A stretch of DNA of 44,144 nucleotides from Bacteroidota bacterium (GTDB lineage Bacteria > Bacteroidota > Bacteroidia > B-17B0 > Aurantibacillaceae). The stretch covers positions 1 to 44,144 of the forward strand of contig JACDED010000023.1 of NCBI GenBank assembly GCA_013816615.1. Direction: 5' to 3'. A program made the translations under genes and the position numbers. How positions within the stretch are numbered: the first letter of the stretch is position 1; each line of letters begins with the position of its first letter. The notes under the pieces were generated by a model. The model saw nothing but the letters and a program-made list of their open reading frames with translations. It was not told the DNA's origin and searched no databases. Below, in pieces: positions 1-44,144 of the stretch.

Positions 1-216
1 TTAAACGTTTAAATAAAAATAAAGCATATTTAACATCATTAACTAATCGCAATCACTTATTGTATAATTTAGAACACTAATTAGTATTAGAGGTAAAAGA
101 TAAAGATATTACAGATCTTAATTTTAAATTTCATCATCCCTGTTTTGTACCAGGCGATATTCCATGTATCCAATACAGGGGGCCAATGCCGCAATAATGT
201 TTTTAGGGAATTTAAA
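1..216. other. Intergenic start of window, no gene seen
   Basis: AT-rich, stop-dense in the frames I read. It opens with the palindrome TTAAACGTTTAA and contains a 6-bp inverted repeat (CCCTGT at 138-143, ACAGGG at 175-180) with a 31-nt loop. That repeat lies just past the stop of the minus-strand kinase but has no T-tract, so I do not call a terminator. Confidence 0.5.
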
Positions 217-1602
217 TTATAGATTTTTAAATTCTATTAGCATACTAAAGCCCTTATCATTGGTGTAATTTATGATGCCGTCTAACTGTTCTTCAACAAG
301 AACTTTAACTAAGTTCATTCCTAACGCTGTTTCTGCTAAAAAAGATGTTTCGTTATTGATGCCTTGTCCGTTATCTGAATAATAAAAACAAATTGTATTT
401 GCCTCGCTTGTTTTTATATTTATAGAAATAATAATGTTTTTTTCGAGATTGTGTTTTAATGAATTTGTAATCAATTCGTTTAAAATAAGACCAACTGCAT
501 TTGTTTGATCGATGTTAAGTGTTAAGGATGTTTCAATATCAATGTTGAATTTGTGGTTTTGATATTCAAAATTGCTTACAAGATCAGTAATATAGGTTCT
601 TAAAAGAATGTAATCAATATTATCTGTTTTGCAAAGCACCTCATGTACTTTTGACATCGCGTATAACCTGTTTTTTGTTTCTTGTAAGGCACTTATTAAT
701 TCTTTATTGGTTGATTCATTAATTTGAATATTAATAAGGCTAATGGTTGTTTGCAGATTGTTTTTTGCCCGGTGATATACTTCTCTTAATAATAATTCTT
801 TTTCTTTTAAAGAACCTTTAATTCTATCTTCATATAATCTTCGGCTTGTAATATCCTCAGAAATTGAAGTGCCGCCAATAACCTTGCCATCAGGGCTAAA
901 CAGGGGGGCATAGATTGTTTTTAAATAGGTTGTTTTGCCACTGAGTACAGATTTGTATTCGCCTTCATGCCTACCAATTCTTCCTTCCAACGCTTCTTTT
1001 AATGCAGCTAGTTGTTTTTGATCCTTAACATCAGTATGTGTTTTAACGTTACTGATCTTTTCTTTTGATGCACCTAAAATATCCATTAATACTTTGTTAA
1101 AAGCAGTAATATTACCTTCGGCATTAAAGTGCGCAATTCCTATTGGTGCTTTTTCAAAGATAGAGCGGAATTTTTCTTCACTTAATCTAAGTGCTTCAAC
1201 CGATTTTTTTAAAGCAGAAATATCTTTGGTTTGAGAAATAAAATATTTTGGTGTCCCATCCACATCTCTGATCAAAGCACAATTTATAAGAACATTAATA
1301 ACATGACCTTGTTTATGAAAATATCTTTTTTCAATTTCAAAACGATCAGCTTTTCCAGAGATCAAAAGCGCTGCATTCAAATTTCCAATATCAATATCTT
1401 CGGGATGGGTTATGGAATTGAACTCTTTTTGTAAAAGTTCTTCCTTATTGTAACCTAATATTTCACATAAATGAGTGTTAATTTTTATCCATTTACGATC
1501 TAATGATACTACAGCCATACCAATAAACGATTTATCGAATAATTGATTCATTTCAAATTCACTCAAAATAGGTTCTTGAGTTGGTGGTTCTGTAGGATTC
1601 AT
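217..1602 (-). CDS. PAS-domain sensor histidine kinase, HisKA_2 type
   Basis: A soluble two-component kinase with no membrane segment, so it probably senses a cytoplasmic or diffusible signal. In the numbering of the longer TTG-started frame, a first PAS domain spans about residues 25-140 and a second about 145-262 with its PAC end (GGTSISEDIT). The HisKA_2 dimerisation box is REVYHRAKNNLQ with phospho-acceptor H284. The ATPase part has the N-box NELITNSLKH and a DNGQG box at 417-421. The frame is open to a TTG at 1623, but the ATG seven codons in gives the natural start MNPTEPP, so I use 1602. No response regulator is adjacent; the cognate regulator must lie elsewhere. The family assignment is firm, the signal unknown. 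Confidence 0.9.
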   Translation of the reverse strand: MNPTEPPTQEPILSEFEMNQLFDKSFIGMAVVSLDRKWIKINTHLCEILGYNKEELLQKEFNSITHPEDIDIGNLNAALLISGKADRFEIEKRYFHKQGHVINVLINCALIRDVDGTPKYFISQTKDISALKKSVEALRLSEEKFRSIFEKAPIGIAHFNAEGNITAFNKVLMDILGASKEKISNVKTHTDVKDQKQLAALKEALEGRIGRHEGEYKSVLSGKTTYLKTIYAPLFSPDGKVIGGTSISEDITSRRLYEDRIKGSLKEKELLLREVYHRAKNNLQTTISLINIQINESTNKELISALQETKNRLYAMSKVHEVLCKTDNIDYILLRTYITDLVSNFEYQNHKFNIDIETSLTLNIDQTNAVGLILNELITNSLKHNLEKNIIISINIKTSEANTICFYYSDNGQGINNETSFLAETALGMNLVKVLVEEQLDGIINYTNDKGFSMLIEFKNL

Positions 1603-1653
1603 TTTGGATACTATACAAACCAAAAATACATATAATACGGGATTTTATTGTAA

Positions 1654-2217
1654 TTATTCTACAATAATATCATGTCTATATAAGAGATTTTCGAGGTCTT
1701 GTCGAAGAAATTTAGCCTTTTTGATATTATTCAGTTCAGGGTCTATAAGAAAATTTTTACTTGTCGTAAAATCTACTGTGCTCAGGTTGGTAGTATCAAA
1801 AAGAGATTCAAAAAGATCACAATTGGTAAAAGTACATTTAGAAAGATCGGCTTGTGTAAAATTAACGTTATTAATTCTACAATTCTTAAATGTGCTTTTA
1901 TTTAATTTCTTTCTGTCAAATGATGCGTAATCCAAAACGCAGTTCTCAAAATGCAATTCTAAAGCAAAATCAATAGCGCCTGAAAAATTAAGGCCTAACA
2001 ATTTACAATCGTAAAATGCAACATTTTGTAAACGGCTGTTCATCGTTTTTAAATTGCTGAGGTCGCAGTTCTTAAAATCACAATCCGAAAAACTGATATC
2101 GTTTAACCCTGGAAATACACAATTTATAAACTCGCAATTATCAAAACGTTCTCTTTCTTCTTTTTGAGAAGAAAAATCAATACTTCTTAATTGTTCTTTC
2201 TGTTTTAATTTTGCCAT
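1654..2217 (-). CDS. Pentapeptide-repeat protein
   Basis: Of 187 residues, roughly 20-155 are tandem pentapeptide repeats of the A(D/N)LXX class, here mostly F-x-N-C-x units such as 'FKNCDL', 'FENCVL' and 'FTNCDL'. They predict a right-handed quadrilateral beta-helix. There is no signal peptide or membrane segment, so it should be cytoplasmic. It ends in a short basic helical tail (KKAKFLRQDLENLLYRH). The upstream lipoprotein gene stops 2 bp before this start codon, so the two are almost certainly co-transcribed. Some pentapeptide proteins protect gyrase (Qnr, MfpA), but nothing here points specifically to that. Function is not assigned. Confidence 0.85.
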   Translation of the reverse strand: MAKLKQKEQLRSIDFSSQKEERERFDNCEFINCVFPGLNDISFSDCDFKNCDLSNLKTMNSRLQNVAFYDCKLLGLNFSGAIDFALELHFENCVLDYASFDRKKLNKSTFKNCRINNVNFTQADLSKCTFTNCDLFESLFDTTNLSTVDFTTSKNFLIDPELNNIKKAKFLRQDLENLLYRHDIIVE

Positions 2218-2219
2218 AA

Positions 2220-3116
2220 CTATCTTCCAAAACTATCGTAATAAGCTGACGCGTATTCTTCATACGATTTAATTAATGTAATATTTTTTATCTCAAGGTC
2301 AGTTAATTCTTTCGAAACATCGGTAGAAACTGGAATATACCATGAAATTTCAGAATCAAAAAAATAGCGCATTATTCTGTTCTTGAATGAATAACCATGA
2401 CGCGCATAAATGGTATTGCGCATTACTTCCAAATCGCGTTTATACATATTCTCAATATCCTTTCCTTGAAGGACGATGGCAGAAGCATTAAATTTCCCGG
2501 CTTCTTCCGTAATAAATTCACCTTCAAATTCGTTATTTGCGGCAGGATCATAAACACCATGCCTTCCTCCTAAATTTAAATTTTGTTGCGGATCATATTG
2601 AAATACTTTTTTACTTAAAGAGTAACTTCTTTTTGTAACAGCTAACTTTTTATCATTTGCTACCCATGTACCAGTTATTTTACCAGGTTGGGTAAAGATG
2701 GTAAATGTAAAAACACCATCATACTTATTGTTTCCGGGTTCTTTTGCCTCGCTTATATATAAATTATCTTTTTGAGAAAAATTGCCTTTAAACGGACGAT
2801 TGTTTCCTGCAACAACCGAATGGCCAAATAATTCTTCATCTACAATGGAATCTATGGAAACATTGATCCTATTAAAATAAGACGGTGCTTTTTTTGCATC
2901 TGAGACAACAGCTTCAAATTCGCCAACATAAAAACCAATAAGAGAACTAGTTTCAGTTAAAGGTTCAACAGCACTGTTATTAAGAGCCAATTTTCCTTCA
3001 TCAATTGCAGCTGTATCAATTATATGCATAGGTTGTTCTTCCGGTTTTTTTGCATCACCACAGGCGCTTATGCAAATTGCAAGAACGGAAAAATTAAAGA
3101 GTTGTTTTACTTTCAT
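2220..3116 (-). CDS. YARHG-domain lipoprotein
   Basis: A probable lipoprotein: hydrophobic leader MKVKQLFNFSVLAICISAC with lipid-attachment Cys19, then an acidic, Pro-rich spacer. The middle of the protein (about 60-175) is beta-rich ('GFYVGEFEAVV', 'FTFTIFTQPGKITGTWV') and resembles extracytoplasmic binding or lipocalin-like folds. The C-terminal 65 residues form a YARHG domain, with the namesake motif YARHG at 237-241 followed by FKNRIMRYFF and ELTDLEIKNI. This is a small domain common in secreted bacterial proteins of unknown role. The start overlaps the end of the upstream DUF2306 gene by 23 bp, and the pentapeptide gene follows after 2 bp, giving a three-gene operon. Confidence 0.85.
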   Translation of the reverse strand: MKVKQLFNFSVLAICISACGDAKKPEEQPMHIIDTAAIDEGKLALNNSAVEPLTETSSLIGFYVGEFEAVVSDAKKAPSYFNRINVSIDSIVDEELFGHSVVAGNNRPFKGNFSQKDNLYISEAKEPGNNKYDGVFTFTIFTQPGKITGTWVANDKKLAVTKRSYSLSKKVFQYDPQQNLNLGGRHGVYDPAANNEFEGEFITEEAGKFNASAIVLQGKDIENMYKRDLEVMRNTIYARHGYSFKNRIMRYFFDSEISWYIPVSTDVSKELTDLEIKNITLIKSYEEYASAYYDSFGR

Positions 3117-3759
3117 TTTTAAATTGATTTAAAATTATTATTTCTGCTATTACTAAATTTAATGTCCAGCCGAGCCAGGCAACAATTTGATAAACATCCA
3201 TTGGTTTTGGATGAAACAAAGCTACTAAAATATATTTCCACGCCCGTAAAGTTATTGCTGATAGTGCTAATGCAAAACTTCTGATCATCCATTTACGATG
3301 TGAAAGTACCTGTTTTTTAGTGATCTTCAAAAGCGCCAAAGCTGTAAATAATATCCAAAGGATGGATAATAAACAAAAAGCAATTTTTGAACTAATACCC
3401 CCATTAGCGTAAACACCAATAATGAAGCCTGAAGGCCCGGCTAAAAATAAAGTAACAATAACATACAGCCAGCCTAAGTGCTTATGAATAACAGGAAATT
3501 TAACTCTTATTTTTTTTGAGAATTGTGTAAAGCCTGCAAGCAAAACAAAAATGGCGCTAAATACATGAACAAAAAATGCAATGCGGTAATGGGTAAGATG
3601 AATATAACTTTGTTTGATGGCTAAAAAGGCTGCATCGGTTTTTATTGGGATATATTGCAAAGTGATCTTAAGCATTAACCAAAAAAAGAAAGTGTAAGCT
3701 AATAATACACTATAAATAAAAAATTTATTTTTTGATATGCCGGTTAAAAATGAAAACAC
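3094..3759 (-). CDS. DUF2306 integral membrane protein
   Basis: Very hydrophobic, 221 residues, with about six membrane segments (for example 15-32, 56-78, 92-116, 122-146). Conserved His residues sit at segment edges: 'YRIAFFVHVFSA', 'PVIHKHLGWLYV' and 'LSHRKWMIRSFAL'. The H-R-K-W-M signature and the HxxLG pattern are typical of DUF2306, a family often placed near cytochrome b561-like proteins, so haem or quinone contact is possible but not shown. The start codon is GTG; no ATG lies before the first membrane segment. Its end overlaps the YARHG lipoprotein start by 23 bp, implying translational coupling. Confidence 0.8.
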   Translation of the reverse strand: MFSFLTGISKNKFFIYSVLLAYTFFFWLMLKITLQYIPIKTDAAFLAIKQSYIHLTHYRIAFFVHVFSAIFVLLAGFTQFSKKIRVKFPVIHKHLGWLYVIVTLFLAGPSGFIIGVYANGGISSKIAFCLLSILWILFTALALLKITKKQVLSHRKWMIRSFALALSAITLRAWKYILVALFHPKPMDVYQIVAWLGWTLNLVIAEIIILNQFKNESKTTL

Positions 3760-3795
3760 TATTTATTATGTTTTTCCAAAGGGATAAAATATATT

Positions 3796-4119
3796 TTAGT
3801 ATTTTGATTTTAAACTCTCAAGTGTCAACTCGTATTTTTTCAGGTCTTCTGTGCTTAAATTAATGCCCGCACTATTTTGACCAGTATCACCTTCCATTAA
3901 AGGTGTAATGTTAACCGATACCCTGTAATAAACGGTTTTCATATTTGGGTATGTTTTTGAAAGTTGTGCCAGGGCTTTTTCCACCACTCCCGGCAAATGA
4001 ATAATATCTGTTGCATTAATAGCAATCACTTGTTCATTAGTAGATACATTATTTTTATCGATCACATTTAAAATGTCAAACTTTACTTTTTTATCATCGA
4101 TGATCATTTCTTTTTCCAT
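3796..4119 (-). CDS. Small conserved-looking protein of unknown function
   Basis: 107 residues, no signal peptide or membrane segment. It alternates short beta stretches (MIIDDKKVKFDIL, TVYYRVSVNI) with a helix (GVVEKALAQLSKTYP) and a charged C-terminal helix. I recognise no family. The start could equally be Met5 of the same frame (MIIDDKK). It lies 36 bp upstream of the GTG start of the DUF2306 gene on the same strand, so it may be the first gene of that operon. Balanced codon use and a sensible amphipathic pattern favour a real gene. Confidence 0.6.
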   Translation of the reverse strand: MEKEMIIDDKKVKFDILNVIDKNNVSTNEQVIAINATDIIHLPGVVEKALAQLSKTYPNMKTVYYRVSVNITPLMEGDTGQNSAGINLSTEDLKKYELTLESLKSKY

Positions 4120-4206
4120 AGTGCGTATATTGATAAACTAAGTTAACTTTTTTTATTTGCTTAAGCAATAAATTTACTTTTTTTGGGAAGGAAAATAAAA
4201 GAGATA

Positions 4207-6150
4207 TTAATTATTATATGGCCTTGCCTGTTTAAATAAAAAAACTCTTTTTTTATCGGGTATTTCAATTAACTTAAACTCTACATCCATGGCAAAATAC
4301 TTGTATTCCATAGCCGGCCAAAGTTTATATAGTTTATAAAAATGTTTTTTTATACTTTCCAATTGTAATGTTAACTGTTCTAATTCTTCTGAAGATAACA
4401 ATGATTTCTTGGGCGAAAGGGTGGAAAAACTTAACCAGTCTGCAGAACTATTCTTGTTATAAAAATCGCCCCATTCAGTATTCATGTAAGAGATCAATTG
4501 CTCGCAAACGGTTCCTGTTTTAGGAGCAACTACTTCTTCTTCGCCTTTTTGCAAATTTATTACAAAACCAACTTCATAATCGCGATACAAATTTTTAGTT
4601 ACGGCAACGCCATTTACAATTTCATTTTCAAATGCTGGGTGCACCAATACTGCCATGTAAACCGTTTCGTGCGCAATGTTAAAAAACGCACGTTCTTTAA
4701 ATGCTCTCACTGACCATAAGCTGGCCCATACTTTTTTTATAGCTGATTCAATTTTTTTTGACGTATCACCTACAATTCCTGTAGCAGATGTATAAAGCCC
4801 GGCTCCGTTAAAACCGGCGTCATCTTCACAATTTGAGGAAGAGCGGAAACGTACTTTATTTTTACCAAATTTTTGGTTGCATAAAACAGTTACATCTTTT
4901 AATAAGTTAGGATTGATGGGTGAATTCTTTATTTCACGCCTTATTTTTTTTAAACTTATTTCAATAAGACTGTCGTTTTTTAAAACAAGCGTGTCTTGTA
5001 AAAACTCTTTAATTAATTTACCGGCAACGGAATTATTTATATGTTTTGCATAATAATAAAACGGAATGGCAAAAGCATTTTCGGGTGTGGATAGAAGCTT
5101 TTCTCTGAATTTTATTTTTTTCAATTCCGCAAGATTGCAAGCCTTTGAACCGTAAATATTCTTTTGCTTGTAAGATAGATTTAACAGACCTGCAATGTAT
5201 TTTATGCTGGTATCTGATAAAAGTTTTATTTTTTTAGCTACTTTTTTAGCCGAAACATTACTTAAGTGATCGGTTAATTTAATACTTACTTTGTTTTCAT
5301 CTACGATTATTTCAACCAACTTATTATTAAAGCGCTTTAACGAATCGATCGAAAAGATATCTTTTTGCGCTGCACAAGGTGTTTTTCTGCCGGCTGTTAA
5401 AAGGCAGATATGGCTTAATGGTGTTTGAAATTGATTAGTGATAACAGCTTTGCAAACCGGAATCTCGTTAGAGTTTCCATTCAGGATCAAAATGTTGTTT
5501 GCGTAATTATTATTTTGTTTTAAAGAATCTGCATCAATAAATTTTAAAATACCGTTTGCTTTTCCTAAATAAATGGGTTGGTATGTTTGATTACTAAATA
5601 GCTCGTCACTTGTAAAAACCTTATGTTTTTGCTCGATCTCTTTTTTACGCCTTAATAATACGGTAGAATTAAGTAATATTTTAAATTGATCTTTTTTATA
5701 GAATGTATTCTGAACTTTTTCCACAAGTGTATTTATCAATTCATCACTTGGATCATCGGGCGTAGCAAATTGTAAAAAATAATTTTTAGTGTTTACATTA
5801 TAATTAAATGTTGCAAGTATATATTTTCTTGCCGGCGAGTTGCTGTAATTCTTTTGATTAAAATCCGACAGTTCTTCAAAATCACCTAATACATCGCTTG
5901 TAAAACGGTAATGCCATTTGTATTTTTTAGATTCGAGGTAATATAATGTTTTAGTGCTAAGAATGTACACAAGCTTAACACATTCAATACCATTAAAGTT
6001 TTTTGAAAGAGGATCGCCTTTTAAAAGATCAAAATCTTTCCTGGTTTCTAATTTTAATAAATAATCAGGTACTTTATTTTTTGTTTGCGCAATTGCTGAA
6101 GCAATAGAATAAATAAAGATCAAAAAATGAAATATAAACCTTTGTATCAT
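4207..6150 (-). CDS. Exported PEP/pyruvate-dikinase-like protein with glucan-water-dikinase domain order
   Basis: 647 residues beginning with a clear signal peptide (MIQRFIFHFLIFIYSIASAIAQ). Residues 25-200 form an unassigned N-terminal region. Residues 220-290 look like the swivelling phosphohistidine domain, with TPLSHICLLTAGRKTPCAA and candidate catalytic His247; this resembles the LSHVSVRARN-type motif of glucan water dikinases. Residues 330-647 are a PPDK-type ATP-grasp domain: YGSKACNLAEL (Lys336), RFRSSSNCEDDAGFNGAGLY (435-453), KKVWASLWSVRAF, NGVAVTKN, and the closing FLFKQARPY. The PEP/pyruvate TIM barrel of PEP synthase is absent. Family chemistry is ATP-dependent phosphorylation of an acceptor through phosphohistidine. 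The acceptor, and how ATP would reach an exported enzyme, are unknown. It stands alone, without glycan genes beside it. Confidence 0.85.
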   Translation of the reverse strand: MIQRFIFHFLIFIYSIASAIAQTKNKVPDYLLKLETRKDFDLLKGDPLSKNFNGIECVKLVYILSTKTLYYLESKKYKWHYRFTSDVLGDFEELSDFNQKNYSNSPARKYILATFNYNVNTKNYFLQFATPDDPSDELINTLVEKVQNTFYKKDQFKILLNSTVLLRRKKEIEQKHKVFTSDELFSNQTYQPIYLGKANGILKFIDADSLKQNNNYANNILILNGNSNEIPVCKAVITNQFQTPLSHICLLTAGRKTPCAAQKDIFSIDSLKRFNNKLVEIIVDENKVSIKLTDHLSNVSAKKVAKKIKLLSDTSIKYIAGLLNLSYKQKNIYGSKACNLAELKKIKFREKLLSTPENAFAIPFYYYAKHINNSVAGKLIKEFLQDTLVLKNDSLIEISLKKIRREIKNSPINPNLLKDVTVLCNQKFGKNKVRFRSSSNCEDDAGFNGAGLYTSATGIVGDTSKKIESAIKKVWASLWSVRAFKERAFFNIAHETVYMAVLVHPAFENEIVNGVAVTKNLYRDYEVGFVINLQKGEEEVVAPKTGTVCEQLISYMNTEWGDFYNKNSSADWLSFSTLSPKKSLLSSEELEQLTLQLESIKKHFYKLYKLWPAMEYKYFAMDVEFKLIEIPDKKRVFLFKQARPYNN

Positions 6151-6177
6151 TGAGTATTTAAAGATACAGATTTCGGT

Positions 6178-7134
6178 TTAAAGAGTAGATGGTAAAGTAA
6201 GGTCTTTTATTTCTGAACCACCCCATTCAACTACTGTAAAGCCATCACGTTTAAATGTTTCTATCTGTTGTTCTTTTACAATTGTATTTTCGTTTGTTTT
6301 TGACCATAACATGCACACGCGAAAAAGATGATCGGGCTTGGGATCAACAGAAATAGAAGCGTATTTATTGTATTCTTCATTAAAGATAAAATGAATGTAA
6401 TTTTTTTCATTCGCGTTCATGCGCGGACACCAGTAGGTAATATAATCTTCAATTTCTTGTGAGCTCAAGCCCATTAATTTTAATTTTTCTTCAAAAAAGC
6501 CAACAAGATCATTTTTATTAATTATAAATCCTGTACTAAAATCAAGTTTCTTCGTTTCAATATTTATTTTTCCATCCCAAAATAAATAATGATATTTTTT
6601 ATCTCCCATTTCTATCAGGCCATTTGGATTGGCGATAAAGTTCCAGCCATTACTGTATTGTGGGTAGGTAAATAAAAAGTCACCTTTAAGATCAAGCTTT
6701 ATAGAAACGTTTTCTTTTTGTTTACTATAAACATAGATCACCGGTTTATCAACCGTCATATTCATATTAGACGTTCTGAAATTTACCAGCATATCAGTAG
6801 CGTATCCGGGTTTTATTAAGATACTATCGGTGTATATTTCAAAAAATCTATTAGAATTAAAAAATTGGAAAAGGTATTTACCCGGCTTTACCTTAAGTGA
6901 GAACTTACCTTTTGCATCCGGTGTTTGAGTTTTACTTTTACCATTATAAGAAAACATAATAACGCTTTTTATTGGCTTGCGAAGCGTATCTATAAAAGTA
7001 AAATTAAACGCGGCTTCTGTTTTTGAAAGTGTATTGTCAGGAGCGGATCTGGTTATTATATAATCGGGGCCAAGCTTTTCAGCAAAAGATGTGATCGTTA
7101 AAAAAATTAAAATACTTAAAAATAGAGTTTTCAT
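6178..7134 (-). CDS. Exported protein with KPVIY...GFTVVEWGG conserved region
   Basis: About 318 residues. The frame extends to a TTG further upstream, but the ATG at 7134 starts directly on a signal peptide (MKTLFLSILIFLTITSFAEK). The next 100 residues look like a carboxypeptidase-regulatory or PEGA-like beta domain (PDAKGKFSLKVKPGKYLFQFF). From about residue 140 (KPVIYVYSKQKENVSIKLDL, then TYPQYSNGWNF, YHYLFWDG, YWCPRMNANEKNYIHF, GFTVVEWGGSEI) it matches a protein type that I recall as widespread in bacteria and archaea but without a named function. It starts 28 bp upstream of the dikinase-like gene's start on the same strand, so the two may be co-transcribed and both exported. Confidence 0.75.
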   Translation of the reverse strand: MKTLFLSILIFLTITSFAEKLGPDYIITRSAPDNTLSKTEAAFNFTFIDTLRKPIKSVIMFSYNGKSKTQTPDAKGKFSLKVKPGKYLFQFFNSNRFFEIYTDSILIKPGYATDMLVNFRTSNMNMTVDKPVIYVYSKQKENVSIKLDLKGDFLFTYPQYSNGWNFIANPNGLIEMGDKKYHYLFWDGKINIETKKLDFSTGFIINKNDLVGFFEEKLKLMGLSSQEIEDYITYWCPRMNANEKNYIHFIFNEEYNKYASISVDPKPDHLFRVCMLWSKTNENTIVKEQQIETFKRDGFTVVEWGGSEIKDLTLPSTL

Positions 7135-7253
7135 GTTTTTACGGTGTTGTTTATTAATAAGATGCAAGAACTAAACTTATTCCACAATAAAATAGAATTT
7201 TTTAGTTTTAAAATGAAAGGTCCGGAGAGGTTAAATGAGAATAAAAAATAGGT

Positions 7254-7757
7254 TTATGGAAGTTTAACCCACTTCATTCTTATTTTGGCACCGTTTAAAC
7301 GATTTTTTGGAGTTAATAGAAGTGTTTTGCCTTTTATTTCAAATTCACGTTTTAAAATAGCGCCAACGCTTTCGGGGTTTGTTGATGAAAGAATTTTGTG
7401 TTCTATTACATTACCTTCAATTTTACAATCGGCAAAATAAATAAGGTTATTACTATAATAATCTACAACAACTTTCATCCCACTGCTATCTTTTTTATTT
7501 AAATTAAAATCCTGATAATCTGCAGGCGTGATCTGAACCGCCACATGACCGGCCCCGTCAAATATAATATAACCAACATAGCCCATGCGACTTGTTTCTG
7601 TAAACCATTTCCCTGCCAGGGTATCGTATGCCTCATATTTATCAAGTATCCATAAACCTTTGAATTGTTCTTGTGTAATTGCTTTAGCTTTTTGGCTATG
7701 GCCATAAAAGAACACTACTAAAAATAATAAGCTGTAAAAAAGTTGTTTAGTTTTCAT
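7254..7757 (-). CDS. Exported lipocalin-like domain protein
   Basis: The frame reaches a TTG at 7805, but the ATG at 7757 begins a normal signal peptide (MKTKQLFYSLLFLVVFFYGHSQ), so that start is chosen. The mature part (about 145 residues) is beta-rich with the lipocalin-like opening F-K-G-L-W-I-L (compare GTWxL), then MGYVGYIIFDGAGHVAVQI and a closing KTLLLTPKNR...RMKWVKL strand. This fits the Lipocalin_5-type family, small extracytoplasmic barrels that may bind hydrophobic ligands. No ligand can be inferred. It is a single gene on the minus strand with a terminator from the upstream gene ahead of it. Confidence 0.7.
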   Translation of the reverse strand: MKTKQLFYSLLFLVVFFYGHSQKAKAITQEQFKGLWILDKYEAYDTLAGKWFTETSRMGYVGYIIFDGAGHVAVQITPADYQDFNLNKKDSSGMKVVVDYYSNNLIYFADCKIEGNVIEHKILSSTNPESVGAILKREFEIKGKTLLLTPKNRLNGAKIRMKWVKLP

Positions 7758-7814
7758 AACGGATCTTGAATAGTTTAAAGATAAAAATAATATCTGACCA
7801 AACAAATCAAAAGC

Positions 7815-7842
7815 AAAAAAGGCACGTGCTTAAGCACGTGCC
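7815..7842 (-). terminator. Intrinsic terminator of the glycine-zipper lipoprotein gene
   Basis: A perfect 22-bp palindrome at 7821-7842 (arm GGCACGTGCTT) is followed on the minus strand by TTTTTT. It lies about 70 bp past the stop of the glycine-zipper gene. Confidence 0.85.
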
Positions 7843-7911
7843 GGGGAATAAATTAAAGAAAAGTATGGTAATTTACCAGTAAACAAAGACAGTAAAGTCT
7901 TATTTAATATT

Positions 7912-8400
7912 TTATTTTACAGTTGATGTTTGCGCTGCTTTCTTATCCTTTGCATTACCAATTGCTGCACCGGCACCAGCACCAGCTGCTGCGCCAATTA
8001 AACCACCTACAACAGCGCCCTCACCTTTTTTACCATCAACAATAACACCTGTAACAGCGCCTACAACGGCACCTGTACCAGCACCTATCAAGGCACCTTT
8101 GGTTTTGTTATTCATTTTTTTCTTTTGTTCTGGTGTAACATTTGTGTTACCAGACGAGGTATTAGAGGTATTATTTGAAGAGTAGGAAGTAGAACGGCGA
8201 CGATCTTTTTCAGCTTCTACAATCTGATTCATTGAATCAATGCTGTTTTGTCTTTGTAAATTCGCGGTATTAATTGCATTTACCGAATTAATAGAATCAA
8301 TGGTTGAGCTTGCACGTTCTTCCGCGTCTTTTACTGCTTGTTTTTGGCCACATGAGCCTAGTAAAACAGAAAGAGCGATTATTGAGATTAAATTTTTCAT
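7912..8400 (-). CDS. Glycine-zipper lipoprotein
   Basis: 162 residues. The leader MKNLISIIALSVLLGSC has a textbook lipobox with Cys17. Residues 20-75 are charged and helical (repeated IDSINSVNAI / NSIDSMNQIVEAEKDRR), a possible periplasmic coiled coil. A Ser/Asn-rich spacer follows. Residues 103-150 form two hydrophobic Gly-zipper hairpins (GALIGAGTGAVVGAVTGVIV and GAVVGGLIGAAAGAGAGAAI) separated by a DGKKGEG turn, as in YMGG/OmpA-like glycine-zipper families associated with envelope integrity. It is transcribed alone and ends at the palindromic terminator just downstream. Confidence 0.85.
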   Translation of the reverse strand: MKNLISIIALSVLLGSCGQKQAVKDAEERASSTIDSINSVNAINTANLQRQNSIDSMNQIVEAEKDRRRSTSYSSNNTSNTSSGNTNVTPEQKKKMNNKTKGALIGAGTGAVVGAVTGVIVDGKKGEGAVVGGLIGAAAGAGAGAAIGNAKDKKAAQTSTVK

Positions 8401-8554
8401 AACTACGTTTTTTTTAAAGAATTCTTAAAATTCTTATTTATTGTAGAAAAAAGCATGCCAACAATCAAATGCCTGTTAACAAAGCGACGCGAAAGAATGT
8501 GGGAATTATGAGTGTAATAAATTAACTCTTCCTGGGCAATAATATCCCCAGTTT

Positions 8555-8944
8555 TTATAACAAAGAAGATACTTTTAAAATATCACCTTTTGCTTCAACA
8601 ACTTTAAACTTGTATGCAAGTTTCTTTTTATCATCCAATACAGTAACAACTTTTGTTCTTGCATTGTAAGTCCATTTACCTTCAACAAAATAATGGTTAT
8701 CTGTTGGTCCGGCATGTAAATATTTACATTTTCCATCGCTTGAAAATTCAATGGATAAACGAAACCTGCTTGGTCCGAATTGATTTGTACACGGGCGATA
8801 CACCTGCGTTTTTGCTTTTTCATCATTCTCCTCATAAGCTGCTTTCCAGCAAGTGAAGAATTCTTTTGGAAGTGGTGTTTTTTTTATGCCTGCCACGCAG
8901 TTTATTGAAATAAATAAAATTGCTATGATAATTATATTTTTCAT
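8555..8944 (-). CDS. Small exported protein, unknown function
   Basis: 129 residues with signal peptide MKNIIIIAILFISINCVAG. The mature part contains FFTCWKAAYEE, YRPCTNQFGPSRFRLSIEF, DGKCKYLH and KWTYNARTKVVTVLDDKKKLAYKFKVVEAKGDILKVSSL. This is a beta-sheet pattern with three Cys residues (a possible disulphide) that recalls small lipocalin-like proteins of Bacteroidota; a close family match is not recognised. It lies 13 bp downstream of the next exported gene on the same strand and is probably co-transcribed with it. Confidence 0.7.
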   Translation of the reverse strand: MKNIIIIAILFISINCVAGIKKTPLPKEFFTCWKAAYEENDEKAKTQVYRPCTNQFGPSRFRLSIEFSSDGKCKYLHAGPTDNHYFVEGKWTYNARTKVVTVLDDKKKLAYKFKVVEAKGDILKVSSLL

Positions 8945-8957
8945 AATGAAATAGGTT

Positions 8958-9629
8958 TTATAGTTCTTTAACCGGCTTTCCTTTGGGAAAATTTATAACA
9001 TCCGGAGTTAATTTTTTTGGTTCTATTTTTTCAAGTTCATACACAACACTGTATTTTATTGATTCCATGATCAGTTTGTAATAAGGCGCCTGCATTTTAA
9101 GCACGAGTTTGTTATAGAACATATCATTAAAATTAGCATATAGTTTCCAATCAATATATTCTTTTCCTACAGGATAAAAATAATGTAATGAGGTAGGCTG
9201 TTTACTTCTTGCATCACCTCCCGAAATAAAATACGATTTACAGGCAACACCATTTATTATTGCGTCTTCTTTTTCTGTTTCTTCTTTTTGAATGAGTGTG
9301 TTTTTCGCGCAATCAGATGCTTTAATAGTGTCATTATTACGCATTTTTGTATATAGCCTGTTTAGTTGTTGCATGTAAATACTAAAATCAGTACCAAACA
9401 ACATACCGCTAAATGGATATTCGCGTTTAAAATTACCGTTCTTGTATACAGATAAGATAAGGCTTTTACCAAATTTTTGTGACTGATGCTTTGTGTATTC
9501 TTCGTTACCTGGTTTTGGTATAAAGGTGATCTTGTAAGTAATAATACCTTCAAAAGATTCTTTTTCTTTTGGAGGCATAAAACTTGTAAACGTAAGAAAA
9601 ATCAAAGTAGTAAATAAGATCCTGATCAT
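8958..9629 (-). CDS. Exported protein, GLPGLI/DUF4412-like layout
   Basis: 223 residues with a signal peptide ending near 'TSFMPPKE'. The opening strand FEGIITYKITF, the internal YTKMRNNDTIKASDC and the central INGVACKSYFISGGD...HYFYPVGKEYIDW follow the order seen in GLPGLI and DUF4412 proteins: periplasmic beta-barrel-like proteins with a G-x-I-x-Y start and a G-x-x-C-K/xY middle. The similarity is by eye and moderate. It precedes the 129-residue exported gene by 13 bp. No function can be given beyond envelope location. Confidence 0.65.
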   Translation of the reverse strand: MIRILFTTLIFLTFTSFMPPKEKESFEGIITYKITFIPKPGNEEYTKHQSQKFGKSLILSVYKNGNFKREYPFSGMLFGTDFSIYMQQLNRLYTKMRNNDTIKASDCAKNTLIQKEETEKEDAIINGVACKSYFISGGDARSKQPTSLHYFYPVGKEYIDWKLYANFNDMFYNKLVLKMQAPYYKLIMESIKYSVVYELEKIEPKKLTPDVINFPKGKPVKEL

Positions 9630-9687
9630 TATATTTTTTAAAAGCGGAAATAAAGATAAGAAACTTTTTAAACTAAATTATTTTAAG

Positions 9688-10143
9688 TTATTTTTTAGAG
9701 GGTGCTACTGAACCGTAACGCCATTTTTTTAAATGCGTGCCTTGATTTTTTAAGCTAACAATATCGATTAATTGTTCGTAATAACGGTAGATCCTATCCA
9801 GATCTTCAGAGTTAAGTTCAGTATAATAAGGATCAAATCTCTCTAATCCACTTTTGATCTTTGCCTGGTATTCTTCCTCGCTTGCATTAGCAGAAGCAAG
9901 TTGCATAAAGTCGCGAGCTGATTCATTTATAAGATCGCTTAATTTTGTTTTAAGTGTTTTGGAATTTATACCGGGGTACATTAATGCTTCATCTGCCTGG
10001 AATTTCTTTTCTTTTATAAAAGATTCGAGCTTGTTTACAACCACACTGCCAATTTCCTGTATTACAGGTTCGTGTTTATTAATACCTACAATTAAGTTTG
10101 AAGTGAAACAAAAGATCAAAAAAAGGTAAAATAGTTTTTTCAT
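9688..10143 (-). CDS. DUF4844-like exported protein
   Basis: The frame runs to a GTG at 10227, but the ATG at 10143 opens a signal peptide (MKKLFYLFLIFCFTSNLIVG), so 151 residues is the likely product. The mature part is helical: KLESFIKEKKFQADEALMYPGINSKTLKTKL, NESARDFMQLASANASEEEYQAKIKSGLERFD, LDRIYRYYEQLIDIV, ending WRYG. This order (FxxDxxxYPGI ... DRIYRYYEQLMDIV) fits DUF4844, a Bacteroidota-rich family of unknown role. The gene appears monocistronic. Confidence 0.65.
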   Translation of the reverse strand: MKKLFYLFLIFCFTSNLIVGINKHEPVIQEIGSVVVNKLESFIKEKKFQADEALMYPGINSKTLKTKLSDLINESARDFMQLASANASEEEYQAKIKSGLERFDPYYTELNSEDLDRIYRYYEQLIDIVSLKNQGTHLKKWRYGSVAPSKK

Positions 10144-10309
10144 GGCTATAGTATTTACAAATTCTATTGCTATGAAATTATCTTTTTTTAAGGAGGTGGG
10201 ATGCAGTGTTTTTGAAGACTTATGCACAATTCACAGAATACCATCATGTTATTTAAGTAAACACTTAAAGTACTTGAAACCTGATGTTTAAATTATTTAA
10301 GAATATTTA

Positions 10310-11707
10310 TTAACGGTTTAAATTCCTTTCTAAATATTTTTCGGTTGGGAGTAAACTTTTTTGAATACGTTTAGCATAATGAATACTGGCTAAAATTTCT
10401 TTTTGTTTTTCTTCAATTATATCTTTTTGCAATTTCATTTGTTTACGCGCTGTATTTATTTTTATAAGAATAAAAATAACCAGCGCAACAGATAGTAATG
10501 CCAGGATAAAAGCTATTATCAAAACATTTTTTATTTTATTATCCGTTTCTTTTTCTTTGTTAAGAAATTGAATTTCCTTTTCTTTCTCATTATTTTCAAA
10601 CCTGGCTTCTAATTCGTTAATATTTTTACTGTTCTGAACAGAAAATATAGAATCCTTTAATTCGGATGCTCTTTTAAAATAAACAAGCGCTTCGTTTAAA
10701 AGACCTGTTTTTTCGCTAATAGAAGATTTTGTTTCGTAAATATTTGGCAGGGTTTGAAGGATGCCATATTTTAAACTGTAATAAATAGAGCTATCAATTG
10801 CCAGAGTTGCTTTTTTGTAATCCTTTAGTTGGAAATAATTTTCGGCAATGTTACGGTAAGAAATAATAATACCCGGAAATTCAGAAAATTTAAGAGAGAA
10901 TCTCAACGATTCTTTTCCCACATCAATAGCTTTTTTATAATCGCCTTTTTTTTGGTAAAGAACTGTTAATGATTCCAACGTCCATTTTTGCACAACCGGC
11001 TGATTTAAACTATCACCAAGCTTTAATGCCCGGTCAAGAAAAAAAGTAGCATTGCTGTAATCTTCCAAACGTGTGTAAACCGAACCAATTCGCATTAAGA
11101 GCATGCCGCTGTTATGCGATTCGTTTATTGTGTTATTTATTTCTATAGCTTTAAAATAGTAGTAAAGCGCTTTTTTATAGTCATGATTTGGTTTTGCATA
11201 AGTAGCAAGACCAAGAAGATTGTAACCCCATGAAATTGATCTTGGTTTTCCGGCCTTGCTGGCATAATCTATCCCTTCCAGATAGGTTTTAATAGCCGCT
11301 TCGTAATCTGCAATAGTATAAAAGGTAAAACCTAATCGTATATGTGCAACTGCCGTTAAAGAATCGTTGCTAAGTTCTTTAGAAAGAACAATTGCTTTTT
11401 GTAGATTTTTTTTAGCCTCTTCGTATTCAGAATATTCAACGGCAGCAGAACCTAACTTATAATAGATATAAGTTTCAGCATATTTATTATTTGTTTTTTT
11501 AAAATCTGCTAAAAACCTTTCGGCGTGGGATTTTACAAAATCGTAATTATTTTCAAATTGTGATATGATCCTTCCCGCTGTGTAAACTTTATTTAGTCCA
11601 TCTTTTTGCCGGGTATACTCTTTAATAAGGCTATCTGTTTTTGATGCAGATAATTTGCCTGCTAAAACCAGAACAAATAAGAAGATTATATAAGGCCTTA
11701 TGATCAA
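10310..11707 (-). CDS. Membrane-anchored TPR receptor ending in a SpoIIE-type linker, no phosphatase domain
   Basis: 465 residues. A signal peptide (about 1-22) precedes about seven tetratricopeptide repeats (55-340; e.g. 'AETYIYYKLGSAAVEYSEYEEAKKNL'-type helix pairs), a coiled coil rich in Glu/Lys (350-390), one membrane segment (VLIIAFILALLSVALVIFILI) and a cytoplasmic helix EEKQKEILASIHYAKRIQKSLLPTEKY. In relatives this SI-x-YA-x-RIQ helix leads into a SpoIIE PP2C domain; here two tandem TAA stops follow ERNLNR. The other TPR receptor in this window stops at nearly the same point, so this looks like a settled architecture, not a fresh truncation. The start is TTG; no ATG precedes the signal peptide. 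Confidence 0.85.
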   Translation of the reverse strand: MIIRPYIIFLFVLVLAGKLSASKTDSLIKEYTRQKDGLNKVYTAGRIISQFENNYDFVKSHAERFLADFKKTNNKYAETYIYYKLGSAAVEYSEYEEAKKNLQKAIVLSKELSNDSLTAVAHIRLGFTFYTIADYEAAIKTYLEGIDYASKAGKPRSISWGYNLLGLATYAKPNHDYKKALYYYFKAIEINNTINESHNSGMLLMRIGSVYTRLEDYSNATFFLDRALKLGDSLNQPVVQKWTLESLTVLYQKKGDYKKAIDVGKESLRFSLKFSEFPGIIISYRNIAENYFQLKDYKKATLAIDSSIYYSLKYGILQTLPNIYETKSSISEKTGLLNEALVYFKRASELKDSIFSVQNSKNINELEARFENNEKEKEIQFLNKEKETDNKIKNVLIIAFILALLSVALVIFILIKINTARKQMKLQKDIIEEKQKEILASIHYAKRIQKSLLPTEKYLERNLNR

Positions 11708-11803
11708 TCAGTTAGATTTGATAGTATTAAAGGTACCATTAATTTGCAAGCCAAAACCCGGGTTTTTTAGCATTTTTTAAATTTTATGTTAGTTCATTTT
11801 ATA

Positions 11804-11811
11804 TACCTTCG
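11804..11811 (+). promoter_or_regulatory. Possible -7 element for the rhodanese-like gene
   Basis: TACCTTCG, one base from the Bacteroidota consensus TAnnTTTG, lies 17 bp before the ATG. No convincing TTG -33 element is seen, so confidence is low. Confidence 0.3.
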
Positions 11812-11828
11812 AATAAATAAGCTTTATT

Positions 11829-12254
11829 ATGAAAACATTTGCCACTCTTTTTTTAGTTCTTGCAGGAACTATGGTTTCTTTAGCTCAAACACCAATCTGG
11901 AGCAAAGAACAATTAATGCCAACTAAGGAATTGGCAGATAAGATCAATGCAAACACTAAAGACAAGCCTTTGATCTTAAATGTTGGCCCTATGGAATTAA
12001 TAAAAGGTGCGGTTGATGTTGGAAGGGCAACGAGTGTAACGGGGATTGAAAAAATAAAATCTACCGTTGCCATGGAAAACAAAAATAAAATAGTGGTTGT
12101 TTATTGTGGTTGTTGTTCTTATGCTAGTTGTCCAAATATTAAGCCTGCTTATGATGCACTTATTTCTGCCGGATTTAAGAATGCTAAAGTTTTAGAATTA
12201 CCCGAAGGTATTAAACCTGATTGGGTAGCAAAAGATTATCCAATGGAGCAATAA
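11829..12254 (+). CDS. Exported rhodanese-like protein
   Basis: 141 residues with signal peptide MKTFATLFLVLAGTMVSLAQ. The fold order fits a single rhodanese domain: strand KPLILNVGP, a helix, strand KIVVVYCGCC, helix IKPAYDALISAGF, and strand AKVLELPEGIKPDW. The active-site loop begins with Cys93 (YCGCCSYASCP) and has four Cys in nine residues (93, 95, 96, 101) instead of the usual Cys-x4-R-S loop. That suggests sulfur relay, disulphide chemistry or metal binding in the periplasm rather than classical thiosulfate transfer; this is inference. It is convergent with the next minus-strand gene, only 4 bp apart, with no terminator between them. Confidence 0.75.
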   Translation: MKTFATLFLVLAGTMVSLAQTPIWSKEQLMPTKELADKINANTKDKPLILNVGPMELIKGAVDVGRATSVTGIEKIKSTVAMENKNKIVVVYCGCCSYASCPNIKPAYDALISAGFKNAKVLELPEGIKPDWVAKDYPMEQ

Positions 12255-12258
12255 GGAG

Positions 12259-15200
12259 TTAGGTTAATTTTATACCAATAACTGTTACGTCATCCACCTG
12301 CTCTAATTTACCTTGCCATGCAGTAAGAACATTTTCTAAATGTGCTCTTTGTTCTTTTAAGGATAAATGACAAACAGAAGCGATCTGGTGTTTTAATTGT
12401 TTCGACATGAATTTTTTTCCGTTCGAACCGCCAAACTGATCAGCATAACCATCAGTGTACATATAAATGATATCACCTTTGTGTGCAATAATCTCCTGTT
12501 GTGTAAATGCTTTCATATTCGAATAATAACCTACAGGCTGCTTATCGCCTTTAAACTCGATCAGCTTTGCATTTTCTCCTTGTCCTGAAACTAATTGTAT
12601 AGTAGTGTTTGCGCCTGAGAAATGAATTTTAATTTTGTCGCCTTCTGCTTTCTTAAGAATAGAGATAAGCGAAATATCCATTCCGTCTTTACCACCCGTT
12701 TCTGATTTATCAGGATTTAAAGCTGAAATAATTCTGCTTCTTAGCTCTTCTAATATTTCTGCTGAATTTAAATTTACTTTAGCGCGCGAAATTTCGTTCA
12801 GTAAACTAATACCGATCAAACTCATAAACGCGCCAGGTATACCATGGCCTGTACAATCTGCACAAACAACAATTGTTCTGTCGGGTAGGTCGAATGCTAA
12901 ATAAAAATCACCACTCACAATATCACGTGGCCTGAATAGGATAAAATGTTCTTTTAAGAACTGGTTAATGATCTTTTCAGAAGTTAAAAAACTTTGCTGA
13001 ATACGTTTAGCATAGTTAATACTATCGGTAATATTTTGATTTTTTTCGGCGATCTCATTATTGGCATGTTGTAAGGCGCCATTTTTTTCTTCAATGATCT
13101 CATTTTGTTTTAAGATCTTACTGTTAGCAGTCCTTATTTTGAAGTAAGAGTAAATACCCATTAATATGATTGCTGCAATTAATGAATAGAACCACCAGGT
13201 ACGCCAAAATGGCGGCCGGATAGAGAATTTAAAAGTAACTGGCTCTTTATTCCAAACACCTTCGCCATTACTTGCCATTACAACAAATTCGTAGCTCCCG
13301 GGAGGAATATTTGAATAAGATGCTTCTGTTTTAAAAGAAGTGCGCCAATCTTTATCAATACCTTTAAGCATGTATTTGTAACTTACTTTTTCAGGCGCAA
13401 TTAAACTAACACCAATAAAATTAAAGGTGAGATAATTTTTATCGTAAGGTAATTCTAAATTAAAAGGAATATTATTATTTATCGAATCAGTATATTGATC
13501 CCATTGCGTTTCCTGAAAAAAAAGATCTACACTTTTTAATTTTGTTGCAGGCTCTAAACTATTTTCGCGATCATATTGAGCCTGGTAGATCATTAAACCT
13601 TTTGATGTGCCAATTACCAGGCGGCCTTCGGTATCAAGCAGCATGGCGTTTTGACTACAGCCCTGACCAATAAAACCATCTTCATTAATGTAGGTGCGAA
13701 TTTTATAATCGTTATTTTTTATTTCAATTTTTGCAATTCCGTTCGAAAGCCCGGCCCATAAATTATTAGCTTTATCAAGCGTTATTGAATAGATCTCGTT
13801 TGAAGCTAAATTTAATTTATCGGTAATGTTTGTGAATTTATTATTGCTGTATTTATAAACGCCGGCACTGGTAGCCAGCCAATAATTATGATCTGCATCT
13901 TCAATAATATTGCGCACGCGTTTTTGCGAAAAACCCTCTGGCTCTGTAAAGTGTTTTAAATTTAAACCATTGTATTTAAATAAGCCATCATCGGTGCAAA
14001 ACCAATAATCGCCTTTGCTATCCTGGAAGATCTTATTTACATAATTTTTTGTGATGGCAATCCCGTCCAATGGCTGAATATGACCATCAGCAATTTTCGC
14101 AAGGCCTGCGGGTGTACCCAACCATATAATACCTTTACCATCTACAAATACATCAAAAATGGTATTCATTGGGCTGTCAAGGTCCTCACAGGTTATACGG
14201 CTAAAAGAACTTCCGTTGTAAATGAGTAAACCGTTACCTGTACCAATTAAATAATTCCCTTTTTTATCTTCGGCTATCGACCAGATATCTGCATTACCTT
14301 TTAGATCCGTATTGTTGTAATTAATACTTTCTTTATTTTTAAAAATACTAAGTCCGGCTTTAGAGCCTATCCAATAATCACCCGTTTTATTTTGGTAGAT
14401 GTATTTTATTTCATCAAACAACAAGCCATCTTTTGTGGTATAAATTAAAAAGCGTTCGCTTGCTAATTTAGAAATACCGCTTTGATCGGAAGCAAACCAA
14501 AGATTGGCATCCTTATCCTGAAAAATTTTCCAGATACTGTTATCCACCAAACCATTCTTCTTTTTAAAAACAAGAACGCTGCCGTCACTGCCTTGTTTTA
14601 TAAGGCCATTGCTTGTGCCTAACCAAATTGCATTTGTATTGTCTTTATAATAACTATAATAGGTAGCATTGGTATCTATATTTGCAGGGTTTATTTTTTG
14701 TGCTTTACCATCTTTTAATTCACAAAGTCCTTCCCCTGTAAAAAACCAAAAACCATTTGTGTTTGTTTCCATAACAGAAAATACCATGTTATTTTGGAGC
14801 CCATCATTAGTGGTGTAGTTTTTAATTGTTTTACCATCAAAATCAAAAACACCATTGCCTAATGTGCTAAACCATAAATGTTTTTTGCTATCACGTAAAA
14901 GGTTAAACACCCCGGAGCTGTCTAATTTTTTATCAATTTTTAAAATGCTGCAAATGCCATCTTTATAATTAGATAATCCTCTTGCAGTTCCAAGAATTGC
15001 TTCTCCATTATCATCTATTAAAATGGTAAAGATCCTGTTATCACAAAGGCCATTTTTTGTTGTATAATTTTTGAATTTTTTTGCTTTATCTTTTATCGAA
15101 GCTTTTGGATCATAAACCGATAAGCCATTATTGGTTGCAATAAGCACATGGCCGGCCTTATTTTTTTTAATGCAAAACACAACATTATCTGCAAGGCCAT

Positions 15201-15429
15201 CTTTATCTGTAAGGTATTCGTAAGAATGGCCATCGTATTTTGTAATACCGCCACCACTGGTACCAAACCACATTACACCATCATCGTCCTGGAAGACAGA
15301 TAATATTTGCCCCTGCGATAAACCGTTTTCAACCGTATGGTTTGAGAAAGGGTAGGTTTGCGCTTTAGATGTAAAAACTAAAACAGTTAGTAAAATAAAA
15401 AAGAAACTCTTATTTAAAAACTTATACAT
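12259..15429 (-). CDS. Two-component-regulator propeller / SpoIIE PP2C phosphatase receptor
   Basis: 1056 residues. Signal peptide (1-24), then two seven-bladed Reg_prop-type propellers to about residue 640, marked by repeats such as DDDGVMWFGTSGGGITKYDG and DSKGDYWFCTDDGLFKYNG. A Y_Y_Y domain follows (about 665-740; YKYMLKGIDKDW, YSNIPPGSYEFVVMA), a membrane helix (744-763), a coiled-coil linker with SINYAKRIQQ (803-812), and a SpoIIE domain. The catalytic signatures are SGDF (839-842), ADCTGHGIPGAFMS (857-870), DGMDIS, MYTDGYADQFGG and a closing DDVTVIGIK, so the metal-binding Asp residues are present. It should be a periplasmic-sensing transmembrane Ser/Thr phosphatase. The layout resembles hybrid two-component systems of gut Bacteroides, with the kinase replaced by a phosphatase. 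Confidence 0.93.
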   Translation of the reverse strand: MYKFLNKSFFFILLTVLVFTSKAQTYPFSNHTVENGLSQGQILSVFQDDDGVMWFGTSGGGITKYDGHSYEYLTDKDGLADNVVFCIKKNKAGHVLIATNNGLSVYDPKASIKDKAKKFKNYTTKNGLCDNRIFTILIDDNGEAILGTARGLSNYKDGICSILKIDKKLDSSGVFNLLRDSKKHLWFSTLGNGVFDFDGKTIKNYTTNDGLQNNMVFSVMETNTNGFWFFTGEGLCELKDGKAQKINPANIDTNATYYSYYKDNTNAIWLGTSNGLIKQGSDGSVLVFKKKNGLVDNSIWKIFQDKDANLWFASDQSGISKLASERFLIYTTKDGLLFDEIKYIYQNKTGDYWIGSKAGLSIFKNKESINYNNTDLKGNADIWSIAEDKKGNYLIGTGNGLLIYNGSSFSRITCEDLDSPMNTIFDVFVDGKGIIWLGTPAGLAKIADGHIQPLDGIAITKNYVNKIFQDSKGDYWFCTDDGLFKYNGLNLKHFTEPEGFSQKRVRNIIEDADHNYWLATSAGVYKYSNNKFTNITDKLNLASNEIYSITLDKANNLWAGLSNGIAKIEIKNNDYKIRTYINEDGFIGQGCSQNAMLLDTEGRLVIGTSKGLMIYQAQYDRENSLEPATKLKSVDLFFQETQWDQYTDSINNNIPFNLELPYDKNYLTFNFIGVSLIAPEKVSYKYMLKGIDKDWRTSFKTEASYSNIPPGSYEFVVMASNGEGVWNKEPVTFKFSIRPPFWRTWWFYSLIAAIILMGIYSYFKIRTANSKILKQNEIIEEKNGALQHANNEIAEKNQNITDSINYAKRIQQSFLTSEKIINQFLKEHFILFRPRDIVSGDFYLAFDLPDRTIVVCADCTGHGIPGAFMSLIGISLLNEISRAKVNLNSAEILEELRSRIISALNPDKSETGGKDGMDISLISILKKAEGDKIKIHFSGANTTIQLVSGQGENAKLIEFKGDKQPVGYYSNMKAFTQQEIIAHKGDIIYMYTDGYADQFGGSNGKKFMSKQLKHQIASVCHLSLKEQRAHLENVLTAWQGKLEQVDDVTVIGIKLT

Positions 15430-15504
15430 TAAACTAATAAATGGCCACTAAAATTTGCAAGCCCTAAATTAGATATAAGAATTTGATTTTTATGCAATTG
15501 GCAC

Positions 15505-15546
15505 ATAAAAAACGCCCGGTAAATAATTTACCGGACGTTTTTTTTA
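15505..15546 (-). terminator. Strong bidirectional hairpin terminator
   Basis: Arms CCGGTAAAT and ATTTACCGG (15516-15534) have a 1-nt centre. After one mismatch the stem extends through CG pairs into A-run/T-run flanks on both sides. It sits just past the stop of the T9SS cargo gene and ahead of the propeller-phosphatase gene, separating the two transcripts. Confidence 0.85.
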
Positions 15547-15558
15547 AAGTAATTAAGT

Positions 15559-17328
15559 TTATTGTTCAACAATTTTAATTACATCAGTAGTATTGCCAAT
15601 TGTTAACTTAACAAAATACATTCCTGAGCTGTAATTTAAACTTTTAGCGCTAAAATTATATTTATGAACGCCTTGTTGTTTCTCTGAATTATCTAATGTT
15701 TGTATTTTTTTACCTAATACATCATATACTTCTAAAAGTATTTTTGAGGATGAAGGTAAATTTACTGCAATGGTTGAAAGTGTAGTGTACGGATTTGGAT
15801 AAGCAGTCATAAAACCTGTTGAAGATCTTTTAAGTTCTTTAATACCAACTGTTGCGTTAGTTGGATGAATAGAATCTGTACCTGCAGTAAAATCAAGACC
15901 ATTAATAACAGTACCACCACTTACGTTAAAATTATAAGAGCCTGCATGGTGTAAGCCCGGAATATCAACGAACAATGTATAATTGCCATCATCTAATGCT
16001 GAAATGCTAAACGTACCGTTTGAATTGGTAACGCCCATTCTGGCCGCACTTGAGCCTGGATTTTTCTTAACCACAATACCAATACTTGGAATTGGGTTGG
16101 AGAAATTAGGGCCTGATGTTCTGAAAATAGTATTATCCTGGCCAAGTGTACCTTCAATAACATTTGATCCTACAGGTGCAGGATGATATTGTAAGTGAAT
16201 TTTATGACCCGGTGAAGTAGTGGTAGTTGTAATGATAGCTGTAGCATCTATCCAGTTTGTGGTATCACCAAAATAAGTAGTGTTGGCATTAGGATATAAA
16301 ATATTATCCGGACGACAAGTAATGCGATATTCTCCATAAGGAATACTGTCAAATTTATACTGGCCAAGTGCATTTATTTGTGCACGGGCAAGAATATCAT
16401 TTTTCTTGAAATTTGAATTTTCGCGATACAGGTACATTTCTCCATTTGTTACGGGAGTTGTTTCTGCCGCATCTGTATATACGTTTCCGCTAAGCGAACC
16501 AATATTAACAGGTAAAGTATACCATGCATAAGCAACACCAGTATTTGCAGGATTAGCAGCTAAGTATGCTAAATAAGCCGAGCCAAAAGTATTGTTTCTG
16601 AAGAACTCATAAATATGGCCGGATGCTGTTTGTATTGTAGCAAAAGTATAATTGTTGGTATTAGTAAAATCTATAAAAATACTATCTAAAATAGCATAGG
16701 TTTCTTTTACAAGTGCTACATTATTATAGTCGCCGTTTGGTAAGCGTAATGTACCATAGCCGCAATATGTAAATGTTTTAATCTTACGGCCTTTTATCTT
16801 GCCTTTGAATCCAAGATAATTAAAATTTTTAGCAAAGCCAATGTAACGGGATGTGTCTGTTTTTGTAAATAAATACGACATAGAAGGTGGTGCATAAAAC
16901 TCAGTCGGATTGTGGATAATAGTTGAGTCGTATTGATTTTGAATGTTAAAGCCACCAATATTATGTAGGCCATCGTAATCGACCCTAAAATATTCATAAA
17001 GCGAATCGGATACATTGTTGTAAGGTGTTCTAATAAAAGCACATTGTGTAGCAGTAGGAAAATACTGGCCATAAGGTGTAGTTGCCGGATCAAGAATTGC
17101 GAAACCAAATGTATCTACAATATGTGTAAACTGATTATTCACAATACGGTAATCCCAAATTTGATTTGGCCCTGTTGTTGGAATAGTTAATGAGTTAAAT
17201 GATGTATCCCAAACCTGCTTTATAGAAGTGTTTCTTACAGGAAAATAAGTACCTTCAATAACCGGAGGGGTTTGTGCAAAAAAGGTAAATGAACTTAGCA
17301 ATAAAAAAATCGTAAATAGTTTTTTCAT
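15559..17328 (-). CDS. T9SS type A sorting-domain protein
   Basis: 589 residues. Signal peptide MKKLFTIFLLLSSFTFFAQ, then a 270-residue N-terminal region of unknown fold (opening SIKQVWDTSFNSLTIPTTGP). Two SdrD/carboxypeptidase-regulatory-like beta sandwiches follow (about 285-380 and 390-490: YKFDSIPYGEYRITCRP; GTFSISALDDGNYTLFVDIP). The C-terminal 80 residues are a type A sorting domain (AYPNPYTTLSTIAVNLP, VYDVLGKKI, YSSGMYFVKLTIGN). It should be carried through the outer membrane by the type IX system and released or anchored at the surface. A well-matched promoter lies upstream and a terminator follows, so it is monocistronic. Confidence 0.92.
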   Translation of the reverse strand: MKKLFTIFLLLSSFTFFAQTPPVIEGTYFPVRNTSIKQVWDTSFNSLTIPTTGPNQIWDYRIVNNQFTHIVDTFGFAILDPATTPYGQYFPTATQCAFIRTPYNNVSDSLYEYFRVDYDGLHNIGGFNIQNQYDSTIIHNPTEFYAPPSMSYLFTKTDTSRYIGFAKNFNYLGFKGKIKGRKIKTFTYCGYGTLRLPNGDYNNVALVKETYAILDSIFIDFTNTNNYTFATIQTASGHIYEFFRNNTFGSAYLAYLAANPANTGVAYAWYTLPVNIGSLSGNVYTDAAETTPVTNGEMYLYRENSNFKKNDILARAQINALGQYKFDSIPYGEYRITCRPDNILYPNANTTYFGDTTNWIDATAIITTTTTSPGHKIHLQYHPAPVGSNVIEGTLGQDNTIFRTSGPNFSNPIPSIGIVVKKNPGSSAARMGVTNSNGTFSISALDDGNYTLFVDIPGLHHAGSYNFNVSGGTVINGLDFTAGTDSIHPTNATVGIKELKRSSTGFMTAYPNPYTTLSTIAVNLPSSSKILLEVYDVLGKKIQTLDNSEKQQGVHKYNFSAKSLNYSSGMYFVKLTIGNTTDVIKIVEQ

Positions 17329-17369
17329 TTTTATTAATTTATATAATTATAAGATTTTAAAAGGCGAAT

Positions 17370-17400
17370 CAAAATTACAATAAAATAAGAGAATAGCAAA
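17370..17400 (-). promoter_or_regulatory. Bacteroidota-type promoter of the T9SS cargo gene
   Basis: On the minus strand, TTTG (17400-17397) and TAATTTTG (17377-17370) are separated by exactly 19 nt. This matches the TTTG / TAnnTTTG consensus of Flavobacterium and Bacteroides. The predicted leader is about 35 nt. Confidence 0.65.
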
Positions 17401-17531
17401 TAATGAGGTGGAGCTTCGAAAATAGCAGCTTAAATTTTGTCTGCATCCCCTGTAAACAAAAGAAATTTTAAATCTAAATTTGTTTTAGTTTTTTAATTAT
17501 CTTTTCTGATTTAAATGCCTTTAGAGGTATT

Positions 17532-17603
17532 TTTGAATGGGCAATCGCTGATTTGAATACGGTTGGCATAATAGATCTATCAATAATTCTTTTTGTTTTC
17601 TTC
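17532..17603 (-). pseudogene. Decayed copy of the SpoIIE-linker coding sequence
   Basis: The gap behind the second TPR receptor is not empty. Read on the minus strand it gives E-E-N-K-K-N-Y-stop-stop-I-Y-Y-A-N-R-I-Q, plainly related to EEKQKEILDSIKYAKRIQ of the adjacent gene. The DNA aligns by eye with 17672-17746 with about three single-base indels and two stops. It is a relic too short to be expressed. The rest of the 300-bp gap is AT-rich and holds the T9SS gene's promoter. Confidence 0.6.
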
Positions 17604-17629
17604 ACTGATCCCTTTTTGATGTTTCGTAA

Positions 17630-18970
17630 TTATTTTTTGTTTAAACGATCAAGGTTTTTTTGAATATATTTTTCGCCCGGTAATAAAGCAGATTGAATAC
17701 GTTTTGCATATTTGATAGAATCAAGAATTTCTTTCTGTTTTTCTTCAATAATTAATTTTTGTTCTTTGGTAGTTTTTAAAGATCTGAAAATAAAAATCGC
17801 AAAAACAATTACAAGCAATAAGCCAAAAAACACCGAAGCGATAATAATTTGTTGAAAACGGTTCTTTTCTTCCGCTATGATACGTTCTTTTTCCTGCTGT
17901 TCTTTTAAAATTGCTTCTTTTTTCTCAAACTCGTATTTCAACTGATTTTTTATACTTGCTTTACGGGTTTGTTCGTTATTTATGCTGTCACGCATTTTTA
18001 TATAAAGCTTGTATGTTTCAAAAGCGGCAAAATAATTATTTTGTTTTTTATAAATGCTTGACAACATTATAGCGGCATTTCTTATTTTTTCAGGATGGCC
18101 CAGTTTTCTTGCTATTTCGAGACTCCTGTTTGCATAATTAAATGCTTCGTTCACTTTTTGTTTTTTTAAAAGCAATGATGCAATATTATTTAAAGAAGTT
18201 GCTACTCTTTCCATGTCCAGCATTTCTTCATGCATCTTTAAACTTTTTTGATGATACTCCAATGCTTTTTCATCGTCTTTTTGTTGGCTGTATATATTGG
18301 CAATGTTGTTTAGGGAAATGGCAATGCCGGCTTTATCATTAATTTTTTCATTTAGGGTCAAGCTTTTCTGAAAACATTCTAATGCTTTTGAAAAATTGTT
18401 TTGTTCGTAATAAAGTGCACCAATATTAATCAAGGCAGATGAAATCCCTTTTTGATCTTTTATCAGTTCATATAATTTCAGCGCTTTTTGAGAATACTCA
18501 AGCGCTTTTGCATTATTGCCCTGTTCAGCATAAACATAGCCAATATTATTAAACGATTGGGCTATTCCTGTTTTTTCATTGGTTTGTTCACGGATCTTTA
18601 AGCTCTTATCAAAATACTCTAAAGCTTTTGGAATATCGCCGTGCTGCTGTGCTAAAAAGGCAATATTGTTTAAAGTATTTGCAAGATGCTTTAAATAAAA
18701 AAGTTTAATTAGCGGGTCTTTTTCTTTTGCTGCATTTGTTTCGGAAAGTTCTTTTAATAGTTGATTATACTTTGGCCATATTGCCTCATCTCCTTCAGCT
18801 TCTATAAGATCATGCAAAATATTACAGCGCAATGTATCGTGTTTGACTTTTGTAAGAGCAAGCTTTAACGAATCAATGGTATTTTGCGCCGGCAAAACAA
18901 AAGACCAAATGCTAAGCGCAAAAAACAATAAATATGTTAAACTATTTTTCAGAAGTTTAAAGATACACAT
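17630..18970 (-). CDS. Membrane-anchored TPR receptor ending in a SpoIIE-type linker, no phosphatase domain
   Basis: 446 residues from the ATG at 18970 (MCIFKLLKNSLTYLLFFALS...), preferred over the TTG at 18991 because it starts on the signal peptide. Seven TPRs of the consensus 'ALEYxxKSLxIxExxxDKxGIAxSLNNIAxIYxxQ' type follow, the class that forms peptide-binding superhelices. A long Glu/Lys coiled coil (KYEFEKKEAILKEQQEKE), one membrane helix (IIASVFFGLLLVIVFAIFIF) and a cytoplasmic linker EEKQKEILDSIKYAKRIQSALLPGEKYIQKNLDRLNKK end the protein. No SpoIIE domain follows. It is a paralogue of the TPR receptor upstream of the rhodanese-like gene, with better-conserved repeats. Partners may be the SpoIIE phosphatases carrying the same linker. 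Confidence 0.88.
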   Translation of the reverse strand: MCIFKLLKNSLTYLLFFALSIWSFVLPAQNTIDSLKLALTKVKHDTLRCNILHDLIEAEGDEAIWPKYNQLLKELSETNAAKEKDPLIKLFYLKHLANTLNNIAFLAQQHGDIPKALEYFDKSLKIREQTNEKTGIAQSFNNIGYVYAEQGNNAKALEYSQKALKLYELIKDQKGISSALINIGALYYEQNNFSKALECFQKSLTLNEKINDKAGIAISLNNIANIYSQQKDDEKALEYHQKSLKMHEEMLDMERVATSLNNIASLLLKKQKVNEAFNYANRSLEIARKLGHPEKIRNAAIMLSSIYKKQNNYFAAFETYKLYIKMRDSINNEQTRKASIKNQLKYEFEKKEAILKEQQEKERIIAEEKNRFQQIIIASVFFGLLLVIVFAIFIFRSLKTTKEQKLIIEEKQKEILDSIKYAKRIQSALLPGEKYIQKNLDRLNKK

Positions 18971-19086
18971 GTTTTTTGTCTGCGCAAACAAGGCTGGAGT
19001 CCTTTATCCATGGGTTTATTGAAGAACATGTGATAAAACGTTTATATCCGTAAAATTCATTAGCTTTATATATAATCCCTACACTT

Positions 19087-19689
19087 TTGTTTCGTTATTT
19101 CTATAAACCTGTTTTAGTTATTTTGGCGGTGATATTATTTTCGTCGTGCGCCATTCATGCGGGGTTTCCATTTATATGTTTTAAAAAAGATTGTATCAAA
19201 TCTGCATGGACATTTCAAAAACCACCGGCAGGAGGAAAGCGTGGTGTAAAACAAAAAGCAAGTATTTTTATAGCCAAAGCAAAAGCCAAAAACAGAAAGA
19301 GGAAAAGCCGGAATGACGACCCTTTGCGGATGGCCTTTGATCAACCATTGCTGGATGCTATGTTAGCAGATACAAGCCACGCCGATAAATTTATTAAAGT
19401 AGTTTTCTTTTATAAAAGCAAAGCACCTGAAAAGAAAATAAATAACGACAGTCTTTATATAAAATCATCGTTCGTTACACTTTCTAAAAACGATCGTATT
19501 TTAATTAATTATTATTTAAATAAATACCTGGTAAAAAACATTACAGAAATTTATATTTACTCCGTTATCGAAAAAAAGGAAGAGCTTGAACAAAATTCAC
19601 GAATGGGTATTATGAAAATGAAAAAAATAGAACATTATCTTCTCAGAACCAAAGTGAAAAAGGAAAGAATAAAGATAGTTTTGAAGTGA
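19087..19689 (+). CDS. Basic lipoprotein with OmpA-like C-terminal pattern
   Basis: 200 residues starting at TTG; no ATG lies before the leader VLVILAVILFSSC, whose Cys21 makes a good lipobox. Residues 38-85 are very basic (KAKAKNRKRKSRNDD), unusual for an outer-membrane lipoprotein. The C-terminal 75 residues (SKNDRILINYYLNKYL, ITEIYIYSVIEKKEE, RMGIMKMKKIEHYLLRTKVKKERIKIVL) have the beta-alpha-beta-alpha-beta order of OmpA-like domains, but I cannot see the usual Asp/Arg peptidoglycan-binding pair. It could contact peptidoglycan or an acidic polymer; this is inference. It is divergent from the TPR receptor gene and followed by intergenic repeats. Confidence 0.65.
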   Translation: MFRYFYKPVLVILAVILFSSCAIHAGFPFICFKKDCIKSAWTFQKPPAGGKRGVKQKASIFIAKAKAKNRKRKSRNDDPLRMAFDQPLLDAMLADTSHADKFIKVVFFYKSKAPEKKINNDSLYIKSSFVTLSKNDRILINYYLNKYLVKNITEIYIYSVIEKKEELEQNSRMGIMKMKKIEHYLLRTKVKKERIKIVLK

Positions 19690-19776
19690 GTCTCACCCTT
19701 AATCACTTTCCTTCAACTCCGTTCAGGATAAATCTCATAGAAAGGAAGAGTGAATTGTTCTTTCCCGTAATTTTTT

Positions 19777-19906
19777 GGGCGCCTTAACACGCTACTTCGG
19801 GCTCGGCTATCGCCTCGGTTGGGCGAGAAAACCTCGCACGAACTATCCCGATAGCTATCGGGACTGCGTATCGCTGGCGCGGCAACTGTTTAAAATAGAT
19901 CTTGAG
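19777..19906. repeat. GC-rich intergenic repeat, copy 1
   Basis: GC-rich against its AT-rich surroundings, opening with TTTGGGCGCC. It shares a 31-bp identical block (19790-19820, beginning CGCTACTTCGGG) and an almost identical tail (from CGTATCGCTGGCGCGGCAA to ATAGATCTTGA) with the copy at 20796-20911, in the same orientation. An 18-bp perfect palindrome (arm TCCCGATAG) lies at 19846-19863. Confidence 0.85.
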
Positions 19907-19968
19907 ATGTAAACACACGGATTAAAAATCTGCGCGAACGGGGTTTTGAAGTGATCAGCTTTTCAATT

Positions 19969-20511
19969 TTATTTCTTTTTAGGGAGTTTATACCCGATTT
20001 GTTTTATTGGCTTCGCGCTTACTTTCTTTTCTAATAGCTCATCCAAATATTGAAATACCAATTCCATATTTTTGCCTTGATTATCAAGTTTCTTTTTTAT
20101 TTTTTCTATCTCCAATCTCAACTCTGTATTATCAACAAGCATTTGCCTGATCTTTGTAAAGATCCTTATTATTTGAATATTTACTTCTATTGCTTTTTTA
20201 CTATTTAATACACTTGAAAGCATAGCTACGCCTTGTTCGGTAAAACAAAAGGGCAGATACCTTAAACCCATTTTATCAGAATTGGAGGTCACAATTTGTG
20301 ACCTCCAATTTTGTAGTTCAGCTTCAGTCATTTCGAACATAAAATCTTCAGGAAAACGCTCCATATTACGTTTCACAGCTTGTTTTAAAACTTTTGTTTC
20401 AACACCATAAAGCGCGGCCAGGTCTCTATCCAACATTACTTTTTGATCTCTGATAAAATAGATCTTGTTCATTACTATTTCATCGGGCACAGTTAATTTA
20501 TTTTCTTTCAT
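19969..20511 (-). CDS. ORF6N-domain protein
   Basis: 180 residues. Residues 10-95 are an ORF6N domain, the DNA-binding-like module of phage anti-repressors: IYFIRDQKVMLDRDLAALYGVETKVLKQAVKRN, RFPEDFMFEMTEAE, and FTEQGVAMLSSVLNS. A helical region (VNIQIIRIFTKIRQML, then RLEIEKIKKKLDNQGKNMELVFQYLDELL) likely dimerises. Proteins of this type are common as single chromosomal genes as well as in prophages, and no other phage gene is seen here. It is bracketed by two same-orientation GC-rich repeats, suggesting an accessory insertion. Its targets are unknown. Confidence 0.9.
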   Translation of the reverse strand: MKENKLTVPDEIVMNKIYFIRDQKVMLDRDLAALYGVETKVLKQAVKRNMERFPEDFMFEMTEAELQNWRSQIVTSNSDKMGLRYLPFCFTEQGVAMLSSVLNSKKAIEVNIQIIRIFTKIRQMLVDNTELRLEIEKIKKKLDNQGKNMELVFQYLDELLEKKVSAKPIKQIGYKLPKKK

Positions 20512-20527
20512 TACGACAATGAAATTA

Positions 20528-20737
20528 AAAGAATAAATGAAAGATGATGGCTATAGTTTATAGCAAGATCTTTTGAAATAAACCGTCATCGTGAGTTTTG
20601 CGTTGAAGCAAACTGTTGAAGCAATCTTAGGATCCGGATTTAAAATTGTGTGTTAGATTGCTTCGCTATCGCTCGCAATGACGAAAGAATAAATGAATGT
20701 TGATGGCTATTGGTTTGTAATAAACCGTCATTGCGAG
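20528..20737. repeat. GTCATTGCGAG-type intergenic repeats, tandem direct and inverted copies
   Basis: This fills the gap upstream of the ORF6N gene. A direct repeat (20528-20595 and 20684-20737; both begin AAAGAATAAATGAA and reach AATAAACCGTCAT) flanks an imperfect hairpin. Its arms are GTCATCGTGAG (20585-20595) with CTCGCAATGAC (20672-20682), and GAAGCAATCT (20618-20627) with AGATTGCTTC (20655-20664). Similar sequences recur in many Bacteroidota genomes. Confidence 0.8.
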
Positions 20738-20795
20738 GACGGCAGGACGAAGAATCTCGTCTATAGTATTGTAATACAAAAATTAAGTTTTATTT

Positions 20796-20911
20796 GGGAG
20801 CCCGGACGCGCTACTTCGGGCTCGGCTATCGCCTCGGTTTTTTGCCTTAGCAGGCAAAAGAACTAAACCCTACGTATCGCTGGCGCGGCAATTGTTTAAA
20901 ATAGATCTTGA
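20796..20911. repeat. GC-rich intergenic repeat, copy 2
   Basis: Same family and orientation as copy 1, with the identical 31-bp block at 20809-20839 and the shared tail at 20873-20911. The middle differs: it carries a TTTTGCCT/AGGCAAAA inverted repeat where copy 1 has its 18-bp palindrome. With the GTCATTGCGAG-type repeats it accounts for the 420-bp gap; no gene is seen there. Confidence 0.85.
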
Positions 20912-20931
20912 AACCTTATTACAAATTTAAA

Positions 20932-21369
20932 CTACGGAGCGGTGTCAGCATCGTTTAGGTAAAAAAAACACGTTAACAGGGCAGGAACATCTTTGTTGTA
21001 ATTTACTTTTAAAGTACCTGACACCGGAAAAAAGAGTCTGTCGTTTTGCGCACGAATAACTAAGGCGTTATCTTTTGTTACTATTTCTTTTGCGCCTTTT
21101 AGATAGGTGTATTCGTTATTACCAATTTTAATATAATACTCTGTTAAATGTATATCTAATAATTTAGCAATTAAACCTTTTTCATTATAGAGCTGATAAT
21201 TTGAAATTGAGTATTTAGATCCTTTAAATTCTGCAACAAAACGATAATCAGAATAATTCATAAGAGCAATAATCTTGCCTTCTTTTTTTATTTCATATTC
21301 TGCAAGAAGAAAACCGCCGGGTTTGTGCCAGGTGTATTCTCTATAATTATTTTGAGGTTCATTGAGCAT
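20932..21369 (-). CDS. Unknown protein, all-beta pattern
   Basis: 145 residues without signal peptide. The sequence alternates short strands with polar turns (PGGFLLAEYEIKKEGKIIALMNYSDYRFVAEFKGSKYSI, EYYIKIGNNEYTYL, NALVIRAQN), a pattern resembling Tubby/LURP-one-like or other small beta-barrel proteins, but I do not recognise a family. Its C-terminus VPALLTCFFYLND is hydrophobic. The DUF4145 gene ends 48 bp upstream on the same strand, so this may be the last gene of the ATPase-methyltransferase operon, or an unrelated neighbour; nothing in the sequence decides this. Confidence 0.6.
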   Translation of the reverse strand: MLNEPQNNYREYTWHKPGGFLLAEYEIKKEGKIIALMNYSDYRFVAEFKGSKYSISNYQLYNEKGLIAKLLDIHLTEYYIKIGNNEYTYLKGAKEIVTKDNALVIRAQNDRLFFPVSGTLKVNYNKDVPALLTCFFYLNDADTAP

Positions 21370-21417
21370 TGTCGAATTATGGACAAATTATAGATAGAGT
21401 AGGAAGTGCCCAAAAAA

Positions 21418-22047
21418 TTATATATTAATCTGATTATTTATATTTGGCAAAATGTAAATCGATTTTAAAATATGGTTTACAATTTCTACTGCAAGAACTA
21501 ATGTTGAAATTTGAATTGTTTTTATTTCGTGAGCTGATACATTACCAATTAATCTAAGTTTGTCAATTAAAGGTAATTCTGTATTTGAAATAAACCCCTG
21601 TTTATGCAGATTTTCTATTTTTGTTTTTAAGTCTCTTCCCGCAATATTTTGCTCAATACAAATTGCTTCTACAAGAGTTCTTAAGCCTATTCCTGACAAT
21701 ATTGGTGATTGGCTATTAAATGCATCTTTCACTTCCTTATAAAGGCTTTGAATTATTTTTGGAACTTGTTTTAGAACATCAGGTTTTAAAAAGAAGCGAT
21801 CGATTTCGGAAATCTTATATAAATGTGCATCAGGATAATTAACTTCTTCGATTTCATTATCTTTTAAATCCCTTACTTTGTAAAGCATTGATATGTTGGT
21901 ACAACCATTACATTCTATAATACTAAATGTGTTTTCGTAATCATAAGGTAAATCAGCATCCAATTTTGTAATTGAATAATGAATATTATGTTTTGTTGGA
22001 TTTAAACAGGACGGACATTCAGTTGTTATAGTTTCCATTGCTTGCAT
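21418..22047 (-). CDS. DUF4145 protein with N-terminal zinc-ribbon-like motif
   Basis: 209 residues. The N-terminus has two CxxC pairs (Cys11-x2-Cys14 and Cys46-x2-Cys49; CPSC and CNGC), a probable zinc ribbon. Residues 115-200 are the helical DUF4145 core: GIGLRTLVEAICIEQ, LKTKIENLHKQGFIS, LPLIDKLRLIGNVSAHE. DUF4145 is known from type I restriction subunits and from many stand-alone genes in defence neighbourhoods; its activity is unknown, possibly RNA or nucleotide binding. The start could be Met1 or Met4. The ATPase-methyltransferase gene ends 14 bp upstream, so both are surely one transcript, and the pair is best read as one functional unit. Confidence 0.85.
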   Translation of the reverse strand: MQAMETITTECPSCLNPTKHNIHYSITKLDADLPYDYENTFSIIECNGCTNISMLYKVRDLKDNEIEEVNYPDAHLYKISEIDRFFLKPDVLKQVPKIIQSLYKEVKDAFNSQSPILSGIGLRTLVEAICIEQNIAGRDLKTKIENLHKQGFISNTELPLIDKLRLIGNVSAHEIKTIQISTLVLAVEIVNHILKSIYILPNINNQINI

Positions 22048-22061
22048 AGTTAATATTTAGA

Positions 22062-23993
22062 TTATTTTGAAATTGTTAGCTCTGAAAGATTCAATTGTGC
22101 ATTAGCAAACTGTTGTGTCCAAAATCCATGTAATTTTCCATTTTGATAATTTCTCGTCATTTCTCTTGTTTCCAAAATTTTCGATTTCGCTAATTCGCTT
22201 AATGATTTAATGGCGGTTAAGCGAGAACCTTCGTCAATTTGAAGTAAACATCTTTTTGGAATTTGATGTGCTTTTAGCCGCCCATCTTTTTTCTCAGAGA
22301 AAGTAAAATCGATGCCTTTTTCTGTAATCTTAAATAAGTCTTTTAATTGTGGCGTATCTAGTACTAAAAAACCTTTTTGATAAGCTTTTTCTCCAATTGG
22401 AATTTGATGATCTTCAATTAATAATAAAATCCCTTTTTCACTTAATAAGCTTGTTATAATACCATCAACTTTGAAAAGATTTAACCACTCGTTTGGATCA
22501 ATTTCATGAAGCACGTTGCACATTATAACTACATCAAAACTTTCTTTATCATATTTTGCTAATAGATTATTAAAATCATTAAAATATCTATTATCACAAT
22601 TTCCATAAGCTTTTACTAAGGCAGATTCACAATACTCTTTGTCAGTTTTATATTTATCGTAAGCGATATAATCAATATTTTGAATTAGTTTCTCCTGATT
22701 GCTTTCATCTAGGTCAACGATGTTTGAAATTAATCTTCCTTTGCCCGAACCATAATCTAAAACCCTTAATTTCCCATTTGAAGAAAGTTTTAATAGATCA
22801 GCTCTAATTTGAAAAGATTGAGGGTCGTTCAAATCAGTTTGTACAGTGAGAGGTTCAAATAAACTTTCAAAGGCATAACGACTTGTTGCATATTGAGAGG
22901 GTAGACTAATAAAGTCTTGTAATTTCGATATTTCATTTTCATCACCTAATAAACTATGAAGAACTTTTTCTGGGATTTTTCCAGCATGGGTAATTTTTCC
23001 ATTTTCAACATACCAAATCAAAGAAGGATCAAAGTGTGCTAGAAGCGGAATTGAATGTGTTGCAATCCATATTTGACCGTCTGAAACACACTTCTGTATC
23101 CGTTCGATAGTTTCAATTATTACAGAAGGGTGTAAATAATTTTCCGGTTCATCAAGAACCAAAATTAAATCTTTGAGCGCAGTTTCCTGACTATAAATTG
23201 CTAAACAGAATTGAAGTAAAATTTTTTGTCCATCAGATAAATTAGATTGTCCCATCGGAAATCCGAATAGTGTTGCTTCATCATTTATTGTTCTACCAAC
23301 AGAAGTATTTAGAAATATCTCAATAATTTGCTTTAATTTATCGTAATCCTCAATTGCTTTCTTTTTTTCACCTTCTGAAGATTGTGAATGGTGATGGGTT
23401 GAGTTGAACCACCTATCTTGAATAACTTGAATCTTTGCAAATGTTCCCTGTGGAAGGAGATCGATTCCAACAGCATTAATATTTGCAGCATGATTGATAA
23501 TTTGATTTTTCGGAAAAGAATTACAGTCTTGAAGCGCAAGACTTTTTGGTACAAAATGAATATATGGGTAATAATTAGCTAATTCTGTTGTTATAATATA
23601 ACTCCAATCTAATTGCCTTTCAATACTTAATATTTGTGCTTTAACATTTCCTATAGCTGTTTTTTGTTGACTAATGCTTCGGGTTACATTATTAATTTCT
23701 ATTATATTTTTAGAATTGTTAATTTGGTTTAAGTGATTTTCATGAGTTAATAGAGCCTGTTCTCTAATTGGTAAATTAGTTTTGAGATCTGCAAGTTGTG
23801 CTATTATATTTTTGAGTTGCTGATCTTTGGGTTTTATTTGTAATAGCTTGAAAATTTTATTTAATAACCTAGTCTTGCCTGAACCATTTTTCCCCGCTAT
23901 CAAGACAATAGAAGATAATTTATCCATTTTTATGTTTTCAAGACCGTCCTCATAATTGTGATTTTTCGGAATATCAATTTTGGTAATTCTCAT
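22062..23993 (-). CDS. ABC-type AAA ATPase fused to class I SAM methyltransferase
   Basis: 643 residues. The N-terminal half is an SMC/OLD-like ATPase: Walker A AGKNGSGKT (33-41), a coiled-coil insertion (about 55-130), ABC signature NLSDGQKILLQF (251-262), Walker B LILVLDEPENYLHP (276-289) and H-loop ATHS (311-314). Residues 400-540 are a Rossmann methyltransferase: motif I VLDYGSGKGRL (411-421), acidic loop YIAYDKYKTD, and VVIMCNVLHEIDPNEW (488-503). There is no DPPY/NPPY, so it is not a typical DNA adenine or cytosine-N4 methylase. A 100-residue tail ends the protein. In anti-phage relatives (OLD, GajA, PtuA, AriA) the ATPase acts with a nuclease effector; here a methyltransferase takes that place. 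Role inferred from architecture and the DUF4145 partner. Confidence 0.88.
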   Translation of the reverse strand: MRITKIDIPKNHNYEDGLENIKMDKLSSIVLIAGKNGSGKTRLLNKIFKLLQIKPKDQQLKNIIAQLADLKTNLPIREQALLTHENHLNQINNSKNIIEINNVTRSISQQKTAIGNVKAQILSIERQLDWSYIITTELANYYPYIHFVPKSLALQDCNSFPKNQIINHAANINAVGIDLLPQGTFAKIQVIQDRWFNSTHHHSQSSEGEKKKAIEDYDKLKQIIEIFLNTSVGRTINDEATLFGFPMGQSNLSDGQKILLQFCLAIYSQETALKDLILVLDEPENYLHPSVIIETIERIQKCVSDGQIWIATHSIPLLAHFDPSLIWYVENGKITHAGKIPEKVLHSLLGDENEISKLQDFISLPSQYATSRYAFESLFEPLTVQTDLNDPQSFQIRADLLKLSSNGKLRVLDYGSGKGRLISNIVDLDESNQEKLIQNIDYIAYDKYKTDKEYCESALVKAYGNCDNRYFNDFNNLLAKYDKESFDVVIMCNVLHEIDPNEWLNLFKVDGIITSLLSEKGILLLIEDHQIPIGEKAYQKGFLVLDTPQLKDLFKITEKGIDFTFSEKKDGRLKAHQIPKRCLLQIDEGSRLTAIKSLSELAKSKILETREMTRNYQNGKLHGFWTQQFANAQLNLSELTISK

Positions 23994-24014
23994 TTTAGCT
24001 ATTTTGTTACTGAC

Positions 24015-24050
24015 AAAAAAGCCTCTCCAAATTAATCAGAGAGGCTTTTT
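24015..24050 (-). terminator. Bidirectional terminator behind nrdA
   Basis: Arms GCCTCTC (24021-24027) and GAGAGGC (24039-24045), an 11-nt loop, an A-run on the left and a T-run on the right. It stops the nrdA transcript before the ATPase-methyltransferase gene. Confidence 0.85.
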
Positions 24051-24096
24051 ATATTTTATTTAGTATGTTATTCTTTTGTTTGCCCAGTTAACACAG

Positions 24097-24128
24097 ATTC
24101 GTATTATTCGTGCAATTCGTATTTTCGT
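24097..24128. repeat. Short ATTCGT tandem array, 9-nt period
   Basis: ATTCGT occurs at 24097, 24106 and 24115, followed by a degenerate TTTCGT. It lies between the nrdA stop and its terminator. Arrays like this are a known kind of Bacteroidota intergenic filler. Confidence 0.55.
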
Positions 24129-24135
24129 AGCAAGC

Positions 24136-26553
24136 TTAGCTTCCGCAAGCCTCACAATCTTCCGGGCTATCTAACGAGCAGGTTAATTGTGCTTGTTGTT
24201 CTTCGAAAGTTAAGATGTGCGATTGGCCCCGGTCTACTAATAATTGGTCTTCGTTGCCCAAGATCAAAGCAGGTTGTGATAATGCATCCTGATCTACTGT
24301 AAACTTAATAGCATCAGCCGCAGCTTTTGTACGTAAGTAATACATACCTGTTTTTAAACCTTTTTTCCAAGAGTAAAAATGGGCTGAGCTCATTTTCGCA
24401 AAGTTAGCGTCTTGTATAAATAAGTTCAACGATTGCGATTGATCAATATAAGCGCCACGATCTGCAGCCATATCAATAATAGTACGTTGTTTAATTTCCC
24501 AAACTGTTTTGTAAAGCTCTTTTATGTTTGCAGGAATTTCAGGAATGTTTTGTACCGAACCATTTGCAGCGATAATTTTATTTTTTAAGCCATCGTTCCA
24601 GATACCTAATTTTACTAAGTCGCGTAATAAATGTTTGTTCACTACTACAAACTCTCCGCTTAATACACGGCGGGTGTAAATGTTTGATGTATAGGGTTCA
24701 AAGCATTCGTTGTTTCCTAAAATTTGAGATGTAGATGCTGTTGGCATTGGCGCTAACAATAATGAGTTACGCACACCGTATTTCATGATCTCTTCGCGTA
24801 ATGTATCCCATTCCCAACGCGGGCTTGGTGTTACATTCCACATATCCTGCTGGAAGATACCTTTAGAGATAGGTGAACCCGGATACGTTTCGTAAGCGCC
24901 TTCTAATTTTGCAAGATCTTTACTTGCAGTTAATGCAGCGTAATAAATTGTTTCAAAGATCTCTGAATTTAATTTTTTCGCTTCATCACTTTCAAAAGGG
25001 AAACGCATTAAAATAAATGCATCGGCTAAACCTTGTACACCTAAACCAATTGGGCGGTGACGTAAATTAGATTTACGCGCCTCAGGAATAGGGTAGTAGT
25101 TACGGTCAATGATCTTATTTAAGTTTACCGTTGCATGGTAAGTAATTTCAAATAATTTATTGTGATCGAATGTGTTCGCTTTCTCATCAACAAAACGCGG
25201 TAAAGCTAAAGAAGCTAAATTACAAACAGCAACTTCATCAGCACTTGTGTACTCAATAATTTCAGTACATAAGTTAGAAGACTTAATGGTACCTAAATTT
25301 TGTTGGTTTGATTTTGAGTTAGCAGCATCTTTAAATAACATGTAAGGATTACCGGTTTCAATTTGCGCTTCAATAATGGCTGCCCATAATTCGCGTGCTT
25401 TAATTTGTTTGCGGAATTTTCCTTCTGATTCGTATTTTGTATACAAGGCTTCAAACTCTGCACTGTGGCAATCGCTTAAGCCCGGAGATTCGTTAGGACA
25501 CATTAAGCTCCATTCGCCTTCTGCTTCCACACGTTTCATAAACAAATCAGGAATCCAAAGTGCAGTAAACAAGTCGCGCGCGCGCATTTCTTCTTTACCG
25601 TGATTTTTACGAATATCTAAGAAATCATAAATATCTGCATGCCATGGCTCAAGGTAAACAGCTATAGATCCCTTACGTTTTCCGCCGCCCTGATCAACAT
25701 AGCGTGCGGTTTCGTTATATACTTTAAGCATTGGTATAATACCGTTGCTTGTTCCGTTAGTTCCTTTAATATAAGATCCTGTGGCGCGTACATTGTGAAT
25801 GTTGATACCGATACCACCGGCACTTTGAGAAATTTTAGCACATTGTTTTAAAGTATCGTAAATACCATCAATGCTATCATCTTTCATTTGTAATAAAAAG
25901 CAAGAGCTCATTTGCGGTTTTGGCGTACCCGCATTAAATAAGGTTGGCGTAGCGTGTGTGAACCAACGTTCGCTCATTAAGTTGTAAGTGCGGATGGCAG
26001 AGTCGATATCGCTTTTGTGAATACCAACGGCAACACGCATGATCATATGTTGCGGGCGCTCTGCAACAAAACCATTCATCTTTAATAAATAAGAACGCTC
26101 TAATGTTTTAAAGCCAAAATAATCGTAACCAAAATCACGGTCGTATATAATAGACGAATCTAAAGTATGCGCGTTGTTCATGATAATCTCATAAACATCA
26201 TCTGCTAATAAAGAAGCGTTCAATCCTGTTTTAGGATCAATATATTTATGAAGGGCTTCTGCCGTTTTTGAAAAACTCTTAATAGTATTTTTATGCAGGT
26301 TGCTAACCGCGATACGGGATGCTAACTGGGCGTAATCGGGGTGACGCGAAGTTAAACCCGCTGCCGTTTCTGCTGCTAAATTATCAAGTTCAATAGTGGT
26401 CACGCCATCGTATACACCATCAATTACTTTTTTAGCCACAAGTATAGGGTCTACATGTGAAGGTTCTAAGCCGTAGCTTAATTTTTGAATGCGAGCGGTG
26501 ATCTTGTCAAATTTTACCGACTCGCGTGTGCCATCTCTTTTAATTACAAACAT
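24136..26553 (-). CDS. nrdA: Ribonucleoside-diphosphate reductase, class Ia alpha subunit
   Basis: Catalytic subunit making deoxyribonucleotides from NDPs, 805 residues. An N-terminal ATP cone ([19 protein letters not shown]..., residues 1-90) provides overall allosteric control by ATP/dATP. Active-site residues are in place: Cys218 (MSSCFLLQ), Asn427, Cys429 and Glu431 (SSNLCTEI), and Cys444 as the second redox Cys ([11 protein letters not shown]). The C-terminal tail carries the shuttle pair Cys800/Cys803 (DCEACGS), which passes electrons from thioredoxin or glutaredoxin. The beta-subunit gene is upstream on the same strand after a 406-bp gap containing inverted repeats, so the two may have separate promoters. 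Confidence 0.97.
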
Positions 26554-26959
26554 ACGCCAGGTTTTTTATTAGTTTTTTGAGTATTAAGAAAATTAGTGCG
26601 GCCTGCATTTTTGTAAGCATACATACTCTGAGAACGAGAGATTTTATATGTATGATTAGTATTTTGCATTTTTTGTGTTTTTGGTTCTTACAAGTTACGC
26701 TCTAAATTTTCCTTTAATTTTTTTATTTTTTCTATTCTATTAACAGCACTTTGTTTATTGACTGCTGTTGTTTTTAATTTGTTTATAAATCCATTAGCTT
26801 TTTGTTTTTAAAGGCTAACTTTTTCAAAATCAGTAATTTTTCAAATCAAACCCGTACTTTTTTTAGTTTTTGAAGCTAAAATCCCCATCCGGAATGCTCA
26901 TTCCGACTATTACAAAGTTACTACGGTTTAATTGGATATTTTACCTTATTAATGTTAAA
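26554..26959. promoter_or_regulatory. nrdA leader region with two inverted repeats
   Basis: No gene is seen. It holds an 8-bp inverted repeat, CATACATA (26618-26625) and TATGTATG (26647-26654), 65-100 bp before the nrdA start, and a tight hairpin CGGAATG-CT-CATTCCG at 26890-26905, 55 bp behind the nrdB stop. Neither matches the NrdR box as I know it. The first could be an operator; the second lacks a T-tract. Confidence 0.4.
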
Positions 26960-27931
26960 CTAGAAGTCCTCATCCAGGTTAAAATGGTTGTTCTCCTCCT
27001 TATTATTCATAACACCGGCTTTTTGGTATTCAGCCACGCGTTTTTCAAAGAAGTTGGTTTTACCCTGTAACGAGATCATCTCCATAAAATCAAATGGGTT
27101 GGATGCGTTATAGAATTTAGAACAGCCTAAGGAAACTAATAAACGATCGGCACAGAATTCAATGTATTGACACATTAAATCTGAGTTCATGCCTATTAGT
27201 TTTACAGGAATTGCGTCCACAACAAATTTTTTCTCGATCATCACAGCATCTGCAATGATTTGAGTTACTTGTTCTTTTGGCAATTGGTTTTTTACGTGAT
27301 GCGTGTAGATCATACATGCAAAATCGCAATGCAAGCCTTCATCGCGGCTGATCAGCTCATTGCTAAAGGTTAAACCCGGCATTAAGCCACGTTTTTTTAA
27401 CCAAAAGATAGAGCAGAAGGAGCCTGAGAAGAAAATACCTTCAACGGCAGCAAAGGCAATTAAACGCTCGGCAAAAGATCCGTTGTTTATCCAACGTAGT
27501 GCCCAATCGGCTTTTTCGCCAACGCAAGGCACAGTATCTACTGCGTGCAATAATTTGTCTTTTTCAACCGGGTCTTTAATATAGGTGTCTATTAATAAAG
27601 AGTAAGTTTCTGAATGGATGTTCTCCATCATGATCTGAAACCCGTAAAAGCAACGGGCTTCAGGGTATTGTACCTCATTAAGGAAGTTAATGGCCAGGTT
27701 TTCGTTAACAATCCCATCACTGGCGGCAAAAAAAGCAAGAACATGCTTAATGAAATGTCTTTCGTTATCGTTTAATTTATTATTCCAGTCCGATGTATCA
27801 GAAGAGAGGTCAATTTCTTCGGCCGTCCAAAAGCTGGCTTCCGATTTTTTGTAATATTCCCAGATATCTTTGTACTTAATAGGGAAAAGTACGAATCTAT
27901 CTTTATTCTCGACTAAAATGGGTTCTGTCAT
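26960..27931 (-). CDS. nrdB: Ribonucleoside-diphosphate reductase, class Ia beta subunit
   Basis: 323 residues, the radical-generating diiron subunit. Metal ligands are visible: Asp72 ([11 protein letters not shown]), Glu103 and His106 in [10 protein letters not shown], then Glu/His in a later [12 protein letters not shown] helix pair. The radical Tyr110 sits at the expected +7 from Glu103, so it is a tyrosyl-radical class Ia or Ib-like enzyme, not the Tyr-less class Ic. The C-terminus ends in the acidic peptide NHFNLDEDF typical of the alpha-subunit docking tail. Pairing with the downstream ATP-cone alpha subunit and the absence of an nrdI gene favour class Ia. Confidence 0.96.
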
Positions 27932-28103
27932 AACAAATACTAAAATTAAAGGGTTTATATATTAATGTGTTTATTTAAAATTGCCGTGTTACAAACATCA
28001 TCAAAAAAAAGCCCAAAAGGAAAGGAAATGAATTAACACCTTGCCCTAGTTTTTAACAAGTGAATATCTGGCCAAAATGTTGACAACCCTCAATTTGGTT
28101 GAT

Positions 28104-28117
28104 TTACAGTACTGTAA
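28104..28117. promoter_or_regulatory. Perfect 14-bp palindrome between nrdB and the sigma-factor gene
   Basis: TTACAGTACTGTAA is fully symmetrical and lies in the 386-bp divergent gap, 173 bp from nrdB and 200 bp from the sigma gene. It has the size and symmetry of a dimeric-repressor site. Apart from this and the sigma promoter, the gap shows only AT-rich DNA and no gene. Confidence 0.4.
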
Positions 28118-28272
28118 TAAAAACGCAAAAATTTCGAAAATATTATTTGTTCGGATGGAAACTATTTTTAAGCGGAATGCAGTATTTTATACGTTTAAAA
28201 GCCTAAAAGGGGGATGGTGATTGAGTTACGACGCCAAAAAACAGTGATTTTTTCATTAAAAGTAGTGCAAGA

Positions 28273-28298
28273 TGTAACTTTTATTAGTAAATTTCGTA
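28273..28298 (+). promoter_or_regulatory. ECF-type promoter of the sigma/anti-sigma operon
   Basis: TGTAAC (28273-28278) and CGTA (28295-28298) are separated by 16 nt, the AAC/CGT pattern typical of extracytoplasmic-function sigma factors. It lies 20 bp before the sigma gene's ATG, suggesting autoregulation. Confidence 0.45.
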
Positions 28299-28317
28299 AA
28301 ACGAGCAAAACCCCTTC

Positions 28318-28902
28318 ATGTATAACAAAGAAATTATAGTTTCGATCACTAAAAATGATAAAACTGCCATAAAGGAAATGTTTGAAAATTTTTATGGTAA
28401 AATGGCTGCAATAGCCCTTCGTTACTGCAAAAATCAAACACAAGCCAACGAGGCAATTAATTTTGGGTTTAACTCATATATACAAAAACTACAACAAAAC
28501 CGTAATGCTCTTACGGTAGATATAGATAACACTTTTGAACCTGAATTTATTAAAGCCTGCGCCACCTTTGTAAAAGGTATTAGCAGCGAATATTATGTGG
28601 CCAGCACAGTTTACGCCAATGGTTCTTCAACAAAAAATTATGATCTGTTCGAAACCAACGAATTCATCGACTTTAACGCTATTGAAAATGATGTTTTAAT
28701 AAAATCAATGCAACAACTTGTGCCATCGCAACGATTGGTAATTAATTTGCACGTGATAGACGGTTACGCTTTGGAGGAAACCGCAAACATTATTGAAGCC
28801 AGCTTACAAACGGTTAAAAGCAGTCTTGAAAAAGCACGCTATAACCTACAAAAAAATGTAGAAAAGTGTTATAAAACGATGAAAAATGAGCAGCCACTTT
28901 AA
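28318..28902 (+). CDS. ECF-family RNA polymerase sigma factor
   Basis: 194 residues. Region 2 spans about 10-75 (DKTAIKEMFENFYGKMAAIALRYCKNQTQANEAIN) and region 4 about 130-185 (IKSMQQLVPSQRLVINLHVIDGYALEETANIIEASLQTVKSSLEKARYNL). The region 4 helix-turn-helix is well formed. Region 2 is divergent: the usual DxAxDxxQ stretch reads NQTQANEAINFGF. The linker contains an unusually Asn/Tyr-rich insert (ISSEYYVASTVYANGSSTKNYDLF). The next gene, a single-pass membrane protein, overlaps its end by 17 bp, the usual sigma/anti-sigma pairing. No iron-siderophore (FecA-like) gene is near, so the regulon is not predictable. Confidence 0.85.
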   Translation: MYNKEIIVSITKNDKTAIKEMFENFYGKMAAIALRYCKNQTQANEAINFGFNSYIQKLQQNRNALTVDIDNTFEPEFIKACATFVKGISSEYYVASTVYANGSSTKNYDLFETNEFIDFNAIENDVLIKSMQQLVPSQRLVINLHVIDGYALEETANIIEASLQTVKSSLEKARYNLQKNVEKCYKTMKNEQPL

Positions 28903-29563
28903 TTACGAAATAGAAGAACGCAACATGCGCAGCCAGTTAAAAGAACTGGAATTTTCTTATAAAGAAGATGCATGGCTTAATTATGAAGAATACGCTAAAC
29001 AATTTCAAAGCGTAAATAAAACACAACTACTTCCAAATTTTAATTTTGCATTAAATCGTACCGTTATATTACCTGTTGTATTTGGCGGTATTATTATTTT
29101 ATTCTCTTTTCTTTTATTTAATTTCATAAACATAAAAAACACCAACGCAACTGCAAAAACGGATGTAACAGAAATGAAAGCAAGTATGGATGTTGTTGCT
29201 GAAAAACCAAAACCTGAACCTAAAAAAGCAGTAGTTGTACCTGTAAAAAAAGCAGAAACACCAGTTATAAAAGAAACGGCAATACTTACAAATACAGTTG
29301 CAGTTTTACCAAATACAAATACCGGCAACGCTTTAATAGCAAAAACATTACCTGCCGTACAAACAAATACTGCAGCAACGCTTGCCGTTACAAATCCTTC
29401 TACTTCAATAAATACACTTGGTGTTAAAACAGCAACAACGTATACATTCGATCCGAAGAAAAAACGCCGTAAGAAAAACACCGTTGAGGTTTTAGAATCT
29501 ATTGCAACACCTATCAGCCTTCCAACTGTTACGCAGGAAGAAGCGGAACCTGAGTTGAGGTAA
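28886..29563 (+). CDS. Probable single-pass anti-sigma factor
   Basis: 225 residues: a charged cytoplasmic helical N-terminus (1-55; EERNMRSQLKELEFSYKEDAWLNYEEYAKQF), one membrane helix (about 60-81; VILPVVFGGIIILFSFLLFNF), then a low-complexity Ala/Thr/Val/Pro-rich periplasmic part (KPKPEPKKAVVVPVKKAE) ending in basic KKKRRKKNTVEVL. Size, topology and the 17-bp overlap with the sigma gene are what one expects of an anti-sigma, but no HxxxCxxC zinc motif of the ZAS type is present. Homology is therefore not demonstrated; the call rests on context. The reverse-strand frame across this gene is a by-product of its Ala/Val-rich codons. Confidence 0.65.
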   Translation: MSSHFNYEIEERNMRSQLKELEFSYKEDAWLNYEEYAKQFQSVNKTQLLPNFNFALNRTVILPVVFGGIIILFSFLLFNFINIKNTNATAKTDVTEMKASMDVVAEKPKPEPKKAVVVPVKKAETPVIKETAILTNTVAVLPNTNTGNALIAKTLPAVQTNTAATLAVTNPSTSINTLGVKTATTYTFDPKKKRRKKNTVEVLESIATPISLPTVTQEEAEPELR

Positions 29564-29612
29564 ATCTCATCTTCTTGAATAGAGGAAAAATACAAACAAA
29601 TATTGTACATTA

Positions 29613-29866
29613 TTTTTGGGCGCCTTAACGGGCTCTAACACACAAGCTCGCTCAAATACCCATTGGGTATTTACCGTGGGCTTCGCTATCGCTCCGGCTG
29701 GGCGAAAAAACTCGCCCGAGCTAAACCCTCCGCATCCTTGGCGCTAAATTACGCGCTTAGCGCCAGCGACATGAAGGGTTTAGTTCTTTTGCTTCTCACA
29801 AAAATATTCGCGGCAAAAAACCGTAGCGAAGCGGAGCCCGTAATGCCGCGCCCGGGCGCCCAAATT
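29613..29866. repeat. GC-rich element with terminal inverted repeats, copy 3
   Basis: About 254 bp of GC-rich DNA between the anti-sigma and haemoglobin genes. Ends are inverted: TTTGGGCGCC (29615-29624) and GGCGCCCAAA (29855-29864). Inside are nested inverted pairs: CTAAACCCT (29721-29729) with AGGGTTTAG (29775-29783), and GGCGCTAA (29740-29747) with TTAGCGCC (29757-29764). Its left end matches copy 1 (TTTGGGCGCCTTAAC). MITE-like; no transposase gene is seen. It accounts for most of the 372-bp gap, and the open frame inside it is not a gene. Confidence 0.8.
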
Positions 29867-29935
29867 ATTTCTTTCATATCTTTTGCGTCTTAATCATGAG
29901 CTTTACATTTAAGATTTTGTATCTACATTTGTATT

Positions 29936-30292
29936 ATGAATGACATTAAAAGCAGAGAAGATATTACAGTACTCATCAATACTTTTTACACTAATTTATT
30001 ACAGATAGAAGAAATAAAACCTGTTTTTGCAGGTATTGATTTTCCGGCGCATATCCCACACATTGTTTCTTTCTGGAGCTTTGTATTGCTTGATGAAGAA
30101 GGCTACAAAACAAATGTGTTCGATAAACATATTAACCTGCCCATTAAAACGCACATGTTTGATGTTTGGCTGGAGATGTGGATAAATGCTGTTGACAGTT
30201 TATTTAAAGGCGAAAAGGCAGATCTTGCCAAACAACGTGCAACCGTTCTTGCTTTTACTTTTAAAAGTAAATGGGAGCAAATGAAAAAATAA
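29936..30292 (+). CDS. Group III truncated haemoglobin
   Basis: 118 residues, a 2-on-2 globin of the P/III group. Tyr18 in FYTNLL is the distal B10 position, the FW pair (SFWSFVLL) is in helix C-E, the proximal His is in KTHMFDVWL (His73), with the conserved Trp78, and the ending helix AKQRATVLAFTFKSKW fits. Group III lacks the Gly-Gly loops of groups I and II, as here. Proposed roles are peroxide or NO handling and oxygen binding; none is settled. The next gene's longest frame overlaps it by 22 bp, and its more likely start is 29 bp after the stop, so they may be one transcript. Confidence 0.92.
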   Translation: MNDIKSREDITVLINTFYTNLLQIEEIKPVFAGIDFPAHIPHIVSFWSFVLLDEEGYKTNVFDKHINLPIKTHMFDVWLEMWINAVDSLFKGEKADLAKQRATVLAFTFKSKWEQMKK

Positions 30293-30321
30293 AATCACGA
30301 TATTTACGTTTAAGTACAAAT

Positions 30322-32067
30322 ATGGGTTTTGCAATTTTTTCTTCAAAATTAAAACCAAACAAAGCTCTGCTGCAAACGCTGCTTTTGGTTGTTGCGACTT
30401 TTGTGATTTCCTGTTTACCAATTTTTTTAGGATTTCTTTTAAAACACTTTGATCCGGAAGAGTATGGGCTAATAACCGGGCACAAAGAAGATCTTGAGAT
30501 CACTTATAAAGAGATCTTATTTTTTGCTTCAGTAATGATCGCATTTTTTATGTTATCGGTTGCTTTCCGACATGTAAAAAACAAAGCATTAAAAATTACG
30601 CTTATAGCATTTGGTTCCCTGTATTTATTTGCAAGCTGTTTTATTATTCTTGTGGATGTTATTTACTATCTTATTTTTACCTGCCGTATTACCTTCTCTG
30701 CTGTTCAAACTATTCTAAATACTAATTCTGAAGAGGCTACAGGTTTTGTAAAATTATATTACTCACCCGGAAAAATAATTACCATTCTTGTTTTTATTTT
30801 TTTTAATGTACTTGTAATTTTAAAACGCGAAAAGTTCATCACTTTATTTTCAACACGCGCTTTTTTTGGTTTCAGTTTAGTACTTACACTTTTTGGTATT
30901 GCTGATTTTGGACAGGTGGCTTATTCAAAAAGCAATGGACCTCACAACGTGCGTTATTGGGATATTATAATTGGTGAATACAATGAGTATAAAGAATTTA
31001 ACCGAAGACTTATTGCTGAAAAGAACAATCAGAATCTTTCAAAAGAATACGATAGTTTTTATGATAAAGATACATTACAAAAAACATTGGTGCTTGTTGT
31101 ATCCGAATCGTTAAGCAAAAAGCATATGAGCCTGTATGGTTACACACGCTCAACAACTCCTAATTTAGACACCAATAAAAACATCTTTAAATTTAATAAT
31201 TGTGTTACACAATCAGCTTTAACCATTGAAGCAGTTCCCGGAATTTTCTTTAACGGCTACTTCGCTAAAAAAATTAATTTAATTACACTGCTAAATAAAT
31301 TAAATTACGAAACAGCGTGGATCTCTAATCAATCGGGCTGGGGTAAAGGCGACCGCACCATTGTTCTTTTATCACAGCTTTGCAAGAAAAATATTTTTAT
31401 GGATGCCATGGCAGATAACGATAAATCTAATTCAAGCTTGCATTATGATGAAGATGTATTAATTGAATTTGAAAAAACCATAAGCGCGCCTTCAAAAAGA
31501 TCGAAATTTATTGTTTTGCATTTAATGGGTTGTCATTTCGAATATGAAAAACGTTATCCTGCAGGAAGAGATCTTTTCAGATCGAAAGTACCGGTAAAAG
31601 TTGCGGTTAATAATGAACGTACACAAAATATTATTAATTGTTACGATAATGCTATGCGCTATCACGATTCAGTAATAAACGAAATAGTAAAAATATTTTC
31701 AAAGCACAGTTTAAATAAAAACGCCTCACTTGTTTTCTTATCCGATCATGGTGAAGAGTTATACGAAAACCGTAATTACGCAGGTCATGGTTTTCCTCCA
31801 ACAAAAGTTACGGCCGAGATCCCTTATTTTGTAATGCTTACACCTGATTTTAAAAAACAGTATCCTTCAGTTGAATCTATAATCAAGCAACGAAGTAACA
31901 CGGCTTACAGCTCGGCCAATAATTTTTATACGCTTATTCACTTATTAAATATTGGGTCAAAAGAACATGAAAGTAAGATACAAAACAGGGGTTTTTTCAG
32001 TAACAAATATGATAGCACTCTGCCACGTATGGTTATGCAAATGGATTACAATAAGATAGGATCATAA
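30322..32067 (+). CDS. Phosphoethanolamine-transferase-like membrane enzyme (alkaline-phosphatase fold)
   Basis: The frame opens at an ATG overlapping the haemoglobin gene. The second ATG (30322), 29 bp past that gene's stop, is the more natural start. Numbering below uses the long form (598 residues). Four or five membrane helices (about 35-55, 85-100, 110-138, 168-185, 198-215) precede a periplasmic catalytic domain. It has metal-binding Glu279 (VVSESLSKKHMSLYGYTRSTTP), Thr318 (ALTIEAVP) exactly 39 residues later as in the MCR/EptA nucleophile spacing, and Asp492-His493 in FLSDHGEE. It should transfer phosphoethanolamine from phosphatidylethanolamine to lipid A or another glycan. The exact acceptor cannot be read from the sequence. 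Confidence 0.85.
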   Translation: MGFAIFSSKLKPNKALLQTLLLVVATFVISCLPIFLGFLLKHFDPEEYGLITGHKEDLEITYKEILFFASVMIAFFMLSVAFRHVKNKALKITLIAFGSLYLFASCFIILVDVIYYLIFTCRITFSAVQTILNTNSEEATGFVKLYYSPGKIITILVFIFFNVLVILKREKFITLFSTRAFFGFSLVLTLFGIADFGQVAYSKSNGPHNVRYWDIIIGEYNEYKEFNRRLIAEKNNQNLSKEYDSFYDKDTLQKTLVLVVSESLSKKHMSLYGYTRSTTPNLDTNKNIFKFNNCVTQSALTIEAVPGIFFNGYFAKKINLITLLNKLNYETAWISNQSGWGKGDRTIVLLSQLCKKNIFMDAMADNDKSNSSLHYDEDVLIEFEKTISAPSKRSKFIVLHLMGCHFEYEKRYPAGRDLFRSKVPVKVAVNNERTQNIINCYDNAMRYHDSVINEIVKIFSKHSLNKNASLVFLSDHGEELYENRNYAGHGFPPTKVTAEIPYFVMLTPDFKKQYPSVESIIKQRSNTAYSSANNFYTLIHLLNIGSKEHESKIQNRGFFSNKYDSTLPRMVMQMDYNKIGS

Positions 32068-32135
32068 AATAACCAATCGCAATATTTGGAGCCCTCTTTC
32101 ATTATCCTTAATTTTAGGCTCCTAAAAAACGTAAA

Positions 32136-33422
32136 ATGTCGCAAACAATTGATATAGCCGAATTTCAAAACACTTTAGAATATGCTAAAGCATTTGATGC
32201 AAATGATCCACTTAAAAATTACCGTGATAAATTTTTCTTTCCTCAACATAATAACCAGGATGTAGTTTATTTTACAGGAAACTCTTTAGGTTTACAGCCA
32301 AAAACAACGCAAAGTTATTTGCAGCAGGAATTAAATGATTGGGCAAAGTTTGGTGTTGAAGGCCATTTTCTTGCAAAAAATCCATGGCTTTCTTATCACG
32401 AATTGCTTACTGATAAAATGGCAAAATTAGTTGGCGCGTTACCACAAGAAACTGTAATGATGAATCAATTGACAGTAAACGTTCACTTATTAATGGTATC
32501 GTTTTACCAACCAACAAAAACACGTTTTAAAATTTTATGCGAAGCAAAAGCTTTTCCAAGTGATCAATATGCTTTGCAATCGCAGTTAAAATTTCATGGT
32601 TATTCAACTGAAGAGGCACTAATAGAAATTGAACCACGCGAAGGCGAGTATCATATTCGCCATGAAGATATTTATACAGCTATTGAAAAAAATAAAGACT
32701 CTTTAGCTTTAATAATGATTGGTGGTGTAAATTATTTTTCGGGCCAGGTGTTTGATATGAAAGCTATTACAGAGGCTGGTCACAAGGCCGGTGCTATTGT
32801 TAGTTTTGATCTTGCGCATGCTGCCGGAAATTTAAAATTACAGCTTCATGATTGGAACGTTGATTTTGCTGCCTGGTGCAGTTATAAATATTTAAACAGC
32901 GGCCCCGGCTCTGTTGCCGGAGCTTTTGTGCACGAGCGTCATTTAAAAAATGCCGATCTGGATCAGTTTGCAGGTTGGTGGGGTCATGATAAAGAAACCC
33001 GTTTTTTAATGGATAAAAAATTTGTGCCTATGCAAACTGCCGAGCGTTGGCAAATGAGTAATGCACCGGTTTTAAGTATGGCTGCCTGCCGTGCCAGTCT
33101 TGATATTTTTGATGAAGTGGGAATGGATGTCTTGCGCGAAAAAAGCAAAAAACTAACGGCATATCTTGAGTTTGTAGTTGAACAGATCAACAAGAAAAAG
33201 AACAATTGCCTGCAAATTATTACGCCAAAAGAAAACCGCGGTTGCCAGATCTCTATTGTAGCAAACGGTTACGGAAAAGCCTTGTATAATCAATTAATAG
33301 AGGGTGGTGTAATACCTGATTGGCGTGAGCCAAATGTTATTCGTTGTGCCCCCGTACCTCTTTATAACTCGTTTGAAGATGTTTATCGATTTGGGGTCAT
33401 TTTAACGAATTTACTCAAGTAA
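32136..33422 (+). CDS. kynU: Kynureninase
   Basis: 428 residues, a PLP fold-type I enzyme cleaving L-kynurenine or 3-hydroxykynurenine to (hydroxy)anthranilate and alanine. Visible signatures: YFTGNSLGLQPK near the N-terminus, WLSYHELL, the PLP pocket FDLAHAAGN (Asp225, His228), and the cofactor lysine Lys251 in WCSYKYLNSGPGSVAGAF, then WWGHDKETRF and the C-terminal PDWREPNVIRCAPVPLYNS. Length and motif order are normal. In many Bacteroidota it serves tryptophan-to-NAD synthesis together with kynurenine monooxygenase and 3-hydroxyanthranilate dioxygenase; none of these is in the window, so the gene stands alone here. Confidence 0.96.
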   Translation: MSQTIDIAEFQNTLEYAKAFDANDPLKNYRDKFFFPQHNNQDVVYFTGNSLGLQPKTTQSYLQQELNDWAKFGVEGHFLAKNPWLSYHELLTDKMAKLVGALPQETVMMNQLTVNVHLLMVSFYQPTKTRFKILCEAKAFPSDQYALQSQLKFHGYSTEEALIEIEPREGEYHIRHEDIYTAIEKNKDSLALIMIGGVNYFSGQVFDMKAITEAGHKAGAIVSFDLAHAAGNLKLQLHDWNVDFAAWCSYKYLNSGPGSVAGAFVHERHLKNADLDQFAGWWGHDKETRFLMDKKFVPMQTAERWQMSNAPVLSMAACRASLDIFDEVGMDVLREKSKKLTAYLEFVVEQINKKKNNCLQIITPKENRGCQISIVANGYGKALYNQLIEGGVIPDWREPNVIRCAPVPLYNSFEDVYRFGVILTNLLK

Positions 33423-33438
33423 AGAGGATAAAATAAGT

Positions 33439-33446
33439 TATATTTG
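33439..33446 (+). promoter_or_regulatory. -7 element candidate for the second propeller-SpoIIE gene
   Basis: TATATTTG is an exact TAnnTTTG match 22 bp before the ATG. No good TTG -33 partner lies at the usual distance. Confidence 0.35.
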
Positions 33447-33468
33447 ATATCCTAGTTTAAAAGGTAAC

Positions 33469-36400
33469 ATGTTTTTAAAACAGAAAATTCTTATTGGTTT
33501 TTTTTTATTTCTGTTTTATACAAACCAATCACAGGTTGCACAAAATGTTGTTTTTGATAAAGTAAAATCAAAAGGCCTTACCAACGCACTTATCAGTTGT
33601 ATTTTTCAGGATCAAAAAGGTTACTTATGGGTTGGTACCACAGCAGGGCTTAACCGTTATGATGGTTATAATTTTATTAATTACCGCTGCGATAAAAAAG
33701 ACAGTACCACTATTGGTTACCCAACGGTTAGCGCTATTGCTCAGTATGATGGCAGCCAGGTAATGATAGGCACACGTTACGGATTGAATTTATATAGTTA
33801 CACTACTAATAAATTCAAACGCGTAAAAATAGATTCTACTGTTAAAAACTTCCCAAAGCGATATAACATTCAATGTATTAAAGAAAATAATCTTGGCCAA
33901 AAGATCGTTGGTACAAGCGATGGTGTGTTTCGTTACGATCCTGTAAAAAACACGATAGAACCTTTTTTTAACGGCAAGCAAAACTTGTTTGAAGGGTATG
34001 TAGTTCAAAGCATGTGTTTTGATCGTATTGGTAATTTATGGGCAGGTGTAAAAAAGCTGGATAACGGAAAGTTAGTTACTGCTGTTTTCAGATACAGTGC
34101 ACTGGGAAAAAAAATTGATGAGATAAAAATCTTACAGGGCTTTAATTCCGAATACATTGGTATTTCCGAAGATTATTTAGGCAATATCTGGGTAGCAGTT
34201 GATGATGGTTTGGTAAGTATTAACCCTTCAAGCTACACGCAAAATTATTACAAAGCACCCGAAGGATTTTATTCAAATATTTCGTATTACCACACAAAGG
34301 ATAATTTGATATGGCAATGTTATTGGAGTTTTGGTTTAACATCATTTGATATCGATAAAAAAGAATTTAAAGTTTATAAAGTAGATCCCGAGAATTCAAA
34401 ATCATTGATGAGTAACAAATGCTGGAGCTTATGTAAAGATGATAACGATATTTTATGGGTGGGTACAGATGTTGGTTTGCAAAAATTAACCAACAGCCGT
34501 CCGAGCGTTGAGGTTGTAAAAAGAAATTCTCAAAACATCGAAGCTTCTTTTTTAAGTAACAGGGTATCTGCAGTTTTAGCAAGTGAAAGCAACAACAATA
34601 TTATTCTTGCAGGTATTGATGGCGAAGGATTTTCAATTTATAACCGTATTACAAAACGCGCGCAAAATTACGGGCCAAATGCTATAAACAAAAATGATGA
34701 GCGTTTTGTAAATCATTTTTATGAAGATGAAAAAGGAGATATTTATGCAGCCGGTGGAAATAATTTAAACAAGATATCTTTTGTAGATGGAAAAATAGTA
34801 GTAAAAACTTTTTTTAAAACACAAGAGCATTATGCGTATCGTATAGAAAAAGATCCTTTCAATCCGGACGTTTTATTTATTGGTGGAATAGGAGAAATAA
34901 TTATTTTTAATAAATCCAGCGAAACATTTAATTTTATAAAAGAACCTGCGGGCGTTTCACAGTCTTTTGTTTCAAGTTTCATTTTTAAAGGAAAAGTTTA
35001 TTTCACACACATCAATGGTGCTTTAAGAATTGATCCGTCTACATTAGAAATGGATGATCTGCGTTTGCCTGATATTGGCAATATAAATTCTTCTGTAGTT
35101 TTAAACGACACTACAATTTTATTGTCTTCACAATACATGGGCCTTGTAAAATTATTTCCCGGTTCAAGAAGATTTGAAACTGTTTTTAAAGGTAAATCTG
35201 ATTTTTTTCCTGAGATCTCAGATCTGTTAGTGTATAAAGATATTGTGTGGATGGCCAGTCCCACAGGCTTATTAAAACACAATTTCCGCACCAACGAAAC
35301 TTCTGAAGTAACCATTGAAGATGGTTTACCAACCGAGATCATCCATCGTTTGGATATATTGGATGGTTATTTATTTATTGCTTCGCAGGAGGGATTGGTA
35401 ATGTTCAATCCCGATTACCAGGCCTCGCATTTTAATATGCCTAAAGTTGAGATCACCTCTGTACAAGGTATTAGTGATCCGTTCAGTATTAATACCTTTT
35501 TAAATGGCGATGAAATATTGATCACCGAAAAACAAAATTCTTTCAAGATCAATTTTACATTACTCGATTTTAATTTACCTGAAAAAAACTCATTTAAGTA
35601 CCGTTTGCTACCAATTGAAAAAGAATGGCAGACATTGTATAACGAACACTCTGTAACTTTTAATGCCCTGGCTGCAGGAACATATAGTTTTGAATTAAAA
35701 GGTGCTAATGCCGATCAAAACTGGAGTGGTGAACCAATAGTTTTAAAAATAGTTATTGTACCACCGTTTTATAAAGCAAAATGGTTTCAGCTTTTAGTGA
35801 TCACAATTATTTTCTTTGGAATTATTTTAGCTATTTATTTAAGGATCCGCATTGATAGAAAAAAACAGATCCTTCTTGAAAAGATCATTAAAGAAAGAAC
35901 GGCCGAGATACAGGCGCAAAGATTAGAATTGCTGGATAGTATTAATTATGCCCGACGTATTCAAAAAGCATTATTTGTAGGTGAAGATGTTTTAATGAGT
36001 TCTTTACCAAACAGTTTTATTTACAACAAGCCAAAAGATAAATTAAGCGGCGATTTTTATTGGATAGGAAGACATAAAGATATGCTTATTGTTTTTGTTG
36101 GTGATTGTACCGGGCATGGTGTGCCGGGTGCGATGTTAAGTGTTGTTGGCACTTCTATCTTAAGCAAAATAGTGCACGAGGAAGGATTGTATTTGCCGGG
36201 AGAAATTTTAACACGCTTAAATCATTTGTTCTTTAAACAGTTAAATCTGAAAGAAGATTATACACGTGATGGAATGGATGCCAGCATTATTACCATAAAT
36301 TTGGTGAACAAGAACGTTTATTTTTCTGCTGCTAACAACGATGCCGTTTATGTTGAAAAAGATATGCTTATTGAATTAAAATCAAAACGCGGTTCTATTG

Positions 36401-36666
36401 GGTCGGCTGAGAACAGCGAGTTCTCAACAGTTACAGTTTCAAATAGCGCGGGCAGATTTTTTTACTTGTATAGCGATGGTGTTAAAGATCAGTTTGGCGG
36501 ACCTAAACAGAAAAAATTATCGTCGAAGCGCTTTAAAGAAATACTAAGTCAGGGTTCAGTATTAACTATTGCTGAACAAAAAGATTTCTTACATCAAAAT
36601 ATTACAAGTTGGAAAGGGGAGACACCGCAAACAGATGATATGATGGTAATTGGCGTTAAGCTTTAA
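33469..36666 (+). CDS. Two-component-regulator propeller / SpoIIE PP2C phosphatase receptor
   Basis: 1065 residues, same plan as the other propeller-phosphatase but divergent in sequence. Signal peptide (1-23); propeller repeats to about 680 (FQDQKGYLWVGTTAGLNRYDGYNF; KDDNDILWVGTDVGLQKL); Y_Y_Y domain (about 695-770; SFKYRLLPIEKEWQ, VTFNALAAGTYSFELKG); membrane helix (773-792); a coiled-coil linker with LLDSINYARRIQKAL (821-835); and a SpoIIE domain with SGDFYW (860-865), VGDCTGHGVPGAMLS (877-891), RDGMDASI, YLYSDGVKDQFGG and DDMMVIGVKL. Metal-binding Asp residues are intact. It is transcribed alone, 47 bp after kynU; a repeat hairpin follows the stop. Confidence 0.92.
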   Translation: MFLKQKILIGFFLFLFYTNQSQVAQNVVFDKVKSKGLTNALISCIFQDQKGYLWVGTTAGLNRYDGYNFINYRCDKKDSTTIGYPTVSAIAQYDGSQVMIGTRYGLNLYSYTTNKFKRVKIDSTVKNFPKRYNIQCIKENNLGQKIVGTSDGVFRYDPVKNTIEPFFNGKQNLFEGYVVQSMCFDRIGNLWAGVKKLDNGKLVTAVFRYSALGKKIDEIKILQGFNSEYIGISEDYLGNIWVAVDDGLVSINPSSYTQNYYKAPEGFYSNISYYHTKDNLIWQCYWSFGLTSFDIDKKEFKVYKVDPENSKSLMSNKCWSLCKDDNDILWVGTDVGLQKLTNSRPSVEVVKRNSQNIEASFLSNRVSAVLASESNNNIILAGIDGEGFSIYNRITKRAQNYGPNAINKNDERFVNHFYEDEKGDIYAAGGNNLNKISFVDGKIVVKTFFKTQEHYAYRIEKDPFNPDVLFIGGIGEIIIFNKSSETFNFIKEPAGVSQSFVSSFIFKGKVYFTHINGALRIDPSTLEMDDLRLPDIGNINSSVVLNDTTILLSSQYMGLVKLFPGSRRFETVFKGKSDFFPEISDLLVYKDIVWMASPTGLLKHNFRTNETSEVTIEDGLPTEIIHRLDILDGYLFIASQEGLVMFNPDYQASHFNMPKVEITSVQGISDPFSINTFLNGDEILITEKQNSFKINFTLLDFNLPEKNSFKYRLLPIEKEWQTLYNEHSVTFNALAAGTYSFELKGANADQNWSGEPIVLKIVIVPPFYKAKWFQLLVITIIFFGIILAIYLRIRIDRKKQILLEKIIKERTAEIQAQRLELLDSINYARRIQKALFVGEDVLMSSLPNSFIYNKPKDKLSGDFYWIGRHKDMLIVFVGDCTGHGVPGAMLSVVGTSILSKIVHEEGLYLPGEILTRLNHLFFKQLNLKEDYTRDGMDASIITINLVNKNVYFSAANNDAVYVEKDMLIELKSKRGSIGSAENSEFSTVTVSNSAGRFFYLYSDGVKDQFGGPKQKKLSSKRFKEILSQGSVLTIAEQKDFLHQNITSWKGETPQTDDMMVIGVKL

Positions 36667-36696
36667 CATTAATCATCACAGATTTTTAAAAATTTT

Positions 36697-36756
36697 ATTG
36701 TCATCCCGAGGAAGAAGGGATCTCGAATAAGATGCTTCCTTCGTCAGCATGACAAT
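36697..36756. repeat. GTCATCCCGAG-type hairpin repeat between convergent genes
   Basis: Outer arms ATTGTCAT (36697-36704) and ATGACAAT (36749-36756), inner arms GGAAG and CTTCC. This 60-bp unit is of a type common between Bacteroidota genes and sits where two transcripts converge, so it may help end both. Confidence 0.75.
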
Positions 36757-36785
36757 TAAATAATTAAGATTTAGGATGAGGCTTA

Positions 36786-37634
36786 TTAATCTGCTTTCGC
36801 CAATGGATTTGCTAAATTCTTGGCGCTGGTAATATCCATTTTAATACTTCCAATTAAAACATTAGCTTTAACACGCATAGGTAAGTGATTATCATCATCA
36901 CTGATCCAAACATTAAGATCTTCTTCTTTTTTAAACACACGGCCTTTTTGCACGATAGGGCGAAATTTTAGACAACGTACTTTTCCAATATCCGTCTCAA
37001 TGGTCTCTTTACCTATAAATTTAATTTTAAGCGGCCAGATCTCTTTATCCACAAAACAGGTTATACTAAACAGGTCTCCTGCTTTTGCATTGCTAAGGTC
37101 CATATTACGGGCCGAGTAAAATGCGCTTACCATATCCTGCACTCCTGCAGGCACGTCAAATTTTTCGTTATTACCAATATCTACTTTTTTGGTATAATGG
37201 TTAAATGAATAGTCCTGGCTGAATTTATAACCACCTTCATCAACACGTCTTACAAATAACCAGGGTAACATAGCATCTTTATCCATGTAGGTTTCATAAC
37301 GGTCGCGCACTTTAAAGAACCAATCGGTGCTGCCAATAGTGTAACCACTCCCAACTATATGATATACTTTTCTTCCGTTTACTTCAATAAGATCAGGTTT
37401 TACTTCTAAAACAGCAACACCCGCGTTTAGCATCCCATAATGCATGCGGTAGGTTAATACCTCACCTTGTTTAAAAGCCTTATTAACCGTAGTAGGTAAC
37501 TGCTCAGTAATAACTTGTGATTCCAGTATCTCAGAAATATCCGAAGCTTTATCAATTTTATTTCCTGCAGAAAACAAGGCAACTATGGCAAGTGATATAC
37601 CGGCTTTAGTTGAAATATGTTTAAGATCTATCAT
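36786..37634 (-). CDS. DUF3108 protein, probably exported
   Basis: 282 residues with a weak N-terminal hydrophobic stretch (AGISLAIVALFSAG). The body fits DUF3108: FKQGEVLTYRMHYGMLNAGVAVLEV, YHIVGSGYTIGSTDWFFKVRDRYETYMDKD, a central tract of beta strands (YSFNHYTKKVDIG), AGVQDMVSAFYSARNMD, and closing NVWISDDDNHLPMRVKANVLIGSIKMDI. DUF3108 proteins are predicted periplasmic LolA/LolB-like half-barrels, a resemblance that suggests lipid or lipoprotein handling but has not been tested here. The acyltransferase gene ends upstream and starts on the same strand 48 bp away, so a two-gene operon is plausible. Confidence 0.85.
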   Translation of the reverse strand: MIDLKHISTKAGISLAIVALFSAGNKIDKASDISEILESQVITEQLPTTVNKAFKQGEVLTYRMHYGMLNAGVAVLEVKPDLIEVNGRKVYHIVGSGYTIGSTDWFFKVRDRYETYMDKDAMLPWLFVRRVDEGGYKFSQDYSFNHYTKKVDIGNNEKFDVPAGVQDMVSAFYSARNMDLSNAKAGDLFSITCFVDKEIWPLKIKFIGKETIETDIGKVRCLKFRPIVQKGRVFKKEEDLNVWISDDDNHLPMRVKANVLIGSIKMDITSAKNLANPLAKAD

Positions 37635-37681
37635 ACAGGTTATGCTCCAAAAGGCGTGCCAAAGAAATAGGGTCGTCAGCG

Positions 37682-39001
37682 CTAAAATTTGTTAATTAAA
37701 GATACTAATTCTTTACGTTTTTCAAAAAGATCATTGTAAAGTGTTTTGTTTTTTATTATCCTGTATATACCCACCGTTTTTTTTATGAACGGGTAATAAT
37801 ATAATCCTATCCACGAACATGCCAGAATGGTTGATACTAAAAGGAGGGGTGAGATTACATTATCAGATAATGAGTAGGTGATAGCGAACCACAAAACGTA
37901 ATTCAGCATAAAAAAGATCATGCCTAATGCAATTGCAAAGGACGAATAGAATTCTTTGTTCTTTACAATTTTTCGGGTTAATTTTTCGGTAAGCTTGTAA
38001 GGAAAGAAGTTACCAACTAAGGCTATTATAAACGCCGGAAAGCCAAGAATCAATAATAAGGTTCTTAAAAATAAATGCAATGGGCTTATTTTATATTTCT
38101 GGCGCGGACTAAAAAGCCAATCCCTCAATTTATTTTTTTTAAGCGTATCGAAATAAATTTTTGCTTTGGTTTTAAATTCAGAAAGTATTTCAGGATGTTC
38201 TGCTTCAGCATGATTTACCTTTTCGGTAAGTTCTTTTAAAACAATAAAATCATTGTGCAGATCTCTGAATGTCAGGCCTAACTCTTTTAACCGGTCTTTT
38301 TTACAAATGATCTCCACATGCAAAACTGTTTGATCGTTTTCGGGATTATTAATATGAGTTACCAATTCCTTCATTTTAGGAGCCAGTATTTGTAAAAAAT
38401 TGTTGTTTGCTTTTGCCGGATTTTCACGGTATTCGGCAATATAATCTTTTACCGGAATTGGTTCCCCAAAATTGTAAAAAGCAGTACTTCTAAATTTATC
38501 AGGCTGACTGTAATTAATTCCTACCGGTACAACAGTTAAATTATTGTTTTCACCCAAATAGTCATACGCGCCAAAAATCATGCGGCTAACGCCTTTTTTT
38601 AGGGGTCTGAGGCGCCTTTCCTGAATGCATAGTCCTTCGGCAAAAACAATTATTTTATTCTTCTTCTTTAAAAGGTTGTTAACCATCCTGTAAGCGTCAT
38701 CATTTTTCTTTAGGCCTTCGCGGCCGCCATCCTGTATCCTAAAAATGGGTACAATACCCAGCCGGCTTAAGAACCAGGCCGCAAAGCCGGGTTTAAACGC
38801 ATCGCCCCGGGCAAGATATTTTACCTTAACTGGGTAACTAAGGTGGGTAATTAATATGGGGTCGGTAAAAGCATTGGGGTGATTCATGGCAATTATAACC
38901 GGATTTTCCCCCTGGATGTTTTTAATATTCCGGCCCTGGATTCTTTTATAAAAAACCGGTAGAACAAAACTTATCCAATATCTAAGAATATGCCAGATCA
39001 T
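37682..39001 (-). CDS. PlsC-like lysophospholipid acyltransferase
   Basis: 439 residues. The acyltransferase domain (about 25-230) has MNHPNAFTDPIL at 39-50, FKPGFAAWFLSRLGIVPIFR, FAEGLCIQERRLRPLKKG (120-137) and VVPVGINYSQPDKF. The His-to-Asp spacing reads H-x5-D (His41, Asp47), not the usual H-x4-D, and the FPEGTR block is changed to FAEGLC. Two to three membrane helices near 315-335 and 350-395 follow a helical middle region. It probably acylates lysophosphatidate or a related lipid at the inner membrane; the variant motifs mean the substrate should not be assumed. It is divergent from gyrB. Confidence 0.82.
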   Translation of the reverse strand: MIWHILRYWISFVLPVFYKRIQGRNIKNIQGENPVIIAMNHPNAFTDPILITHLSYPVKVKYLARGDAFKPGFAAWFLSRLGIVPIFRIQDGGREGLKKNDDAYRMVNNLLKKKNKIIVFAEGLCIQERRLRPLKKGVSRMIFGAYDYLGENNNLTVVPVGINYSQPDKFRSTAFYNFGEPIPVKDYIAEYRENPAKANNNFLQILAPKMKELVTHINNPENDQTVLHVEIICKKDRLKELGLTFRDLHNDFIVLKELTEKVNHAEAEHPEILSEFKTKAKIYFDTLKKNKLRDWLFSPRQKYKISPLHLFLRTLLLILGFPAFIIALVGNFFPYKLTEKLTRKIVKNKEFYSSFAIALGMIFFMLNYVLWFAITYSLSDNVISPLLLVSTILACSWIGLYYYPFIKKTVGIYRIIKNKTLYNDLFEKRKELVSLINKF

Positions 39002-39134
39002 AAATAAAAATATTGCCTAAAAATACTCTAATTTTCGACATTAAACTCTTAATATATTGTTAGTAAAATTAACACAATTTGATAGCCGGAAATTTCTCTT
39101 TTTTCAGTATATTTAAAGGATAATTAAAAAATAA

Positions 39135-41102
<1,968 letters not shown>

Positions 41103-41114
41103 TTAATTTTAAGA

Positions 41115-41570
41115 ATGCAATCAAAGGCAACAACCGTAGATGAATATTTAAAAGAACTTCCTGAAGACCGGAAAGTGGCGATGACCGAATTACGTAAAGT
41201 AATTTTAAAGAATTTGCCAAAAGGTTTTAAAGAAACAATGGGTTACGGCATGATGGGATACGTTGTGCCGCACTCTAAGTATACTGATGGTTATCACTGC
41301 GACCCCAAGCTGCCATTGCCTTTCATGAGTATTGCTTCGCAAAAGAATTTTATTGCGGTGTATCATATGGGGATGTATGCTGATCCGAAATTATTAAAAT
41401 GGTTTACCGATGAATATCCAAAACACATAAAAGGAAAACTGGATATGGGAAAAAGCTGTTTGCGTTTTAAAAAATCCGATCAGATCCCTTTTAAATTAAT
41501 TGGAGAACTGGTGTCAAAAATGAGTCCTGATGACTGGATTAAAATTTACGAAAAGAATTTAAAACCATAA
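41115..41570 (+). CDS. DUF1801 protein
   Basis: 151 residues. It opens with the typical VDEYLKELPEDRKVAMTELRKVILKNLPKGFKETMGYGMMGYVVPHSKY, then LPFMSIASQKNFIAVYHMGMY and MGKSCLRFKKSDQIPFKLIGELVSKM. This is the YdhG/DUF1801 fold, small cytoplasmic alpha/beta proteins without a defined biochemical role. It starts 12 bp after gyrB and is followed by a strong terminator, so it should be co-transcribed with gyrB. Confidence 0.9.
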   Translation: MQSKATTVDEYLKELPEDRKVAMTELRKVILKNLPKGFKETMGYGMMGYVVPHSKYTDGYHCDPKLPLPFMSIASQKNFIAVYHMGMYADPKLLKWFTDEYPKHIKGKLDMGKSCLRFKKSDQIPFKLIGELVSKMSPDDWIKIYEKNLKP

Positions 41571-41590
41571 TTGATATTATGCCTAATCTT

Positions 41591-41623
41591 AAAAATGCTT
41601 ATCTTAGGGTAAGCATTTTTTTT
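41591..41623 (+). terminator. Intrinsic terminator behind the gyrB-DUF1801 unit
   Basis: Arms AAAAATGCTTA (41591-41601) and TAAGCATTTTT (41610-41620) with an 8-nt loop, followed by TTTT. Its U-tract runs into the TTG start codon of the next gene. Confidence 0.88.
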
Positions 41624-42590
41624 GATATCAGGTAAAACCATATTTATTGCCCCGCTCGACTGGGGACTTGGCCACGCTACCCGTTGTGTGCCAATAATTA
41701 AAGAACTTCAAAAAGAAAACAAAATAATTATTGGTGTTACAGCACTCACAAAAAAAGTTTTTGACGAAGAGTTTCCGGATATATGCCAAATAAATATTCC
41801 GGCATATAATATAAAATATTCAAGAGTGCTGCCTTTATGGCTAAAATTATTTTTTGGCTGGCCGGGCATTTCAACCATTATAAAAAAAGAAAATGCGGTA
41901 TTGCAAAAAATAATTTTAGAGCATAAAATTGATGTGGTAATAAGCGACAATCGTTTTGGTTTGTATTCAAACACAACACACTCTGTTTTTATCACACACC
42001 AGGTATTTTTAAAAACACCTTTTGCAACAGGTATTGCGCAGGGAGTAAATAAAAATTATATTTTAAATTTTAACGAGATCTGGATCCCCGATCTTGAAAA
42101 CGAAAAAGAAAGTTTAAGCGCAGAACTTTCGCATGGCCAACATTTTCATCCGCAGGTAAAATATATTGGCCCCAAAACACGTTTGCAAAAAACAGAGCTT
42201 ACCACTACAAAATACGACCATCTTTTTTTACTTTCAGGCCCTGAACCACAACATTCTATTTTAAGAGAGTTGTTGGTTAAAAAAGCAAAGCAATATCCTC
42301 ATTTAAAATTTGGCATGGTTACAAACGAATGTGACGAGCAAATAAAAAACCTTGAAATCTTTATTTCCCCAAATGCCCAAATGTTATCTGAATTAATCTC
42401 GCAAAGCAAAAAAATCATTTGCCGGAGCGGCTATAGCACCTTAATGGATCTTTACCTTCTCGATAAAAAAGAAGTGATCTTAATTCCAACTCCGGGCCAA
42501 ACCGAACAGGAATATTTGGCAGAATATTGGAGGAAGAAATTTGGCGCTGAGGTTTGTGTTCAAAAGAATATCTCAAAATATAATTTTTGA
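41622..42590 (+). CDS. Glycosyltransferase, MurG/GT28-like
   Basis: 322 residues, two Rossmann-like halves of a GT-B enzyme. N-terminal IFIAPLDWGLGHATRCVPIIKELQK has the Gly-His-x-x-R acceptor-side loop. The C-terminal donor side reads KKIICRSGYSTLMDLYLLDKKEVILIPTPGQTEQEYLAEYW, close to the GT28 C-terminal pattern with the E-Q-E sugar-nucleotide loop. No membrane segment. It likely makes a cell-surface glycan or glycolipid from a nucleotide sugar. The frame's first start is TTG, directly against the terminator of the previous unit; no ATG precedes the conserved IFIAPLDWGLGH, and TTG is the only usual start codon. Confidence 0.82.
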   Translation: MISGKTIFIAPLDWGLGHATRCVPIIKELQKENKIIIGVTALTKKVFDEEFPDICQINIPAYNIKYSRVLPLWLKLFFGWPGISTIIKKENAVLQKIILEHKIDVVISDNRFGLYSNTTHSVFITHQVFLKTPFATGIAQGVNKNYILNFNEIWIPDLENEKESLSAELSHGQHFHPQVKYIGPKTRLQKTELTTTKYDHLFLLSGPEPQHSILRELLVKKAKQYPHLKFGMVTNECDEQIKNLEIFISPNAQMLSELISQSKKIICRSGYSTLMDLYLLDKKEVILIPTPGQTEQEYLAEYWRKKFGAEVCVQKNISKYNF

Positions 42591-42686
42591 AATACTTTAG
42601 AAATTTAACTATATAATTTTAATTTAGATTGCAGATTATACAAAGCAATATGAATCCTATGATAAAATCATATTTATCTTATTGAT

Positions 42687-42701
42687 CCGCGTAATCAGCG
42701 G
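42687..42701. other. Small hairpin between convergent genes
   Basis: CCGC-GTAATCA-GCGG lies between the glycosyltransferase and the reductase stops, with GA/TC flanks extending the stem. No T-tract, so termination is possible but unproven. Confidence 0.3.
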
Positions 42702-42707
42702 TCTATT

Positions 42708-43718
42708 TTAAAATTCATGCACCCCTTGTACAGTAGTATATTTCATAGTATACTTAACACCCGGATTAATGTATTTATAAGCGCTATGGCTCATTAAAGA
42801 AGCTTCGTGAAAACCGCACAAAATTAATTTTAGTTTATTTTTGTAAGTGTTAATGTCGCCAATTGCGTAAATTCCGGAAACGTTAGTACTGTAATCTTCG
42901 GTATTTACTTCAATGGCATGTTTATCAAGATTTAATTTCCAGTTTTCGATCGGGCCCAGTTTTGGACTTAAGCCAAATAATGGAATTAAATGATCGGTAA
43001 TAATTGTATTTTTTTCCTGAGTTTTTGCGTTGATCAATTCAACGGATTCTAATTTATCATTTCCATTAGCAGATAAAATATTTGTGTTCAGCAATAATTT
43101 TATTTTTCCTGCTTCGGCTAATTTCATTACTTTGTTAACGCTGTCAGGCGCGCCTCTAAAGCTTTCGCTGCGGTGCACCAAAGTAAGTTCGCTACACACA
43201 TCTGCTAAAAAAATAGCCCAATCCAAAGCACTATCGCCACCACCGGCAATAACCATTTTTTGATTGCGGTATTTCTCAGGATCAAGTATCATATAATTAA
43301 CACCTTTACCGTTCTCAAATTTTTCAAGACCCGCAACTTCAGGTTTACGTGGTTCAAAACATCCCAGGCCAGCGGCAATCACAACTACTTTTGCATGTAT
43401 TTGTGTGCCCATATTAGTAGTTAAAATAAAATCGCGCTCATCTTTCTTTTCCAGAGACTCTATTCTTTCGCCTAAAGTAAAACCCGGTTTAAACGGCTCG
43501 GCCTGTTTCATTAAATTATCTACCAGTTCTTGCGCAAGCACGGATGGAAAGCCGGGAATATCATAAATAGGTTTTTTTGGATATATTTCTGATAATTGCC
43601 CGCCAACCTGTGGCAAATAATCCACTAAATGACAACGCATTTTTAATAAACCCGCTTCAAAAATGGCAAATAAACCAACTGGTCCCGCACCCACTATAAC
43701 TAAATCTGTAGAAATCAT
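42708..43718 (-). CDS. Ferredoxin--NADP reductase, thioredoxin-reductase-like
   Basis: 336 residues. FAD-binding GxGxxG (VIVGAGPVGLFAIFEAG), then DYLPQVGGQLSEIYPKKPIYDIPGFP. The NADPH domain has VIAGGGDSALDWAIFLAD and LVHRSESFRGAPDSV, and the C-terminal FAD contact is AIGDINTYKNKLKLILCGFHEASLMSHSAYKYI. It lacks the CxxC redox pair of thioredoxin reductases, and the G-F-H-E-A ending with an extra C-terminal peptide marks the YumC-type ferredoxin-NADP reductases of Firmicutes and Bacteroidota. It exchanges electrons between NADPH and ferredoxin or flavodoxin in the cytoplasm. It is divergent from the next gene. Confidence 0.93.
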   Translation of the reverse strand: MISTDLVIVGAGPVGLFAIFEAGLLKMRCHLVDYLPQVGGQLSEIYPKKPIYDIPGFPSVLAQELVDNLMKQAEPFKPGFTLGERIESLEKKDERDFILTTNMGTQIHAKVVVIAAGLGCFEPRKPEVAGLEKFENGKGVNYMILDPEKYRNQKMVIAGGGDSALDWAIFLADVCSELTLVHRSESFRGAPDSVNKVMKLAEAGKIKLLLNTNILSANGNDKLESVELINAKTQEKNTIITDHLIPLFGLSPKLGPIENWKLNLDKHAIEVNTEDYSTNVSGIYAIGDINTYKNKLKLILCGFHEASLMSHSAYKYINPGVKYTMKYTTVQGVHEF

Positions 43719-43827
43719 TTAAAAATTTGCGTAAAGGTATGATTTTTGCAGAAGTGTTAAAACCAAAATTTTATTAAAATACTTTATTTTTTTACCTATC
43801 TTTAATGCTTAAATAAAAAATTAAAAC
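43719..43827. promoter_or_regulatory. Divergent promoter region, reductase / exported protein
   Basis: Each strand has a near-match to TAnnTTTG: TACCTTTA on the minus strand upstream of the reductase, and TATCTTTA on the plus strand upstream of the exported protein. Both differ from consensus in the final base, and no clear -33 element is seen. Confidence 0.35.
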
Positions 43828-44144
43828 ATGAAAAAAACATTACTTTCAATTTTCGGAGCTCTTGCAGTGAGTTCTGCAGTTGGCCAGGCAAGTGTTGACT
43901 GGGCAACTACACAAAATGCGGCATGGCCAAAAGTTTCTATGGGCGTTAGAATAATGAGCGCTGTAAATGCTAATGTATTATGGGCAACTGGTTACGATGG
44001 TACTACCGGTAACGTAAGCAGAAACTACAGCTATTTTACCAGAACTATTAATGTTGGATCTACTTATACTTCGGGTATTATTTACCAGAGTGCAACTACT
44101 CCGTTAATCGGTGATACAAGTACTTACAATATTGCGAGTTTTGA
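43828..44144 (+). CDS. Exported protein, partial, BNR/YCF48-like start
   Basis: The reading frame starts at ATG with signal peptide MKKTLLSIFGALAVSSAVGQ and runs off the window end with no stop. The mature part begins VDWATTQNAAWPKVSMGVRIMSAVNANVLWATGYDG, then YSYFTRTINVGSTYTSGII. The spaced N-V-x-W-A-x-G-Y-D-G and FTRTxNxGxT pattern resembles the opening of BNR/YCF48-type beta-propeller proteins exported by T9SS in Bacteroidota. A C-terminal sorting domain would confirm this but lies beyond the window. Confidence 0.65.
   Translation, partial: MKKTLLSIFGALAVSSAVGQASVDWATTQNAAWPKVSMGVRIMSAVNANVLWATGYDGTTGNVSRNYSYFTRTINVGSTYTSGIIYQSATTPLIGDTSTYNIASF

Follow-up and report, generated by a model that had tools for sequence, protein, structure and literature searches.

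The window analysed here, i.e., the whole stretch of 44,144 nucleotides from a Bacteroidota bacterium (contig JACDED010000023.1), contains a gene for a protein with the parts of a dikinase, namely a phosphohistidine (swivel) domain and an ATP-grasp domain, behind what is predicted to be a signal peptide (Table 1). A first-pass annotation of the sequence had located this gene at 4207-6150. The coordinates hold, but the gene lies on the minus strand; the plus-strand translation is stop-rich. The gene upstream of it may be co-transcribed with the dikinase, and no BLAST relative of it was found beside the other family members examined. Altogether, 12 other genes were inspected at 220-11707. Four of them have no Pfam match and the rest match no glycan family, in agreement with the earlier remark that no glycan locus adjoins.

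Table 1. Features of the dikinase-like gene and of related loci (window coordinates unless a locus is named).
Feature	Position	Strand	Basis or remark
CDS, predicted exported swivel/ATP-grasp (dikinase-like) protein, 647 aa	4207..6150	minus	open frame with ATG; homologues
Signal peptide (predicted), residues 1-21, ...ASAIA/Q22	6088..6150	minus	sequence, Q-rule context, family-wide enrichment of export motifs
N-terminal domain, fold without assignment, residues ~28-190	5581..6069	minus	invariant residues K59, H80, F83, N98, Y102, R108
Phosphohistidine (swivel) domain, residues 195-293	5272..5568	minus	sub-threshold PF22973 match; conserved block around His
His247, predicted phosphate carrier, in QTPLSHICLL	5410..5412	minus	kept in 44/44 aligned sequences
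ATP-grasp domain (PPDK_N), residues 331-645	4216..5160	minus	Pfam PF01326, E 9.7e-20
Lys336, equivalent of RPH Lys22 (ATP phosphates)	5143..5145	minus	44/44 sequences; RPH alignment; PMC4844700
EDDAGFNGAGLY motif, residues 442-453	4792..4827	minus	sequence and family alignment
Gln641-Ala642-Arg643, end of ATP-grasp domain	4222..4230	minus	Gln309 and Arg311 of S. microflavus RPH
Gene upstream of the dikinase, 329 aa, with an apparent signal peptide	6178-7167	minus	no match in Pfam; 27 bases separate its end from the dikinase start
Second exported-type PPDK_N protein, T9SS type A sorting domain	L002:1215-3695 (= L076:1215-3668)	minus	same genome
~970-aa dikinase group linked to NTT-HEAT and two beta-lactamase-fold genes	L085-L094, e.g. 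L085:4007-6835, 6844-8106, 2957-3985	+, -, + (L085)	
Trio of genes for an ATP-grasp protein, a swivel-first dikinase lacking a signal peptide and an MFS transporter	L055:4541-9368; L108:3604-8284		Streptomyces plasmids

The ATP-grasp domain is recognised by the PPDK_N model with 71.5 bits against a cutoff of 27 (Pfam, E 9.7e-20), and the EDDAGFNGAGLY motif is found at residues 442-453, as stated earlier. It had also been claimed that the swivel domain precedes the ATP-grasp domain, the reverse of PEP synthase (PPS). This is borne out, since two PPS controls and one RPH control score strongly with ATP-grasp first and the swivel later. A regular-expression check of the domain order is passed by 41 of the 44 aligned sequences introduced below; in the three that it missed (L017, L019, L021), the alignment does show the histidine, within a motif that falls outside the search pattern used. 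In both PPS controls the ATP-grasp domain, the His domain and PEP-utilizers_C follow each other, a layout that the window protein does not show. That is, it has the PPDK_N domain in common with PEP synthase/PPDK but is reversed in order, is without PEP-utilizers_C and is predicted to be exported. Its end only four residues past Gln-Ala-Arg leaves no PEP-binding domain. We thus rejected a plain PPS/PPDK identity, given the reversed order and the missing PEP-utilizers_C. The motif GGxT(S/C)H, described for the catalytic histidine of PEP synthase/PPDK in PMC12167813, is absent at His247, where the sequence reads QTPLSH. Structure prediction with AlphaFold2 gave poor models (two sequences each), i.e., a mean pLDDT of 34.9 for the whole protein and of 52.2 for residues 22-194.

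To assess conservation, we aligned the window protein with 43 relatives. These 44 sequences were drawn from 54 loci, of which 10 rows were dropped as fragments or locus-end cuts (L012, L014, L015, L039, L041, L043, L052-L054) or as a duplicate (L004, identical in sequence to L016). His247, Lys336, Arg436, Glu442, Asp443 and Asp622 are kept in 44/44 sequences, while Glu624, Gln641 and Arg643 are found in 43/44 with the truncated L023 as exception. The LSHICLL segment around His247, noted in the first pass, is present in the 647-aa translation, and the conservation of its histidine exceeds chance.

The ATP-grasp residues map one to one on those of RPH, with Thr136 replaced by Ser. Lys336 aligns on Lys23 of the Streptomyces enzyme (Lys22 of the Listeria enzyme), and Arg436, Ser455, Glu624, Gln641 and Arg643 align on its Arg117, Thr136, Glu297, Gln309 and Arg311, respectively. 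For Listeria RPH, PMC4844700 reports Lys22, Arg117 and Thr136 as the residues that hold the ATP phosphates in position, with loss of resistance in their mutants. The same source describes the Glu297Ala variant as still active, so Glu624 is weak evidence. The order of RPH differs, with ATP-grasp, acceptor domain and C-terminal swivel (PMC4844700 and our RPH control), and HpeHI is a dikinase split over two proteins according to PMC12167813, unlike the single-chain window protein. With a PPDK_N score above the cutoff and with K336, R436, S455 (Ser for Thr) and E624 in place, the window protein belongs to the dikinase ATP-grasp superfamily. The invariance of the nucleotide-site residues suggests that binding of ATP or AMP is real, and judged by these residues the enzyme appears catalytically competent. 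A degenerate, inactive binding protein would suit a location poor in ATP and the patchy distribution reported below; we regard it as extremely unlikely, given that relatives of ~24-34% identity still have His247 and the residues of the ATP site.

With regard to localisation, the first 21 residues resemble a Sec signal peptide with cleavage between ASAIA and Q22, and Q22 fits the 'Q-rule' that PMC5837995 describes for signal-peptide cleavage in Bacteroidetes. We compared the window protein and 40 family loci (n=41) with the neighbouring ORFs, which were called mechanically. A strict export rule picks out 31/41 family members vs. 110/523 neighbouring ORFs (p 1.7e-12), and five of the 31 carry a lipobox. 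Using a lax rule, the values rise to 39/41 and 228/523, i.e., 44% of the background. The 10 members missed by the strict rule mostly show ordinary signal peptides by eye or have wrong starts; two of them (L068, L074) are perhaps uncleaved anchors. The leader together with this family-wide enrichment, i.e., motif rules and comparison, supports the export that had been predicted for the window protein. In one subfamily, which includes a paralogue from the same genome, five of seven members carry a T9SS sorting domain above the cutoff, a sixth matches more weakly at its tail, and the seventh runs into the contig end. Three N-terminally extended proteins (L028, L029, L030) show an internal T9SS-tail-like stretch before the dikinase part, in all cases below the cutoffs.

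Relatives at E <= 1e-10 occur in 12/87 genomes of the order (own genome included), with identities of up to 70% within the order. They were found in at least 31/395 genomes of the class and at least 19/395 of the phylum, two overlapping draws in which up to three candidates per genome were scored such that both counts are lower bounds. The distribution is patchy. In the window genome (97.4% complete), a PPDK_N search at E <= 1e-5 found two proteins, both of the exported-type clade, and no ordinary PPS or PPDK. The second one is the paralogue mentioned above (L002, E 2.1e-10), a member of the T9SS subfamily. A FastTree phylogeny of the ATP-grasp domain unites the 43 Bacteroidota proteins in one clade (support 0.997); the truncated L023 was left out of the tree, and the domain was cut unevenly in the Peptoclostridium protein and in one Streptomyces protein. 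Two Streptomyces proteins are nearest to this clade (support 0.869), and the PPS, RPH and Peptoclostridium proteins lie apart from this grouping. Since these latter four are not monophyletic, midpoint rooting was used; support for the branching among the subfamilies is weak.

Both Streptomyces proteins (WP_142270066.1 and WP_331760287.1, 'PEP/pyruvate-binding domain-containing protein') show the same order of N-terminal domain, swivel and ATP-grasp. They have K59, H80, N98, Y102, R108, H247, K336 and R436 in common with the window protein, as well as E442, D443, D622, E624, Q641 and R643 (in the domain-only alignment, Lys336 is outside the aligned stretch of one of them). Unlike the window protein, they have no signal peptide by eye. 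Their genes are located on two plasmids, each flanked on one side by a gene for an ATP-grasp protein and on the other by one for an MFS transporter, and the resulting trio is possibly a small biosynthetic cluster. The ATP-grasp neighbour in L055 is nearest to the model of the alanine-anticapsin ligase BacD (E 2.8e-57), but reaches 194 bits where the cutoff is 850.

For the N-terminal region of the window protein, neither a Pfam match nor a PDB sequence match above the cutoff was obtained. Within the group of ~640-850 aa that includes the window protein, K59, H80, F83, N98, Y102 and R108 are invariant in 30/30 sequences. The T9SS group (n=7) of this alignment keeps Lys59, His80 and Phe83 and is without Asn98, Tyr102 and Arg108, and the ~970-aa group (n=7) retains from these six only Lys59 (some members) and one Tyr102. 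Six residues invariant in the subfamily, five of them common to the Streptomyces proteins, suggest that the N-terminal domain is the acceptor site, which would have diverged in the T9SS group and would be another one in the ~970-aa group. Given the Streptomyces architecture, the five shared N-terminal residues and the ATP-grasp and MFS neighbours, a small polar acceptor is at least as indicated as a glycan; we consider a small polar or charged molecule more likely than a starch-like polysaccharide.

This bears on the relation to plant glucan water dikinases, which the first-pass annotation had drawn. In GWD the histidine domain precedes the ATP-grasp domain, as is also implied by the family name of PF22973 (GWD1_pHisD). 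The window protein shows this layout, i.e., a phosphohistidine domain and then a C-terminal PPDK_N, in accordance with the catalytic histidine domain and the C-terminal PPDK_N ATP-grasp domain described for GWD/PWD (PMC11986951, PMC7569903). Furthermore, GWD1_pHisD is matched by 7/26 family members at E <= 0.1 (best 0.0011) vs. 1/26 for the PEP-utilizers model, so that of the two models the GWD one suits the swivel domain better. Both the order and these weak matches would fit an exported bacterial counterpart of the glucan/phosphoglucan water dikinases of plants, acting on a surface or periplasmic polysaccharide. The two swivel scores read out, on the other hand, stay below the cutoff of 27 (14.5 bits and E 0.027 for region 195-293 of the window protein, and 17.2 bits). 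For residues 25-200, where a carbohydrate-binding fold had been considered, Pfam gives no carbohydrate-binding module. CBM45 and CBM20 are absent from residues 25-190 of the window protein as well as from the 15 families matched across 26 members. In place of a known sugar-binding module there is an N-terminal domain with invariant polar residues, and these are common to the Streptomyces proteins, which are alike in architecture without signal peptide or evident glycan context. Beside being bacterial and predicted to be exported, the window protein also differs from GWD in the absence of the CFATC motif, which according to PMC11986951 is not kept in green and red algal GWDs either. Thus, neither a specific GWD relationship nor a glycan acceptor is borne out, and we consider the polysaccharide-directed counterpart unlikely. 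The window protein may be GWD-like in its working, yet a GWD identity is not supported.

Around the ~640-aa form, the neighbouring genes are not conserved across the family loci and therefore name neither donor nor acceptor; an operon-based function was rejected for this form, as its neighbours vary between loci. A gene with two ABC_tran domains, for instance, follows the dikinase only in two close relatives (L056, L059; scanned for L056). For the distant ~970-aa group, likewise of the exported type, a cluster of ~940-aa proteins is nearby in 9/10 loci, and two other clusters are in 9/10 and 8/10. The scanned ~940-aa representative combines a TLC ATP/ADP-transporter domain with HEAT repeats (NTT-HEAT, E 4e-13), and the representatives of the other two are beta-lactamase-fold proteins (PF13354). 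In L085, one beta-lactamase-fold gene begins ~23 bases past the dikinase stop.

We also compared the occurrence of both genes. The ~970-aa form is present in 9/395 class genomes, and NTT-HEAT matches at E <= 1e-20 occur in 21/395 including all nine (p 5e-13, shared ancestry ignored). When the limit is set to E < 1e-130, a value chosen post hoc, eight genomes remain that are all among the nine (p 6.6e-16, shared ancestry again ignored). The dikinase and the NTT-HEAT gene are within ~3 kb in 7/8 genomes; in G435 they are ~150 kb apart. Among the other exported forms, just 1/22 genomes has an NTT-HEAT match (p 1.0, i.e., no association), so the link concerns a sister group and bears on the window protein by analogy only. 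NTT-HEAT fusions, the functions of which are called unknown in PMC5381601, are the partner gene of the distant ~970-aa subfamily; they were not found in the window genome and are not tied to the subfamily of the window protein. An ATP supply by an NTT transporter is accordingly not supported for the window genome, i.e., it gave no NTT-HEAT match, and PF03219 was found in 0/87 genomes of the order, a weak null as control genomes also gave no match.

Taken together, we favour an extracytoplasmic dikinase-type phosphotransferase, which would pass phosphate from ATP via histidine to an acceptor and leave AMP and Pi, as the probable, if by no means certain, function of the window protein. Architecture, conservation, export-like signals and clade form its direct basis, from which we infer catalysis, donor and acceptor. 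Sec would export the protein, with a probable cut by signal peptidase I in front of Gln22. Once the protein is outside the cytoplasm, its C-terminal ATP-grasp domain would bind ATP and, by analogy with RPH and GWD, pass the beta-phosphate to His247 with release of AMP and Pi. The swivel domain may then ferry the phosphate to an acceptor held by the N-terminal domain, in a site presumably formed by Lys59, His80, Asn98, Tyr102 and Arg108. Candidate acceptors are an envelope intermediate, a metabolite or an exogenous compound.

ATP is scarce outside the cytoplasm, and its candidate sources are nucleotide that has leaked out or is present extracellularly, or else dedicated transport. This scarcity would be met by another donor or a reverse reaction, i.e., His247 would take over phosphate from a phosphorylated compound of exogenous origin and hand it on to AMP/Pi or water, in a scavenging or relay role with little need of ATP. 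For bacteria and protozoa, PMC5371819 describes the PPDK reaction as running in the direction of ATP, and according to PMC12167813 the swivel component HpeH alone transfers phosphate between substrates. The invariant nucleotide-site residues, which suggest true binding of ATP or AMP, argue against such a role, and we judge it improbable. A secreted VadK-type autokinase or regulatory kinase with other exported proteins as targets seems to us very unlikely. VadK is a PPDK-derived, autophosphorylating kinase, but PMC13400623, which describes it, has it control the methylcitrate cycle, an intracellular pathway. The enzyme-like invariant set in the N-terminal domain and the lack of a conserved partner gene beside the ~640-aa form also speak against a regulatory kinase.

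The dikinases compared here are known from the cytoplasm (RPH, HpeHI, VadK) or from the plastid (GWD). Exported dikinases of the present kind are not described in the titles and abstracts among the matches listed for the open-licence literature. The interest of the family lies in its predicted extracytoplasmic location together with the invariance of its ATP site, i.e., if these proteins work outside the cytoplasm, an unexpected energy supply is needed. More tentatively, and although we hold it to be less likely than not, we suggest that ATP-powered phosphohistidine chemistry may take place in the periplasm or at the cell surface of several Bacteroidota lineages, by a clade of exported dikinases with diverged or swapped acceptor domains, and that in one lineage the NTT-HEAT protein encoded alongside may bring cytoplasmic nucleotide. 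If true, phosphotransfer chemistry and usable nucleotide would exist outside the cytoplasm in a large bacterial phylum, and the linked NTT-HEAT transporters would gain a testable role.
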